Below are positions 1-64,000 of a DNA stretch of 64,000 bases, piece by piece; the first letter of the stretch is position 1, and every line of letters starts with the position of its first letter. Both the position numbers and the translations under genes were made by a program. The notes beneath the pieces were generated by a model that was not told the origin of the DNA, did not search any database, and worked only from the letters and a program-made list of their open reading frames with translations. Source of the DNA: Desulfarculaceae bacterium (GTDB lineage Bacteria > Desulfobacterota > Desulfarculia > Desulfarculales > Desulfarculaceae); contig JAHLKT010000003.1 in assembly GCA_020444545.1 (NCBI GenBank), forward strand, positions 124,001-188,000, in the 5' to 3' direction.

Positions 1-3048
<3,048 letters not shown>

Positions 3049-3100
3049 GGGGTATTAAGGTTCGGCGACAATGCACAACCACTGTGATAGGATGGGCGCC

Positions 3101-4507
<1,407 letters not shown>

Positions 4508-4516
4508 GGCCAAGCT

Positions 4517-5512
4517 TTGAGCGACATCCTTAAAAAGGCCCGCGAGGTCCTGGCCATCGAGGCCGAGGGCATCGAGCGGCTCAAAAAACGCCTCGACACC
4601 AGCTTCGAGCAGACGGTGCAACTGATCCTGGACTCCCCGGGCAAGGTGATCACCACCGGCATCGGCAAGAGCGGCATCGTGGCCCGTAAAATTCAGGCCA
4701 CCCTGTCCTCCACCGGCACCACCGCCCTGTTCCTGCACCCCGTGGAGGCGCTGCACGGCGACCTGGGGGTGGTGATGAAGGGCGACGTGGTCCTGGCGCT
4801 GAGCCACAGCGGCAAGACCCACGAGCTGGTGAGCCTGGTGCCCCAGCTTCGGCGTCACGGGGCCAAGGTGGTGGCCTTCACCGGCGGGCTGGACTCGCCC
4901 CTGGCCGAGGCCTCGGATCTGGTGGTGGACTGCGGGGTGGAGCGCGAAGCCTGCCCCCTGGGCCTGGCCCCCACCGCCTCCACCACCGCCGCCCTGGCCA
5001 TGGGCGACGCCCTAGCCGTGGTGCTCATCGAAAAACGCGCCTTCAAGGTGGAGGACTTCCGTTTGCACCACCCGGGCGGCAACCTGGGCCAGCGCCTGTC
5101 CCTCAAGGTCAACGAGATCATGACCAAGGGCGAGGCGGTGCCCACGGTGCGGCCCTCCACCCCCATCAACGAGGCGGTGAAGGTAATCGATCAGGGCGAC
5201 CTGGGCACGGTCTTGATCACCAGCCGGGGGATGCTGAAAGGCATCTTCACCGACGGCGACGTGCGCCGGGCGGTGTCCAACGGGGTGGAGCTGGGCGAGA
5301 GGCCGGTGAGCAGCCTGATGAGCCCGGCCCCGCTGACCGTGAGCCCCGAGGCCCAGGCGGCCGAGGCCTTGCACCTGATGGAAGACAAGCAGATCACCGC
5401 CCTGGCCGTGGTCAGCCCCAAGGGCCGGGTCCTGGGCCTGGTGCACTTGCACGACCTGTTGGGCCGGGGCGCGGTGAGCCTCAACGGCATGTTGCCCTCT
5501 CCCCGGGAGTAG
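4517..5512 (+). CDS. kdsD: D-arabinose-5-phosphate isomerase (KpsF/GutQ family)
   Basis: It converts ribulose 5-phosphate to arabinose 5-phosphate, the first committed precursor of Kdo in lipopolysaccharide. The 331 residues comprise an N-terminal SIS sugar-isomerase domain (GIGKSGIVARKIQATLSSTG, then HPVEALHGDLG) and two C-terminal CBS domains (about 200-325), the standard KdsD/KpsF layout and length. The start is TTG with TGAGG 7 bases upstream, overlapping the end of purF. The presence of this gene supports a Kdo-containing outer membrane. Whether it serves LPS or a capsule cannot be told from the sequence. Confidence 0.92.
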   Translation: MSDILKKAREVLAIEAEGIERLKKRLDTSFEQTVQLILDSPGKVITTGIGKSGIVARKIQATLSSTGTTALFLHPVEALHGDLGVVMKGDVVLALSHSGKTHELVSLVPQLRRHGAKVVAFTGGLDSPLAEASDLVVDCGVEREACPLGLAPTASTTAALAMGDALAVVLIEKRAFKVEDFRLHHPGGNLGQRLSLKVNEIMTKGEAVPTVRPSTPINEAVKVIDQGDLGTVLITSRGMLKGIFTDGDVRRAVSNGVELGERPVSSLMSPAPLTVSPEAQAAEALHLMEDKQITALAVVSPKGRVLGLVHLHDLLGRGAVSLNGMLPSPRE

Positions 5513-5654
5513 GGCCCCGCGCCGGACGAACTCCGCCGGGCCGCCAGGATAAACCCCTTGCTTTCCTGGGCATTCGGAGAAGTTGCCGCCCCCCTACCCC
5601 TGTGGTAGCCTTACTGGTCATTCCCAAGAAAACGCTCCCCAACAAGGAGGCGGC

Positions 5655-7016
5655 GTGAGCGCAGACCAGCCCCGTAAACCATTTTTGGAACGCGTTTGGG
5701 ACTTCTTCGCCTCGGTGAAGCTGTCCTTTTTCTTGCTGCTTTTGTTGGCGGTCACCTCCATCGCGGGAACCCTGATCCCCCAGAAGGAGCCGGCTGCGGT
5801 TTACGTGCGCGCCTTTGGCGAGGCGGGGTGGCGTTTGTTCCAGGCCCTGGGCCTGGATGACATGTATCACGCCCCCTGGTTTGTGTTCCTTTTGGCCATG
5901 CTGGCCGCCAACCTGGTGATCTGCTCCATCAACCGCCTTTCTCTGACCCTGCGCATCCTGGGCAAGGACCCGGCCGACGAGGCCGCGGCCATGCGCAAGC
6001 CCAAACAGAGCATCACCCTGCCCGGCGACCCGGGCGCCAACCTGCCCAAGGTCAAACAAGTCCTGCAAAGCCTGGTGGGCAAGGTCTCCAGCGCCCAGGA
6101 CCAGGAGCGCACCACTCTCTTCGCCCAGCGGGGCGGCTGGAGCCGCTTCGGGGTCTACCTGGTGCACGCCAGCGTGCTGGTGATCATGGCCGGGGCCCTG
6201 GTGGGCAACTTCTGGGGCTACGCGGGCATGGTCAACATCGTGGAAGGCCAGAGCGTCCGGGCCATCACCCTGGACAACGGCCAGCCCAAGGAGCTGGGTT
6301 TCACCCTGCACTTGGACAAGTTCACCATGTCCTTCTACGACAACGGCATGCCCAGCGAGTACCGCTCAGAGGTCACCTTCATCGACCAGGGCAAGGTGGT
6401 CAAAAAGGCCAGCCTGATCGTCAACGACCCGGCCGAGTACAAGGGCATCGACTTCTACCAGGCCTCCTACGGCACCTCCATCAAGGAGGTGGAAGCCGAG
6501 TTCACCGACGAGCAGGGCCAGACCCACCGCGTAAAGCTGTACAACCAGCAGTGGAGCGAAATGCCCGGCGGCGGCCGCGCGGGTATCATGGCCTACCGCG
6601 ACAAGGTGGACATGGGCAAGATGTACACCGGCCCCATCGCCCGCGTGCTGTACCAGAAGGGCCGGAGCGAGCCCCAGCAGCTCACCGCCTTCCGGGCCGG
6701 GGCCAAGATTCCCATGAAGGCCGGCCCGGTCAGCTTCGGGCTGATCAAGGCGGTCACCGCGCCCTACAGCGGTCTGCAAGTCAAGTACGACCCCGGGGTG
6801 TGGTTCATCTGGATCGGCTGCGGCTTGATGGTGGTCGGCTTCTTCATCGCCTTCTACTTCAGCCACCGCAAGGTGTGGCTGCGCCTGAGCCCCACCGGCC
6901 AGGGCCGCACCCGGGTGGAGCTGGCCGCGGCCACCAACAAGAACCGCCCCGGCCTGGCGCGGCTCACCGCCCGCCTGGCCGAGCGCCTGCGGGCCGGACA
7001 AAAGACGGGGGAGTGA
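5655..7016 (+). CDS. resB: cytochrome c biogenesis protein ResB/Ccs1
   Basis: ResB is one half of the system II cytochrome c synthetase, which carries haem across the membrane and ligates it to apocytochromes. About 453 residues: N-terminal transmembrane helices (FFLLLLLAVTSIAGTLIP and a following pair), another helix near VLVIMAGALVGNFWGYAG, a large extracytoplasmic domain, and a last helix near WFIWIGCGLMVVGFFIAFYF. I chose GTG at 5655 because AAGGAGG lies 4 bases upstream; the frame stays open to 5583 but that start has no ribosome site. Four bases separate it from ccsA, so the two are clearly co-translated. Multihaem cytochromes are probably encoded elsewhere. Confidence 0.9.
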   Translation: MSADQPRKPFLERVWDFFASVKLSFFLLLLLAVTSIAGTLIPQKEPAAVYVRAFGEAGWRLFQALGLDDMYHAPWFVFLLAMLAANLVICSINRLSLTLRILGKDPADEAAAMRKPKQSITLPGDPGANLPKVKQVLQSLVGKVSSAQDQERTTLFAQRGGWSRFGVYLVHASVLVIMAGALVGNFWGYAGMVNIVEGQSVRAITLDNGQPKELGFTLHLDKFTMSFYDNGMPSEYRSEVTFIDQGKVVKKASLIVNDPAEYKGIDFYQASYGTSIKEVEAEFTDEQGQTHRVKLYNQQWSEMPGGGRAGIMAYRDKVDMGKMYTGPIARVLYQKGRSEPQQLTAFRAGAKIPMKAGPVSFGLIKAVTAPYSGLQVKYDPGVWFIWIGCGLMVVGFFIAFYFSHRKVWLRLSPTGQGRTRVELAAATNKNRPGLARLTARLAERLRAGQKTGE

Positions 7017-7020
7017 GCCC

Positions 7021-7845
7021 ATGGAAGCCTTAAGCAACCAGATCATCGTGGCGGTCACTTTCGCCCTATTGGGCACCTCGGTGCTCTATTTGTGCGCCTG
7101 GGCCTTCAAGTCCAAGGTCTTTGGCTGGGCCGCCTCGGGCCTCAACTGGGTGGCCTTCGCGGCCTTGACCGCGGCCATCGTCATGCGCTGGGTGGCCAGC
7201 CACCAGATGGGCATCGGCCACGCGCCCTTCTCCAACCTGTTCGAGTCTCTGGTGTTCTTCGCCTGGACCATCGCGGTGATCTATTTGATCATCGAGCTGG
7301 CCACCTGGATCCGCACCATCGGGGCCTTTGCCATGCCCCTGGCCTTCTTGGCCCTGCTCTACGCCCTCACCCTGGACCCGGCCATCAAGCCGCTGTTGCC
7401 CGCCCTCAAGTCCAACTGGCTGATCGCCCACGTGATCACCTGCTTCCTAGGCTACGCCGGCTTCGGGGTCTCGGCCGCCCTGGGGGCCATGTACCTGGTC
7501 ACCGGCCAGGCCAAGGACCCGGCTTCGCCCCGGGCGCTGCTCTTGGACAACCTCATCTACCAGACCGTGGTGGTGGGCTTCATCCTCTTGACCGCGGGCA
7601 TCGTCACCGGCAGCATCTGGGCCAACAGCGCCTGGGGCACCTACTGGTCCTGGGACCCCAAGGAGACCTGGTCGCTGATCACCTGGCTGGTCTACGCCTC
7701 GCTGCTGCACAGCCGCTTCATGCGGGGCTGGCAGGGCAAGCGCATCGCGATGTTCTCCCTGATCGGCTTCGCCTGCGTGCTGTTCACCTACTTCGGGGTT
7801 AACTTGTTGTTGAGCGGGCTGCACTCTTACGCCACCGGCAAATAA
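7021..7845 (+). CDS. ccsA: cytochrome c biogenesis protein CcsA/ResC
   Basis: This is the haem-handling partner of ResB in system II cytochrome c assembly. The 274-residue protein has about eight transmembrane helices and the signature tryptophan-rich WWD-type motif WGTYWSWDPKETWSL, which binds haem on the extracytoplasmic side. Conserved histidines lie near SHQMGIGHAPFSN and LLHSRFMRGW. It starts at ATG 4 bases after the resB stop. A 101-base gap with no clear terminator separates it from the next gene. Assignment is firm; ccsA and resC are synonyms for this family. Confidence 0.93.
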   Translation: MEALSNQIIVAVTFALLGTSVLYLCAWAFKSKVFGWAASGLNWVAFAALTAAIVMRWVASHQMGIGHAPFSNLFESLVFFAWTIAVIYLIIELATWIRTIGAFAMPLAFLALLYALTLDPAIKPLLPALKSNWLIAHVITCFLGYAGFGVSAALGAMYLVTGQAKDPASPRALLLDNLIYQTVVVGFILLTAGIVTGSIWANSAWGTYWSWDPKETWSLITWLVYASLLHSRFMRGWQGKRIAMFSLIGFACVLFTYFGVNLLLSGLHSYATGK

Positions 7846-7946
7846 GCCAAACCAGGGCACTTCGCGCTCAAGCTGGACAGGGGGGCCCGGCTTTGCTAGC
7901 CTCTGTTGCAACGGCATAGCGCATCGGTACTAGGGAGAGAAACGGC

Positions 7947-8582
7947 ATGAAAGTTATCCAGATGCTGGTGGGTCAGATGGCGGTGTTCGCCTATCTGGTG
8001 GGTTGCGAAAAGACCGGCGAGGCCATCGTGATCGACCCGGCGGGCAACGAGGAAGACATCGTCAAGCGGGCCGAGGACGAGGGGCTGAAGATCGTGAAGA
8101 TCGTGAACACCCACGCCCACCCGGACCACACCTGCGGCAACGCCAAGCTCAAGGCCCTCACCGGCGCGCCCATAATCATCCACGAGGACGACGCCGAGGC
8201 CATGGTCAGCCCCCACTCCCTGGACTTCGCCCGCATGTTGGGCTGTAGCGATATCCCCCGCGCCGACCAGACGGTGAAAGACGGCGACGTCATCACCGCC
8301 GGCGAGGAGGTCAAGCTCAAGGTGCTCTCCACCCCCGGCCATAGCGACGGCGGGGTCTGCCTCTACACCCCGGGCCACGTCTTCACCGGCGACACCCTGT
8401 TCGTGGGCGGAGTGGGCCGCACCGACCTTCCCGGCGGCTCCTTCCCCAAGATGCTTTCATCCATAAAGAATCAGGTGCTCAGCCTGCCCGACGACACCAT
8501 CGTCTGGCCGGGGCACCACTACGGGCCCTCCCCCCGCAGCACCGTGAAACAAGAACGGGAGACCAACGAGTTCCTGCGCTAG
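7947..8582 (+). CDS. metallo-beta-lactamase-fold hydrolase (glyoxalase II-like)
   Basis: A 211-residue cytoplasmic hydrolase of the MBL superfamily. The metal site is complete: THAHPDH, LSTPGHSDGG, FTGDTLF and PGHHYGP give the His/Asp ligands for a binuclear centre. Its size and motifs resemble hydroxyacylglutathione-hydrolase-like proteins, many of which hydrolyse thioesters or have no proven substrate. Persulfide dioxygenases share the fold but have a mononuclear iron site, which cannot be separated here. It starts at ATG with GGGAGAG about 6-10 bases upstream and is followed by a hairpin at 8607-8629. The specific substrate is unknown. Confidence 0.85.
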   Translation: MKVIQMLVGQMAVFAYLVGCEKTGEAIVIDPAGNEEDIVKRAEDEGLKIVKIVNTHAHPDHTCGNAKLKALTGAPIIIHEDDAEAMVSPHSLDFARMLGCSDIPRADQTVKDGDVITAGEEVKLKVLSTPGHSDGGVCLYTPGHVFTGDTLFVGGVGRTDLPGGSFPKMLSSIKNQVLSLPDDTIVWPGHHYGPSPRSTVKQERETNEFLR

Positions 8583-8606
8583 ACCGGCCCGAGACCGACC
8601 GACTCC

Positions 8607-8629
8607 GGGGCGGGGCCTTCCCCCGCCCC
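8607..8629 (+). terminator. GC-rich hairpin after the MBL gene
   Basis: A 9-bp perfect stem (GGGGCGGGG / CCCCGCCCC) with a CCTTC loop, 24 bases after the stop codon. There is no long T-run downstream, so it is a probable but not canonical terminator. Confidence 0.5.
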
Positions 8630-8687
8630 GCCGCTTTGCGCGGCCTCTCCGCCTAAAAATTAGGAATTATTCTTGTTGCGCTCAAGG

Positions 8688-8701
8688 TACAACATGTTGT
8701 A
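8688..8701. promoter_or_regulatory. perfect palindrome in the nrdJ leader
   Basis: TACAACATGTTGTA is a perfect 14-bp inverted repeat 49-62 bases upstream of the nrdJ start, in a short AT-rich stretch. The octamer TAGCACTG then occurs twice (8716-8723 and 8728-8735), the second copy running into the ribosome site. The palindrome looks like a repressor site. It does not match the usual NrdR box well, and the binding protein is unknown. Confidence 0.4.
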
Positions 8702-8749
8702 TCTTGTTCGGAACATAGCACTGCATGTAGCACTGAGGAGATAGCCCGC

Positions 8750-10984
8750 ATGAGCGTGTGGAACCTGCAAGAGTACGTTTTCGCCAGCAAGTACAGCCGA
8801 TACATCCCCAGCCTCAAACGCCGCGAGAGCTTTGACGAGGCCGTGGAGCGGGTGCTGGACATGCACCGCAGCCACTTCGGGCGCAAGGACCTGGTAATAG
8901 AGGACCTTTTGCGCGAAGTGGGTACGGCGATGCAAAAGCGCCTGGTCCTGGGCAGCCAGCGGGCCCTCCAGTTCGGCGGCGAACCCATCCTGAACAAGAA
9001 CGCGCGCATGTACAACTGCACCACCTCTTACTGCGACCGGCCCCGCTTCTTCCCCGAGGCGCTGTGGCTCTTGCTCTGCGGCTGCGGGGTGGGCTTCTCG
9101 GTGCAGTGGCACCACATCGCCAAGCTGCCCGACATCGTCCCGCCCACCCCCGAAACGGTGCGCTACGTGATCCCGGATACCATCGAAGGCTGGGCCGACG
9201 CCCTGGGCGTGTTGCTCTCGGCCTACTTCACCGCCGACCAGCCTTCGCCCGAGCACCATGGCCTGACCGTGGAGTTCGACTACTCCCAGATCAGGCCCAA
9301 GGGCTCGCCCATCACCGGCGGGGCGGGCAAGGCCCCCGGCCCCGAGCCCCTCAAGCGCAGCCTGGAGCTGATCCGCCAGCTTTTGGACCGGGTGGTGGCC
9401 CAAGGCCATCGCCGCCTCAAGCCCATCCACGCCTATGATCTCTTGATGCACGCCTCGGACGCGGTGCTCTCGGGCGGGGTGCGGCGCAGCGCCACCATCT
9501 GCCTGTTCTCTCCGGACGACCACGAGATGGCCACCGCCAAGACCGGCAACTGGTTCGTGGAGAACCCCCAGCGGGCCCGCTCCAACAACTCCGCGCTCTT
9601 GATCCGCGACGAGACCGACCGCGAGCAGTTCATGGGCCTGATGCAGGCGGTCAAGGAGTTCGGCGAGCCGGGCTTCGTATGGGCCGACCACCGTGAGATC
9701 ACCTACAACCCCTGCGTGGAGATAGGGCTCTACCCCCAGCTTGACGGCGTTTCGGGCTGGGCCTTCTGCAACCTCTGCGAGATCAACATCGGACAGGTGG
9801 ACACGGAAGAGAAGTTCGCCGAGGCGGCCCGGGCCGCGGCCATCCTGGGCACCTTGCAGGCCGACTACACCGGCTTCGAATACCTGGGCGAGGTGAGCGA
9901 GAAAATCGCCCGCCGCGAGGCCCTGTTGGGCGTGTCCATGACCGGCATGATGGAAAACCCCCACGTGGCATTCGACCCGGACATCCAGCAGCGCATGGCC
10001 CAGCTGATCATGGAGGTGAACCTGGAGGTGGCCGCGCGCATCGGCCTGAACCCCGCTGCCCGGGCCACCTGCATCAAGCCCGCGGGCAGCACCAGCTGCA
10101 TCCTGGGCACCAGCTCGGGCATCCACCCCCACCACGCGAGGCGCTACTTCCGCCGGGCCCAGGCCAACGACGGCGAGCCCATCGTGGACTTCTTCCGCCA
10201 GAAGAACCCCCTGGCTGTCGAAGAAAGCGTCTGGGACCCCAACGGCAACAGCGTGGTCATCACCTTCTGCATCGAGGCGGCTCACAACGCCAAGATCCGC
10301 AAGGAGCTGAGCCCGGTGGAGCTGTTGGAGCACGTCAAGATGACCAAATCCAACTGGATCGACGCCGGCCGCCGGCCCGAGCGCTGCATCATGCCCTTTT
10401 TGAGCCACAACGTGTCCAACACCATCACCGTGCCCGAGGGCCAGTGGGACCAGGTGGCCGAGTTCATCTACGACAACCGCATGTACTTCTCGGGCGTGTC
10501 GCTACTCCCGGACGGCGGGGACCTGGACTATCCCCAGGCGCCCTTTTGCGAAGTGCTCACCGCCGAGGAGATCGTGGAGCACTACGGCGTGGGGGCCATC
10601 ATGTCCTCGGGGCTCATCGTGGACGGGTTGCACGCCTTTGACGACAACCTGTGGGAGGCCTGCGACGCGGCCCTGGGGCGCGGCCACGACCCGGACAGCC
10701 TGCTGGAGCCGGGCATGCCCCGCCGGGTGCGCGAGGCGGTGGGCCAGGTGATCTTCGCGCGCAAGGACTGGGTGCGCCGGGCCCACAAGTTCGCCAACAA
10801 CTACTTCGGCGGCGACAGGCTAAAAATGACCCGCTGCCTCAAGCGGGTGCACAACTGCAAGCACTGGGAAGACCTGGGCCGCGAGTACGTGAAGGTGGAC
10901 TACACCGAGCTGATCGAGGATTGCGACAACACCACGGTGGAAGAAACCATCGCCTGCGGCGGCGGGGCCTGCGAGATCATCTAG
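8750..10984 (+). CDS. nrdJ: adenosylcobalamin-dependent ribonucleoside-triphosphate reductase (class II, monomeric type)
   Basis: Reduces ribonucleotides to deoxyribonucleotides using a B12-derived radical, with or without oxygen. The 744 residues match the Lactobacillus-type monomeric enzyme (739 residues). Expected residues are visible: C90 in MYNCTTSYC (redox pair), C322 and E324 in NPCVEI (thiyl radical site), C340 in FCNLCEIN (second redox cysteine), and the swinging-tail cysteines C736 and C741 in ACGGGACEII. The C322-C340 spacing of 18 is longer than the 11 recalled for Lactobacillus. The start has GAGGAG 9 bases upstream. The gene depends on cobalamin synthesis or uptake encoded elsewhere. 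It appears monocistronic. Confidence 0.93.
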   Translation: MSVWNLQEYVFASKYSRYIPSLKRRESFDEAVERVLDMHRSHFGRKDLVIEDLLREVGTAMQKRLVLGSQRALQFGGEPILNKNARMYNCTTSYCDRPRFFPEALWLLLCGCGVGFSVQWHHIAKLPDIVPPTPETVRYVIPDTIEGWADALGVLLSAYFTADQPSPEHHGLTVEFDYSQIRPKGSPITGGAGKAPGPEPLKRSLELIRQLLDRVVAQGHRRLKPIHAYDLLMHASDAVLSGGVRRSATICLFSPDDHEMATAKTGNWFVENPQRARSNNSALLIRDETDREQFMGLMQAVKEFGEPGFVWADHREITYNPCVEIGLYPQLDGVSGWAFCNLCEINIGQVDTEEKFAEAARAAAILGTLQADYTGFEYLGEVSEKIARREALLGVSMTGMMENPHVAFDPDIQQRMAQLIMEVNLEVAARIGLNPAARATCIKPAGSTSCILGTSSGIHPHHARRYFRRAQANDGEPIVDFFRQKNPLAVEESVWDPNGNSVVITFCIEAAHNAKIRKELSPVELLEHVKMTKSNWIDAGRRPERCIMPFLSHNVSNTITVPEGQWDQVAEFIYDNRMYFSGVSLLPDGGDLDYPQAPFCEVLTAEEIVEHYGVGAIMSSGLIVDGLHAFDDNLWEACDAALGRGHDPDSLLEPGMPRRVREAVGQVIFARKDWVRRAHKFANNYFGGDRLKMTRCLKRVHNCKHWEDLGREYVKVDYTELIEDCDNTTVEETIACGGGACEII

Positions 10985-11019
10985 CGTTTGAGAGAGAAGA
11001 TAGGAGAGGTTTTGAAAAA

Positions 11020-11502
11020 ATGGAAAGACAATTAGAGCCTCTCGAAATAACCAACCCGAATACTGCTTGGGTAAAAAATGAACTAGAAAAACTGTATTTG
11101 GAATGGGTCGGGTGGCAGCGGGAGGTGGCTGAGATCAAAGACCAACCTTATGACCAAAATATTCAATTGGATGTTTTTGCCGATGGAGAGGATATGATGC
11201 ATCGGCATACCATACTACAAGCAAAAACACTTACTTTCCTCAACAACAATATTAGAGGACATGGCTTCGTAGTAGGCTTTGACGGCACGCGAATTGATGA
11301 CATTACTAGTCGCCTGCGCTATCGGGTAAAGCATAGGATAGCCGACTTAGAGATATTGCGCGCTTCCTTGCAGTACGCAATCGTTCCCGAAGGCTATTTC
11401 AAGAAAAAAGGGCGAGAGATCGCAGAGAAAGTAGTTAACAAAAGCATAGAGACGGGAGGGGACATAATCGCGGATTACCTTAAAAACCCGTTTACATCTT
11501 GA
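11020..11502 (+). CDS. AT-rich orphan hypothetical protein
   Basis: A 160-residue protein starting at ATG with AGGAGAGG about 10 bases upstream. I do not recognise the family. It is soluble and charged, mostly helical in appearance, with no signal peptide, membrane segment or cysteine motif; the C-terminal third is Lys/Glu-rich (KKKGREIAEKVVNKS). Base composition is far below the GC-rich neighbours, and codons such as AAT, AAA and TTA are frequent, which suggests acquisition by transfer. It lies 35 bases after nrdJ, outside any obvious operon logic, and before a terminator at 11627. Real translation is likely given the ribosome site and the length, but function is unknown. Confidence 0.6.
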   Translation: MERQLEPLEITNPNTAWVKNELEKLYLEWVGWQREVAEIKDQPYDQNIQLDVFADGEDMMHRHTILQAKTLTFLNNNIRGHGFVVGFDGTRIDDITSRLRYRVKHRIADLEILRASLQYAIVPEGYFKKKGREIAEKVVNKSIETGGDIIADYLKNPFTS

Positions 11503-11626
11503 ACCATTTCCCTACTCGAGCTAGAAGACACCGAAAACTTTGACTATAAAAATGAAGAGGTAATCTCCTTCCTTTACTGCTCCCTCCTGTTCGTCAGTTA
11601 TTGCCTCCTCCCCACGCCCAACGAGA

Positions 11627-11650
11627 AAGGGCGGGATCGCTCCCGCCCTT
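11627..11650. terminator. probable bidirectional terminator between the orphan gene and corA
   Basis: A perfect 10-bp stem AAGGGCGGGA / TCCCGCCCTT with loop TCGC, followed by CTCTATACTTTC on the plus strand and by CTCGTTGG on the minus strand. It lies between convergent genes: the plus-strand orphan ends at 11502 and corA ends at 11688. Confidence 0.6.
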
Positions 11651-11687
11651 CTCTATACTTTCAAAGCCTCTTGTCTTCCGGCCCGCC

Positions 11688-12755
11688 TCACAGCCACTTC
11701 TTGCGCCGGAAGTAGATGAGCATCCCGATGGCCACCACCCCCATGGCCCCCAGGGTGGCGTAGTAGCCCCACTTCCACTCCAGCTCGGGCATCACCTTGA
11801 AGTTCATGCCGTAAACCCCGGCGATGAAGGTCAGCGGTATGAACAGGGTGGCGATGATGGTCAGCACCTTCATTACCTGGTTCATGCGGTTGCTCACCGC
11901 GGACATGTACAAATCCATCATGCTGGCCAGCGAGTCCCGGAGGCCCTCGGTGGCGTCGATCACTTGAATGGTGTGGTCATACACGTCGCGCAAAAAGGGC
12001 TTGGTGGCCGCATCCACCAGGGAGCTCTCGCCGCGCTCCAGCCCGCCCACCAGCTCCCGGAGGGGCCAGATCGCCCGGCGCAGCTTCTGCCCCTGGCGCT
12101 TGAGGCGGTGCACCGTGTGCAGCACCTCCTGGTCCGGGTCCTCGTCCAGCTCGTCCTCCACCTCCTGGGTGGCCTCCACCAGCTTCTCCAGCACCGTGAA
12201 GTAGTGATCCACCACCGCGTCCATGAGGGCGTAGGCCAAATAATCGGCCCCCAGGCGGCGGATGCGCCCCCGGCCCGAAGCGATGCGTTCGGCCACCCCG
12301 GCGAAGGGGTCGCGGCCGCCCTCGGTGAAGGAGAGCACCCAGCCCTTGCCCAGGATGATGCTCACCTGCTGGGCGCTTATCTCGCAGTCCTGATCGCGGG
12401 GGCAGTCCAGGTCCTTGAGCACGATGAACAGGTAGTTCTCGAACTCCTCCAGCTTGGGCCGCTGCAGGGTGTTAACGATGTCCTCCTGCACCAGGGGGTG
12501 CAGGTCGAAGATCTCGCCCAAGCGGGCTATTACCTCCACCTGGTGCACCCCCTCCACCCGGAACCAGGTGATCTGGGGGTGGGCGGAAAGCTCCCGCATG
12601 GTGCCGGGATCGGGCTGGTCCAGCTCTTGGAAGCCCTCGGCGTCGTACTCCAGGACGTGGATGCGGGTGGGACCGTCGAACTCCTGGCCCACGTGCACCA
12701 GGGTGCCCGGCGGCAGGGACTCCTTGGCCCCCAGGTTCCTTACCCTTGTGAACAA
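11688..12755 (-). CDS. corA: magnesium/cobalt transporter CorA
   Basis: A CorA-family divalent cation channel for Mg2+ (and Co2+/Ni2+) uptake across the inner membrane. The 355 residues have a long N-terminal cytoplasmic domain, a stalk helix and two C-terminal transmembrane helices. The diagnostic GMN motif occurs as VYGMNFKVMPELEWKWGYY, and the tail is basic (YFRRKKWL). The start is TTG with GGAGG followed by 5 bases. It is 20 bases downstream of the glycosyltransferase gene on the same strand, so the two are probably co-transcribed, although no functional link is obvious. Confidence 0.93.
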   Translation of the reverse strand: MFTRVRNLGAKESLPPGTLVHVGQEFDGPTRIHVLEYDAEGFQELDQPDPGTMRELSAHPQITWFRVEGVHQVEVIARLGEIFDLHPLVQEDIVNTLQRPKLEEFENYLFIVLKDLDCPRDQDCEISAQQVSIILGKGWVLSFTEGGRDPFAGVAERIASGRGRIRRLGADYLAYALMDAVVDHYFTVLEKLVEATQEVEDELDEDPDQEVLHTVHRLKRQGQKLRRAIWPLRELVGGLERGESSLVDAATKPFLRDVYDHTIQVIDATEGLRDSLASMMDLYMSAVSNRMNQVMKVLTIIATLFIPLTFIAGVYGMNFKVMPELEWKWGYYATLGAMGVVAIGMLIYFRRKKWL

Positions 12756-12775
12756 AGCCCCCTCCCGCGTTCAGC

Positions 12776-14131
12776 CTATACCACGCAGACCTCTTCCACT
12801 CCGCGGTCCCACACCTGAATCAGGTAGTCCTTCTGCTCCTCGAACTTCTGGGCCTGCTCCTCCACCAGGTCCTCGGCCTCGGCGGAAGAAAGCTCCCAGC
12901 TCTGGCGCACGAAGCTGGCCACGCGCGCGTAGTAGAGCGGGGTCATCAGGTCCAGCAGCTTCATGCGGTGCTGGCTCCAGGAATGGAAGGTCGCGGCCAA
13001 CTCATAGAGTATCTGCACCCAGGCCTCGGTGGGAAGATGGAAGTTGTTCACGTCCATCTTGGAGGCCTCTTCGATGTACTGATAGCACTTGCCGCAGAAG
13101 ATGTCCTTCCACAGGGGCGAGAAGTTCTTGTAGCCGCTCTGGAAGTTCTCGATCATCGCCTCCAGGTTCACCTTCACCGGCTCGGGCTCGTTGCCGTTGC
13201 CGTTGCCGAAGGTCTCCACCGGCTCGGAGCCCTCAATCTGGCGCCATACGCTCTGGTAGCGCTCCATGAGGTTGAACAGGGTCCAGAGCACCTGGCGGAA
13301 CATGGGCCCCAGATGGGAGGCCGGGTCCTTGGCGTCGTGAACCTTTAGCCCCAGGTTGGCCTGGCAGATCTTGAAGCCCTGGGTGATGGCGCTGGTGGTC
13401 ATCCAGATGTCGATGCCGAAGCGGGCCACCTCGCTCTCCCAGACGTCCTGGTCGATGTAGTACTTGGCCACGTCGCGGCTGATGGCGAAGTCGCCGCCGA
13501 TGGGCTGGCGGATGCGCTTGCCGTACAGGGCGCGGGTCAGGTTGTAGACGATGTTGTTGGTGATGGTGCCGTCGTATTTGTGCCTGAGGTAAACCGGCGA
13601 GACGTATTGATAGCCCTTTTCCATCACCGGGTCGATGAGCGCCTTGACCCAGTCGCCGGTGATGGACCTGAGGTCGCTGTCCACCATGGCGCAGGCCTTG
13701 ACGTTCAGGCGCACCGCCGCCTCGAACACCGCCCGGAGCGCGCTGCCCTTGCCGGGCACCCCCCGGTAGATGCTTACGATCTTCTCCTGCCAAGGCTTGA
13801 TCTCGAACTCCTTGGCGGTCTCGCGGGTGTCGTCGGTGGAGCCGCCGTCGGCCACCAGGATAACCGCCCGTTTGTCGCCGTAGTGGTCGGCCAGGCCGTG
13901 GGTCACCATCTGAATCACGTGGGCGATGGTGGTCTCGTTGTTAAAGCAGGGGATGCCCACCAGGATGTCGGCCTGGGCGATCTCTTCCAGGCGCTTGTTG
14001 GTGTAGCCGCGCAGGGCAGTATAAAAGGGCATACGTGTGCTCATCTCCATATCAAATCGGTTAGCTTTGCCTTTAATGATAGCGGATACGGCTATTTGGC
14101 TCAAGTGAACCCCAAAGTTCTCCCGGGTCAT
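12776..14131 (-). CDS. GT-A fold glycosyltransferase, possibly glycosyl-glycerate type (GT78/GT81-like)
   Basis: A nucleotide-sugar glycosyltransferase. Residues 54-66 (DILVGIPCFNNET) and ADGGSTDDT form the sugar-nucleotide site, DSDLRS (151-156) is the DxD metal motif, and QPIGGDFAISRD (209-220) followed by WESEVARFGIDIWMTT is the acceptor and catalytic region. The helical C-terminal 180 residues resemble mannosylglycerate and glucosyl-3-phosphoglycerate synthases rather than ordinary family 2 enzymes, which would point to a compatible solute or a glycerate glycolipid; this is inference. The first 27-33 residues lie in AT-rich DNA with no ribosome site, so the true start may be Met28, Met30 or Met34 (about 14032-14050). 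Confidence 0.7.
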   Translation of the reverse strand: MTRENFGVHLSQIAVSAIIKGKANRFDMEMSTRMPFYTALRGYTNKRLEEIAQADILVGIPCFNNETTIAHVIQMVTHGLADHYGDKRAVILVADGGSTDDTRETAKEFEIKPWQEKIVSIYRGVPGKGSALRAVFEAAVRLNVKACAMVDSDLRSITGDWVKALIDPVMEKGYQYVSPVYLRHKYDGTITNNIVYNLTRALYGKRIRQPIGGDFAISRDVAKYYIDQDVWESEVARFGIDIWMTTSAITQGFKICQANLGLKVHDAKDPASHLGPMFRQVLWTLFNLMERYQSVWRQIEGSEPVETFGNGNGNEPEPVKVNLEAMIENFQSGYKNFSPLWKDIFCGKCYQYIEEASKMDVNNFHLPTEAWVQILYELAATFHSWSQHRMKLLDLMTPLYYARVASFVRQSWELSSAEAEDLVEEQAQKFEEQKDYLIQVWDRGVEEVCVV

Positions 14132-14215
14132 GGCAAATTCTAATTATTGCATTTGTTGAAATCATCACTATTTGCATGTAGTGTTTTTAGGACAATAGTA
14201 AATAGAGAGCAAACG

Positions 14216-14935
14216 ATGGACCCATCTCTTAAAATCTGTAAAATGTGTAAGAAACCGCAAACCATAGTTCAGTCCCACATCTTCTCTAATCTCCTTTACA
14301 AACCGGTCCTCGGCGAACATGGACAATATATAGAAATAGACCCCGGGAACAACAGGAGACATAAGGCACAAGGAGGCATAAAGGAAAAACTATTATGCAT
14401 AAGATGTGAAACTAAACGTAGCAACTGGGAGAATTATGCAAAGTTCTTCTTGTTCGACAAGAAGGCCTCAAAATGGAACAAAGTTTATCGGGATTTATTT
14501 TTGGTCTCGGGCATCAACTATAGCAAACTAAAATTATTTGTATTGTCAAACCTTTGGATGGTTTCTATCTCAAATACAATTCAACGCGCAGAGCCTACTT
14601 CTTTGGGGATGCATGAAGACACAATACGTCAAATGTTACTTAACGAAACGCCCGGCCCAAAAGAGCTATATGCAGTTCTTTTCAGAAAAATAAAAGAAAA
14701 AATTGGGACAGGACTAATGCTCGCTGATGCTATCAAACAGAGGCTGGAAGGGCATACTTGTTACTATATGGTATTTGGGGGCTACGCTTGGTACGTGATA
14801 GTGACAAGCCACAAACTAAACCAAACAATTCATCGGGCAATACTTAGCGAAAAAGGGGAGGCATTGGTCTCGTTAATGCCTATAAAAGAGACGGGTGCCG
14901 TCGAAGCCGTCAAACATGTCCACTCAGTAAAATAA
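14216..14935 (+). CDS. AT-rich orphan with HNH-like CxxC...SH...CxxC zinc motif
   Basis: A 239-residue protein starting at ATG 14216 with GAGAG 7-9 bases upstream; the frame is open to 14147 but without a better start. The N-terminus has CKMCKKPQ, then VQSHIFSNLLYKP, then LLCIRCETKRSNWENYAKFF. This layout of two CxxC pairs around an S-H is typical of a treble-clef, HNH-endonuclease-like zinc domain found in many uncharacterised, often defence- or mobile-element-linked proteins. The rest is not recognised; GGYAWYVIVTSHK near the C-terminus suggests a beta-rich core. GC content is far below that of its neighbours, a sign of transfer. It stands alone between divergent and convergent genes. Confidence 0.62.
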   Translation: MDPSLKICKMCKKPQTIVQSHIFSNLLYKPVLGEHGQYIEIDPGNNRRHKAQGGIKEKLLCIRCETKRSNWENYAKFFLFDKKASKWNKVYRDLFLVSGINYSKLKLFVLSNLWMVSISNTIQRAEPTSLGMHEDTIRQMLLNETPGPKELYAVLFRKIKEKIGTGLMLADAIKQRLEGHTCYYMVFGGYAWYVIVTSHKLNQTIHRAILSEKGEALVSLMPIKETGAVEAVKHVHSVK

Positions 14936-15016
14936 AAGAATCATTATTTACGCATTTTTGTTTTCCTGCTGTTTTTTTACCTGCAACTCATTACAAGCAC
15001 TATAAATCCAACAAAA

Positions 15017-16192
15017 CTACGCGGGGTAGAGCAGAATCGGCCCGATGCGCTCGTCCCATTGGGCCAGGCCTTCGCTCCAGCGGGCCTCCAGCTCGGATGC
15101 CAAAGCCCCGTTCACCAGCCTATCCACCGCCTCGGCGTCGCCCAGCAGCAGATCAAGGGGCCGCCGCTCGTGCTCGTACTCATAGGGCGGTTCGCGCAAG
15201 GACCACAGGCCGGGTTGGGCCCGGTTGACGGCCCCCAGCAGGGCCAGGGTGGCCCGCAAGGGCTGATAGGCCGCCGGATCGGTGAGGTGTATCTGGAACC
15301 CGCCGCACACCTGGCCCGCGAACTTGTGGAAGGTGGGCTCGAAGAACAGGGGCCGAAGGGTGGCCCCGGCCAGGGCATCCGGCTCCAGCGCGGCCATCAC
15401 CGCGCTTGGGTCCAGGCCCGGCGCGCCGAATATCTCAAAGGGCCGGGTGGTGCCCCGCCCCTCGCTCAGGCTGGTGCCCTCCAGGAGCACCTGGCCCGGA
15501 TAGACCCGCGCCCCGTCCAGGCAGGGCAGGTTGGGCGAGGGCATGACCCAGGGCAGGCCGGTGGTGGCATGGTCGCCGCCCTGCCAGCCCGCGCAGGCCA
15601 TCACCTCCAGGCGCACGTCCAAATTGCGTTCCGACACCACCAGCCGGGCCAGTTCGCCCAGGGTCAGGCCGTGCTTCAGGGGTATGGCGTGAGCCCCCAC
15701 GAAGCTCATCAGCTCGGGCGGCAGGATGGGCCCCTCGGCCCCCCGGCCGATGGGGTTGGGCCGGTCCAGGACCATGACCCCCACCCCGGCCTTGGCGCAC
15801 TCCTCCAGGCAGGCCACCAGGGTGCTGAAGAAAGTGTAGACCCGGCAGCCCACGTCCACCATGTCCACCAATAGCCAATCCAGCCCGGCCAGCATCTCCG
15901 GGGTGGGGCGTCTGGTCTCGCCGTAGAGCGAATAAATGGGCACCCCCAGGCCGGGGTGGGTGGCGTGGTCCGACTCCACCATGTTGTCCTGGCGCTCGGC
16001 GAAAAAGCCGTGCTGCGGACCGAAAAGAGCACGAATGCCGCTGGGATAGGCCTGGGCCACCGTCCGCCAGGCGGGGGTGAAATCGGGTAGCACGGCGGCC
16101 GGGTTGCACAGCAGGCCCAGGCCGGCGCCGGCCAAACGGGCGGGGGGCTCGGCGGCTAGGCGCGTCAGGCCGGTGGCCAGGGTCTGCGACAT
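15017..16192 (-). CDS. namZ: DUF1343 family, exo-beta-N-acetylmuramidase NamZ-like
   Basis: NamZ-type enzymes remove terminal N-acetylmuramic acid from peptidoglycan fragments. The protein has the family hallmarks LLCNPAAV, LFGPQHGFFAERQDNM, PIYSLYGETRRPTPEML, DMVDVGCRVYTFFST and VLDRPNPIGR. About 391 residues, normal length. I place the start at ATG 16192, with GAGGTC 7 bases upstream; the frame extends to 16243 but those residues are atypical. There is no clear signal peptide with this start, so location is uncertain. A terminator-like hairpin at 16236-16273 sits in its leader. It probably acts in cell-wall recycling. Confidence 0.83.
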   Translation of the reverse strand: MSQTLATGLTRLAAEPPARLAGAGLGLLCNPAAVLPDFTPAWRTVAQAYPSGIRALFGPQHGFFAERQDNMVESDHATHPGLGVPIYSLYGETRRPTPEMLAGLDWLLVDMVDVGCRVYTFFSTLVACLEECAKAGVGVMVLDRPNPIGRGAEGPILPPELMSFVGAHAIPLKHGLTLGELARLVVSERNLDVRLEVMACAGWQGGDHATTGLPWVMPSPNLPCLDGARVYPGQVLLEGTSLSEGRGTTRPFEIFGAPGLDPSAVMAALEPDALAGATLRPLFFEPTFHKFAGQVCGGFQIHLTDPAAYQPLRATLALLGAVNRAQPGLWSLREPPYEYEHERRPLDLLLGDAEAVDRLVNGALASELEARWSEGLAQWDERIGPILLYPA

Positions 16193-16235
16193 ATGCTTGA
16201 CCTCGCGGGTAAATATAAAGATATTAGAGCAGTAT

Positions 16236-16273
16236 AAAAACAAGGGCCCCGGAGCTCAAGCCCCGAGGCCCTT
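16236..16273 (-). terminator. intrinsic terminator in the namZ leader (possible attenuator)
   Basis: Read on the minus strand, the stem AAGGGCC..GGGGCCCTT (one internal mismatch) is followed at once by GTTTTTATA, a good intrinsic terminator. It lies 44-81 bases upstream of the namZ start and on the same strand. No gene ends here, so it would either attenuate namZ or end a short non-coding transcript that begins between 16274 and 16456. Confidence 0.55.
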
Positions 16274-16456
16274 TGGGAGGAGGGGAGGAAAGGTTTCCGC
16301 TTTTAATCGGCGCCGGGAGAGGGGGTGTTTGCTACCGCCGCCGAGGGATTGCGGATCGTGTATGGGGTTGATACAGAGCTGAACCTTCCCTCATCTGAAA
16401 AAAAGGTAATACCGACTCCTAGAACTGTCAACGTCTAGACGAAAAAAGGTGGAAGC

Positions 16457-17557
16457 GTGCAGGAATCATTACCAATTTATCGCCATCTTGGGCACCACCA
16501 TCATCATGATCACTCCCACGAGCACCCCCGGGGAGGCGGTCCCGGCGAATACGCCCCGGCCCTGGCCGAGCTGACCCGCAGCGGCCTGACCGAAAGCGTG
16601 CACCGGGGGGCCATCACCGTGGCCGGGCCGGACGGCAAGCGCGTCAAGGGCCTGGGCCATCCCTCCATGCCCACCTTCCTGCGTTCGGCGGCCAAGCCCT
16701 TGCAGGCCCTGCCCCTGTATACCACCGGCGCGGCGGCCAAGTACGGCCTGGAGCCCCTGGAGATCGCCGCGGCCTGCGGCTCCTTGAACGGCGAGGATTT
16801 CCAACGCGAGGCGGTGGAGAGCATGCTGGCCAAGGCGGGCCTGGGCCCCGAGCTGCTGGACTGCGGCCGGCCGCGCCCCTTGGGCCGCGAGGTGGCCAAG
16901 GCCCTGTCCCTGGCCGGGGAGAAGCCCACCACCCTGCACAGCGCCTGCGCGGGCAAGCACGCGGCCATGCTGGTGGTGTGCGCGTCCCAGGGCTGGCCCA
17001 CCGAGGGCTATCTGGAGATCGGCCATCCGGTGCAGAAGCTGGTGCTGAGCGCGGTGGCCCGCTTCACCGCCTACCCCGCCGAGCAGACCGGCATCGGGGT
17101 GGACGACTGCGGGGTGCCCACCTACCGCCTGCCCCTGATGACCCTGGCCGGGGCCTATGCCCGCCTGGCCGCCCCCACTGAGGCCGGCCTGGAGCCCCAG
17201 TGGGCCGAGGCCGCCGAACAGATTATGGCAGCCTGCCTGGCCCATCCCGAGATGATCGCGGGCACCGGCCGCCTCTGCACCCGGCTCATGCAGGCCGCCC
17301 CCGGCGCCTTCCTGGCCAAGACCGGCTCCGAGGGCACCTACGCCGTGGCCCTGCCCGGCCTCAAGCTGGGCCTGGCCCTGCAGATCGAGGACGGCGCTTT
17401 CCGCGCCCTGGGCCCGGTGGTCTGCGAGGCCCTGCACCATCTGGGCGCGCTGGGCCACGAGGCGCTGGACGGCCCCCTGGCCGACCTGCACCGCCCGGTG
17501 TTCAAAACCCACCGGGGCGATCCGGTGGGCACCATCAACGCGGTTTTCAGCCTATAG
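16457..17557 (+). CDS. asparaginase II family protein with His-rich N-terminal extension
   Basis: Belongs to the Rhizobium-type asparaginase II family, unrelated to the AnsB fold and lacking a signal peptide. Family motifs: LTRSGLTESVHRGAI, FLRSAAKPLQALPL, ACGSLNGE, HSACAGKHAAML, GVDDCGVPTY and SEGTYAVALPG. Normally the protein begins just before the VESxHRG motif; here about 35 extra residues precede it, including the stretch HLGHHHHHDHSHEH (residues 10-23), a likely metal-binding tract. GTG start with AAAGGTGG 4 bases upstream. Monocistronic or leading into the lipoprotein gene 54 bases on. The substrate is probably asparagine, but amidase activity on other amides is possible. Confidence 0.85.
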   Translation: MQESLPIYRHLGHHHHHDHSHEHPRGGGPGEYAPALAELTRSGLTESVHRGAITVAGPDGKRVKGLGHPSMPTFLRSAAKPLQALPLYTTGAAAKYGLEPLEIAAACGSLNGEDFQREAVESMLAKAGLGPELLDCGRPRPLGREVAKALSLAGEKPTTLHSACAGKHAAMLVVCASQGWPTEGYLEIGHPVQKLVLSAVARFTAYPAEQTGIGVDDCGVPTYRLPLMTLAGAYARLAAPTEAGLEPQWAEAAEQIMAACLAHPEMIAGTGRLCTRLMQAAPGAFLAKTGSEGTYAVALPGLKLGLALQIEDGAFRALGPVVCEALHHLGALGHEALDGPLADLHRPVFKTHRGDPVGTINAVFSL

Positions 17558-17611
17558 GCCCCGGGCCGGCAAGGCGCGATCTTATGGGGAACCGCAGGGA
17601 GAGATAAGGCC

Positions 17612-18184
17612 ATGACGCGAGTCCATGCCCTCCTGTTGCCGCTGTTGCTGTTGGCGTCCCTGCTCTCAGCCGCCTGCGGCGATCCGCCGCCCGAGCTCAG
17701 CGAGACGCAGGCCAAGTTCAAGGCCCACCTCCTGGAGACTATCAAGCAGGAGAAGGCCATCTTCATGCCCCTGCTGCTCAACAGCCCGGACCCGGCCAAG
17801 GCCCTGCAAGACAATATCGACCAGCAGTTCAAGGAGGCCATCGCCAAGGGCAAGCCCTTGCAGCACGACCTGGCGGTGCTCAACGCCGAGGCCACCATCC
17901 TGGCCTGGCGCTCGCCCGACCCCGACGACCTCACCCAGACCTACAAAGGCTATATCGGGCAGAACTACTCCCACTTCAAGAAGCTGGACCCGGTGTTCCA
18001 CGACGACCGCATCGCCGCCTTCGAGGTCTTCACCCAATACGGGCCGGGCTTCGGCATCTGCGCGCCCATAAATCACGACGGCAAGCTGGCCGGCGCCCTG
18101 TGCATCGGCTTTGATTACGACACCATGATCAAGCACCACGGCATGGACAAGTCGCAGCTGTTGACGATCAATTTCAACAAGTGA
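17612..18184 (+). CDS. putative lipoprotein with Cache-like ligand domain
   Basis: A 190-residue exported protein. The signal peptide LLLPLLLLASLLSAAC ends in a lipobox (LSAAC, Cys at 22), and residue +2 is Gly, which favours outer-membrane sorting. The mature part is about 165 residues; FTQYGPGFGICAPI and GKLAGALCIGFDYDTM resemble the beta-sheet core of Cache/PAS-like sensing domains, but no output domain follows. I do not recognise a named family. A strong terminator at 18185-18236 closes the unit. It may be a periplasmic ligand-binding lipoprotein. Confidence 0.6.
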   Translation: MTRVHALLLPLLLLASLLSAACGDPPPELSETQAKFKAHLLETIKQEKAIFMPLLLNSPDPAKALQDNIDQQFKEAIAKGKPLQHDLAVLNAEATILAWRSPDPDDLTQTYKGYIGQNYSHFKKLDPVFHDDRIAAFEVFTQYGPGFGICAPINHDGKLAGALCIGFDYDTMIKHHGMDKSQLLTINFNK

Positions 18185-18236
18185 CCCGGCGGGCCCGCCG
18201 GGCTTTGGGGCGCCCCCGCGCGGGGCGTCCTTTTTT
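18185..18236 (+). terminator. double hairpin terminator
   Basis: A perfect GC palindrome CCCGGCGGGCCCGCCGGG (18185-18202) is followed by a second stem (GGCGCCCC with GGGGCGTC, one G-T pair) that leads directly into TTTTTT at 18231-18236, ending the lipoprotein transcript. Confidence 0.8.
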
Positions 18237-18245
18237 ATTGGGCCG

Positions 18246-19148
18246 CTAGCCCAGCCACTTGCCCAGGAGGAGGCCCAGGGTTATCAGGATGCCGGTGCTG
18301 AAGTGCCCCGCGATGGTTAGCCCCTGGGCGGGCAGGACGGCGGGCGGGTCGTCATAGCTCTTCCAGGCGATGGCCGAGGCCTTTAGGGCCGGGATCAGGC
18401 CGCCCCAAGCCAGGTAGAGCCAGGGGGTGAGCCCCCAGCCGTGCACCAGCCAGGCGATGGTGGGGAACGGGGCCAGCATCAGCCCGGCGTAGACCACCCG
18501 CGAGCGGGCCAGGCCCAGGCGCACCACCAGGTTGTTCTTGCCCGCCGCCGCGTCGGCCGCCAGGTCCGGGAACTGGTTGATCCACAACACCGCCGTGATC
18601 TGCCAGCCCTGCACCAGGCCCAGCCACCAGGTGACCGCGTAAAAATCGCCGCTCAAGACATAGCCGGTGGAAAAGGTGAGCAGCGGGCCGAAGAGGATGA
18701 GGATGTCCAGCTCGCCCAGGCCGATGGCCATGAGGGCCAGCGGCCCGCCCGAATAGAGCCAGCCGCCGATGAGCCCCGCCGCGCCCAGGGCCAGGGCCCA
18801 GGGGCGGCCCATGAGGGCCAGATAGAGCCCGCACATCCCGGCCGCCGCGAAAAAGACCCAGGCCAGACCGTGCACCACGCCCCGGCTCATCAGGCCGTCC
18901 TGGATGACCCGGCTCCCCCCGGAGAACTGGGTGGCCAGGCGGTTGATGGGGTCCGAGCCCCGGGCGTCGTGATAATCGTTGATCAGGTTGGCCCCTGTGT
19001 GCAGGCAGCCCACCCCCAGCAGGGTTATGCCCAACAGGAGCCAGGGCATGGGGCCCTGCTCCCACCACCAGGCGGCCACGACCATCAGCGGCAGAAACGA
19101 ACCGGTCAGAAAGGGAACGCGGGTGGCGCGGACCAAAGCGGGCGGCAT
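18246..19148 (-). CDS. menA: UbiA-family prenyltransferase, probable 1,4-dihydroxy-2-naphthoate prenyltransferase
   Basis: Attaches the polyprenyl tail to dihydroxynaphthoate in menaquinone synthesis, in the inner membrane. The 300 residues span about nine helices. The first Asp-rich motif is NLINDYHDARGSDPINR and the second is NQFPDLAADAAAGKNNLVVRLG, matching the MenA pattern better than UbiA. The start at ATG 19148 has GGAGGAG 7 bases upstream; the open frame continues to 19352 but is non-coding in character. Menaquinone would serve the cytochrome bd oxidase encoded at 23.7-26.1 kb. Other UbiA enzymes cannot be wholly excluded. Confidence 0.82.
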   Translation of the reverse strand: MPPALVRATRVPFLTGSFLPLMVVAAWWWEQGPMPWLLLGITLLGVGCLHTGANLINDYHDARGSDPINRLATQFSGGSRVIQDGLMSRGVVHGLAWVFFAAAGMCGLYLALMGRPWALALGAAGLIGGWLYSGGPLALMAIGLGELDILILFGPLLTFSTGYVLSGDFYAVTWWLGLVQGWQITAVLWINQFPDLAADAAAGKNNLVVRLGLARSRVVYAGLMLAPFPTIAWLVHGWGLTPWLYLAWGGLIPALKASAIAWKSYDDPPAVLPAQGLTIAGHFSTGILITLGLLLGKWLG

Positions 19149-19278
19149 GACTCTTCTCCTCCCCAAGGCCCCCCACTTTAGCACGAAGCCGTGCGCACAC
19201 CGCCAAGCATTTTCCGCCGGCGCGGCCTTTGCCCCTGTATAATTGGGGCCAAACCTTAGGCCGGGGGATAATCGCCAG

Positions 19279-20109
19279 ATGAGCAAAGCCGCCGAGCAAG
19301 TCGGTCTGCCCGCCCGGGGGCCCTGGCTGCCCAACGCCCCGGTGCCCCTCACGCGCCGCCTTTCCCTGTATTTCCTCTACGCGGTCCTGGCGCTCAGCCT
19401 GTTCAGCGGCAATCTGCATTTCAGCGGCGTGCTGGTGATCCTGGGCTTCGTGGTGGTGTTCCATGTGGCCACCCGGCCCCTCACCTCCGATTTCATGGTG
19501 CGCTTCCCCCACTACTTCGCCATCATCCGCATCCTGTTGGTGGTCATGTGCCTGGGCCTGGCCCTGTCCGTCCTGCCCATCCCGGCCCACTGGCGCTCCC
19601 TGGAGCAGGTGGCGGTCTCCTCCCTGGCCCTGATCATCACCGTGACCTGGACCATCATGGTGATGATCTATCTGTTCCAGGCCCGCCAGGTGCGCCTGGA
19701 CACCATCTTCTCCGGGGTGGCCGCCTTCTTCTTGCTGACCATCGTGTGGACCGAGGCCTACAAGGTCTTGAGCTTCTTCCAGCCCCACGGCTTCCACCCC
19801 TCCATGTACCCCACCCCGGGCATGGGCGACCAAGTGCACCTCAGGGCCCTTTACTACAGCCTCTCCACCATCACCACGGTGGGCTTCGGCGACATCCTGC
19901 CCATCACCGCCACCGCCCAGATCCTCAGCGGCCTGGAGGCCGCGGCGGGCCAGCTGTTTTTGGCCGTGCTCATCGCCCGCCTGGTCTCGCGCCAACTGGC
20001 CACCGCCATGGAGCCCATCGCTCCCATCACCCACCGGCCCAAGATGCCCACCGGGGCCCATCTGGCCCGCCGTCTGCGCCGCCAGCGGCGCCTGCCGCGT
20101 CTGCGCTGA
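19279..20109 (+). CDS. potassium channel-like membrane protein
   Basis: Ion-channel family protein of 276 residues with about six hydrophobic helices and a pore loop carrying the K+ selectivity filter STITTVGFGD, followed by the last helix (QILSGLEAAAGQLFLAVLIA). There is no S4-type charged helix and no RCK or cyclic-nucleotide domain; the C-terminus is short and strongly basic (LARRLRRQRRLPRLR). I start it at ATG 19279, after GGGGGA. The physiological trigger is not evident. It is followed by mscS on the same strand, so both may take part in ion and osmotic balance. Confidence 0.8.
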   Translation: MSKAAEQVGLPARGPWLPNAPVPLTRRLSLYFLYAVLALSLFSGNLHFSGVLVILGFVVVFHVATRPLTSDFMVRFPHYFAIIRILLVVMCLGLALSVLPIPAHWRSLEQVAVSSLALIITVTWTIMVMIYLFQARQVRLDTIFSGVAAFFLLTIVWTEAYKVLSFFQPHGFHPSMYPTPGMGDQVHLRALYYSLSTITTVGFGDILPITATAQILSGLEAAAGQLFLAVLIARLVSRQLATAMEPIAPITHRPKMPTGAHLARRLRRQRRLPRLR

Positions 20110-20249
20110 GCGCGGCGCCTCCACCCAACGCCCAAAAAATACGGCTTTTCCTTGGCCCTGGGGGCCCCTTGCCTTAAAATGGCCCCAAACCGGCCGCGCT
20201 TTTCCGCCCCCCATCGGGGCTGTCTTCCGCTAATCAGGGAAGGAACCGC

Positions 20250-21080
20250 ATGGAACAGATAATCGCCGACATCCAGCAATGGGTAGCCCGCTACGGGCTC
20301 CAGGTGGTGGGCGCCATCGCCATCCTGGTGGTGGGGCTCTTCGCCGCCAAGCTGGCCACCAAGATATTCCGCAAGATCCTGCGCAAGGCCAAGGTGGACG
20401 AGACCCTGGTCGGTTTCGGCGGGAACCTGCTGAAGTTCGTCTTGATCATGTTCGTGATCATCGCCATGCTCTCCAAGCTGGGGGTGCAGACCACCTCGCT
20501 CATCGCCATGCTGGGCGCGGCCTCCCTGGCCGTGGGCCTGTCGTTGCAATCCAACCTGGCCAATTTGGCCGCCGGGGTGCTTATCCTCATCTTCCGGCCC
20601 ATGCGCCTGGGCGAGATGGTGGAGATCGGCGGGGTCTTGGGCAAGGTGGAGGAGATCACCATCCTGGTGACCAAGCTGCGCATGGTCGACGGCAAGCTGG
20701 CCATCATGCCCAACACCAAGGTCTTCGCCGACAAGCTGGTCAACTACACCGCGGCCGATCCCCGCCGGGTGGATTTGGTGATCGGCATCGGCTACGACGA
20801 CGACATCCCCAAGGCCAAATCGGTGCTGGAGCGACTGATGGCCGAGGACGCGCGCATCCTCAAGGAGCCAGCCGCCACGGTAGTGATGCTGGAGCTGGCC
20901 GATTCCAGCGTGAACTTCGCGGTGCGCCCCTGGACCAGTAACGCCGACTGGTGGGCGGTCAAATGCGATTTGACCGAAAAGATCAAGCTCGCCTTTGACG
21001 CCGAGGGCATCAACATCCCCTTCCCCCAGCGCGACGTGCACATCTACCCCACCCAGCCTCCCAAGGAGCAGGCCTCATGA
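20250..21080 (+). CDS. mscS: small-conductance mechanosensitive channel MscS family
   Basis: A 276-residue inner-membrane channel that opens under membrane tension and protects against osmotic downshock. Three N-terminal helices end in the pore-lining TM3 (AMLGAASLAVGLSLQSNLAN), followed by the beta domain (RPMRLGEMVEIGGVLGKVEEI) and the alpha/beta cytoplasmic cage, the standard short-MscS layout. ATG with GGAAGGA upstream. Its stop overlaps the start of the DUF481 gene by four bases (ATGA), so the two are translationally coupled. Confidence 0.93.
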   Translation: MEQIIADIQQWVARYGLQVVGAIAILVVGLFAAKLATKIFRKILRKAKVDETLVGFGGNLLKFVLIMFVIIAMLSKLGVQTTSLIAMLGAASLAVGLSLQSNLANLAAGVLILIFRPMRLGEMVEIGGVLGKVEEITILVTKLRMVDGKLAIMPNTKVFADKLVNYTAADPRRVDLVIGIGYDDDIPKAKSVLERLMAEDARILKEPAATVVMLELADSSVNFAVRPWTSNADWWAVKCDLTEKIKLAFDAEGINIPFPQRDVHIYPTQPPKEQAS

Positions 21081-22090
21081 TTCTGTCCCCGGCCCGTTTG
21101 GTCCCTTGTTTCCTGGCCCTTTGTCTCTGCCTTTTGGCCGCGCCCGCGGCGGCCGACGTGGTCAAGATGAAAAACGGCGACCGCCTCAGCGGCACCATCG
21201 TGGACATGGGCGCCGGCAAGCTGACCCTCAAGACCACCTACGCCGGCAAGTTGATCATCAACTGGAGCGAGGTGGCCGGGGTCGAAAGCGACCAGCCCCT
21301 GACCCTGGAGACCACCGGCGGCAAGACCGTCACCGGCCAGGCCCAGGCCGCAGCGCCCGGACAGGTGAAGCTGGCCGGGGCCGAGGCCCTGGAGCTCAAG
21401 CAGGTGGAGGCCATCAACCCCGAGGACTTGGATCCCTTGCGGATCAGCGGCCAGGTGAACCTGGGGGTGGACATCAGCCGGGGCAACACCAATAAGCAGA
21501 ACATCGACACCATGGGCCGCGCGGTGATGACCTGGAAGACCGTCAACCGGGTGGTGGCCGGCTTCGATATCCACCAGGCCCAAAGCAAGGGCGTGGACAC
21601 CAGCGACAACAGCAAGGGCTACATCGACTACAACCGCTTTATCAGCGAGAAGTGGTATTGGCTGGCCAACCTCAGGGGCGAGCAGGACCGCTTCAAGGGC
21701 ATCGACTTCCGGGGCATGACCGGCTTAGGGCTGGGCTATCAGATGTGGCGAGGCAAAAAGACCAACCTCTTGTTCGAGCTGGGCCCCAACTTCGTGTGGG
21801 AGGAGCAGGCGGGCGGCGACACCGAGGACTACTTCGCCTGGCGCTGGCACATCGGCTACGACCGCTGGTTCTTCAACAAGTCGGTGCAGTTCTATCACCG
21901 CCAGACCGGCTTCGTGGCCGTGGACGACTTTACCAACTGGATCTGGAGCGCCAACCAGGGGCTCAACTTCCCCCTGGTCCTGGGCTTCGTGTTCACCACC
22001 TCCTTTAACATCGACTACGACAATCAGCCGGAGCCCGGCAAGAGCCGGACCGACAACCGCTTCATCATCAGCCTGGGCTATCAGTTCTAA
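21077..22090 (+). CDS. DUF481 outer-membrane beta-barrel protein (YdiY-like)
   Basis: A 337-residue exported protein. A cleavable signal peptide ends near APAAADV. Next comes a short beta-rich region, residues 27-110 (KMKNGDRLSGTIVDMGAGKL), a repeated fold often seen before DUF481. The C-terminal 220 residues form the barrel: GQVNLGVDISRGNTNKQNI, alternating aromatic strands, and a terminal aromatic residue in IISLGYQF, as required for Bam-mediated insertion. Function in this family is unknown; some members are induced by salt. Overlap with mscS suggests a joint envelope or osmotic role. Confidence 0.82.
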   Translation: MILSPARLVPCFLALCLCLLAAPAAADVVKMKNGDRLSGTIVDMGAGKLTLKTTYAGKLIINWSEVAGVESDQPLTLETTGGKTVTGQAQAAAPGQVKLAGAEALELKQVEAINPEDLDPLRISGQVNLGVDISRGNTNKQNIDTMGRAVMTWKTVNRVVAGFDIHQAQSKGVDTSDNSKGYIDYNRFISEKWYWLANLRGEQDRFKGIDFRGMTGLGLGYQMWRGKKTNLLFELGPNFVWEEQAGGDTEDYFAWRWHIGYDRWFFNKSVQFYHRQTGFVAVDDFTNWIWSANQGLNFPLVLGFVFTTSFNIDYDNQPEPGKSRTDNRFIISLGYQF

Positions 22091-22112
22091 AACAAGGCGG
22101 CGTGAAAAATTC

Positions 22113-22150
22113 GGCGGCCGGGAGCATCCTCCCGGCCGCCGCGTTTTTTT
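22113..22150. terminator. strong bidirectional terminator
   Basis: A perfect 12-bp stem GGCGGCCGGGAG / CTCCCGGCCGCC with loop CATC. It is followed by GCGTTTTTTT on the plus strand and by GAATTTTTC on the minus strand, so it can end both the DUF481 transcript and the convergent transglycosylase transcript. Confidence 0.88.
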
Positions 22151-22167
22151 AGATACAGGCCTTGGGC

Positions 22168-23622
22168 CTACTTGCGCATCAGGTCGATCACCTCTTGGTA
22201 GGAGGCGTCCTTGTCCCGGTCCGAAAGGCGGTAAGACACGTAGTACTTGAGCACGTTGCGCACGTAGTGCACCGGCTCGCTGCTCACCAGGCGCAGGGCC
22301 CCGAACTCGCAGTTGAAGAACCATAGGTTGGGGTCGTAGCCCAGCTTGGGGCTGGCCGAGCGCACCCGGTTTATGGCCCCGGGACCAGCGTTGTAGGCGG
22401 CCAGGCAGAAGCTGAACTTGGCCATGCCGTTCATGCCCGCCTGGTCGAAGTAGCGCGAGCGCAGATGGGCCATGTAGCTCACCCCTGCCTTGATGTTGTA
22501 CTCCGGCTGACGCAGCCGCTTGGCCTCTGCCTCCCGGCGCTCTCCCTTGCCCGTGGGCATCACCTGCATCAGGCCCACCGCCCCCCGGTGGGATACGCAG
22601 TCCGGGTCCAAGCGCGACTCCTGAAAGGCCTGGGCCGCCAGGAACAGCCAGTCGAAGCCGTACTCCTTGGCGTATTTCTGAAACAGGGGGGCATAGCGTG
22701 TGAAGCGCTCCCGCTCCTGATGCTGGTTGGGGTTGTGCAGCCAGCGGTTGTCTTTGAAGTAGCGCTTGAACAGCACGTTGCCGGTGAGGGTGCCTTGGCG
22801 GTGCTTGACCAGGAAGCGGTTGAGGCTGGCCAGTAGCTGGGGGCTGTCCGGCCGCACCAGCCAGCCCAGGCCGCCTCCCCGGCGCAGGGCCAGCTTGTGG
22901 TGCACCACCAGGTTGGGCATCACCCCGGCCCACGCCCCGGCCACCGGGCTGTCCACCACGGTCAGCGGGGCCACCCCCGCGTTCACCAGGTCCAGGATGT
23001 CCTCGTCGGTGAGCAGTTCCGGGGCAAGCACCACCTGGGCCGGTTTGCGTCCCTTGGCCCGCAGCTCATGGTTCAGCTTGGCCAGGCTGGCCAGGTAACT
23101 GCTGCCCCGGCCCACCAGCACCCGGCGGCCGCTCAGGTCCTCCAAAGAGGCCAGGCCTTTAACCGAGCGGTGGGAGACCACCACCTCGTCCACCCCGGTG
23201 ATGTAGGGCTTGGTGAAGACCAGGCGCTTGGCCCGTTCCGGGGTGATGGTTATGCCCGCGGCGGCCATGTCGCCGTAACCCTTCTCCAACAGGGGCAGCA
23301 CCCGGTCGAAGGGCACGGGGATGAACACCACCTCCAGGGGGGGCAGGTGCTTGGGCCGGTGATAGTTGAGGGCGTGCTGATACTTTTCCAGCAGGGCGTA
23401 GTCCAGGCCGTAGGGGCGGCCGTGGCGCAGGAAGAAGTAGGTGTGGGAATACTCGGTGAGCACCCGGATGACGCCCATCTTGCGCATCTGGGGCAGGTCC
23501 CGCTTGGCCGGGGAGCCCAGGCTCTGGGCCAGCTCGTCCAGAGGGGAGCCGGGCGGCGCGGCCAGGGCGGCTCCCGCCCACAGCGCGGCCAACAGGGGCA
23601 ATATGATCAGCAGCTTTTTCAT
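22168..23622 (-). CDS. mltF: MltF-like membrane-bound lytic murein transglycosylase
   Basis: Cleaves the MurNAc-GlcNAc bond of peptidoglycan to make anhydromuropeptides. About 484 residues: signal peptide (LLIILPLLAALWAGAALA), an N-terminal solute-binding-like domain (bacterial SBP family 3; VIRVLTEYSHTYF, YGDMAAAGITITPERAKRL) and a C-terminal SLT catalytic domain with the active Glu in AAQAFQESRLDPD followed by GAVGLMQVMP and FCLAAYNAGPG. The arrangement is that of MltF. Two closely spaced starts exist (23622 and 23631), neither with a strong ribosome site; I prefer 23622, which gives a normal signal peptide. Confidence 0.9.
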   Translation of the reverse strand: MKKLLIILPLLAALWAGAALAAPPGSPLDELAQSLGSPAKRDLPQMRKMGVIRVLTEYSHTYFFLRHGRPYGLDYALLEKYQHALNYHRPKHLPPLEVVFIPVPFDRVLPLLEKGYGDMAAAGITITPERAKRLVFTKPYITGVDEVVVSHRSVKGLASLEDLSGRRVLVGRGSSYLASLAKLNHELRAKGRKPAQVVLAPELLTDEDILDLVNAGVAPLTVVDSPVAGAWAGVMPNLVVHHKLALRRGGGLGWLVRPDSPQLLASLNRFLVKHRQGTLTGNVLFKRYFKDNRWLHNPNQHQERERFTRYAPLFQKYAKEYGFDWLFLAAQAFQESRLDPDCVSHRGAVGLMQVMPTGKGERREAEAKRLRQPEYNIKAGVSYMAHLRSRYFDQAGMNGMAKFSFCLAAYNAGPGAINRVRSASPKLGYDPNLWFFNCEFGALRLVSSEPVHYVRNVLKYYVSYRLSDRDKDASYQEVIDLMRK

Positions 23623-23663
23623 GGCCCGCATTCTAAGCGGGCCCGGGGGCGGGGTCAACGGGA

Positions 23664-23698
23664 AGCGGCGGCCGGAAGCATCTCTTCCGGCCGCCGCT
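23664..23698. terminator. perfect 15-bp hairpin between cydB and mltF
   Basis: AGCGGCGGCCGGAAG pairs perfectly with its complement around a CATCT loop. On the minus strand it lies just after cydB (ends 23733), but no T-run follows on that strand. It is probably a terminator or RNA-stabilising structure. Its core resembles the hairpin at 22113. Confidence 0.6.
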
Positions 23699-23732
23699 GG
23701 TTTTCAGGTGTCGGGCCCTAGGCCCTGTAAGG

Positions 23733-24755
23733 CTAGTAGGTCTCTTGGACCAGATCTTCCGCGGTCACCTCGTGACGGAAGGTGTGGTAGACCCAGATCT
23801 GGTAGGCGATGACCACCGGCACCATGACCAGGGCCACTCCCAGCATGATCTTGAGGGTCAGGGGGCTGGAGGCCGCGTTGTGGATGGTCAGGCTGGCCTT
23901 GGGGTCTATGCTGCTGGGCAGCAGGTTGGGGAACAGCCCCACCACCCCGAACAGGGTGGCGCCCACCGCCACCGCGCTGGAGGAGAACCAGGTGGCCCAC
24001 AGGGCGCCCTTCTCCAAGAAGAAGCGGGTGCACAGTAGCCCCGCCACCGCGATGAGCGGCACGATCCACAGCACCGGGATGGCCAGGTAGTTGGCGTAGA
24101 GGTTGGTGGCGAACCAGGAGGCCGCCAGGAAGGCCACCGCCAAGACCAGCAGGGGCACCCACAAGATCTTGGCGAAGCGCTGGGCCCGCGCCTTCAGCTC
24201 CCCGGTGGACTTGATGGCCAGCCACACCGCGCCGTGATAACAGAACAGGCACAGGAACAACAGCCCGCCCAGCAGGCCGTAGGGGTTGAGCAGGGTGAAC
24301 AAGGTGCCCTTGTACACGCCCTGGGCGTCGATGGGGATGCCCTGGAAGATGTTGGCAAAGGCCACCCCGAACAACAGGGCCGGGGCCGCGCTGCCCACGA
24401 ACAACAGGATGTCCCAGCCGTCGCGCCAGCTATGGCCGTCCTGCTTGTTGCGATACTCCAGGGCCACGCCCCGGATGATCAGGGCGAACAGGACCAGCAT
24501 CAGGGCCGAGTACAGGGAGCTGAACATCACCGCGTAGGCCAGGGGGAAGGCCGCGAAGGTCACGCCGCCGGCGGTGATCAGCCACACCTCGTTGCCGTCC
24601 CAGAAGGGACCCATGGCCTGGTAGACGGTGCGTTTTTCTTCCTCGTTCTTGGCGATGAAGGGCAGCAGGGTTCCGGCGCCCAGATCAAAGCCGTCCAGCA
24701 TGAAGTAGATGGCCCACAACAGGCCCCAGAGCACGAACCAAATGGTTTCCAACAT
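23733..24755 (-). CDS. cydB: cytochrome bd quinol oxidase subunit II
   Basis: Second subunit of the high-affinity bd-type quinol oxidase, 340 residues with about eight transmembrane helices; it stabilises the haem-bearing CydA. The N-terminus (FVLWGLLWAIYFMLDGFDLG) and FWDGNEVWLITAGG are typical of the family. ATG with GGGAGGA 8 bases upstream, 18 bases after cydA. No CydX-like small ORF was found downstream. The oxidase gives an anaerobe oxygen tolerance and sulfide-resistant respiration. Confidence 0.95.
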   Translation of the reverse strand: MLETIWFVLWGLLWAIYFMLDGFDLGAGTLLPFIAKNEEEKRTVYQAMGPFWDGNEVWLITAGGVTFAAFPLAYAVMFSSLYSALMLVLFALIIRGVALEYRNKQDGHSWRDGWDILLFVGSAAPALLFGVAFANIFQGIPIDAQGVYKGTLFTLLNPYGLLGGLLFLCLFCYHGAVWLAIKSTGELKARAQRFAKILWVPLLVLAVAFLAASWFATNLYANYLAIPVLWIVPLIAVAGLLCTRFFLEKGALWATWFSSSAVAVGATLFGVVGLFPNLLPSSIDPKASLTIHNAASSPLTLKIMLGVALVMVPVVIAYQIWVYHTFRHEVTAEDLVQETY

Positions 24756-24773
24756 GGCTATATCCTCCCTGCC

Positions 24774-26090
24774 CTAGGCCGCCGCCGGGGCGGGGGCGGG
24801 GCCTTTCTTGGCGAAGCGGGCCATCAGCCAGAAAGCCACCGCGCCCAACAGGCCGTAGAAAAGGATGAAGGCAATCAGGCTGACCGCCACTTGGCTCGCG
24901 TCCACCGGGCTCACGCCGTCCGAGGTGCGCATGAGCCCCCACACCAGCCAGGGCTGGCGGCCCACCTCGGCCAGCATCCAGCCTGCCTCGTTGGCAATGT
25001 AAGGCAAGGGTATGGAAAAGAGCATGATGCGAAGGAACTTGGGATGCTCCAACAGCTTTTTGCGTATCACCCAACCGTAGATGGTCAGGAACATGAACAG
25101 CATGCCCAAGGCCACCATGGTGCGGAAGGAGACAAAGGTAAGGAACACCGGGGGCCGGTCCTCTGGCTTGAAGTCACTGAGACCCTTGACCTCGGCCGAG
25201 GGATCGTGGAAGGCCAGCATGGACAACGCGCCGGGGATGGGCAAGAACTCCACTAGGTTGCCCTCCCCGCTCAGCTTGGGGATGACAAAGGCGTAGATGG
25301 GCGCGGACTTCTCGGTCTTCCAGTGGGACTCCATGGCCGCCAGCTTGGTGGGCTGGGTGGCCGCCACCTCGGCGCCGTTCAGGTGCCCCTGCACCACCTC
25401 GAAGATGGAGAAGAGAAGGGCGAATGCCAAGGCGATGCGGAAGCTCTTGGTGAAGAAAGATATGTTGCGCTTTTTCAGCAGATGATAGGCGCTGATGCCC
25501 ATGACGAAGAAGCCGGCCAGGATGTAGGCCCCGCTCACGGTGTGGATGAACTCAATCACCGCGAACTTCTGGGTGATCACCGCGATGAAGTCGTCAAGCT
25601 CGGCCCGGCCGTTCCTGATGGCGTAACCCACCGGGTGCTGCATCCAGGCGTTGGCGCTGATGATCCAGTAGGCGCTCAGGTTGGAGGCGAAGGCCACCAG
25701 CCAGATGGCTACCAGGTGCAGCTTGGGGGAGATGCGCTCCCAGCCGAAGACCCAAACCGCGATGGCGGTGCTCTCCAGGAAGAAGGCCAGGGTGGCCTCG
25801 ATGGCCAGGAGAGAACCAAAAATATCGCCCACGTAGGCCGAGTAGCGGGCCCAGTTGGTACCGAACTGGAACTCCAGGGTGATGCCGGTAACGATGCCCA
25901 GGCCGAAGTTGATCAGGAACAGCTTGCCCCAGAACTTGGCCATTCGTTTGTACTCTTCGTCTCCGGACCGGTACCACTTGGTCTCCATGATGGCTACCAG
26001 GATCGATAGCCCCAAGGTCAGGGGGACGAAAAGGAAATGGAAGAAGGTGGCTGCGGCGAATTGCAGCCTCGAGAGTATTAGGACCTCCAT
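24774..26090 (-). CDS. cydA: cytochrome bd quinol oxidase subunit I
   Basis: Catalytic subunit carrying haems b558, b595 and d. The 438 residues put it in the short Q-loop class. The haem-ligand histidine near FFHFLFVPLTLG, the conserved GRQPW motif (EVGRQPWLVWGLMRT) and the quinol-site region before it are present. It probably oxidises menaquinol supplied by the MenA pathway. ATG start with AAAGGGGA upstream. An inverted repeat lies 24-38 bases upstream of the start in the AT-rich promoter region. CydB follows 18 bases later. Confidence 0.96.
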   Translation of the reverse strand: MEVLILSRLQFAAATFFHFLFVPLTLGLSILVAIMETKWYRSGDEEYKRMAKFWGKLFLINFGLGIVTGITLEFQFGTNWARYSAYVGDIFGSLLAIEATLAFFLESTAIAVWVFGWERISPKLHLVAIWLVAFASNLSAYWIISANAWMQHPVGYAIRNGRAELDDFIAVITQKFAVIEFIHTVSGAYILAGFFVMGISAYHLLKKRNISFFTKSFRIALAFALLFSIFEVVQGHLNGAEVAATQPTKLAAMESHWKTEKSAPIYAFVIPKLSGEGNLVEFLPIPGALSMLAFHDPSAEVKGLSDFKPEDRPPVFLTFVSFRTMVALGMLFMFLTIYGWVIRKKLLEHPKFLRIMLFSIPLPYIANEAGWMLAEVGRQPWLVWGLMRTSDGVSPVDASQVAVSLIAFILFYGLLGAVAFWLMARFAKKGPAPAPAAA

Positions 26091-26113
26091 CTGCTTCCCC
26101 TTTCAAGGATCAA

Positions 26114-26128
26114 TAATAGAAACTATTA
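26114..26128. promoter_or_regulatory. inverted repeat upstream of cydA
   Basis: TAATAG-AAA-CTATTA, a 6-bp inverted repeat with a 3-base spacer in an AT-rich patch upstream of cydA. It is placed where a redox-responsive repressor or activator could bind, but does not match the Rex or FNR consensus. Tentative. Confidence 0.3.
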
Positions 26129-26326
26129 CTGAAACTAAATAGCCCCGGAACCACCCTTTTGTCAAGCCCCAAGGCTATTGTTATTAGTGTAAAGGAATTG
26201 CCGAGGAGAAATTAGGACTTTTTTGGCCGCCGCGGCCGGATGGGCTTGGGGACCGGGGCCGGGGTGTCATATAATGACCTACCGGCGCTTCCGCGCCGCC
26301 CTACCCCGCACGCCTGGAGGGAGCTC

Positions 26327-26971
26327 ATGAAGGTAAGGCATTGGATGACCCCCGACCCGCTCACCGTATCCCCGGACACGCTGCTGCTCGACGCCCAGAA
26401 GCTGATGAACGAGAAGAAGATCCGCCGCCTGCCGGTGGTGGACAAAAAGGGCCGCCTTCTGGGTATGCTCACCAGCCGCCACATCCTGGGTGCCATGCCC
26501 AGCGGGGCCACCACCTTGAGCGTGCATGAGATGTACTCCCTTCTGGACAAGCTCAAGGTGAGCGAGGTGATGCAGAAGAACGTGCAGACCGTGGGGCCCG
26601 ACGACCTGGTGCAGGAGGTCATGCTTAGGGGCCACAACGAGGGCATCGGTGCCTATCCGGTGGTGGAGAACGGCAAGCTCATCGGCATCGCCACCGAGAG
26701 CGAGATATTCAACGCCCTGGTGCGCCTCATCGGCTCCAGCGAAGGGACCAGCCTCATCGAGCTGGCCAACGTGGAGCTGGCCAAGGAGGTGGGGGCCACC
26801 GGCCGCATCGCCTCGGTGATCGAGAAGCGCGGCGTGCCGGTGGAGGCCATCTTCACCGCGCCCCACCGCTCCAGCGCGGGCAACCACGTCTACATCCGGG
26901 TGCGCAGCGCCAACAAGTCCGGCTTGCAGGCCGACCTGGACGCGGCCGGCTTCAAGGTGGTCCTGAACTAA
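26327..26971 (+). CDS. CBS-pair protein with C-terminal ACT-like domain (AcuB-like)
   Basis: A 214-residue cytoplasmic regulator: two CBS repeats (MKVRHWMTPDPLTVSPDTLL at the N-terminus; VSEVMQKNVQTVGPDDLV about residue 77) and an ACT-like C-terminal domain (GRIASVIEKRGVPVEAIF). This is the AcuB architecture; CBS pairs usually bind adenine nucleotides and ACT domains bind small ligands. The start is ATG 26327 with GGAGGG 5 bases upstream, not the open frame at 26240. What it controls is unknown; the downstream aminotransferase, 73 bases away, could be a partner. Confidence 0.8.
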   Translation: MKVRHWMTPDPLTVSPDTLLLDAQKLMNEKKIRRLPVVDKKGRLLGMLTSRHILGAMPSGATTLSVHEMYSLLDKLKVSEVMQKNVQTVGPDDLVQEVMLRGHNEGIGAYPVVENGKLIGIATESEIFNALVRLIGSSEGTSLIELANVELAKEVGATGRIASVIEKRGVPVEAIFTAPHRSSAGNHVYIRVRSANKSGLQADLDAAGFKVVLN

Positions 26972-27044
26972 AACCGGCCGGCCGCGAGGCCACTCGGCAA
27001 GCAGACAGCCGACCCCGCCGGGTCAAGAGAGTAATCACCTAGGA

Positions 27045-28229
27045 ATGACGAGTCTTTTAGGCTACCCCGGCTTCAGCTTGGACCTGCCCCCCATCGTGCG
27101 GGCGGAAAACGCCTGTGTCTACGATGCCGAGGGCAAGCGTTACGTTGATTTGGAATCAGGTATTTGGTGCACCGGCATGGGGCACCGCCACCCCCGCGTA
27201 GTCCAAGCCCTGACCCGGCAGGCCGGCCGGATATGGCACGCGGGATATTCCTACAACTCGCCGGTGGTGGATGAAGCGGCCCGGGAGCTCCTGGAATTAA
27301 CCGCCCATGCCGGCGGCAAATGCATATTTTTATGCTCCGGCAGCGAGGCGGTGGAGTACTCGACCCGGGCGGTGCGCCAGGTGATTCGCCGACCGCTTAT
27401 CCTGACCTTCACTGACTCTTACTTCGGGGCATACGGCGACGCCCACCGCAAGAGTGGAGACGAGTGGTTCCTTTTTGATTGGGGCGACTGCGCCCGTTGC
27501 GCCCCAGACCGTGTTTGCGGCCCGGATTGCCCTGCCTGGCAAAAGATCCCCTTCCCCGAAATCGGCGGTTTCCTTTTCGAGCCCGGCAGCTCGTCCGGCC
27601 TGGTCCGCTTTCCTCCCTCCAAGCTGGTCAACGCCCTGGCCGGGCAGGTGAAACAAAACAATGGCTGGCTCATGGTCAATGAAGTCACCACCGGCCTGGG
27701 CAGAACCGGGGAATGGTTCGGCTACAACCATTACGGCCTGACTCCGGACGCGGTGGCCCTGGGCAAAGGGCTGGGCAACGGCTACCCGGTGAGCGCGGCC
27801 CTACTCTCCCCGGACTTGTCCTCCGCTCTGGAGGAAGACCCGGTGCACTATGCCCAGTCTCATCAGAACGATCCCTTGGGCGCGGCAGTGGCCCTGGCGG
27901 TCCTGCGCGCTTTAAAAGAAGAAGACCTCATTGCGCGGGGCCGCGGCATTTCGCGGCTATTGCTGGAGGGCTTGGCCGCTGTCAAAGAAGCTACCGGCAA
28001 GATCAGGGAAATCAGGGGGAGGGGCCTCATGGTGGCGGTGGAGCTAGACGGCGACAAAGACGCCGCCTTCACCGCCCAGGTGCGGAGGGGCCTGCTGGAC
28101 AAGGGCTATATTGTGGCGCAACGGCCCGGAATGAACGTGATCCGCCTGGACCCCGCCCTCACCATAGAGGAGGCCGAGATCACTGGCTTCCTGTCCGCTT
28201 TGCAACAGGTGCTGGAGCAATTAACCTAG
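27045..28229 (+). CDS. class III (ornithine/acetylornithine-type) aminotransferase with cysteine-rich insert
   Basis: A PLP enzyme of 394 residues, fold type I subgroup II. The Schiff-base lysine is K241 in ALGKGLGNGYPVSA, and FLCSGSEAVE (95-104) binds the cofactor phosphate. Oddities: the residue expected to be the Asp that holds the PLP ring nitrogen is N212 in VNEVTTGLGRTG, and residues 149-162 form an insert C-x2-C-x5-C-x3-C (DCARCAPDRVCGPDC) that could bind zinc or iron. SHQNDPLGAA replaces the usual segment after it. Substrate is unknown. Codon use is somewhat less GC-biased than that of neighbours. It converges on the DUF2461 gene. Confidence 0.82.
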   Translation: MTSLLGYPGFSLDLPPIVRAENACVYDAEGKRYVDLESGIWCTGMGHRHPRVVQALTRQAGRIWHAGYSYNSPVVDEAARELLELTAHAGGKCIFLCSGSEAVEYSTRAVRQVIRRPLILTFTDSYFGAYGDAHRKSGDEWFLFDWGDCARCAPDRVCGPDCPAWQKIPFPEIGGFLFEPGSSSGLVRFPPSKLVNALAGQVKQNNGWLMVNEVTTGLGRTGEWFGYNHYGLTPDAVALGKGLGNGYPVSAALLSPDLSSALEEDPVHYAQSHQNDPLGAAVALAVLRALKEEDLIARGRGISRLLLEGLAAVKEATGKIREIRGRGLMVAVELDGDKDAAFTAQVRRGLLDKGYIVAQRPGMNVIRLDPALTIEEAEITGFLSALQQVLEQLT

Positions 28230-28274
28230 CCGGCACGGCCGGTGGATTAGCGGTCTCGTGATCCCTGCTTTGCC

Positions 28275-28979
28275 TTAGCCAGCCGCCCGCCGGGTCATGG
28301 CCACCAACCACTGGTGGATAGGCAGCATGGCCTGATAGTGCGGCAGGCACCAGTCGGGCAGCTCGCTGGTGTAGAACTCGGGCGGAATCTTGAACTCTTT
28401 GCCCGCCCACACGCCATCGTACTTGAGTAGCTCGGCGCGGGGGTGGTCCTTGGCATAGCCCCGGGGCACCCGCTTGTAGCGGGGCCCGCCCAACTCGTAG
28501 CCCGCCTCGGCCACCTTGGCCATGGCCTTTTCCAAGGCCGGGCCGTACTTGTCGCTGGCCGCCGCATCGCGATAGGCGGGCAGCATCTCCTTGGGAAAGC
28601 AGTACATGCCCACCCCCAGCATCACGCTGGGCGGCTCCAGCTGGAAGTAGAAGCCCGAGCACTCCATGCGCTTGCCCGGCCCCTCCCACCACCACAGGCC
28701 CATGTGGCGCTTGTAAGGCGTCTTGTCCTTGGCGAAGCGGGTGTCCCGGTTGATGCGGAACATGCTCTTGTTCACCCGGGGGTCGGCCTTCACCTGGGGG
28801 GCCATGCCTTGGAGCAGCGAGCCCATGGCGGTCACGAACTCCCGGTTGGGGGCCAGGACGTGGTCGTCGTAGATTTTGCGGTTTTTTTCGAACCAGGCCT
28901 TGTCGTTGTGCTTGGCCAGGTCCTGCCAGAACTTAACCGTCTTCTTGCTATAGCCAACGAAATCGTCCTGCAGGACCAT
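28275..28979 (-). CDS. DUF2461 family protein
   Basis: A 234-residue cytoplasmic protein of the DUF2461 (TIGR02453-like) family, recognised by FWQDLAKHNDKAWFEKNRKIYD, then NRDTRFAKDKTPYK, GFYFQLEP and the later RVPRGYAKDHP. Length is typical. The family is widespread and has no settled function. ATG with GGGAGAGG upstream. It stands alone between the convergent aminotransferase gene and pspF. Confidence 0.85.
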   Translation of the reverse strand: MVLQDDFVGYSKKTVKFWQDLAKHNDKAWFEKNRKIYDDHVLAPNREFVTAMGSLLQGMAPQVKADPRVNKSMFRINRDTRFAKDKTPYKRHMGLWWWEGPGKRMECSGFYFQLEPPSVMLGVGMYCFPKEMLPAYRDAAASDKYGPALEKAMAKVAEAGYELGGPRYKRVPRGYAKDHPRAELLKYDGVWAGKEFKIPPEFYTSELPDWCLPHYQAMLPIHQWLVAMTRRAAG

Positions 28980-29031
28980 GCGCCTCTCCCGGCCAAGGGT
29001 GAATCTCTATGCAAATAATATGAGGCCGGAA

Positions 29032-30054
29032 TCAGAGGCTGTCCACTCCGCCGTACTTTTTCAAAAGGCCGCGCAGCTGGTGATAGGTCAGGCCCAGGGC
29101 CCGGGCGGCCTGCCGCTGGTTGAAGCGCGCCTCGGCCAGGGCCTGCTTGAGCAGCCCGCGCTCAAAGGCGGCCACCGCCTCCTTGAAATCGCCCGGCAGG
29201 GGCGGCGGGGGCGGCGGGGCTTGGGGCGATGGGGCCACGGCCGGAGCGGCGCCCTCCCCGGCCGAGGCAAAGGGCGAGGCGAACGGGTCCAGGTCCAGCT
29301 CGTCGATCAGCGGCCCCTCGGCGCGGTACACCGCCCGCTCCACCACGTTTTTGAGCTGGCGCACGTTGCCCGGCCAGGCGTGGGCCGCGATACGCTCCCG
29401 CATCTCGTGGCTGAAGCGGGGCGGCTCCTCGTGGCCCAGCTCGGTGGCCATGCGCGCGGCGAAGTGCTCGGCCAGGAGCAGCGCGTCGCCCTCGCGCTCC
29501 CTGAGCGGCGGCAGGGTGAGCACCTCAAAGGACAGGCGGTCCAACAGATCCTGCTTGAAGCGCCCCTCCCGGGCCAGGGCGGGCAGGTCCGCGTTGGTGG
29601 CCCCCACGATGCGGACATCCACCTCCACCGGGCGGCTGCCCCCCACCCGCTCGAACATGCCGTACTCCACGGCCCGGAGGATCTTCTCCTGGGCGGTCAG
29701 GGGGATGTTGCCGATCTCGTCCAGAAACAGGGTGCCCTGGTGGGCGCTCTCGAAGCGCCCGGCCCGGCGTCCGGCCGCCCCGGTGAAGGCCCCGGCCTCG
29801 TGGCCGAACAGCTCGTCCTCGATGAGCGAGGGGGCCAGGGCGGCGCAGTTCAGGGTGACCAGGGGCTCGCCCCAGCGGGGGGAGAGGTAGTGCAGGCGCG
29901 CGGCGGCCAACTCCTTGCCGGTGCCCCGCTCGCCGATGATCAGGACCGGGCGCTCCACCCGGGCCGCCCGGGACAGGGCCTCCTGAAAGGCCAGGAAGGA
30001 CTCGCTCTGGCCCAGGGTGTCGCCCGGCGGCGGGCTGGGGATGCTCGCGTTCAT
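29032..30054 (-). CDS. pspF: sigma-54-dependent activator, PspF-like
   Basis: Activates the divergent psp genes through sigma-54 RNA polymerase. The 340 residues lack an N-terminal sensor, as in PspF: the AAA+ domain starts at once with Walker A GERGTGKE (41-48), GAFTGA (88-93) for sigma-54 contact, Walker B LFLDEIGN and the arginine-finger region. A Pro/Ala linker leads to a C-terminal Fis-type helix-turn-helix (NQRQAARALGLTYHQLRGLL). In E. coli PspA binds PspF and silences it until membrane stress. A candidate binding site lies 22 bases upstream of its own start, so self-repression is likely. Confidence 0.9.
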   Translation of the reverse strand: MNASIPSPPPGDTLGQSESFLAFQEALSRAARVERPVLIIGERGTGKELAAARLHYLSPRWGEPLVTLNCAALAPSLIEDELFGHEAGAFTGAAGRRAGRFESAHQGTLFLDEIGNIPLTAQEKILRAVEYGMFERVGGSRPVEVDVRIVGATNADLPALAREGRFKQDLLDRLSFEVLTLPPLREREGDALLLAEHFAARMATELGHEEPPRFSHEMRERIAAHAWPGNVRQLKNVVERAVYRAEGPLIDELDLDPFASPFASAGEGAAPAVAPSPQAPPPPPPLPGDFKEAVAAFERGLLKQALAEARFNQRQAARALGLTYHQLRGLLKKYGGVDSL

Positions 30055-30075
30055 ACGGTCATTTTTACACCAAAT

Positions 30076-30090
30076 TAGTCATTTTGACTA
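30076..30090. promoter_or_regulatory. candidate PspF upstream activating site
   Basis: TAGTCATTTTGACTA, a perfect 6-bp inverted repeat with 3-base spacer, about 98 bases upstream of the sigma-54 element of pspA and 22 bases upstream of pspF. The TAGT...ACTA outline resembles the E. coli PspF site. Assignment by position and form only. Confidence 0.55.
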
Positions 30091-30187
30091 TCTATTAGTT
30101 TTCCGTGTCATGCCTGTCTGGATCGCCCGACAATAGCCAAAAAGCTTAACATGCTGCAATTACATGCTTATCTCCTTTAAACGCGAC

Positions 30188-30205
30188 TTGGCCCGGGCCT
30201 TGCTT
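30188..30205 (+). promoter_or_regulatory. sigma-54 promoter of pspABC
   Basis: TTGGCCCGGGCCTTGCTT has the -24 GG and -12 GC separated by exactly 10 bases and the consensus TTGCT at -12. Expected transcription start is near 30214, about 45 bases before the pspA ATG. Confidence 0.8.
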
Positions 30206-30260
30206 TATAGGGCGGCCAGAAAGCCAAGCGGCAGCGCCGCCCCAGTAAACGGAGGAAATC

Positions 30261-30944
30261 ATGGGAGTGTTCAACCGGCTGCGTGATATCATTAGCTCCA
30301 ACATCAACGCCATGCTCGACCGGGCGGAAGACCCGGAAAAGCTCATCCGCCTGATGATCGTGGAGATGGAAGACACCTTGGCCGAGGTCAAGGCCGCCTG
30401 CGCCGGGGCCATGGCCACCCGCGCCAAGGCCCAGCGCGAGCTGGACGCCATCCATCACCGGGTGGGCGATTGGCAGGCCAAGGCGGAGCTGGCCCTGGAC
30501 AAGGGCCGCGAGGATCTGGCCCGCGAGGCCCTGGCCGCCAAGCGCGACTTCGCCGCCCGCGAGATTGAGCTGGAGCATGAGCTGGCCGCTCATCAGAGCG
30601 TGGTGGAGCAGTACCACGCCGACATCACCCAGCTGGAGCAGAAGCTGGCCGGAGTGCGCGAGAAGCAGCGCTCCCTGGCCCAGCGCCACAAGCTGGCCCG
30701 CCACGCCAAGCAGGCCCGGGGCAGCGCGGCCAAGGCCGACTCCAGCGAGGTGATCATGCGCTTCGAGGCCTTCGAGAACCGGGTGGAGCGCCTGGAGGCC
30801 GAGGCCGAGCTGGCCGGCATGCCCCGCCGCCACGGCCTGGAAGAGCAGTTCGACCGCCTGGTGGGCGACGAGGAGATCGAGGCCGAACTCAACGCCCTCA
30901 AGGCGGCCAAGACCGCCCCGGGCCAGAGCCAAGGCCAGGACTAG
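30261..30944 (+). CDS. pspA: phage shock protein A (PspA/IM30/ESCRT-III family)
   Basis: A 227-residue, almost wholly helical coiled-coil protein that polymerises on stressed inner membrane and also restrains PspF. It begins MGVFNRLRDIISSNINAMLD with an amphipathic helix, and the PspA marker RAEDPEKLIRLMIVEMEDTL follows at residues 21-40. Length matches E. coli PspA (222). GGAGG lies 5 bases upstream of the ATG. First gene of the sigma-54-driven psp operon. Confidence 0.95.
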   Translation: MGVFNRLRDIISSNINAMLDRAEDPEKLIRLMIVEMEDTLAEVKAACAGAMATRAKAQRELDAIHHRVGDWQAKAELALDKGREDLAREALAAKRDFAAREIELEHELAAHQSVVEQYHADITQLEQKLAGVREKQRSLAQRHKLARHAKQARGSAAKADSSEVIMRFEAFENRVERLEAEAELAGMPRRHGLEEQFDRLVGDEEIEAELNALKAAKTAPGQSQGQD

Positions 30945-30969
30945 CCTTCCGGCGCCCTAAGGAGATGCC

Positions 30970-31212
30970 GTGCCCGCCGTACTCGCCGCCATATTCGCCT
31001 TTGTCCTGCTGGTTCTGGGCATCCTGGGAGGAGTGTTTGTGGCCATCGTGCGCCTGATCAAAGGCCCCAAGGGCAAAGAAACCGCCCGGGCCGACCAAGA
31101 CGAAGCCCGCCTGATCCAGGAGCTGCACCAGGGCCTCACCCGCATGGAAAGCCGCATCGACGCCTTGGAGACGATCCTGGCCGAGCGGCAAGGAAAGGAG
31201 CCCCGCTCATGA
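30970..31212 (+). CDS. pspB: PspB-like small membrane protein
   Basis: 80 residues: one N-terminal transmembrane helix (VLAAIFAFVLLVLGILGGVFVAIV) and a C-terminal amphipathic coiled coil (LIQELHQGLTRMESRIDALE), the same plan as PspB, which with PspC senses membrane stress. Sequence resemblance to the enterobacterial protein is limited, so the call rests on plan and position. GTG start with AAGGAG 5 bases upstream. Its stop overlaps the pspC start (ATGA). Confidence 0.78.
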   Translation: MPAVLAAIFAFVLLVLGILGGVFVAIVRLIKGPKGKETARADQDEARLIQELHQGLTRMESRIDALETILAERQGKEPRS

Positions 31213-31592
31213 GGCTGTTTGAAAATCTGGGCCGTCGCGGCCTCTACCGTTCCCGCCACGGGGCGTTGTTGGGGGTGTGCCGGGGCCTGTCCGAATACTT
31301 CGACTTCTCGGTCACCTGGGTTCGCATCATCACCGTGGTAGCCTTCATCTTCACCGGCTTGTGGCCGGTGGGCGTGCTCTACCTCATCCTGGCCCTGGTC
31401 ATGAAGCCCGCGCCCGCCCTGCCGCCGCAATACGAGGACGAGACCGAGGAGCACCACTCCTACGCGGACAGCAAGAAGGCCGCCCTGGGCCGCATGAAGC
31501 AGACCTACGACAACCTGGAGCGCCGTATGCGCCACCTGGAGGACGTGGTCACTTCCCGCGATTTCGATTGGGATCGTAAGGTCCGGAACTAA
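31209..31592 (+). CDS. pspC: phage shock protein C
   Basis: 127 residues with the PspC domain at the N-terminus: LYRSRHGALLGVCRGLSEYF, then WVRIITVVAFIFTGLWPVGVLYLILALVM (positions about 37-65). The C-terminal half is a coiled coil (ALGRMKQTYDNLERRMRHLE). It acts in the inner membrane with PspB to release PspF from PspA. It overlaps pspB by four bases, and its stop codon overlaps the stop codon of the opposing hybrid kinase gene. Confidence 0.92.
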   Translation: MRLFENLGRRGLYRSRHGALLGVCRGLSEYFDFSVTWVRIITVVAFIFTGLWPVGVLYLILALVMKPAPALPPQYEDETEEHHSYADSKKAALGRMKQTYDNLERRMRHLEDVVTSRDFDWDRKVRN

Positions 31593-34500
31593 TCCCCGGC
31601 CGGGGCCCCCTCCGCGGGCTCCTGGTCAATGACCTGGCGCACGGTGCGCAGCAGGTCGTCGAGGCGGTAAGGCTTGGTGATAAAATACCGGGCCCCCGCC
31701 TCGAGCATTTCCCCCCGCTTTTCGCTGCCCGCGTAGCCGGTGGCCACCACCACCCGGGCCCCGGGGTCCACTTCCAGAATCCGGCGCAGGCAGCGGTCCC
31801 CGCCCATGCCCGGCATACCCAGGTCCAGGATCACCAGGTCCACCTGCTCGGGGTTGTCGCAGAACATCTCCAGGGCGCCCTCCCCGCTGTCGGCGGTCAG
31901 CACGCCGTAGCCGTACTGCTTGAGCACGTCGCGCACCACCTCCAGGATGGCCTCCTCGTCGTCCACCAGGAGCACGGTCTCGCGGCCGCCGGTCACCGGA
32001 AGGTCGCAATCCTGTTCCTGCTCGGTCGCCGTCACCTCCCCGGTCCCGGCGGGAATGTAGATGAAAAACTCGCTCCCCTGGCCCAGGGCGCTTACGCAGT
32101 TGATGTAGCCGCCGTGGCTCTCCACGATGCCGTACACCGTGAACAGCCCCAGGCCGGTGCCGCTGCCCAGGCCCTTGGTGGTGTAGAAGGGCTCGAAGAC
32201 GTGGCGCACCGTCTCCTTGTCCATGCCCAGGCCCTCGTCCTTGATGCGCAGCAGCACGTGCTCGCCCGGCTCCAGCCCCGGGTGGGTGCGGCAGAACTCC
32301 TCGTCCAGCTCGGTGTTTTCGGTGCTTATCAACAGGCGTCCGCCCTGGGGCATGGCGTCGCGGGCGTTGGTGGCCAGGTTCATCAAGACCTGTTCCAGCT
32401 GGGTGGCGTCGCCCATGATCACGCGGGCCTCGCTGGCCAGGCGGGTCTCGATGTTGATCATCTTGGGGATGGTGCGCTCCAGAATCCTCACCGCCTGGGC
32501 CACCTCGTGGTTCAAATCCACCGGCTTAAGCTCGGCCTCGCCCTTGCGCCCGAAGGTCAGGAGGCGCCGGACCAGCTCGGCTGCCCGCCCCACCGCGGCC
32601 TCCATCTCGCCCAGATACTTCTTGGTGGAGGCCTCTCCCGAGGGGGCGCAGCCCAAAAGCTCCACGTAGCCCCCGATGCCTTGCAGGATATTATTGAAGT
32701 CGTGGGCGATGCCGCTGGCCAGGTTGCCCACCGCCTCCATCTTCTGGGCCTGGATCAGGCGCTCCTGCAACTCCTTGAGCTCGCGCTCGGCCTTTACGCG
32801 CTGGGTGATCTCGCGGCCCGAGCCGCTGACGTAGGGCACCCCGTCCTTGGCCACCAGGAGGTTGCGGTACTCCACATAGTGCTTGCTGCCGTCGCGCCCG
32901 GCCAACAGGGACACGCCCTCGGCCTGGCCCTCGCGGCGCAGGGTGGGCAGATACTCCTCCATGAAGGCCCGCCGGTGCTCCGGGCGCATGAACTCGCCCA
33001 GGGTGCGGCCCAGGAGTTCCTCGCGGGAATAGCCCAGGGTGCGCACCACCGCCTGGTTCACCGAGAGCAGCCGCCCCTGGTCGTCGTGGGTGTAGATCAG
33101 GTCGCTGATGCTGTCGAACAAATGGCGGAAGCGCTCCTCGGACTCTTGCAGGGCGGCCTGGGCCTTCTTGCGCTCGGCATTGGTCAGCGCCTGGGCCACC
33201 TGGTCGGCCATGCCCCCCACGAAGGAGATCTCGTCCTCGCGCCAGGCATGGGGCCCGCCGGTGCGCTCCAGGCACACCATTCCCATCACCCGGCCCCTGA
33301 GGCGCACCGCCGAGGCCAGCATGGCCGCGATGTCGTTGGGCTCCAGGTAACTGAAACGAAGCTCGGCGGTGCGGGCGTCCAGGTATACGTCCTGGGCGTC
33401 CACCGCCCGCTCGGCCTCCAGGGAGGAGCAGAACACCTGGTGCAGGTCCGCGCTGAGCTCCTCGCCCCAGGCGTGGCGCTGGGCCTGGGCGTCGTAGACG
33501 TCGCTGGCCACCAGGCGGTCGCGGCTCTGGTTGAACAGCCAGAGCCCGGCCCGCTCCACCCCCAAAGCCTCGGCGCAGAGCTCGGTTATGCGGCGGGCGG
33601 CCTCGGCGAAGTCGCCCTCCACCAGCGAGGGCATTCCCGCCGCCTGCACGATGGCCGCCTGCTGGCGCTCCACCCGGGCCAGGCGGGCGGCCCGCTCCTC
33701 CTCCACCAGCTTGCGCTCGGTTATGTCGCGGAAAAACACCTGCAAGGCCGGGCGGCCTTCCCAGTCCACCACCCGCGAGGCCAGCTCCATCCACTTGAGC
33801 TGGCCCTGCTTGGTGTAGATGCGGCAGGGCAGGATGTGGGCGTGGGTCTGCCCGGAGATACGTCCCTGGTAGCGGTCGGTGAGGTTGGCCACGTCGTCGG
33901 GGTGGAAAAAGGCCTCCGGCCCCTTGCCCACCACCTCGGCGGGCTCCCAGCCCAGGACGCCGGTGAGGGCCATGTTGGCGAAGACCAGTTTGCCGTCCTG
34001 CACCACGGTGATCAGCTCGGTGGCCTGCTCCACCAGGTTGCGGTAGCGCGCCTCGGAGTGTTGCAGCTTGTCCTGCATGGACTTCAGGCGGCTCAGGTCG
34101 CTGGCCACCAACAGCACCCCCCGGCTGGCGTCGTCGCGCTCCAGGGGTGAGCTGGATACCAACAGAGGCACCTGCTCGCCGCCCTCGGTGCGCACCGTGA
34201 CCTCCTCGCCCTGCACCTGCCCCCCGGCCAGCTCGTCCAGAAAGCGCTTGGCCGCGCGGGGCCGGGCCAGGAAGGGGCGGAACAGCTCGGCGCTGCGCCG
34301 GCCCATGATGGCCTCGGCGCCGCCGAAGCCCAGCAGGCGGGCCATCACCGGGTTGGCCCAGGAGATGCGGCCGTGCTGCAAATGGGCCAGGCCCACGGGC
34401 ACCGCCTGCACCGTGGTGCGGTACAGGGTGCGGGGGCTTACCACCCGGCCGTAGCGCCGGGCCGCCCAGAACAGCGCCGCCGCGGTAGGCATCACCGCCA

Positions 34501-35119
34501 GGTTGGCCAGGGAGGCGAAGTCCGGGCCCACGGCGGCCATGAGCCACTGGGCCAGGCCTTGCAGGGTCATGGTCACGAAACCGCCGATGACCAGCAGCCG
34601 CTTTTCGGCCCGGGTGTCCGGGTCGGCCTCGGCGCGCATGTCGCGCCACAGGCGCAGGAGCATCAGCAGCAGGAAAACGAAGCTGTAGGCCAAAAAGCCC
34701 TGGAACCATGGGTTGAAATGCGAGGGCCCCAGAGGCACCCCGTAGAGGCGGGGGCTGATCAGGTCCGGCTCAAGCAGGCCTAGCAAATAGAACCCCAGGG
34801 GCACCCCGAAGATCCACAGGCGGTCGAGCCAGCGGACCGGGCGCACCAGGGCCAGGATGCCCTCGCCCACGAAGGCGGTGGGCAACAGGAACAGGAAGGC
34901 GAACCAGCGGTATATCTCGAAGGCCACCCGGGGGGGATAGATGCGGGCGGCGTGGGAGATCAGAACGTCGAAGAAGGCCCACGCGATGATGCACACCAGC
35001 CAGCGTAGGAAGGCGTTGGTCTTGGGATTACCAGGGGTGTGCCTGCCCAGATACAGGATCAGGGCCAGGCAATACCCGATGGTGAAGGCCAAGTTGGCCA
35101 GATAATAGGTCTCGTGCAT
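31589..35119 (-). CDS. hybrid sensor histidine kinase: 7TM-PAS-PAS-GAF-PAS-HisKA-HATPase-REC
   Basis: A 1176-residue membrane sensor. Residues 1-225 hold about seven helices. PAS domains lie near 230-345, 355-470 and 660-780, with a GAF domain near 490-650. The kinase core has H806 in [13 protein letters not shown]-box near 918 and ATP lid [19 protein letters not shown]-terminal receiver has D1099 ([12 protein letters not shown]) and K1149. The HDFNN form of the H-box is common in hybrid kinases with their own receiver. No separate output regulator is adjacent, so the phosphate probably goes to an Hpt protein or regulator elsewhere. Transcribed toward pspC, with overlapping stops. The signal is unknown. 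Confidence 0.9.
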
Positions 35120-35304
35120 CTATGAATCCGCGAAGGCCGGTTATACCGGACCCCCGGGAGAGGCTGGCTCCCGCGCTGGGAACGGACCAAATTTGCCAAA
35201 GCTCGCCAAGGGGCAGGCCGAGTTTCCGCCAGCATCTTAGCAGGCGCGGGCCTCGCGGTAAAGCCGCTTAAATAGTGGCCTAAGAGGGGGATTTCCCGCC
35301 GGGC

Positions 35305-35871
35305 TCAGGCCTGGCGGGCCGTCCCGGCCCCCAGGGCCAAGAGCTCGCGGTTGGCCTTGGCCCGGGCCTCGGGCTGCCCCTGGGTGATGGCCTTTTCCAC
35401 CTCGTCCGAACCCACCGGCAAGGCCCCGGCCGCGGCCGCCGCGCCCAGGAGCACCACGTTGGCCCCCTTGGCCGCGCCCACGCTCCGGGCCAGCTCCGAG
35501 GCGGGCGCGCAGACCACCCGCGCCCCGAAGGAGGCCAGGGCCTTTTTGCCCTCGGCCGAAAGGAAGCCCAGGTCCGGGGCGTTGACCACCAGCCAACCGC
35601 CGGCGGCCAGGTAGGCCAGGTTGCGCACCGCCTCGCCGGGATCCAGGGCCAAGACCAGCTCGGCCGAGCCCAGGCTCACCAGGGGCCCGCTGAAATCGCC
35701 GGCCTTGAGGTGGCTGACCACCGCGCCGCCGCGCTGGGCCATGCCGTGCACCTCGCTGATGAGGATGCCTTCAACCTTGGGCTCCAGGGCCGTGGCCAGG
35801 GCGCGGGTAACGAAGAGCACCCCCTGGCCGCCCACGCCGGCCACCACCGCCTGCCAGCTCAGCCCGCTCAT
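35305..35871 (-). CDS. iorB: indolepyruvate:ferredoxin oxidoreductase beta subunit
   Basis: The 188-residue gamma-domain subunit of a 2-oxoacid:ferredoxin oxidoreductase: AGVGGQGVLFVTRALATAL at the N-terminus and EVHGMAQRGGAVVSHLK are family hallmarks. With IorA it oxidatively decarboxylates aryl pyruvates to aryl-acetyl-CoA with reduction of ferredoxin. The ATG at 35871 overlaps the iorA stop by four bases; the frame is open far upstream only as an iorA shadow. Last gene of the liv-paaK-ior operon. Confidence 0.93.
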   Translation of the reverse strand: MSGLSWQAVVAGVGGQGVLFVTRALATALEPKVEGILISEVHGMAQRGGAVVSHLKAGDFSGPLVSLGSAELVLALDPGEAVRNLAYLAAGGWLVVNAPDLGFLSAEGKKALASFGARVVCAPASELARSVGAAKGANVVLLGAAAAAGALPVGSDEVEKAITQGQPEARAKANRELLALGAGTARQA

Positions 35872-37952
35872 GAGAGCACCTCCATGGGCGCGATGGCCCC
35901 TTGGGCGCAGACCTCGGCGCAGAGCCCGCAGTCCACGCACCAGTCGCGGTCGATGGATATGTAGCCCTCGGCGTCCCTGGCCAGGGCGGGGCAGGCGAAC
36001 CAGGTGGAGCACAGGCCGCAGGCCACGCAGGCCTTGGCCGGCTCCAGCACCATGGTGCCGGTGGGGCACACCTCGGCGCAGAGGCGGCAGCCGGTGCACT
36101 TGGCCTTGTCCACCTTGATGCGCGCCTTGCCGGTGCGCTTGAGCGCCCCGGCCGGACAGACGGCCACGCAGCGGCCGCAGTCGGCGCAGGGGTTCTCCTT
36201 GGGCTTGAAGGCGGTCTTGACCGGCTTGGCCGTGCCCAGAACTTCCACCCTGCAAGGCTGGGAAACCGCCTCGGCCGGGCGATGGGCCGCGCAGGCGTGG
36301 CGCGCGATGATCACCGCCACCGAGCCCTCGGGCTTCTGGGTCCAGCGCCAGGCCTTCTTGAGGATCTTTTGCAGATTCCCCATGTCATAGGGGTCTAGCT
36401 CGGTGAGCCATTTGACCCCGCAGCCTTCCACCAGCTTCTTCAGCTCCACCGCGTGGCCGGGGTGGCCGTCGGCGGTGAGGCCGTTCTCCGGGGTGGGCTG
36501 CATCCCGGTCATGGAGGTGGTCTCGTTGTCCAGGATCACCAACACGAAGCGGGCCCCGTTGTACACCGCGTTGACCAGGCCGGTGATGCCCGAGTGGTAG
36601 AAGGTGCTGTCGCCGATGGTGGCCACCACCGGGGTTTCGTCGCCGGACTCGCCCAGGGTGCGGCTCAGGGCGTGGGCAAAGGTCACCGCCGCGCCCATGT
36701 CGTGGCAGGTGTCCACCGCGCCCTGGTTCATGCCCAGGGTGTAGCAGCCGATGTCGCTGGGGTAGACCCCGCTGGGCAGGCCCTTACGCAGGGAAAAGAA
36801 CACCGCGCGGTGGGAGCAGCCGGGGCAGAGATTGGGCCGCCGCATGGGCGGCTGGTCGGGCACCGAAAGCACCTTGCCCTTGGGGCGGGGGGTCTTGAGG
36901 CGCGCCTCGCCCACGGCCCGCTCCAACACGCCGCCCAGCACCTCGGGGGTCAGCTCGCCCGCGCTGGGCACATGCCCCGAGGCCCGGCCCCAGAGCCGCT
37001 CGCGCTGGGGCGAGAGAAGCTCCAGCACCGGCTCGGTCTCTTCCAACACCAACACCCGCTGGCAAGAGGCCAACAGCTCCTCCACCGGCCCGGTGGGCAG
37101 GGGATAGGGCACCGAGGCTTGCAAGAAGGGGATGCGCCCTTCCTCCACCGGCAGGCCCAGCTCGGCCAGGAGGTCGCGGGCCAGGGCGGCGGCCACGCCC
37201 GAGGCCAGGATGCCCAGGCGGGCCCGGGGCCGGGGCGCGGCGTGCCAGGTGTTCAGGGTCTTACTGGCGCTCACCTCGGCCTGAATCTTGGTCAGCTTGG
37301 CGTTGAGCGCCTGGTGCAGGGCCAGGCGCATCTTGGGGATGGCCGCCCAGCGGAAGGGGTCCTTGGTGAACACCGCCTTGCGCCCCAGCTCCCGGGGCGC
37401 GCGCAGCTCAAGGTTCTGGCGGCCGTGGCACACACGGAGAGTGGGCCGGAGCATCACCGGAATCTGGTAGCGCTCGCTGAGCTCATAGGCCGGGGCCACC
37501 AGATCGCGGGCCATGGCCGGGCTGTCCGGGTCGAACACCGGCAGCTTGGCGAAATGGGCCAAGAGGCGGCTGTCCTGCTCGGTCTGGGAGGAATGGGGCC
37601 CCGGGTCGTCGGCGCTCACGATGATCATGCCGCCGATCACCCCGATGTAGGCCGCGCTCATCACCGGGTCCAGGGCCACGTTGAGCCCCACCATCTTCAT
37701 GGCCACGGCAGAGCGCAGGCCGGTGTAGGCGGCGGAAAGGGCCACCTCCATGGCCACCTTCTCGTTGACCGACCACTCCACGTAGGGCGGCTTTTTCATC
37801 TCCGTGCCGTAGTGCACCACGGCGGGGAGCACCTCGCTGGAGGGAGTGCCGGGGTAGGCGGTCATCACCCCTATCCCGTTTTCCACCAGGCCCCGTCCCA
37901 AGGCCTGGTTGCCCATGAGTATCTCTTTTCTGGCCCTCGCTTTGGCGCTCAA
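35868..37952 (-). CDS. iorA: indolepyruvate:ferredoxin oxidoreductase alpha subunit with four 4Fe-4S motifs
   Basis: TPP enzyme oxidising indolepyruvate, phenylpyruvate or hydroxyphenylpyruvate to the arylacetyl-CoA. The 694 residues contain the pyrimidine domain (GVMTAYPGTPSSEVLP), the TPP domain (CPGCSHRAVFF, GDSTFYHSG, NETTSMTGMQPTP) and a ferredoxin tail. That tail carries four cysteine sets, at 589/592/595/599, 619/622/625/629, 642/645/648/654 and 672/675/678/682; ordinary IorA has two and is about 50 residues shorter. The start TTG at 37952 has GAGGA 7 bases upstream. The enzyme is oxygen-labile, in line with an anaerobe. Confidence 0.93.
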   Translation of the reverse strand: MSAKARARKEILMGNQALGRGLVENGIGVMTAYPGTPSSEVLPAVVHYGTEMKKPPYVEWSVNEKVAMEVALSAAYTGLRSAVAMKMVGLNVALDPVMSAAYIGVIGGMIIVSADDPGPHSSQTEQDSRLLAHFAKLPVFDPDSPAMARDLVAPAYELSERYQIPVMLRPTLRVCHGRQNLELRAPRELGRKAVFTKDPFRWAAIPKMRLALHQALNAKLTKIQAEVSASKTLNTWHAAPRPRARLGILASGVAAALARDLLAELGLPVEEGRIPFLQASVPYPLPTGPVEELLASCQRVLVLEETEPVLELLSPQRERLWGRASGHVPSAGELTPEVLGGVLERAVGEARLKTPRPKGKVLSVPDQPPMRRPNLCPGCSHRAVFFSLRKGLPSGVYPSDIGCYTLGMNQGAVDTCHDMGAAVTFAHALSRTLGESGDETPVVATIGDSTFYHSGITGLVNAVYNGARFVLVILDNETTSMTGMQPTPENGLTADGHPGHAVELKKLVEGCGVKWLTELDPYDMGNLQKILKKAWRWTQKPEGSVAVIIARHACAAHRPAEAVSQPCRVEVLGTAKPVKTAFKPKENPCADCGRCVAVCPAGALKRTGKARIKVDKAKCTGCRLCAEVCPTGTMVLEPAKACVACGLCSTWFACPALARDAEGYISIDRDWCVDCGLCAEVCAQGAIAPMEVLS

Positions 37953-38079
37953 CGTCTTTTCCTCGGCTGGGTTGTCATTGAAAACAGCCCATAAAATATC
38001 CCGGCACGAGGCCGGGCGCAAGTAAAGCGGCCGCCCGGCCGAGGGCGCATTGGCCCCCGGCCGGACGGGATTGACTAGG

Positions 38080-39267
38080 TTAGTCGGCGATGACGAACTT
38101 GCCGTCCTTGACCAGGAGCATGACCATGGAGTCCTCGCCCAGGCCGTTATGGTCCTTGGGGCTCAGGTTATAAACACCCGAGACGCCCACGTAGTTCTTG
38201 GTGTTCTCCAAAGCGGCGCGCACCTTGTCCGGGTCGGTGCCCGCCTTCTGCATGGCGTTGGCCAACAGGTACACCGCGTCCCAGGCGTAGCCGCTGTGGG
38301 TGTTGATGGGGTACTTCTTGTCATAGCCGCGCTTCTTGTAGAGCTCCACGAACTCGGCGATGACCTTCTTCTGGGGGTCGGAGTCGGGCAGGGCCTCGAA
38401 GACCATCAGCTTGGTGGCGGGCATCAGGTCGCCCTCGGAGGCCTTGCCGGCCAGGCTGATATAGCGCGGGCCGGGCAGGCCGTGGCACTGCACCAGCGGG
38501 GCCTTGATGCCCAGCGCGTTGTGGTTCTTGGAGATGATGGCCCCGGCCGGGCCGATGGTCCAGCAGATGATGGCCTGGGGGTTCTTGGCGGCCAGCTTGG
38601 TGAGCTGGCTCTTCATGTCCACGTCCTTGGGGTTGAACTGCTCGGCCCCCACCACGGTGATGCCGTACTTGGGCGCCAGGCGGTTGATCCAGCGCGCGCC
38701 GTCGCGGCCGAAGCCGTCGCTGGCGCTGATCAGAGCCACCTTGGTCAGGTTGTGCTTCTTCAGGTAGCCCAGCACCTTCTTCACCGCGATGGAGGAGCGC
38801 TGGGGAGCCTTGAACACATACTTGGCGGTGCCGAAGTTCATCTTGCCGTGCTTGCCCTCCATGATCACCGGGTCGCCGCCCACGGTCATCACGGTGGGAA
38901 TCTTGGCCGCCTCCACCTGCTTTTTCACGGCCATGCCCGTGCCGGTGCGGGTGGGGCCGATCACCGCCTTCACCTTGTCCAGGTTCACGAACTTCTTGAA
39001 GGCCATCACCGCCTTGGTGGGCTGGCCCTCGGTGTCGGCCAACACCAGCTCGATGGGCCGCCCCTGGATGCCGCCCTTGGCGTTGATCTGGTCCACCACC
39101 ATCAGGGCCACCAGCTTGGTGGGGGTGCCGATGGAGGCGGCGGGGCCGCTCTCGGCGAAGAAGGCCCCGATCTTGATGGGCTCTTTCTTGTCGGCCGCCG
39201 CGCCGGGGGCGGCCAGGGCCAGCAGGCCGCACAGGGCCAATACCAGCGCCATGCTCAAACGTCTCAT
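38080..39267 (-). CDS. livK: branched-chain/aromatic amino acid ABC transporter, periplasmic binding protein
   Basis: Periplasmic ligand-binding protein (type 1, Leu/Ile/Val family) of 395 residues. Signal peptide MRRLSMALVLALCGLLALAA is followed by the conserved PIKIGAFFAESGPAASIGTP. The start at ATG 39267 has GGAGGA 6 bases upstream. It sits between paaK and iorA instead of next to the permeases, which ties uptake to aryl-CoA metabolism. The true ligand could be an aromatic amino acid, phenylacetate or a branched-chain amino acid; the sequence does not decide. Confidence 0.9.
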   Translation of the reverse strand: MRRLSMALVLALCGLLALAAPGAAADKKEPIKIGAFFAESGPAASIGTPTKLVALMVVDQINAKGGIQGRPIELVLADTEGQPTKAVMAFKKFVNLDKVKAVIGPTRTGTGMAVKKQVEAAKIPTVMTVGGDPVIMEGKHGKMNFGTAKYVFKAPQRSSIAVKKVLGYLKKHNLTKVALISASDGFGRDGARWINRLAPKYGITVVGAEQFNPKDVDMKSQLTKLAAKNPQAIICWTIGPAGAIISKNHNALGIKAPLVQCHGLPGPRYISLAGKASEGDLMPATKLMVFEALPDSDPQKKVIAEFVELYKKRGYDKKYPINTHSGYAWDAVYLLANAMQKAGTDPDKVRAALENTKNYVGVSGVYNLSPKDHNGLGEDSMVMLLVKDGKFVIAD

Positions 39268-39316
39268 CTCTCGTCCTCCCTTGCGGCCCCGCTCCCTAGC
39301 ATGGCGGGGCCAAAAT

Positions 39317-40603
39317 TTATTCCTCTTCGCGGCGGTCGAATATGCGCCGCGACTTGCGCTCGCTGCGCGGCAAAGACGCGTAGTCCACAATCTCCACCGC
39401 GGTGCTGACCATGATCTGCTGCTTCACCCGGCGGGCCACCTGCGAGGCCAGGCCCTCGTCATCGCCGCCGCCGCCCTCGGGGGCGCGCTCCACCCGGATC
39501 TCCATGTAGTCGCGGCCGTCGTCGCCCCGGGTGAGGATCACCTGATACTCCGAGCCCAGGCCGGGCACCCCGCTGAGCACGTGGTCGATCTGGCCGGGGT
39601 AGATGTTCACCGCCCGGAAGATGATCATGTCGTCGCTGCGCCCCAGGATGCGGTCGTGGCGCGGCAGGGGGTTGCCGCAGGCGCAGGGCTCGGGCAGCAG
39701 GCGGCAGAGGTCGCGCGTGCGGTAGCGGATCAGCGGGGCGGCCTCCTTGCGCAGGGTGGTCACCACCATCTCGCCCACCTCGCCCGGGCCGACCGGCTGC
39801 ATGGTGCCCGGGTCGATGATCTCCAGAATATAGTAGTCAGCCCAGTAGTGGATGCCGTCATGGGCGCTGCACTCGATGCCCGTGCCCGGCCCGTATAGCT
39901 CGGTGAGACCGGGGATGTCGAACAGCTCCGCCCCCAGGGCCTGGCCGATGCGTTGGCGCATGGCCTGGCTGGTGCGCTCGGAGCCGTAGATCACCTTGTT
40001 CACCTTCACCTGGTCCTGGATGCCCCGGCGTTTCACCTCCTCGGCGATGAGCAGGGCCATGGAGGAGGTGCAGCAAAGCACCGAGGTCTGGAAGTCCACC
40101 AGGAACTGGCACTGCATCTCCAGGTTGCCCGGCCCCATGGGCAGGGCCAGGGCGCCGAAGCGCTCGCAGCCCGCCTGGAAGCCCACGCCGGCGGTCCAGA
40201 TGCCGTAGCCCACCATGATCTGCACCCGGTCGGACCGGCTGAGGCCCGCCATCTCGTAGCAGCGGGCGAACATGGTGGCCCAGTCGTCGATGTCCTTGGC
40301 GGTGTAGGAGAGCACCTTGCGCTTGCCGGTGGTGCCGCTGGAGGCATGCACCCGGACCACGTCTTCCACGGGCACCGAGAGCAGGGGCAAGGGGTAGCCG
40401 TCCTTCAGGTCGTCGGCCGTGGTGAAGGGCAGCTTGCTCAGGTCGTCAAGGCTCTTTATGCTGCCGGGCTCCACGCCCGCCTCTTGCAGGCGGCCGCGAT
40501 AAAAGTCGCAGCCCTGGTAGGCGTGGTCCACGGTCCATTGCAGGCCCCGGAGCTGGTGCTCGGCCAGGGCTTGTTCATCCTTATATGAAGGCATGAAGCT
40601 CAT
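39317..40603 (-). CDS. paaK: phenylacetate--CoA ligase
   Basis: AMP-forming ligase that activates phenylacetate or related arylacetates to the CoA thioester. The 428 residues match PaaK length. Motifs: ATP-binding SSGTTGKRKVLSYT (about residue 90), YGPGTGIEC, YRTRDLCRLLPEPCACGNP and LGRSDDMIIFRAVNIYP. CACGNP contributes to the cysteine-rich patch found in this family. ATG with AAGGAG 6 bases upstream. Its neighbours livHMGF, livK and iorAB suggest it salvages or re-activates arylacetates made from aromatic amino acids. Confidence 0.93.
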   Translation of the reverse strand: MSFMPSYKDEQALAEHQLRGLQWTVDHAYQGCDFYRGRLQEAGVEPGSIKSLDDLSKLPFTTADDLKDGYPLPLLSVPVEDVVRVHASSGTTGKRKVLSYTAKDIDDWATMFARCYEMAGLSRSDRVQIMVGYGIWTAGVGFQAGCERFGALALPMGPGNLEMQCQFLVDFQTSVLCCTSSMALLIAEEVKRRGIQDQVKVNKVIYGSERTSQAMRQRIGQALGAELFDIPGLTELYGPGTGIECSAHDGIHYWADYYILEIIDPGTMQPVGPGEVGEMVVTTLRKEAAPLIRYRTRDLCRLLPEPCACGNPLPRHDRILGRSDDMIIFRAVNIYPGQIDHVLSGVPGLGSEYQVILTRGDDGRDYMEIRVERAPEGGGGDDEGLASQVARRVKQQIMVSTAVEIVDYASLPRSERKSRRIFDRREEE

Positions 40604-40612
40604 GCGGGCTCC

Positions 40613-41362
40613 TTAGTCATGTTTAGGCGCGGCCAGGCCCTGGGCCCGGCGGGGGCCCAGGAAGGCCTCGCGCAGCATCTCGTCGGCCAGAATCTCCTGG
40701 GGCGTGCCGCTCTGGCGGATGCGCCCGCCGGTGATGATGTAGCCCCGCGCGCTCACCGAAAGCGCGCCCAGGGCGTTCTGCTCCACCAGGAGCACCGAGC
40801 AGCCTTGGGCGGGCAGGCCGCGCACCACGGCCAGGATCTCGGCCGCCACCTGGGGGGCCAGGCCCAGGCTGGGCTCGTCCAAAAGCAACAGTCGGGGCCG
40901 GGCCATGAGCCCCCGGGCCATGGCCAGCATTTGTTGCTCCCCGCCGCTCAGGGTGCCGGCCGCCTGGTCCAGGCGGTCGGCCAATATCGGGAACATGCTC
41001 AGCGCCTGGTCCAAATCCCGGGCCACCTCTTTGGCCTGCCCGCGCCGCAGGCGCACGTAGGAGCCCAACTCCAGGTTCTCGCGCACGCTCAGGGGGCCGA
41101 AGAGCTGGCGCCCTTCGGGCACCTGCACCACCCCGGCGGCCACCACCGCCGAGGGCGAGGCCCCGCTGATCTGGCGGCCGTCCAGGGTCACCCGGCCGGA
41201 GCTGGGCCGTAGCAAACCGGAGATGATGCCCAGAAGGGTGCTCTTGCCCGCGCCGTTCATGCCCAGCAGGCTCACCACCTCGCCCGCGCCCACCTGAAAG
41301 CTCACCTCGCTGAGCACCGGCTGGCGGCCGAAGGCAAAGGATATGGACTCGACCCTAAGCAA
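40613..41362 (-). CDS. livF: branched-chain amino acid-type ABC transporter ATPase LivF
   Basis: One of two cytoplasmic ATPases of the transporter, 249 residues: Walker A LLGMNGAGKSTLLG, signature TLSGGEQQMLAMARGLM and Walker B LLLDEPSLGLAP. The start is TTG, overlapping the end of livG by 8 bases, with GAGGAG about 10 bases upstream; coupled translation is likely. Nine bases separate it from paaK. Confidence 0.93.
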   Translation of the reverse strand: MLRVESISFAFGRQPVLSEVSFQVGAGEVVSLLGMNGAGKSTLLGIISGLLRPSSGRVTLDGRQISGASPSAVVAAGVVQVPEGRQLFGPLSVRENLELGSYVRLRRGQAKEVARDLDQALSMFPILADRLDQAAGTLSGGEQQMLAMARGLMARPRLLLLDEPSLGLAPQVAAEILAVVRGLPAQGCSVLLVEQNALGALSVSARGYIITGGRIRQSGTPQEILADEMLREAFLGPRRAQGLAAPKHD

Positions 41363-42137
41363 GCAGCCCGAACTCCTCTCCCCCGCCCAGATAGGTGCGG
41401 ATCACCTCGGGGTCTTGCTGTATCTCCTCGGGCGGACCCTGGGCGATGAGCTTGCCGCCGCTGAGCACCGCCACCTGATCGGAGATGCGCATGACCAGGG
41501 ACATGTCGTGCTCCACCAGGACCACGCCGATGCCCTGCTCCTTGATCTTCACGATAAGCTCGCCCAGGGCCTCGGTCTCGGCCGGGTTCAGGCCGGCCAC
41601 CGGCTCGTCTAAAAGCATCATTTTGGGCCGCGCGGCCAGGGCCCGGGCCAGCTCCAGGCGTTTCTGGTCGCCATAGGCCAGCTCCTCGGCGGGCTGGTCG
41701 GCCAGGGCCTCCAGGCCGAAGAAGGCGAGCATCTCGTCGGCTCGCGCCTTGATCTTGGCCTCTTCCCGGCGCAGGTAGGGCAGGCGCAGCATGGCCGCCG
41801 CGAAGCCGCCTCGGCTGGTCGCGTGCAGGCCCACCATCACGTTTTCCCGCACGTTCATCAGGCCGAAGACCTGCAAGTTCTGAAAGGTGCGGGTCAGGCC
41901 GCGCCTCGCCAGCTTGTGCCCGGCCATGCCCAACACGCCGCGCCCCTCGAAGCTCACCGTGCCGGTGTCCGGGTTGACCACCCCGCTCACGCAGTTGATG
42001 GCCGTGGTCTTGCCCGCCCCGTTGGGGCCGATGAGCGCGGTGACGCTCCCGGCGGGCGCGGCCAGGCTGAAGTCTTCCAAAGCCTGCAAGCCGCCGAAGC
42101 GGATGGACAGGCCCTTTATGTCCAGGAGAGCGCCCAT
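41355..42137 (-). CDS. livG: branched-chain amino acid-type ABC transporter ATPase LivG
   Basis: Second ATPase of the transporter, 260 residues with Walker A ALIGPNGAGKTTAINCVSG, the signature-bearing region ELAYGDQKRLELARALA and Walker B MMLLDEPVAGLNP. The variant signature (AYGDQK) is usual for LivG. ATG follows directly on the livM stop codon. Confidence 0.94.
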   Translation of the reverse strand: MGALLDIKGLSIRFGGLQALEDFSLAAPAGSVTALIGPNGAGKTTAINCVSGVVNPDTGTVSFEGRGVLGMAGHKLARRGLTRTFQNLQVFGLMNVRENVMVGLHATSRGGFAAAMLRLPYLRREEAKIKARADEMLAFFGLEALADQPAEELAYGDQKRLELARALAARPKMMLLDEPVAGLNPAETEALGELIVKIKEQGIGVVLVEHDMSLVMRISDQVAVLSGGKLIAQGPPEEIQQDPEVIRTYLGGGEEFGLLA

Positions 42138-43094
42138 CTAAAAGGCCCTCCCCCCGGGGCGCACCCGCTTGCCCTCCAGCCAACCCACCACGCCCTGGGG
42201 CAGGAAGATCAGGAGCACCAAGAGGATGCCGCCGAAGATGATGTCCTTGTACTCCTCCACCACGGCCAAAAGCTGGGGCAGCGGGGTGATGAGCCCGGCG
42301 CCGAACAGGCCGCCCCACAGGCTGCCCATGCCCCCGATGATGCACATGGTGACCAGCTCGACGGACTTGAAGATGTCGAAGGTCTTGGGGGTGATGATGC
42401 CGTAGTAGTGGGCGTAGAGGCTGCCGGCCACCGAGGCGTACACCGCGCTGACCACGAAGACCTTGACCTTGTAGGCCTCGATGGGCACGCCGGAGGCCGC
42501 CGCGGCCAGGGGCGATTCGTGCAAAGCCTTGAGCCCCCGCCCCACCCGGGAGTGCACCAGGTTGCGGGCCAGGCCCAGCCCCACCAGCACCGCGCCCCAC
42601 ACCAGCCAATAAAAGGACTGGTCCGTGACGATGGCGTGGCCGAAGAAGCTCAGCGAGGGAATGCCGCTGTACCCGCTGGGCCCGCCGGTGATGTCGTCCA
42701 GCTGCACCATGAGCACGCTGACGATGAGGTTGAAGCCCAGGGTGGCCATGACCAGATAGTTGCCCTTGAGGCGCAGGGTGGGCACCCCGATGATGGTGGC
42801 CACCACCGCCACCACCGCCGCCGCAAAGACCAGGGTCAGCCAGGGCTCCCAGCCATAGGAGCCGGTGAGGATGCCCGAGATGTAGGCCCCCAGGCCGAAG
42901 AAGGCGGCGTGGCCCAGGCTGATGTGCCCCGCGTAGCCGATGAGCAAATTCAGGCCGATGACCACCAGCACGTTGAGGGCCACCACGTTGAGCACGTTGA
43001 GGTAATAGGGGTTGGTCACCGCCAGGGGCAGCAGGGCCAACAAGAGGGCCAGCCCGCCCAGCCCGGCGTAAAAGCGTTTGCCCGAGCGGCTCAT
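42138..43094 (-). CDS. livM: branched-chain amino acid-type ABC transporter permease LivM
   Basis: Inner-membrane permease of 318 residues with about nine helices. Family motifs include GLNLLIGYAGHISLGHAAFFGLGAY and the EAA-like loop GRGLKALHESPLAAAASGV. It overlaps livH by four bases and abuts livG, so it is part of one tightly coupled unit. Confidence 0.93.
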   Translation of the reverse strand: MSRSGKRFYAGLGGLALLLALLPLAVTNPYYLNVLNVVALNVLVVIGLNLLIGYAGHISLGHAAFFGLGAYISGILTGSYGWEPWLTLVFAAAVVAVVATIIGVPTLRLKGNYLVMATLGFNLIVSVLMVQLDDITGGPSGYSGIPSLSFFGHAIVTDQSFYWLVWGAVLVGLGLARNLVHSRVGRGLKALHESPLAAAASGVPIEAYKVKVFVVSAVYASVAGSLYAHYYGIITPKTFDIFKSVELVTMCIIGGMGSLWGGLFGAGLITPLPQLLAVVEEYKDIIFGGILLVLLIFLPQGVVGWLEGKRVRPGGRAF

Positions 43095-43975
43095 ACCCGC
43101 TCCCCGCTTTTGACGCCCATGAGCCCGCCGGGGCGCAGGAACAAGACCAGGAGCAGCACCACAAAGGCCACCGCGTCCTTGTACACGCTGGAGATGAGCC
43201 CGGCGCTGAGGCTTTCGATGAGCCCCAGTACCAGCCCGCCCAGGATGGCCCCCACGAAGCTGCCGTAGCCGCCCAGCACCGCGGCAGCAAAGCCCTTGAG
43301 CCCCATAATCACGCCCACTTCATAAGAAAGGCTGGTGATTGGGGTGATGAGCACCCCGGCCAGGGCGCCCAGGCCGCCGGCCAGGCCGAAGGAGTACATG
43401 GTCATGCGGTTGGCGTCGATGCCCATGAGCGCGGCGGCCGAGGGGTTGATGGAGGTGGCCCGCATGGCCTTGCCGGTGAGGGTGCGGTTGAAGAACCACA
43501 GCAGGGCCACGATCGCTGCCAGGGTCATGCCTAAGACCCACAGGTTCTGCGGGGTCAGGGTGGCGCCCAACACGCGCAACGGCACCTCGGGGCTCAGCGG
43601 AGGCAGGGCCAGAGCGTCCTTGCCCCACAAGTGCTTGAAGATGCCGCGCATCAGAATGGACGCGGCGATGGTGATGAAGATGAGCACCATCACCTGGCGG
43701 CTCTTGGCCGGGCGGATAGCCAGGCGCTCCATCATGGCTCCCACCAGGGCCACCGAGACCACCGCGCAGGGGAAGGCCAGGATCATGGGCAGGCCCACCC
43801 CGGTGAGGAAGGTGTAGGTCATCAGGCCGCCCAGGGAGAGGAAGTCGCCCTGGGCGAAGTTGACGATGCGGGTGGCGTTGTAGATCAGGCAAAAGCCCAG
43901 GGCCACCAGGGCGTACACCGCCCCGGTGGTCAGCCCGCTGACCACGTACTGCGCTATCTGGTCGCCGAAGCTCAA
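43091..43975 (-). CDS. livH: branched-chain amino acid-type ABC transporter permease LivH
   Basis: First gene of the operon, 294 residues, about eight helices. Motifs: VSGLTTGAVYALVALGFCLI, IVNFAQGDFLSLGG and GKAMRATSINPSAAALMGI. It forms the heterodimeric pore with LivM. A promoter with -35 TTGACA and -10 TATACC lies 81-109 bases upstream of its start. Confidence 0.94.
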   Translation of the reverse strand: MSFGDQIAQYVVSGLTTGAVYALVALGFCLIYNATRIVNFAQGDFLSLGGLMTYTFLTGVGLPMILAFPCAVVSVALVGAMMERLAIRPAKSRQVMVLIFITIAASILMRGIFKHLWGKDALALPPLSPEVPLRVLGATLTPQNLWVLGMTLAAIVALLWFFNRTLTGKAMRATSINPSAAALMGIDANRMTMYSFGLAGGLGALAGVLITPITSLSYEVGVIMGLKGFAAAVLGGYGSFVGAILGGLVLGLIESLSAGLISSVYKDAVAFVVLLLVLFLRPGGLMGVKSGERV

Positions 43976-44040
43976 ACCCGTCCAACCTCGCCTGAAAAAA
44001 GTCCGCCCGGCCCAGAGGGGAACCGGGGTTTCTGCATACA

Positions 44041-44084
44041 GTATACGACCCTCAGGGTATACCTAGCCAAGCCCGCCTTGTCAA
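44041..44084 (-). promoter_or_regulatory. sigma-70-type promoter of the liv-paaK-ior operon with twin GTATAC boxes
   Basis: Read on the minus strand: TTGACA (44084-44079), a 17-base spacer, then TATACC (44061-44056). The hexamer GTATAC, its own complement, occurs at 44041-44046 and 44057-44062, 16 bases apart, and one copy covers the -10 box. This layout suits a dimeric repressor of the TetR or GntR kind. The boxes are seen; the regulator is inferred. Confidence 0.6.
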
Positions 44085-44086
44085 TG

Positions 44087-44107
44087 AATGCCTAGGCGTT
44101 AGGCATT
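44087..44107. repeat. inverted repeat between divergent promoters
   Basis: AATGCCTA and TAGGCATT, perfect 8-bp arms with a 5-base spacer, placed between the -35 boxes of the liv promoter and the plus-strand promoter. Possibly an operator shared by both; a small RNA hairpin is also possible. Confidence 0.4.
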
Positions 44108-44109
44108 GC

Positions 44110-44139
44110 TTGACATGGGGGCATATACCTTTTCATGAT
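44110..44139 (+). promoter_or_regulatory. possible promoter of the hdeD-like gene
   Basis: TTGACA at 44110-44115 and CATGAT at 44134-44139 with an 18-base spacer, 51 bases upstream of the ATG. The -35 is perfect and the -10 matches four of six bases. Confidence 0.4.
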
Positions 44140-44190
44140 GGGGCAAAGCCTACGGCCGCTAAGCGCCGGGGCGTAAGGAGGTTGTAGAGA

Positions 44191-44766
44191 ATGAGCGACA
44201 GTGCTAGCCAGACCGGCGGCATTCTGCCCCGGAGCATTGAAGAGATCAAGCAGCACCGCGGCGGCCTCATGGCCACGGGCATCATCTCCCTTATCCTGGG
44301 CAGCCTGGCCATCCTGGCTCCCCTGGCCGCCACCATGGCGGTCACCTTGCTCATCGGGGCGGTGATCCTGCTGCAGGGCGTGATCCAGCTCATCCACTCC
44401 TTCCGGTCCAAGGGCTGGAGCGCCTTTGCCTGGAACCTGCTGGTGGGCATCGTCTATGTCATCGCCGGCGGGCTCATCCTGGCCCGGCCGCTCCTGGGCG
44501 CGGTCACCATAACCCTGGTGCTGGCCATCTTCTTCCTGGTGGAGGGCGTGGTCAAGCTGGGCCTGGCCTTCAAGGTGAAGCCGGCCCCCAACTGGAAGTG
44601 GATTCTGTTCAGCGGAATCATGGGCGTGGTGCTGGGCCTGATCATCCTCTCGGGCTGGCCCGGCGACACCCTGTGGGTGCTGGGCCTGTTCCTGGGCATA
44701 GACCTCATCTTCGGCGGCTGGGCCATGATCATGCTGGCCGCGGGGGCCAAACAGGCGCAGGCCTAA
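44191..44766 (+). CDS. HdeD/DUF308 family membrane protein
   Basis: 191 residues with six predicted helices in three pairs (GLMATGIISLILGSLAILAP, VTLLIGAVILLQGVIQLI, and so on), the DUF308 repeat pattern of HdeD, an acid-resistance membrane protein in E. coli. Function outside enterobacteria is unclear. AAGGAGG lies 8 bases upstream of the ATG. Its last four bases overlap the end of the convergent ClC gene. Confidence 0.82.
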   Translation: MSDSASQTGGILPRSIEEIKQHRGGLMATGIISLILGSLAILAPLAATMAVTLLIGAVILLQGVIQLIHSFRSKGWSAFAWNLLVGIVYVIAGGLILARPLLGAVTITLVLAIFFLVEGVVKLGLAFKVKPAPNWKWILFSGIMGVVLGLIILSGWPGDTLWVLGLFLGIDLIFGGWAMIMLAAGAKQAQA

Positions 44767-46517
44767 GCTTCTTCGCCGCCATCCAGCGAGCTCTTGCGCT
44801 GGGTGGTGGTGTAGACGCTGATGATGTCGCGGTGGCTGAGGATGCCCACCAGCCGCCGGTCGTCCGGCCCGGCCACCACCGGCAGGGTGGCGTAGTCCTT
44901 CGCCGAAATCTTGCGTAGCGCCGCGTCCAGGGTGTCCAAGGGGGTCACGGTCTGCACCTCGCGGGTGGCCAGCTCGGCCACCACCACCAGGTCCCACAGG
45001 TCCTTGTCCACGTGGTGCGCCGCGTAGTCGGCGTGGCTAATGATCCCCACCAGCTCGCCCCGGTCATTGACCACCGGGAAAGAGGCGTACTTGGAGAGCA
45101 TGACCTTGCGGTGGAACTGGCCCAGGGTCATGTTCTGGGGCACGCTGTCCACCGAGGGCCGCATGGCCCGGTCCACGCTCAGCGAGCGCAACAGGTTCAT
45201 GTCCTTGCCCGCGTGGATATCCACCCCCCGCCGGATCAGCTTGAGGGTGTAGATGGATTCGGGGTTGATGTGCTGGGCCACCAGGGTGGCCACGGTGCAG
45301 CCGATCATCAGGGGCAGGATTATCTGGTAGCCCCCGGTCATCTCGAACAGAATCAAGAAGGCGGTGATGGGCCCGTGGGTGGCTCCGGCCACCACCGCGG
45401 CCATGCCCACGATGGCATAGGCCCCGGCCCCGGCGGTGTGCCCCGGGGCCAGCTCATGGGCCAGGCCCCCGAAGGCCCCGCCCAGCATGGCCCCGATCAC
45501 CAGCGAGGGCGCGAAGATGCCCCCGGACATGCCCCCGGCGATGGTCAGGCTGGTGGCGAAAATCTTGACCACCATGACCATGAGCATGAGCCACCAGACC
45601 ATCTGGTGGTTAAGGGCCAGCTCGATGCCCTCGTAGCCCACCCCCAGCACCCAGGGGAAGCCCAGGCCCATGATCCCCAGGCCCAGGCCCGCCAAGGGCG
45701 TCTTGGCCCATTCCGGTATGCGGATGGCGTCCACCCAGTCCTCGACCTTGTACAGGGTGGCCGTAAAGCCCGCGCCCACCGCGCCGGCGGCCAGGCCCAG
45801 GCCGGCGTATAGGGCCAGCTCCCAGGCCGAAACCAGATGATAGGCCGGCACCATGAAGGCCGGGAAGTCGCCCAGGTAATAGCGGCTGACCGCCGTGGCC
45901 ATCACCGCCGAGAGCACGATGGGGCTGAAGGTGGCCACCGCGAAGTCGCCCAGCACGATCTCCATGGCGAACATCATGCCCGCCACCGGGGCGTTGAAGG
46001 TGGCCGCGATGCCCGCCGCCGCGCCGCAGCCCACCAGGATGCGCATGCGCCCGGCGCTCACCTTGAACACCTGACCCACCCCGCTGCCGATGGCCGAGCC
46101 GATCTGCACGATGGGCCCCTCCCGGCCCACCGAGCCGCCCACCGCAATGGAAAGGGCCGAGGCCAGGGACTTGACCAGCACCACCCGCATGCGGATGAAG
46201 CCGCCCTTGAGGCTAACCGCCTCCATCACCTCGGGCACCCCGTGGCCCTTGGCCTCGCGGGCCACGAAGTAGATGAGCGGCCCCACCACCAGCCCGCCCG
46301 CCACGGGCACGGCCAGCAGATACCACCAAGGCAGCCCGGCCACCACGCTCAATAGGTTGGCGTCGCTGCCGTAGGAGAGGGTGCGCAGGAAAGATATGAG
46401 ATAGCGGAAGCCTACCGCGCCATAGCCCCCCAGAATCCCCACGGCCACGCCCAGGACCATGAGGGTGCCCTGCTCGGTGGTCCATAAGCTGCGGGTTAAC
46501 TTTTTTAGGGGGGTCAT
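44763..46517 (-). CDS. ClC-family chloride channel/antiporter with CBS pair
   Basis: 584 residues: ten or more membrane helices followed by two C-terminal CBS domains (about 450-575: LSVDRAMRPSVDSVPQNM; ATREVQTVTPLDTLDAAL). GREGPIVQIGSAIGS holds the gating glutamate found in H+/Cl- exchangers and many channels. The first selectivity motif GSGIP is here GHGVP (AKGHGVPEVM), a common variation with possible effect on anion choice. CBS domains suggest adenine-nucleotide control. It could serve acid or osmotic response beside the HdeD-like gene. Confidence 0.88.
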   Translation of the reverse strand: MTPLKKLTRSLWTTEQGTLMVLGVAVGILGGYGAVGFRYLISFLRTLSYGSDANLLSVVAGLPWWYLLAVPVAGGLVVGPLIYFVAREAKGHGVPEVMEAVSLKGGFIRMRVVLVKSLASALSIAVGGSVGREGPIVQIGSAIGSGVGQVFKVSAGRMRILVGCGAAAGIAATFNAPVAGMMFAMEIVLGDFAVATFSPIVLSAVMATAVSRYYLGDFPAFMVPAYHLVSAWELALYAGLGLAAGAVGAGFTATLYKVEDWVDAIRIPEWAKTPLAGLGLGIMGLGFPWVLGVGYEGIELALNHQMVWWLMLMVMVVKIFATSLTIAGGMSGGIFAPSLVIGAMLGGAFGGLAHELAPGHTAGAGAYAIVGMAAVVAGATHGPITAFLILFEMTGGYQIILPLMIGCTVATLVAQHINPESIYTLKLIRRGVDIHAGKDMNLLRSLSVDRAMRPSVDSVPQNMTLGQFHRKVMLSKYASFPVVNDRGELVGIISHADYAAHHVDKDLWDLVVVAELATREVQTVTPLDTLDAALRKISAKDYATLPVVAGPDDRRLVGILSHRDIISVYTTTQRKSSLDGGEEA

Positions 46518-46882
46518 TCAATGGCCCGGCTGAAGGTATGATTTCGCCGCTCCCGGCTCCCCACCATAGCAAATTACCGGGCGGTTCAGTCAAGCGGCCT
46601 GGGGCCGGGGGCGGGCTTCACCCAAGCTTAACATGGGAGAGTCAAAAAAATGCTTGTAGGTTCACGTGCTTAATGCGTAATATTACTTTGTCCAACGGCT
46701 ATATCCAAAGCTTGTCCCAATAGGGGGGTATGTCCCGGTGTAGTTGGGCCTAGACAGACCCGAACAACGCTGTTACCGGTCATCTGTCGTGTATTCCGCC
46801 GGGCACGTCCGCTACTCCCTCTCAAAATTTTGGCTGCGGGGAAGCCGCCTGCGGCTGCACCCCGCCGCTGGGGAGCACTGCC
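46518..46882. other. intergenic stretch between ClC gene and lpxL-like gene
   Basis: 365 bases without a gene. An AT-rich central part (46640-46700) holds the 10-bp palindrome GTAATATTAC (46677-46686) and could contain the promoters of both divergent genes; no convincing -35/-10 pair was found. Near the end, AGCCGCCTGCGGCT can form a short hairpin in the lpxL-like leader. Nothing else is seen. Confidence 0.4.
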
Positions 46883-47989
46883 ATGAGCATGCCGGTCGTC
46901 GACCATGCGAAGCGCACGGGTGTCGGCAACCCAAGGACCTACCGTGGCGAAGATTTCCCCAAGGAACCATCCCTTGGGGAAAGGATCAAGGCCTGGACGT
47001 GGACCTGGGCCAAACAGAAGCTGCAACTGAAGGACCTGAGCTCCTTTTTGCAGCTCTCCTGGAACACCTGGATCTTCGGGGCCTTGCCGGCCTGGATGAG
47101 CCGGATGTATCTTGGAAGCTTGGCGGGGCTGTATTTCAAGGTGGCCGGCAAGGAGTCCGGAGCCATCAAGCGCGCCCTGAGCCATTGCCTGCCCGCCGCC
47201 AAGCTGGGCCGCGTCTGGCCCAAGGTCCGCGCCGGGATCATCGACCACTACCATGAGAAGCTCTACCTGGCCTTCAAGAGCTTCCCCACCATCCGGGCCA
47301 AGTGCCTGCGCAAAGTGAAGATCACCAACCAGGAGGTCCTGGACCAGGCCGTGGCCCAGGGGCGCGGCGTGCTCTTGATCACCGGCCACTACGGCGCCCT
47401 GGAGTTCATGCCCGGCGCCTTGGCCTTTAGGGGCTATCCCCTTTCGGTGATGGTCCACTGCAAGACCCCGCGTCTCAAGGCCATCCTGGAGGAGCGCTCG
47501 TCCCGGGCGGGCACCGAGCTGATGGACCCCAAGTCCGGCGAGGTGTTCTTCACCGCGGTGGAGCATCTCAAGCGGGGCCGGGTGCTCATCACCCAGTGCG
47601 ACGAGATCAGCATGTGGAAGCCCTACAAGGACAAGACCACCAAGTTCCTGGGCCTCTCCGTGCCCCTGGACCGCTCCATGGACCTTCTGGCCCGCAAGTC
47701 CAAGGCCGTGGTGATCATGGGCCTGGTGCACCGCCGGGGCCGCCGCTACGAACTGGAGCTATTGGACCCCTCCGCCCATCCCGCCGGCCATGGCCAGACC
47801 CAGGTCTCGGCCCAGTGCCTGTCGGTGCTCAGCGATTATATTCTCAAAGAGCCCCAGCAGTGGTATGAGTGGAAAAAACTGAACCAGTTCCTGCCTGCTC
47901 AAGTGGACACGGTGAATGCACATAACAAGCCTGAGCGCCTATTTGATTCGTTGGCCCTTCAGCCTGGCGGTGTCCCACAGCCTGGCTAG
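46883..47989 (+). CDS. LpxL/HtrB-like lipid A or phospholipid acyltransferase
   Basis: 368 residues. The acyltransferase motif H-x4-E/D appears as TGHYGALEFMPG (about residue 165), followed by LITQCDEISMWKPYKDKTTKFLG and SMDLLARKSKAVVIMG, which correspond to the substrate-binding blocks of the HtrB/LpxL superfamily. Length is slightly above LpxL (about 306), with a longer N-terminus and no strong transmembrane anchor. It may add a secondary acyl chain to lipid A or act on another lipid. ATG with GGGGAG 7 bases upstream. Its last 74 bases overlap the next gene in another frame. Confidence 0.78.
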   Translation: MSMPVVDHAKRTGVGNPRTYRGEDFPKEPSLGERIKAWTWTWAKQKLQLKDLSSFLQLSWNTWIFGALPAWMSRMYLGSLAGLYFKVAGKESGAIKRALSHCLPAAKLGRVWPKVRAGIIDHYHEKLYLAFKSFPTIRAKCLRKVKITNQEVLDQAVAQGRGVLLITGHYGALEFMPGALAFRGYPLSVMVHCKTPRLKAILEERSSRAGTELMDPKSGEVFFTAVEHLKRGRVLITQCDEISMWKPYKDKTTKFLGLSVPLDRSMDLLARKSKAVVIMGLVHRRGRRYELELLDPSAHPAGHGQTQVSAQCLSVLSDYILKEPQQWYEWKKLNQFLPAQVDTVNAHNKPERLFDSLALQPGGVPQPG

Positions 47990-49043
47990 CAACACGGCCA
48001 CGGCCAACGTCGTGGTGGCGCTGACCGACGGGCAGGGACAAGTCGGCTACGGCGAGGGGGTTCCTCGCAGCTATGTGACCGGAGAAGAGGTGGAAAGCTC
48101 CCTGGCCGCCCTGAAAAGCGGCCTGGGGCCCCTGGTCCTGGACGCCGAGATACCCGACGGCCAGGCCCTGGGCTGGCTGGAGCGCATCGCCGGAGCCCAG
48201 GCCCTGGACGCCGCTCCGGCCTCGGCCTGCGCCCTGGAGACCGCCCTCCTCGACCTGGCCGGACGCCGCGCGCGGCGCTCGCTGAGCAGCTTCCTGGGCT
48301 CCGGCGCGCCCGCGCCGGTGGTCTACAGCGCGGTGGTGCCTCTTTTACCCCCCCCGGCCCTGCCCGCCATCCTGGGCCAGGTAAAGGCCATGGGCCTGAA
48401 GCAGGTCAAGGTGAAGGTGGAGCGCCAGGGCGGCGTGGAGCTGGTGGCCAAGGTGCGCGAGGCCCTGGGCCTCGAGGCCCGTCTGAGGGTGGACGCCAAC
48501 GGCGCCTGGAGCCCCGGCGAAGCGATTGATCAGATCAAGGCCCTGGCCGAGCTGGGAGTGGAGGCGGTGGAGCAGCCGGTGCCCGCCGAGCTGGGGCCCC
48601 GAGCCCTGGCCGAGGTCAACGCGGCGGTGGAGCCCATGCTCATCGCCGACGAGTCGCTGTGCACCCGCGCGGACGCCGAAGGGCTCATCGCCGCCCGAGG
48701 GGTGGGCTGCTTCAATTTGCGCCTATCCAAATGCGGCGGCCCGTCGCGCACCCTGGAGCTGATGAAGCTGGCCCAAGAGGCGGGGCTCAAGTGCATGCTA
48801 GGCTGCCAGGTGGGCGAGCTGGGCATCCTCTCGGCCCTGGGCCGCCAGTTCGGGGGCATGCACCCGGAGCTGGTCTACCAAGAGGGCAGCCTGACCCGGT
48901 TCTTCGTGGACCAAGACCTGATCCGGCAAAACCTGACCTTCGGGCCGGGAGGCATGGCCCCGCCGCTCATCGGCCCGGGCCTGGGGGTGGAGGTGCTGCC
49001 CGCGGCCCTAGAGGGTTGCGAGCGCTTCACCCTGGCGGCCTGA
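47916..49043 (+). CDS. enolase-superfamily dipeptide epimerase (L-Ala-D/L-Glu type) or muconate-cycloisomerase-like
   Basis: 375 residues. The MLE-subgroup catalytic set is complete: KVKVE (K165/K167), RVDANGAW, VEQPVP, IADESLC and the second-base Lys in LRLSKCGG. The N-terminal capping domain starts at the first residues (ITSLSAYLIRWPFSLAVSHSLAS), so the ATG at 47916 must be right or nearly so even though it lies inside the acyltransferase gene and has a poor ribosome site. L-Ala-D/L-Glu epimerases recycle murein peptides; substrate cannot be fixed from motifs alone. Confidence 0.83.
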   Translation: MHITSLSAYLIRWPFSLAVSHSLASNTATANVVVALTDGQGQVGYGEGVPRSYVTGEEVESSLAALKSGLGPLVLDAEIPDGQALGWLERIAGAQALDAAPASACALETALLDLAGRRARRSLSSFLGSGAPAPVVYSAVVPLLPPPALPAILGQVKAMGLKQVKVKVERQGGVELVAKVREALGLEARLRVDANGAWSPGEAIDQIKALAELGVEAVEQPVPAELGPRALAEVNAAVEPMLIADESLCTRADAEGLIAARGVGCFNLRLSKCGGPSRTLELMKLAQEAGLKCMLGCQVGELGILSALGRQFGGMHPELVYQEGSLTRFFVDQDLIRQNLTFGPGGMAPPLIGPGLGVEVLPAALEGCERFTLAA

Positions 49044-49213
49044 TCCGCTCAGCGCCTATAGGACCACTATATGTTGTATCGCCCTAATTTGACTGCACAA
49101 TAAAGGTTCTGTTTTTTTAGGGACGCTCTTGACAAACGGAGCGCTCCGACTGATGATCTACAAAGCAACTTCGCGGAAAAGCTAAAACTTTTCAGCCCCC
49201 CCGGGGTTGCGGG

Positions 49214-51082
49214 ATGGATCAGGCCGTGGAACGCCACAACAGCTGCCTCAATAGCCGGGCCATCATCGACTATGTCGAGCGGCACTACGGCTCGCCTCAT
49301 TTGCTCCTCAAGGGGCTGGAGGATGAGCTCGGCGAGATCGAGGAGCCCCTGGCCTTTTTGCGCGACGCCCACAACTGGGTGTCGGCCGGGCTTCTGGCCC
49401 GCATGTACGCCAACGCCCGCGAGCTCACCGGCGATCCCCGCGTGGCCTTCCAGATCGGCTTCGAATCGGTCACCCACCAGCGCCTGGGTTACATCCAGCA
49501 AATCCTTTTGAAAGCCTGGGCCTCGCCCCGCGTGGCGGTCAAGCGCCTGGAGACCATCAACCGCAAGTTCAACCGCACCAAGGAAGTGGAGCTGGTCGCC
49601 CAGGAATCGGACCACGCCCTGGTGCGCCTGCACTGGCTGCCCGGCATCGAGGTCAGCGACGACTTCTGCCTGATGAACCAGGGGGTCTACTCGGCCATCC
49701 CCACCATCTGGGGCCTGCCCCCGGCCCGGGTGGAGGAGACCAAGTGCCAGTTCGAGGGCGACGAATACTGCGAGTTCGACGTCCGCTGGCGCAACCCCTC
49801 CCTGGTGCAGCGGGCCCGCCTGCTCATCCACAACCAGCGCAGCCTCCTGGGCGAGAGCCTGGCCGAGATCGAGCACGACAAGCAGCTTCTGGAGCACAAG
49901 TACTCCGAGGTGCAGGCGCTCAACCGCCAGCTCATGCGCAAGATAGAGCAGATCCTGGCCATCCAGCAGGCCTCGGGAGCCATCCTCTCCGAGCTGGACT
50001 ACGGCCGACTGATTCCCAACGTCCTCTCCCTGTTCCTCAGGACCATCGGCTACCAGCGGGCCATGATCATGCTGGTGGACGAGAGCGCGCAGATGCTGCG
50101 CTTCGAAGAGGGCGTGGGCATGGACCCCAGCGACCTGGCCCCCATGGACGGCTATTCGGTGCCCATGGACCGCTCCAGCAACCTCCTGGCCCGCGTGGCC
50201 CAGAGCGGCCAGCCCCTGATCAGCCACGACGCGGCCCGTTTGAACCTGAACCCCAAAAACCTCATCATCCGCAAGTATCAGCCCCAGGCCATCGTGATCC
50301 TGCCCCTGACCGCCCAGGGCCGGGTGATCGGCATCCTGGCCGCCGACCGCCCCGAGGGCGACGACCCGGTGACCAGCATGGACCGCGACTATCTGGGGGT
50401 GTTCGCCAACCAGGTGGCCCTGGCCATCGAAAACGCCCGCATGTACCGGGACCTCAAGGAATCCTTCCTGTCCACGGTGCAGTCCCTGGCCCAGGCCCTG
50501 GAAGCCAAGGACCCCTACACCCGCGGCCACTCCGAGCGCGTGACCACCTACGCGGCGCGCCTGGCCACCCGGGTGGGCCTGCCCGAGGAAGAGGTGGAGA
50601 TGCTCAAGCGCCTGGGCATGCTCCACGACGTGGGCAAGATCGCCCTGGACCGCCAGATCCTGAACAAGGAAGGCAAGCTCTCCGACGAGGATCTGGAGAT
50701 GGTGCGCAAGCATCCCATCTGGGGCGAGAGCATCATCCGGCCCCTCAAGCTGACCAAGGCCGAGATGGCCATCGTGCGCCACCACCACGAGCGCTACGAC
50801 GGCCGGGGCTATCCCGACGGCCTGGCCGCCGAGGCCATCCCCCTGCCCGCCCGGGTGATCAGCGTGGCCGACGCCTTTGACGCCATGACTAGCGACCGCC
50901 CCTACCGCAAGGCCATGGGCCTCAGGGACGCCCTGGACGAGTTGGAGCGCGGCGCGGGCAGCCAGTTCGACCGCAAAATGGTGGAGGCCTTTGTCACCAT
51001 GGTGCGCGAGGGCCGCATCGACGACGTGCTGCCCCGCCACCGCAAGGACAACCTGCGCCATCTCAACCTGGCCAAGACCTAA
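49214..51082 (+). CDS. V4R-like/GAF/HD-GYP domain protein, probable cyclic-di-GMP phosphodiesterase
   Basis: 622 residues. N-terminal 190 residues resemble a V4R/haem-NO-binding-like small-molecule domain (RVEETKCQFEGDEYCEFDVRW is the typical ending). A coiled coil (200-255) and a GAF domain (about 265-410) follow, then an HD-GYP domain (from 420) with HSERVTTYAARLA, HDVGKIAL, HHHERYDGRGYPDGL and DAFDAMTSDRPYR. The HD residues and GYP are intact, so activity is likely. Soluble, no membrane helix. A terminator at 51107 separates it from the convergent GGDEF-EAL gene, so the two c-di-GMP enzymes are neighbours. Confidence 0.88.
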   Translation: MDQAVERHNSCLNSRAIIDYVERHYGSPHLLLKGLEDELGEIEEPLAFLRDAHNWVSAGLLARMYANARELTGDPRVAFQIGFESVTHQRLGYIQQILLKAWASPRVAVKRLETINRKFNRTKEVELVAQESDHALVRLHWLPGIEVSDDFCLMNQGVYSAIPTIWGLPPARVEETKCQFEGDEYCEFDVRWRNPSLVQRARLLIHNQRSLLGESLAEIEHDKQLLEHKYSEVQALNRQLMRKIEQILAIQQASGAILSELDYGRLIPNVLSLFLRTIGYQRAMIMLVDESAQMLRFEEGVGMDPSDLAPMDGYSVPMDRSSNLLARVAQSGQPLISHDAARLNLNPKNLIIRKYQPQAIVILPLTAQGRVIGILAADRPEGDDPVTSMDRDYLGVFANQVALAIENARMYRDLKESFLSTVQSLAQALEAKDPYTRGHSERVTTYAARLATRVGLPEEEVEMLKRLGMLHDVGKIALDRQILNKEGKLSDEDLEMVRKHPIWGESIIRPLKLTKAEMAIVRHHHERYDGRGYPDGLAAEAIPLPARVISVADAFDAMTSDRPYRKAMGLRDALDELERGAGSQFDRKMVEAFVTMVREGRIDDVLPRHRKDNLRHLNLAKT

Positions 51083-51106
51083 GCAGTCATCGCTATAAAA
51101 TGAATA

Positions 51107-51141
51107 AGGCCCCGCCGCACGGCGGGGCCTGGTTGTTTTTT
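51107..51141. terminator. intrinsic terminator between HD-GYP and GGDEF-EAL genes
   Basis: Stem AGGCCCCGCCG / CGGCGGGGCCT with a tiny loop, followed by GGTTGTTTTTT on the plus strand. On the minus strand the flank is TATTCATTTTATAG, so it may serve both convergent genes. Confidence 0.8.
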
Positions 51142-51154
51142 GGGGAAGGCTCTT

Positions 51155-52984
51155 TTAGTGCAGGCGCGTACCGCTGGCCAGCAGGTCGTACAGCTCCGTC
51201 TCGGGCAGGGGCCGGCTGAACAGGAAGCCCTGGATCTGGTCGCAGCGCCGCTCGCGCAGGAAGCTCAGCTGATCGCGGTTCTCCACCCCCTCGGCGATCA
51301 CCTTGAGCCGCAGGCCCCGGCTCATGTTGATGATGGTGTCCACGATGGAAGCGTCGTCGCTGTTCACCGCCACGTCCTGCACAAAGGAGCGGTCTATCTT
51401 CAGGGTGTTCATGGGGAAGCGCTTCAGATAGTAGAGGTTGGAGTAGCCCTTGCCGAAGTCGTCCATGGAGAGCTGGACCCCCAGGCGGTTTAGCTCCTCC
51501 AGAGTTACGATGGCCTCGTCCACCGAGTTCATGACCATACTCTCGGTCACCTCCAGCTCCAGGCAGCGCGGGTCCAGGCCGGTGCGCCCCAGGGTCTCGG
51601 CCACCATGGGCACCAGGTCCTTTTGCTGAAACTGGCGCGGCGAGAGGTTCACCGACACCGCCAAGCCCTCCCGTCCCTTGTCGTGCCAGGCCTTGGTCTG
51701 GCGGCAGGCCTGCTCCAGCACCCAGCGCCCGATGGGCACGATCTGGCCGGTGTCCTCGGCCAGGGGAATGAACTCGCCCGGGCTGATGAGCCCCTGCTCG
51801 GGGCGCTGCCAGCGCACCAGGGCCTCCACCCCCACCACGCTGCCCTGGTTCAGCTCCACCTTGGGCTGGTAGTGCACCAGGAACTCCTGGTTGTCGATGG
51901 CCGAGCGCAACGCGCCCTCCAGGGCCATGCGCCGCTGCACCTTGTCGTTTAGCTCCGGGGTGAACAGCTTGAAGTTGTTGCGGCCCGCTCCCTTGGCCCG
52001 GTACATGGCCATGTCCGCGTTGGCCATCAGGGTCTCGGCCTCGCGGCCGTCGTCCGGGAACAGGGTGATGCCCACGCTGGCCGAGAGGAAGAACTCGCGG
52101 CCCCGCAGGCTAAAAGGCCTGGCCATGGCGTCCAGCACCCGCTGGGCCACCACCCCGGCGTACTCCGGCTCCCGGATGCCCATCAAGAGCACGATAAACT
52201 CGTCGCCGCCCAGGCGGGCCACGGTGTCCTCGTCGCGCACCGTGTCGGCCAGGCGGGCGGAGGTCTCGCGCAACAGCTCGTCGCCCGCCGCGTGGCCCAG
52301 GCCGTCGTTCACGTGCTTGAAATTGTCCAGGTCCAGAAACAACAGGGCCAGGCGCTGGTCCTTGCGGGCCGAGCTGGCGATGGCCTTTTCCAGGCGGTCG
52401 TTGAACAGGCGGCGGTTGGGCAGCCCGGTCAGCGCGTCGTGGTAGGCCAGGTAGGTGATCTTCTCCTCGGAGTTCTTGATGGCGCTGATGTCGCGCACCG
52501 CCCACACCAGGCGGCCTTGGTCGCCGCCCATGCGGGCCACGGAAAGCCACTGGTGAAACTCGTGGCCGTCGGGGCGCTGGTGCACCACCTCGCCGCCCCA
52601 CACCCCCTCGTCCTCCAGGGCCGCGAAGATCGCGGCATAGACGCCGGCCGCGTCGGGGTGCTGGTTCAGCCCGGCCAGGGACTGGCCGTTCGCCTGCCCG
52701 GCCTCGTGCCCGCAGATCTGGCAGAAGGCCGCGTTGACCATCTGGACCTGGCCCATGGCGTCGGTTACCGCGATGCCTTCGGAGGTGCTCTCCAGCACCT
52801 GCTCCAGCAGGCGGCTGTGGTGGCGGCAATGCTCCAGCTCGCGCCCGAGCTGCTCCATCACCTCCAAACCGCTTTCCACCACCTGGCTCAGCTCGCGGCG
52901 GCGGGCCTGATCCAGCTCCAGCCGCTCCAGGACGGCGCTCAGTTTGTCTCTCCAGCTGCTGATGATTTCCGGGCTAGGCGTCAC
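51155..52984 (-). CDS. PAS-GGDEF-EAL cyclic-di-GMP enzyme
   Basis: 609 residues from GTG 52984, which has GGGAG 5 bases upstream; an ATG at 53029 gives 15 more residues but no ribosome site. Coiled coil (1-70), PAS domain (about 60-180), GGDEF domain with LGGDEFIVLL intact, and EAL domain with VGVEALVRW, SMDDFGKGYSNLYYL and AEGVENRDQL intact. Both catalytic cores look active, so net synthesis or breakdown cannot be told. No membrane helix. Lies next to the HD-GYP gene. Confidence 0.92.
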   Translation of the reverse strand: MTPSPEIISSWRDKLSAVLERLELDQARRRELSQVVESGLEVMEQLGRELEHCRHHSRLLEQVLESTSEGIAVTDAMGQVQMVNAAFCQICGHEAGQANGQSLAGLNQHPDAAGVYAAIFAALEDEGVWGGEVVHQRPDGHEFHQWLSVARMGGDQGRLVWAVRDISAIKNSEEKITYLAYHDALTGLPNRRLFNDRLEKAIASSARKDQRLALLFLDLDNFKHVNDGLGHAAGDELLRETSARLADTVRDEDTVARLGGDEFIVLLMGIREPEYAGVVAQRVLDAMARPFSLRGREFFLSASVGITLFPDDGREAETLMANADMAMYRAKGAGRNNFKLFTPELNDKVQRRMALEGALRSAIDNQEFLVHYQPKVELNQGSVVGVEALVRWQRPEQGLISPGEFIPLAEDTGQIVPIGRWVLEQACRQTKAWHDKGREGLAVSVNLSPRQFQQKDLVPMVAETLGRTGLDPRCLELEVTESMVMNSVDEAIVTLEELNRLGVQLSMDDFGKGYSNLYYLKRFPMNTLKIDRSFVQDVAVNSDDASIVDTIINMSRGLRLKVIAEGVENRDQLSFLRERRCDQIQGFLFSRPLPETELYDLLASGTRLH

Positions 52985-53346
52985 GGTTGCTCCCATCCAG
53001 GTTACGGACCTAAAAGCCAAATTGCGCACTAAGTTAGCACCCTTGCCCGACGCCTGGCAAGCCCTGTCCCGGCCGGGGGCTCTGGTTTAACGCGATGGTC
53101 ACGCAACACGGCCAACCGCATCGGGCCCAGGCCCCATGCGGTCTTTCGCGGAGGCCGGGGCGGCAAGCCAAGCATCCGCAGGCCCGGCCGGAGCGATCGG
53201 GGCCCGGCCAAATCGCTCCAGGCTGTATTGTCTTTAATCTCCTAGTGATATTGCGCTAGAATGGGTCCAACCACGCCCGCCCCGATCTCCCATCCAGAAC
53301 GCATCCATCCGGCGGGATATTCAGGCTACATTTCCGGGAGGGGACC
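52985..53346. other. intergenic region with two hairpins
   Basis: 362 bases without a gene between divergent genes. Two stem-loops follow one another: 53115-53142 (ACCGCAT / ATGCGGT, with an inner GGGCC / GGCCC) and 53190-53219 (GGAGCGAT / ATCGCTCC, 14-base loop). An AT-rich patch at 53224-53262 with TAGAAT may hold the asdA promoter; its -35 is poor. The hairpins could be part of the asdA leader or of a small RNA. Confidence 0.4.
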
Positions 53347-54960
53347 ATGCCCAAGAAAAAGACTTCCACCCGCGCCCAAGAACGCAAGCTGGAAAGGCTC
53401 AGCCCCTTCCAGCTCAAGAACCGCCTCATCGAGCTGGCCACCACCAGCCACGAGCGCATGATGCTCAACGCGGGCCGGGGCAACCCCAACTGGACCGCCA
53501 CTGAGCCGCGCCAGGCCTTTTTCAGCCTGGGGCAGTTCGCGGCCTCGGAGTCCGAGCGCGCCCTCGACCTGCCGGCCATGGGCGGCCACCCGGTGGTGCG
53601 CGGCATGATCAGCCGCTTCGACAAGTGGTGCGCCGCGCATAAGGATCAGGAGGGCGTGGCCTTCCTGCGCTCCGCCCTTTCCCTGGCCCAGCGGGAGATG
53701 GGCCTCAAGCGGGCCGACCTGTTGGCCGAGCTGGTGGGCGGCATCCTGGGCGACAACTACCCCACCCCGGACCGGATGCTCTCCCTGTGCGAGGTGGTGG
53801 TGCGCAAGTATCTGGACCTGGAGATGTGCGCGGCCAAACCGCCCCGGGGCAAGTTCGACCTGTTCGCCACCGAGGGCGGCACCGCGGCCATGTGCTACAT
53901 CTTCAACTCCCTGGCCGAGAACAAGCTGTTGCACAAGGGCGACAAGATCGCCCTGGGAACCCCCATATTCACGCCCTATCTGGAGATCCCCCACCTCAAC
54001 GACTATGAGTTGATGGAAGTGGAGGTCATGGGCGACGAGCACAACGACTGGCAGGTGCCCGAGGGCGAGCTGGAAAAGCTGGCCGACCCCAAGGTCAAGG
54101 CCTTCTTCCTGGTCAACCCCTCCAACCCGCCCTCGGTGAGCATGGCCCCCAAGGACCTCGCCTACCTGGCCAAGCTGGTCAAGACCAAGCGCAAGGACCT
54201 CATCATCCTCACCGACGACGTGTACGGCACCTTTGTCAACGGCTTCCGCTCGCTCATGGCCACCTGCCCCAAGAACACCATCTGCGTCTACTCCTTCTCC
54301 AAGTACTTCGGCTGCACCGGCTGGCGCCTGGGGGTCATCGCCATCCACCAGAACAACGTCTTCGACCAGGCCATCGCCGGGCTGTCCAAGAAGGACAAGA
54401 AGGCCCTGAACCAGCGCTACGGCAGCGTGACCCTGGACGTGCCCTCCATGAAGCTCATCGACCGCATGGTGGCCGACAGCCGGGCCGTGGCCCTTAACCA
54501 CACCGCCGGGCTCTCCACGCCCCAGCAGGTGCAGATGGCCCTGTTCGCCTTGCAGGGCCTGCTGGATTACAAGGCGGGCTACAAGTACAAGGCCCAGGCC
54601 CAGGCGGTGGTGAGCCAGCGCTTCGACGACCTGTACAAGGCCGTGGAGTTGGGCTATAGCTCCAGCCCCTACGACGCGCACTACTACACCACCATCGACG
54701 TGGGCGACATGGCCGAGGCCAAGTACGGCAAGGCCTTTGCCAAGTGGATGATGAAGAGCTACGAGCCGGTGGACTTCGTCCTGCGCCTGGCGGCCGAGCG
54801 CGAGGTGGTGCTCCTGCCCGGGGCGGGCTTCGACGCGCCGGACTGGACCATCCGGGTGTCCCTGGCCAACCTTCCGGACCAGGCCTACGTGAAGATCGGC
54901 AAGCAGGTCAAGAGCCTGGTGGCCGAGTATTACGGCGAGTACCAAAAGGCCAAGAAGTAG
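53347..54960 (+). CDS. asdA: bifunctional aspartate aminotransferase / aspartate 4-decarboxylase
   Basis: PLP enzyme that decarboxylates aspartate to alanine and CO2 (and transaminates aspartate). 537 residues, the length of AsdA; the Schiff-base Lys sits in YSFSKYFGCTGWRLG. N-terminal NAGRGNPNW and ATEGGTAAM and the central NPSNPPSVSM are AsdA family marks. ATG with GGGAGGGG 4 bases upstream. It is followed 26 bases later by the aspartate:alanine exchanger, the classic partner: exchange of Asp for Ala plus intracellular decarboxylation consumes a cytoplasmic proton and builds proton motive force. Confidence 0.93.
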   Translation: MPKKKTSTRAQERKLERLSPFQLKNRLIELATTSHERMMLNAGRGNPNWTATEPRQAFFSLGQFAASESERALDLPAMGGHPVVRGMISRFDKWCAAHKDQEGVAFLRSALSLAQREMGLKRADLLAELVGGILGDNYPTPDRMLSLCEVVVRKYLDLEMCAAKPPRGKFDLFATEGGTAAMCYIFNSLAENKLLHKGDKIALGTPIFTPYLEIPHLNDYELMEVEVMGDEHNDWQVPEGELEKLADPKVKAFFLVNPSNPPSVSMAPKDLAYLAKLVKTKRKDLIILTDDVYGTFVNGFRSLMATCPKNTICVYSFSKYFGCTGWRLGVIAIHQNNVFDQAIAGLSKKDKKALNQRYGSVTLDVPSMKLIDRMVADSRAVALNHTAGLSTPQQVQMALFALQGLLDYKAGYKYKAQAQAVVSQRFDDLYKAVELGYSSSPYDAHYYTTIDVGDMAEAKYGKAFAKWMMKSYEPVDFVLRLAAEREVVLLPGAGFDAPDWTIRVSLANLPDQAYVKIGKQVKSLVAEYYGEYQKAKK

Positions 54961-54986
54961 GGCCGCGCGAGAGGGAGTCGATACTC

Positions 54987-56678
54987 ATGCACGAGGTAAT
55001 CGCGTTTCTCAAGAACAACCAGGTGGTCCTGATGTTTTTGGTGATCGCCCTGGGCTACATGCTGGGGCACATCAAGATCGGCTGGTTCTCCCTGGGCACC
55101 ATCGCCGGCTCGCTAATCGTGGGCCTTCTTATCGGATTGACCGCCGACTACAACATCGCGCCCATCATCAAGAGCGTGGGCTTCGGCGTGTTCATCTACG
55201 CGGTGGGCCTGCGCGTGGGGCCCCAGTTCTTCGCGGGCATGAAAAAGGACGGCCTCAAGCTGGTCACCATGTCCCTGGTGGCCTGTCTGTCGGGCTTCGC
55301 GGTGGTCTACATCATCTCGGAGTGGCGGGGCTTCGACTGGGGCATCGCGCCGGGCATCCTCTCCGGGGCCATGACCAACACCCCCACCCTGGGCGCGGCC
55401 GAACAGGCCATAACCTCGGGCGCGGCCAAGCCGCCCGCGGGCATCACCGCGGACATGGCCATGAGCTCGGTGGCCGTGGCCTACGCCATCACCTACCTCT
55501 TCGGCACGGTGGGACGCATCGTGCTGTTCAAGATGCTGCCCCGCTTCTTCGGCTACGACCTGGCGGCCGAGGCCAAGAAGCTTGAGGCCCAGATGAGCCA
55601 GGATGAGCCGGGCCACGACCCCAACAGCGACTACTTCTCCGAGTACCACATCTGGGACCTGCGCTCCTTCGAGGTGACCAACCCCGAGATCGAGGGCAAG
55701 CCCTTGAGCGAGCTGGCCCAGGAGCACCCGGAGAACCTGGCCATCGAGCGCATCAAGCGCGGCGACAAGATCATCGAACCCAGCCCTGATTTCAAACTGG
55801 CCCAGGGCGACCTCATCGCCCTGTCCGGCTCCATCAACGACGTGGCCCAGGCGGCCAGCGTCATCGGCCCGGAGAAACCGGACAAGGAGATCCTGGACCT
55901 TATGGCCGAGGACCTGGAGATCCTGGTGACCAACAAGGCGGTGGCGGGCAAGAGCCTTCAGGAGGTGGGCCAGAACCACGGCCGGGGCTGCTACGTCACC
56001 GGCTTCATGCGCGGCGGGGTGGAGCAGCAGGTGCACCACGGCCAGAAGCTGCAAAAGGGCGACATCCTCATCATCAGCGGCATCGGCTCGCGGGTGGACG
56101 AGCTGGCCAAGGTGCTGGGCTACCCGGTGCGCCGCTCCGGGGTCACCGACCTGTTCACCCTGGCGGTGGGCATGGTGGTGGGCAGCCTCATCGGGGCCAT
56201 CACCGTGAAGGTCTTCGGCGTGCCCCTGAGCCTGGGCTCGGCCGGCGGCCTCTTGTTGGCGGGCATCGTCATCAGCTTCCTGCGCTCGCGCCACCCCACC
56301 TTCGGCAACATCCCCGGCGGGGCCCGGGCCATCCTGGAGGACATCGGGCTCACCATCTTCATCGTGGTGGTGGGCCTGAGCGCGGGCAGCAGCGTGATCA
56401 AGGTGCTCAAGACCTCGGGCGCCGACGTGTTCCTGGCCGGCCTGGCGGTCACCTTGATCACCGCCATCCTGCCCTGGCTGTGGGGCAAGTACATCCTCCG
56501 GCTCAACCCGGTGATCAACATCGGCGCCTGCACCGGCGCCGGAGTGATCACCGCCGCGCTCAAGGCGGTGAGCGAGGAGGCCAAGTCCTCCCTGCCCGCC
56601 CTGGGCTATCCCGTGCCCTACGCGGTGAGCACCATCCTGCTCACCGTGGCCGGCTACATCATTCTGCAACTTCTCTAG
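54987..56678 (+). CDS. aspT: aspartate:alanine exchanger (AspT, AAE family)
   Basis: 563 residues: five N-terminal helices (VVLMFLVIALGYMLGHIKIG, GIAPGILSGAMTNTPTLGAA), two central TrkA-C/RCK-C domains (about 215-375) and about five C-terminal helices (LFTLAVGMVVGSLIGAI onward), the AAE layout. AspT takes up aspartate and exports alanine electrogenically. The start ATG 54987 has GAGGGAG upstream; the longer open frame overlaps asdA and is not coding. Middle gene of asdA-aspT-ansB. Confidence 0.92.
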   Translation: MHEVIAFLKNNQVVLMFLVIALGYMLGHIKIGWFSLGTIAGSLIVGLLIGLTADYNIAPIIKSVGFGVFIYAVGLRVGPQFFAGMKKDGLKLVTMSLVACLSGFAVVYIISEWRGFDWGIAPGILSGAMTNTPTLGAAEQAITSGAAKPPAGITADMAMSSVAVAYAITYLFGTVGRIVLFKMLPRFFGYDLAAEAKKLEAQMSQDEPGHDPNSDYFSEYHIWDLRSFEVTNPEIEGKPLSELAQEHPENLAIERIKRGDKIIEPSPDFKLAQGDLIALSGSINDVAQAASVIGPEKPDKEILDLMAEDLEILVTNKAVAGKSLQEVGQNHGRGCYVTGFMRGGVEQQVHHGQKLQKGDILIISGIGSRVDELAKVLGYPVRRSGVTDLFTLAVGMVVGSLIGAITVKVFGVPLSLGSAGGLLLAGIVISFLRSRHPTFGNIPGGARAILEDIGLTIFIVVVGLSAGSSVIKVLKTSGADVFLAGLAVTLITAILPWLWGKYILRLNPVINIGACTGAGVITAALKAVSEEAKSSLPALGYPVPYAVSTILLTVAGYIILQLL

Positions 56679-56693
56679 GGAAACGGAGCAGCC

Positions 56694-57740
56694 ATGCTCA
56701 AGAAAATATGCCTTATCATTTGCGCCGCCGCGCTGATCCTGGCCGCGCTTCCGGCCCTGGCCAAGGACAAGCTGCCCTTGGTGGTGGTGGTGGCCACCGG
56801 CGGCACCATCGCCGAGAAAACCGGGGGCGGCGGCGGAGCCCAGCCCGCCCTGAGCGGCAACAGCCTGGTGGCCGCGGTGCCCGGCCTGGCCAAGGTGGCG
56901 CGCATCCGGGTGGTCAACCTGGTCAACATCGACTCCTCCCAGATGACCCCGGCCATCTGGGCCAAGCTGAGCCGCACCGTGGCCGCCGAGCTGGCCAAGC
57001 CCGAGGTGGCCGGCGTGGTGGTCACCCACGGCACCGACACCATGGCCGAGGGAGCCTGGTTTTTGGACCTCACCCTCACCAGCCCCAAGACGGTGGTCTT
57101 CACCGGGGCCATGCGCGACGCCAGCGATCTGAGCCCCGACGGGCCGGTGAACATCATGGACGCGGTGACCCTGGTGCTTTCGCCCGAGGCCAAGGGCTGG
57201 GGCGTGGTGGTGTGTTTGAACTACTACGTCAACGCGGCCCGCTGGGCGGTGAAGACCCAGACCACCAACGTGCAGACCTTCACCTCCGGCCAGAAGGGCT
57301 ACCTGGGCTACGTGCTGGGCAAAGTGGTGGAGCGCTGGCACCCGCGCCCGCCCCGCCTGACCCTGCCCCTGCCCGCCAAGCTGGCCAAGGTGACCTTCGT
57401 GGCCGACTACGCGGGCAGCGACGGCTCGCTGATCCGCTATGCGGTGGACCATGGCGCCAAGGGCCTGGTGGTGGAGGGCGTGGGCTCGGGCAACGTGAAC
57501 GCCGAGGTGTACGGAGCCATCAAGTACGCCCTGAGCAAGGGCGTGGAGGTGGTGATCACCACCCGGCCGGTGCACGGCGGGGCCTGGCCCATCTACGGCG
57601 ACCAGGGCGGCGGCTACACCCTCAAGAAGGCGGGCTGCATCCTCTCCCGCGACCTGGATAGCTTCAAGAGCCGCCTGCTATTGATGCTGGCCCTGGGCAA
57701 CGGGGCCAGCCACCAGCATCTGCTGGAGTTCTTCAAGTAA
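56694..57740 (+). CDS. ansB: periplasmic L-asparaginase (type II)
   Basis: Hydrolyses L-asparagine to aspartate and ammonia. 348 residues with a signal peptide (LIICAAALILAALPALA). The catalytic parts are present: Thr in ATGGTIAEK, VVTHGTDTMAEGAWFL with the Thr-Asp pair, and FTGAMRDASDLSPDGPVN supplying the Lys-side loop region (Met-Arg as in type II enzymes). The start lies 15 bases after aspT. In context it would make aspartate in the periplasm for AspT. It is unrelated to the asparaginase II gene at 16.5 kb. Confidence 0.93.
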   Translation: MLKKICLIICAAALILAALPALAKDKLPLVVVVATGGTIAEKTGGGGGAQPALSGNSLVAAVPGLAKVARIRVVNLVNIDSSQMTPAIWAKLSRTVAAELAKPEVAGVVVTHGTDTMAEGAWFLDLTLTSPKTVVFTGAMRDASDLSPDGPVNIMDAVTLVLSPEAKGWGVVVCLNYYVNAARWAVKTQTTNVQTFTSGQKGYLGYVLGKVVERWHPRPPRLTLPLPAKLAKVTFVADYAGSDGSLIRYAVDHGAKGLVVEGVGSGNVNAEVYGAIKYALSKGVEVVITTRPVHGGAWPIYGDQGGGYTLKKAGCILSRDLDSFKSRLLLMLALGNGASHQHLLEFFK

Positions 57741-57754
57741 GCTCGGCATAACCA

Positions 57755-57781
57755 GGGGCGGCCTCCGCGCGGGGACGCCCC
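57755..57781 (+). terminator. hairpin after ansB
   Basis: GGGGCG / CGCCCC arms with an inner CCGCGCGG, followed by GGCCTCATCCCTTTT. Moderately good terminator for the asdA operon. Confidence 0.4.
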
Positions 57782-57811
57782 GGCCTCATCCCTTTTCCCT
57801 AGGCCCAGCCC

Positions 57812-58903
57812 CTAAGGCAGGGGCGCGAAGCTTTGCAGCACCGCGCGGAAGGCGGGCTCCAGCTCGGCCTGGCGCGCGGGCGGGCAGATCAGGCTGAGGA
57901 TGTAGACGCGCTCCCCCACGCTCAGGAACACCACCGTGGCCTGACCGTCCTTGCCCTGGTACAGGGCCTGGTAGGCCGGGCGTCCGGCCACGCTTCCCTT
58001 CTTGCCGTTGGCCTTGTGTTGCAGGGCCCCGCCGGGCCGGCCCACCGCCCCCTTCTCGAACTCGGCCACGAAACTCTCCAGGCTCATGCCCGGCGCGGCC
58101 GTGGCCAGGTTAACCTGGATCATGGCTTCCTTGTCCGGAGTCCACAGGCTCACCTGGCGCTTGGCCGCGTCCTCCGTTGGCTTCCAGCCCTGGGGCGGGA
58201 CCAGGCTGGCCCGGGCCGCCGCAAAGGCGCGGCTGCCCGCCGGGGCCCTGGGCTGGGCCGTGCTCTGTATCTCCACCGGGGTCAGGTCGAACTCCACGGT
58301 GGTGGTGGTCATGGGCTTTATCTCCACCGGCCGCCCCTGGCGCACCCCGCCCGCCTGCACCTGCAAGAAATGGCTACCCACCGGCAGCTCGTCCAGGGTG
58401 AGAGGGGTCTCGCCCCGTAGATGGCCGTCGAGCTGCACCTGGGCCTTGGGGCGGCTGAGCACCTTCAGGGTGCCGTGGGTTTGGGCCTTTTGCAGCTTCC
58501 GTGACATGGCCAGATACTTGCGCGCCTGGCCGTTTTCGGGAAACACCGCCAGATGCTGCTGGAAAAGCCTGGCGGCCTGGCGATAATGCCCCGCGTTGAA
58601 CTCGTCCAAGGCCTGGGTGTAGGCCAGGCGGGCCTTGCGGCGGCGCTGAATCTCGGGCTGGTCGGCGTAGTCTGGCTGCGCGGCGGGCTTGGCCGCCGGG
58701 GGAGCCGCCTGGGCCGGGGGCGCGGGGGGCGCGGCCGGGGCCTGGGGCGCAGCTGGTGCGGCGGGGGCCGGGGCGGCGGCCGGAGGCGGGGCGGGCTGCT
58801 GGGCCTGGAAGCGCTCGGCGTCCACCCAGGGCTGCTCTCCGGCGGCCAGGGCCGGCAAAGCCCACAACGACACAAGGGCCAAAACAGCTAGCAGGCGGGG
58901 CAT
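57812..58903 (-). CDS. secreted PEGA-domain protein with Pro/Ala linker
   Basis: 363 residues. Signal peptide (LLAVLALVSLWALPALA), an extended Pro/Ala-rich linker (about 35-75), a TPR-like helical pair (YTQALDEFNAGHYRQAARLF), a PEGA domain (GTLKVLSRPKAQVQLDG ... GETPLTLDELPVGSHFLQVQ) and a C-terminal beta domain of unknown type. PEGA domains are surface-associated modules of unclear function. ATG with GAGGAG 5 bases upstream; a 12-bp direct repeat (GGGGCATTATCG) spans the start. Confidence 0.72.
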   Translation of the reverse strand: MPRLLAVLALVSLWALPALAAGEQPWVDAERFQAQQPAPPPAAAPAPAAPAAPQAPAAPPAPPAQAAPPAAKPAAQPDYADQPEIQRRRKARLAYTQALDEFNAGHYRQAARLFQQHLAVFPENGQARKYLAMSRKLQKAQTHGTLKVLSRPKAQVQLDGHLRGETPLTLDELPVGSHFLQVQAGGVRQGRPVEIKPMTTTTVEFDLTPVEIQSTAQPRAPAGSRAFAAARASLVPPQGWKPTEDAAKRQVSLWTPDKEAMIQVNLATAAPGMSLESFVAEFEKGAVGRPGGALQHKANGKKGSVAGRPAYQALYQGKDGQATVVFLSVGERVYILSLICPPARQAELEPAFRAVLQSFAPLP

Positions 58904-59083
58904 TATCGCTCCTCAGTGGGGCATTATCGGCTATTCATGCGCGATATCTTGGCATAAAAGGCCCCGAGCGGGCAAACCATGTGATTTTTTACCATGTTTA
59001 ACTATTGGCCTTCACGATGTATCATGTTCTATTGTTACGGTATTGGTTGCCATTCGTGACCGCCGCCCGAGAGGAAACTGCCT

Positions 59084-60133
59084 TTGAGCTTGCCCGATTA
59101 TCATACCCGGTTTCTTCTGGCCGCTTCGGTGGGTCAGGACGCCCTGGCGGTGTTCGACCCCGAGGGGTTGAGCTTTCTCAACCCGGCCGGCGAGCGCCTC
59201 ATGGACCGCGAATTCGCCGACCTTTGCGGCCTGGCCCCCGCCCAAGTGGTCCAGCCCGCCCCGGCCCCCCTGGAGCAGGGCGACGAGTCGCCCTTCCTGG
59301 GCCGGATCATGCGCCCGGACGGCCCCGGCGTCCTGGTCAAGGGCCTGGCCTTCGGCCTGGAGGACCAGCGTCAGATGTGGGTCTTTAGGGAGTACATCTC
59401 CCTGGCCGAGCTGGGCTCCCTGGCCGCCGGCCTGATGCACAACCTGGCCGGCCCCTTGAGCGTCATCCGCTCCTCGGCGGAGATGATGAACACCCTCCTG
59501 GGCCGGCTGGCCGAGGAAGAGCCCGAGATGGCCGAGCGCATGAACAACTGGCCCCCCACCCTCAGGCGGGGCGGCGACAAGATCATCGCCCAGGTGGACC
59601 AGATCGCGGCAACCACCCGCGACCTCTTGGCCAAGATCAGCGGCGACAGCCGCCGTCAGCACCAGTCCCTGGACCTGAACGAGATCCTGCGCACCGAGCT
59701 GGCCTTTCTGCGCAACGACCTCAACATCAAGCACGGGGTGGAGTTCCAGGTGAACCTGGACCCGGCCCTGCCCATGATCAAGGGGCTCTACTCCGACTTT
59801 TCCCAGGCCCTGCGCAACGTGCTCTTGAACGCGGTGGAGGCCACCCTGGGCCAGAAGGAGCGCCGCCTGGGGGTGCTCACCTGCCGCAACCAGGGCTGGG
59901 TGGAGGTCTGCGTGTCGGACAACGGCCAGGGCATTCCCCCCGAGGTGCGGCCCCGCATCTTCGAGCCCTTCTTCTCCCACGGCAAGCACTCGGAGGACCA
60001 GGTGGGCCTGGGCCTGCATTCGGTGCGCCAGTTGCTCAGCTACTACGGAGCCCGCTACCAGATAGACTCCAACCCCCAAGGCACCGAGTTCACGGTGCGC
60101 CTGCCCCGCGAGGCGGAGGCCGAGGGTGTCTGA
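59084..60133 (+). CDS. sensor histidine kinase, soluble, PAS-like
   Basis: 349 residues. Short PAS-like N-terminus (1-95), then H-box GSLAAGLMHNLAGPLSVIRS (H119), an N-box (ALRNVLLNAVEAT), DNGQGIPPE and GLGLHSVRQLL. All ATP-binding motifs are present, so it is a complete kinase. The start is TTG with GAGAGG about 8 bases upstream. No membrane helix. It heads a four-gene operon and overlaps the following sensor gene by 8 bases. Confidence 0.85.
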   Translation: MSLPDYHTRFLLAASVGQDALAVFDPEGLSFLNPAGERLMDREFADLCGLAPAQVVQPAPAPLEQGDESPFLGRIMRPDGPGVLVKGLAFGLEDQRQMWVFREYISLAELGSLAAGLMHNLAGPLSVIRSSAEMMNTLLGRLAEEEPEMAERMNNWPPTLRRGGDKIIAQVDQIAATTRDLLAKISGDSRRQHQSLDLNEILRTELAFLRNDLNIKHGVEFQVNLDPALPMIKGLYSDFSQALRNVLLNAVEATLGQKERRLGVLTCRNQGWVEVCVSDNGQGIPPEVRPRIFEPFFSHGKHSEDQVGLGLHSVRQLLSYYGARYQIDSNPQGTEFTVRLPREAEAEGV

Positions 60134-61448
60134 GCGGCCCCGCCACCGCGCCTGGGCCTTTTTCGCCTTGGTCACCATCCTGGCGGCTCTGCCTCTGGCC
60201 CTGGGCTATTATTGGCTCAGCAACGAGCTGCGCGGCGAGGCCCTGCGGCAGCATCTGCGCCAGGTGAACAACCGGCTCAACCTGTGGCAGGAGCAGTTTT
60301 ACGACGCCAAGTGGGACTCCCAGGCCGATGCCGGCGACGACACCCTCCACCTGGGCTCCTACGACGAGGCCCGGCTCATGGCCGACACCCTGGTGTGGTA
60401 CGTGTATCCCGACGGCCACGCCTTTATCGAGGGCGTCGCGGTGGTGGGCCTGGACGGCCGCCCCCGCCCCAGCAAGGCCGCCGCGGTGATCGACGACGCC
60501 GGCGAGCCCCTGCCCAAGGCGCGCTTGGACGAGCTCAAACAGACCCGCCCCTGGCTGGACGATCCCTGGCTGCTCTCCTATTCCTTTGTTATCGACGCCT
60601 TCCAAAAGGACCCGGAGCGCGACTTCTACATTTCCCGCCTCATCCCGGACCGGGGACGCCTGGTATATGTGATGGCCGCGCCTTGGAAGGACAAGGACGG
60701 CAAGCTGTTGGGAGCGGTGGTCCAGCAGCAGGACATCAAACAGTTCGCCCGGGACATCATCCTGCCCGGGGCCAAAGGCACCAGCCTGTGGATCGTGGAC
60801 GCGGGGGGCACGGTGGGAGTGGCCACCGACGCCCTGGCCCAAAGCTCGGCTGAGACCTTCGCGGCCTCCGGGGCCCTGGCCGCGGCGCTTAACCAAGGCA
60901 AGATAGCCGTGGACGCCGGCAAGATGGGGGCCCAAGGCAGCCAGATGCAGGCGCTGCCTCAGGGCGAGGCCCAGCTGAATTGGCGCACCATGGAGGGCAG
61001 CTTCGTCCTGGCGGTGGTGGAGAGCCAGGCCGTCCTGGGCGCGGTGGGCCAGGACACCCTGAACAAATTCGGGGCCATCGCCCTGCTCAGCATGGTCATC
61101 CTGGCCGCGGCCGGCGCGGTCTACACATTCTCCGCCCTCCGGCGCGAAGGCCGCATGGTGGAAAAAGCCACCCTGCTGCGCTACGCCGGCACGGTGAGCC
61201 ACCGGGTGCGCAACGCCCTGGTGGTGCTCAGCGGGGCGGTGGAGATGCTCCAGGTCAAGGTGTCCTGGGGCAAGGACCAGCAAGCCCGTGTGGACAACTA
61301 CGACCGCGCGGTGCAGGATATCGAGGTGACGGTGCGTGAGCTGGAGCGCCTGAGCCAGGGCGACACCGAGCTGCTCCACGAAGGGCAGTTGGGCAACCGG
61401 AGCATGTACCGGATCGATCCGCAAAAGGACGAAGGGGGGACCTCTTGA
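60126..61448 (+). CDS. membrane sensor with H-box but no ATPase domain
   Basis: 440 residues. Helix 1 (9-30), a large extracytoplasmic region (about 31-312) of dCache type, helix 2 (315-335), then a cytoplasmic DHp-like tail YAGTVSHRVRNALVVLSGAV with H359. The protein ends 81 residues later without any N-, G- or F-box, so it cannot phosphorylate itself. It may be phosphorylated by the kinase encoded just before it, or act as a dimerisation or phosphatase partner. GTG start inside the kinase gene; stop overlaps the receiver gene start (TTGA). Confidence 0.8.
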   Translation: MSERPRHRAWAFFALVTILAALPLALGYYWLSNELRGEALRQHLRQVNNRLNLWQEQFYDAKWDSQADAGDDTLHLGSYDEARLMADTLVWYVYPDGHAFIEGVAVVGLDGRPRPSKAAAVIDDAGEPLPKARLDELKQTRPWLDDPWLLSYSFVIDAFQKDPERDFYISRLIPDRGRLVYVMAAPWKDKDGKLLGAVVQQQDIKQFARDIILPGAKGTSLWIVDAGGTVGVATDALAQSSAETFAASGALAAALNQGKIAVDAGKMGAQGSQMQALPQGEAQLNWRTMEGSFVLAVVESQAVLGAVGQDTLNKFGAIALLSMVILAAAGAVYTFSALRREGRMVEKATLLRYAGTVSHRVRNALVVLSGAVEMLQVKVSWGKDQQARVDNYDRAVQDIEVTVRELERLSQGDTELLHEGQLGNRSMYRIDPQKDEGGTS

Positions 61449-61816
61449 GCCTGATCTTGGTCGTCGACGACGAGCCCGGAGTGCTCCAGACCATCAGCGA
61501 CTGGTTGGGCGGGGAAGGCTACGAGGTGGCCACGGCGGGCTCCGCCGAGGAGGCCATGGCCTGGTTCCGCCAGACCGACCGCGTGCCCGACGCCGCTCTG
61601 GTCGATATCAAGCTGACCGGGGCCAACGGCTTCGAGCTGGCCGACTGGCTGGCCAAGGACTTCGATTTCCACGAGGTGATATTCCTCACCGCCTTTTTCT
61701 GGGAAGAGGAGACCCGGCGGGAGCTGGTGGCCCGGCGCACCCCCTATTTCGAGAAGCCCCTCAAGTTCACCCGCGAGGTTTTGCCCTTTTTAGAACGCTT
61801 TTTGGCCAAGTCCTGA
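61445..61816 (+). CDS. single-domain response regulator (receiver only)
   Basis: 123 residues, one receiver domain: acidic pair in VVDDEPG, phospho-acceptor D54 in ALVDIKLTGANG and K105 in YFEKPL; no output domain. CheY-like. TTG start at the end of the sensor gene. May act as a phosphate sink or a shuttle between the kinase, the H-box sensor and the NtrC-type regulator. Confidence 0.85.
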   Translation: MSLILVVDDEPGVLQTISDWLGGEGYEVATAGSAEEAMAWFRQTDRVPDAALVDIKLTGANGFELADWLAKDFDFHEVIFLTAFFWEEETRRELVARRTPYFEKPLKFTREVLPFLERFLAKS

Positions 61817-61831
61817 GGAGTTGCCCGCCCC

Positions 61832-63211
61832 ATGGCCCCCTCCAACCAAATACTGCTGGTCGACGACGACCAAGACGCCCGCGAGATTGTGGCCGAGGCG
61901 CTCAGCCTGGACGGCCACCAGGTGGTGGAAACCGGGCGCGGCGACGATGCCATCGCCTTGCTGGAAAAGCGCGGCTTCCATCTGATAATCACCGATTTGC
62001 GTATGCCCGGGGCCAGCGGCGAGGAGCTCTTGAACTACGTGGAAGAGCACCTGCCAGGCACCCCGGTGATCATGGTCACCGGCTACGGCTCGGTGGACGT
62101 GGCCGTGCTAGCCATGAAGCGCGGAGCCTTCGACTTCCAGCAAAAGCCCTTGAACCTGGAGCATCTGCGCCTGACCGCCAAGCGGGCCCTGGCCAAGGCC
62201 CAGCTCAACCACGCGGTGGACTATCTGCGCCACGAGCAGCCCTACATCTACCGCCTGGATTCCCTGGTGGCCCGGAGCCCGGCCATGCGGAAGGTGTTGG
62301 CCAAGATCACCCGGGTGGCCCCCACCGACGTGACCGTGCTCCTAACCGGCGAGACCGGCACCGGCAAGAGCCTCTTGGCCGGAGCCATCCACGCCAACAG
62401 CCCCCGCGAGGGGGCCAACCTGGTCACGGTCAACTGCGCGGCCCTCGCCGAGACCCTTTTGGAAAGCGAGCTGTTCGGCCACGAGAAGGGCGCTTTCACC
62501 GGGGCCCACAAGGCCCGGGTGGGCCGCGTCCAGCAGGCCCACGGCGGCACCCTGTTCCTGGACGAGGTGGGCGACATGAGCCCGGCCACCCAGGCCAAGA
62601 CCCTGAGGGCCATCGAGGACAAGGAGGTCCAGCCCATCGGCGGGTCCCGCACCATCCAGGTGGACGTGCGCATCATCGCGGCCACCAACGTGGACCTGGC
62701 CGAGGCGGTGAGCCAGGCCCGCTTCCGCGAGGACCTCTTCTACCGCCTGTCCGTGGCGCCCATCCACATCCCGCCGCTCAGGGAGCGCGCCGAGGACGTG
62801 GTGCCCCTGGCCGAGATGTTCCACCACAAGATCTGCCAGGAGAGCCGCTGCCAGGCCCGCCCCTTCTCCCCGGCGGCCATGGAGGCCATCCAGGAGTACC
62901 AGTGGCCGGGCAACATCCGCGAACTGAGAAACTCGGTGGAGCGGGCGGTGCTCTTCGCCTCGGGCGACGAGATCGATCCCAGCGACCTGGGCCTGAGCCC
63001 CACCGTGTCGGGCAGGGAAAGCGGCAACGGCCTGCCCACCCTGGAGCTCAAGGAGCTGGAGCACCTGGCGGTGGAGCTGGCCCTTAAGCAAAGCGACTGG
63101 GTGCAGAGCCGGGCGGCCGAGCTTCTGGGCATCTCCCCCCGGGCGCTGTCTTATAAATTAGACAAGTTGGACATCAACCACCCCATGCTGGAAGCCCGCC
63201 GCCGCCGCTAG
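61832..63211 (+). CDS. NtrC-family sigma-54 response regulator
   Basis: 459 residues: receiver (D55 in IITDLRMPG, K105), AAA+ domain with Walker A GETGTGKS (173-180), GAFTGA at 220-225 and Walker B LFLDEVGD, and a Fis-type helix-turn-helix (SRAAELLGISPRALSYKLDK). Complete and probably active. It lies 15 bases after the receiver gene. The repeat array and the sigma-54-like element that follow it, before the Flp pilin gene, are plausible targets. Confidence 0.93.
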   Translation: MAPSNQILLVDDDQDAREIVAEALSLDGHQVVETGRGDDAIALLEKRGFHLIITDLRMPGASGEELLNYVEEHLPGTPVIMVTGYGSVDVAVLAMKRGAFDFQQKPLNLEHLRLTAKRALAKAQLNHAVDYLRHEQPYIYRLDSLVARSPAMRKVLAKITRVAPTDVTVLLTGETGTGKSLLAGAIHANSPREGANLVTVNCAALAETLLESELFGHEKGAFTGAHKARVGRVQQAHGGTLFLDEVGDMSPATQAKTLRAIEDKEVQPIGGSRTIQVDVRIIAATNVDLAEAVSQARFREDLFYRLSVAPIHIPPLRERAEDVVPLAEMFHHKICQESRCQARPFSPAAMEAIQEYQWPGNIRELRNSVERAVLFASGDEIDPSDLGLSPTVSGRESGNGLPTLELKELEHLAVELALKQSDWVQSRAAELLGISPRALSYKLDKLDINHPMLEARRRR

Positions 63212-63224
63212 GGCATTTCCGCCC

Positions 63225-63275
63225 TAATTACGCTTTCGTAATTACGATACCGTAATTGTAATCAATTTCGTAATT
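63225..63275. repeat. array of CGTAATT elements upstream of flp
   Basis: Forward CGTAATT occurs at 63237-63243, 63251-63257 and 63269-63275, with inverted copies at 63226-63232 and 63240-63246; the overlap of two gives the palindrome CGTAATTACG. This AT-rich cluster lies 130-180 bases upstream of the sigma-54-like element, the usual place for an NtrC-type activator site. Confidence 0.6.
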
Positions 63276-63406
63276 GATCGCGGCCTCTTGCATCGTCTTG
63301 CCCATCGCCTGCCCTTTTCAGGCCTTTCAGTTTATCGTATTGTTTTAATTGTCTTTTTTAGCATCAATCCAGTCCAAAACAATTTTTTTTGCCCTTTGCG
63401 GCCTCC

Positions 63407-63423
63407 TGGCACGCTTCCTGTAT
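63407..63423 (+). promoter_or_regulatory. sigma-54-like promoter element of flp (imperfect)
   Basis: TGGCACGCTTCCTGTAT: the -24 half (TGGCACG) is a perfect consensus, but the -12 half has GT where GC is expected, 10 bases from GG. It lies 72 bases before the flp ATG. Weak as a stand-alone call; strengthened by the adjacent NtrC-type regulator and repeat array. Confidence 0.45.
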
Positions 63424-63494
63424 CTGTATTGGGTCAAACGACAGATTTCAAACGGTCCTTAACGAATCGTATTCCCTAATCCAGGAGGAGAGTC

Positions 63495-63680
63495 ATGAAG
63501 GCCTGCCAGGCAATCAAGAGGTTGATCACGGATGACAGTGGTATCAGCGCCGTCGAGTACGCGCTGCTCCTGGCCCTGATCGGGGCGGCCATCGCCACCG
63601 CCGCTTATACCCTGGGCACCACGGTGACTTCCAAGATCACCGCGGCCACCACCGCCTTGAACACCTCGGGCGGCTCGTAG
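63495..63680 (+). CDS. flp: Flp/Fap-type pilin subunit
   Basis: 61 residues. Prepilin cleavage motif DDSG|ISAVEYALLLALIG with Glu+5 and Tyr+6, followed by one hydrophobic helix and a short Ser/Thr-rich C-terminus, exactly the Tad-system Flp pilin. GGAGGAG lies 6 bases before the ATG. It forms the tight-adherence pilus once processed by the prepilin peptidase encoded next. Other tad genes should lie beyond the window end. Confidence 0.9.
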   Translation: MKACQAIKRLITDDSGISAVEYALLLALIGAAIATAAYTLGTTVTSKITAATTALNTSGGS

Positions 63681-63711
63681 GACTCACTCAAGTGGGGATG
63701 AGGCAGAAACC

Positions 63712-64000
63712 ATGTTGGCGCGGGCGGAGAGCAGTGCACTTGCCCAGTTGAGCGGACCCAGCTGGGGCCTGCTCCCCGCCTGCCTTTTCTTGCCCTGGTT
63801 GGCCCTACACGCGGGGGCCAACCAGGGCAACCTTTTGGTCATGGTGCTCATGGCCATGCTAATGGCCAGCTACGACCTCATCTCTTACCGCATTCCCAAC
63901 CAGCTCAATGCCTTGGCCGCCCTGTGCGGCTTGGTCCTGGCCATTGGCCGGGGCGGCTGGTCCGCCGCGCCCGACGCCCTTCTGGGCGGTCTAGTGGCCG
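63712..64000 (+). CDS. Flp prepilin peptidase (CpaA/TadV), 3' end outside window
   Basis: 96 codons are visible before the window ends; no stop is reached. A hydrophobic N-terminus (WGLLPACLFLPWLAL) is followed by a helix ending in ASYDLISYRIPNQLNALAAL, the first catalytic-Asp motif of A24 prepilin peptidases (D-x-x-x-x-x-IPN). ATG 31 bases after flp. It would cleave the Flp leader. The assignment is good but rests on one motif and context. Confidence 0.85.
   Translation, partial: MLARAESSALAQLSGPSWGLLPACLFLPWLALHAGANQGNLLVMVLMAMLMASYDLISYRIPNQLNALAALCGLVLAIGRGGWSAAPDALLGGLVA

Follow-up and report, generated by a model that had tools for sequence, protein, structure and literature searches.

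Can a decarboxylation cycle known to run on free aspartate be made to start from asparagine outside the cell? The question is raised by three adjacent genes, asdA, aspT and ansB, in a 64,000-nucleotide stretch of the genome of a Desulfarculaceae bacterium (GenBank assembly GCA_020444545.1, contig JAHLKT010000003.1, positions 124,001 to 188,000; hereinafter the window). A sequence-only reading of the window had assigned to these genes an aspartate 4-decarboxylase, an aspartate:alanine exchanger and an asparaginase with a signal peptide, and had described the first two as a known system for generating proton-motive force (pmf). That description holds for Tetragenococcus, in which electrogenic Asp1−:Ala0 exchange coupled to decarboxylation is established (PMC9508256). 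Based on a computational analysis of the locus, we propose, with a probability of roughly two in three, that the genes form a probable three-gene operon through which the known proton-motive Asp:Ala cycle would also be fed with asparagine.

Table 1. Features of the asdA-aspT-ansB locus, in window coordinates.
Feature	Positions	Strand	Description
GGDEF/EAL gene	51155-53029	-	divergent, upstream of asdA
asdA	53347-54960	+	537 aa, PLP-dependent aspartate 4-decarboxylase family protein
asdA/aspT gap	54961-54986	+	26 bases, without terminator-like site
aspT	54987-56678	+	563 aa, AAEx-family exchanger
aspT/ansB gap	56679-56693	+	15 bases, without terminator-like site
ansB	56694-57740	+	348 aa, predicted exported asparaginase-family protein, YGxxGGG (Tyr-loop) subfamily
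Predicted AnsB signal peptide	56694-56762	+	residues 1-23, Ala-Leu-Ala then Lys; sequence inspection
AnsB active-site lid	56805-56843	+	residues 38-50, Thr38 = EcAII Thr12; Tyr25-equivalent missing
AnsB C-terminal loop	57567-57614	+	residues 292-307; Tyr301 (57594-57596) in PIYGDQGGG
PEGA-domain gene	57812-58903	-	convergent, downstream of ansB

Rechecking of the open reading frames returned the three genes on the plus strand with the spacing originally reported (Table 1). Purine-rich, ribosome-binding-like stretches are seen by inspection 5′ of all three starts; a scan of both intergenic gaps found no terminator-like sites, and no sigma-70-type promoters were detected in window positions 52900-58000. 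Because the flanking genes are divergent upstream and convergent downstream, the co-directional run consists of exactly asdA, aspT and ansB. This layout points to a probable three-gene operon whose members are presumably co-transcribed. The HD-GYP and GGDEF/EAL genes on the asdA side (49214-53029) adjoin asdA in L021 and L152 as well, judging by the sequence of the gene starts, which suggests a neighborhood conserved within the genus.

With 779 bits for NF006755 (cut-off 321) and 734 bits for TIGR03801 (cut-off 435), AsdA passes both models, which bears out its membership of the aspartate 4-decarboxylase family. Its PLP lysine is K319 (K315 in the solved enzymes), and R44, Y138 and R503 correspond to R37, Y134 and R497 of those enzymes; the PLP lysine and the three other active-site residues are retained, with few or no exceptions, among 99 relatives. 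At the site of R487 in the solved enzymes AsdA has an alanine (A493). The structures 2zy5 and 2zy3 in the PDB differ at this residue, and we take R487A to be an inactive version of the solved enzyme. We accordingly considered loss of decarboxylase function but dropped the alanine as a decisive sign of it: the site is highly variable, with G, S, K, A, R, V, Q or N among the 99 relatives, most of which are encoded beside aspT, and the residue is therefore not family-defining. A separate AsdA-like clade displays export-like starts (L155:7007-8773, L027:297-2075, L028:1878-3653 and L029:7744-9471), which are Tat-like (MKRREFLKRSAW, SRRDFFKYA) in L155 and L027 and Sec-like in L028 and L029. No aspT was found near these genes, one of which (L155, genome G303) belongs to the window's family; an AsdA-like PLP enzyme in the periplasm would be out of the ordinary.

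AspT matches PF06826 and TrkA_C, has its two TrkA_C domains placed between two membrane halves, and can be aligned over its full length to solved aspartate/alanine antiporters. Its gene adjoins asdA across a 26-base gap, thereby presenting the adjacency of a decarboxylase and an AAEx exchanger. However, its 499.7 bits on TIGR03802 (query from residue 2) fall below the equivalog cut-off of 546.95; hence, we file it as an AAEx-family protein for which aspartate:alanine exchange is predicted. Thus, the family assignment of the sequence-only reading stands, while the substrates that it named are predictions. AspT R76 aligns with R76 of the Tetragenococcus AspT, a residue named as involved in transport in the title of a reference given in PMC9527358. 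The same site is occupied by E, K, G, S and other residues in many asdA-adjacent AspT proteins, including that of an L. plantarum plasmid, and as it is not general in the family we demoted R76 from a marker of Asp:Ala exchange to weak support. Duplicates of aspT, in tandem or flanking asdA, are found in L152, L153, L020, L086, L019 and other loci; two of the genomes concerned belong to the window's genus.

AnsB matches PF00710 and PF17763, and its start (MLKKICLIICAAALILAALPALA followed by KDK) looks like a classical Sec signal peptide that carries an Ala-x-Ala site, in line with the signal peptide previously noted by inspection. A hydrophobic N-terminal stretch recurs in all 13 of the 13 asdA-linked members of its subfamily, and a periplasmic location is predicted for AnsB from the signal-peptide sequence. 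The best fold matches of its AlphaFold monomer are type II asparaginases, and at 34% identity to the type II enzyme of E. coli (AnsB, EcAII) it retains EcAII T12, S58, T89, D90, K162 and N248, with T38, T114, D115 and K187 as the equivalents of the catalytic T12, T89, D90 and K162. These features sustain its earlier reading as an asparaginase-family protein; however, it scores 242 bits on TIGR00520, below the cut-off of 314.3, and is without the EcAII residues Tyr25 and Glu283, having Q or G (depending on the alignment) at the former site and G at the latter. Instead, it has a tyrosine, Tyr301, in an inserted YGxxGGG C-terminal loop, which exceeds its counterpart in E. coli AnsA by two residues. 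Every YGxxGGG member compared has this tyrosine and the canonical asparaginases do not, and among 32 asparaginases compared it never occurs together with Tyr25. The AlphaFold monomer has low pLDDT in loops 38-50 and 292-304.

A parallel is offered by the guinea pig type 1 asparaginase, in which Tyr308, from the C-terminal loop of the neighboring subunit, has been proposed on computed and structural grounds as the activator of the nucleophile (PMC12128190). In both enzymes a C-terminal-loop tyrosine replaces the N-terminal one, while AnsB differs in its predicted export and its overall type II-like character. As Tyr308 is proposed to have this role, AnsB Tyr301, its proposed equivalent, may activate the nucleophile likewise, and its loop may serve as a catalytic Tyr loop in place of Tyr25 and Glu283. 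By its sequence AnsB belongs to a distinct, predicted exported subfamily and departs from the usual type II enzyme, with asparaginase activity and specificity as predicted properties. YGxxGGG-type exported asparaginases unlinked to asdA or aspT were also observed (L137, L139, L140 and L141), which shows that the Tyr-loop trait extends beyond the cluster. No relatives of AnsB were found in viral contigs.

How often do these genes travel together? Within a phylum sample of 297 genomes, asdA is found in 14 and an asparaginase in 23, with both in one locus in six of the asdA genomes; their co-occurrence gives a Fisher p of 2e-4, uncorrected for phylogeny. We further examined 91 fetched asdA loci, drawn from two sources and biased towards window-like AsdA: aspT lies beside asdA in 85, while an asparaginase does so in 18, always on the same strand, and is absent in 73. 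The 18 include one broken asparaginase frame (L088) and one asparaginase at a distance of 1.9 kb that is truncated at the end of its contig (L018). The linked loci come from Desulfarculaceae, Desulfovibrionaceae, Omnitrophota, Bacteroidota and Bradyrhizobium and display the gene orders asdA-aspT-ansB, ansB-asdA-aspT (as in the cultured Solidesulfovibrio aerotolerans) and aspT-asdA-ansB; hence, the synteny whose spread the sequence-only reading had left to be scored reaches beyond this lineage into several unrelated groups. Supported branches of the AsdA tree (a quick tree with SH-aLRT support only) require eight or more changes in the asparaginase link, gains and losses not being told apart. 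All four asdA-bearing relatives of the window's genus have the link. A contig of Desulfarculaceae bacterium PL23a_bin.9 (L031) with the same three-gene run appears identical to L154, a contig of genome G302, which was placed in that genus.

One could still hold that the genes are chance neighbors with no functional link, given that most asdA genes are without an adjacent ansB and that ansB is unlinked in two Omnitrophota genomes (L186, L187). This we regard as highly improbable, as the link turns up in several lineages, in differing gene orders, and in every one of the above relatives: the association of asdA with ansB is more than chance. The AnsB clade is nevertheless not perfectly tied to asdA, since one member (L138) comes from a genome of the window's own family without asdA, and those in L186 to L188 are unlinked to it though their genomes have it. 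An asdA-aspT pair was also observed on a contig binned as Methanosaeta (L038:5842-9276); its AsdA groups with those of Omnitrophota, indicating transfer or mis-binning.

The asparaginases of the linked loci are of two kinds. Those of the window type form a separate supported clade from Desulfarculaceae, Desulfovibrionaceae, Omnitrophota and others, whereas canonical enzymes with Tyr25 and Glu283 lie beside asdA in L020, Chitinophaga and Bradyrhizobium; canonical enzymes joined asdA-aspT separately in L020, L086 and L102. This bears on the substrates, which we infer for both AspT and AnsB because the one is below its equivalog cut-off and the other is without Tyr25 and Glu283. AspT might exchange other dicarboxylates or amino acids, AnsB might hydrolyze a different amide, or AsdA might act mainly in transamination, as might be argued from the sub-threshold NCBIfam scores of the first two, the succinate and glutamate exporters among AAEx-family members (PMC9527358), the lost Tyr25/Glu283 and the replaced R487. 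We consider such a departure unlikely, as the separate joining of canonical asparaginases to asdA-aspT points to asparagine as the substrate, and as AsdA is well above its cut-offs with position 487 being variable in the family. Since the addition of an asparaginase recurs in unrelated bacteria, asparagine from outside is probably a common entry point to the Asp:Ala device.

In the asparagine-fed cycle that we favor, periplasmic AnsB would convert asparagine to aspartate and ammonium; AspT would take up aspartate(1−) in exchange for alanine(0), so that one negative charge moves into the cell; and cytoplasmic AsdA would turn aspartate into alanine and CO2 with the consumption of one proton. The net yield of each turn would be Asn → Ala + CO2 + NH4+, with one charge separated and alkalinization on both sides of the membrane. 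Observed are the genes present with their order and spacing, the retained active-site residues, the signal-peptide sequence and the recurrence, whereas we infer the substrate identities, the electrogenic exchange, the pmf and the physiological benefit.

The genes around some of the related loci concern the envelope. An OprB-family porin gene lies 2 bases 3′ of ansB in three Omnitrophota loci, and an OprD-family porin gene follows ansB in L020; the window itself has no porin gene linked to the cluster. In L056 and L025 ansB is preceded by the gene for a protein of about 475 residues with a signal-like start, which has no Pfam family match. In one Omnitrophota locus (L186:2541-6465) the gene for an AnsB-clade asparaginase is preceded, within a single run, by those for an OprB porin and an amino-acid permease, and the permease gene overlaps ansB by 4 bases; the asdA-aspT pair of that genome is on another contig. 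In L018:6960-12659 asdA and a canonical asparaginase gene are separated by the gene for a GadB-like PLP decarboxylase (PF00282). The porin and permease arrangements fit a route by which asparagine would pass into the periplasm and be hydrolyzed there, with aspartate then crossing the inner membrane. The Asn-to-Ala circuit of the sequence-only reading is strengthened by the adjacent porins and by its recurrence in unrelated lineages, and is still the best reading, though its exchanger is under the equivalog cut-off and its asparaginase is not the ordinary type II enzyme.

With protons consumed inside and ammonia released outside, the cluster could also be primarily an acid-stress device. The glutaminase-GadC-GadB system of acid resistance is a comparable scheme, and the chemistry is identical to that of the pmf cycle. 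The GadB-like gene adjoining asdA in L018 and the AnsB-clade gene directly behind the permease and OprB porin in L186 speak for such a role, but we judge it distinctly unlikely, as the cluster has no regulator or acid-stress gene and is flanked in the window by genes for c-di-GMP and PEGA proteins.

The host genome (4.38 Mb) encodes a dsrA over its cut-off and thus fits a sulfate reducer, in keeping with the sulfate-reducer context that the sequence-only reading had raised. It also encodes an alanine dehydrogenase, so that alanine might be used and not just exported. We found in it no aspartase over cut-off, no PF00710 gene besides ansB and no AspT-family gene besides aspT, which counts in favor of the asparagine-fed cycle. 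The alanine dehydrogenase, the dsrA, the absence of an aspartase over cut-off and ansB as the sole asparaginase gene also lend themselves to an account in which the same three reactions supply nitrogen and carbon: ammonium would be assimilated, and sulfate reduction would be fed with pyruvate formed by alanine dehydrogenase in the oxidation of alanine, while AspT would be an Asp:Ala exchanger only in part. Yet, a 1:1 exchanger would send alanine out, and a net gain of carbon would therefore need another route for aspartate or alanine; moreover, aspT is kept beside asdA in nearly all the fetched loci (85/91). Hence, we rate this supply role as improbable. Generation of pmf, pH defense and nitrogen or carbon supply share the same reactions, and sequence cannot separate them.

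The component parts of the unit are known, and the unit itself is a variant of the asp operon (asdA/aspD-aspT) known from Tetragenococcus halophilus and from comparable plasmids of lactic acid bacteria, with which it shares the tandem of AsdA decarboxylase and AspT exchanger. An L. plantarum plasmid has asdA followed by aspT as in the window; the lactic acid bacterial plasmid locus that we examined has no asparaginase, whereas the window adds a predicted exported one. The nearest precedent found is ansB-aspA-dcuA of Actinobacillus succinogenes, in which a putative exported asparaginase is proposed to convert asparagine in the periplasm to aspartate that feeds a co-encoded inner-membrane aspartate exchanger (PMC10634366). 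That system pairs aspartase with DcuA (Asp:C4-dicarboxylate) in fumarate respiration, while the window has AsdA and AspT. In the alf-2 cluster of Lactobacillus casei, asdA is likewise clustered with an enzyme releasing aspartate from an asparagine derivative; however, this enzyme is an autoproteolytic intracellular glycosylasparaginase, the transporter is an MFS permease, no aspT is reported and the decarboxylase activity of the Lactobacillus AsdA is weak (PMC6960285). The open-access literature searched, with most subscription journals outside its scope, contained no description of the three-gene unit, its recurrence or the adjacent Tyr-loop exported asparaginases, which agrees with the earlier impression that the arrangement was not a described one.

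Thus, the cluster is a real and recurrent variant of the known asp operon, and the proposed mechanism is likely. We give about even odds to the broader proposition of a recurrent envelope-spanning asparagine proton-motive cycle, comprising a porin in some lineages, a periplasmic asparaginase, AspT and AsdA, that would have its own exported asparaginase subfamily with a switched catalytic tyrosine and would have come together on more than one occasion, with unrelated asparaginases. For studies of how asparaginases work and select their substrates, the exported Tyr-loop enzymes offer a set of candidates. If the asparagine-fed cycle is true, it would be a test case for the coupling of a periplasmic amidase to an exchanger. 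Decarboxylation-driven energy conservation, known for free aspartate in food lactic acid bacteria, would then also take in asparagine as used by sulfate reducers, Omnitrophota and other bacteria.
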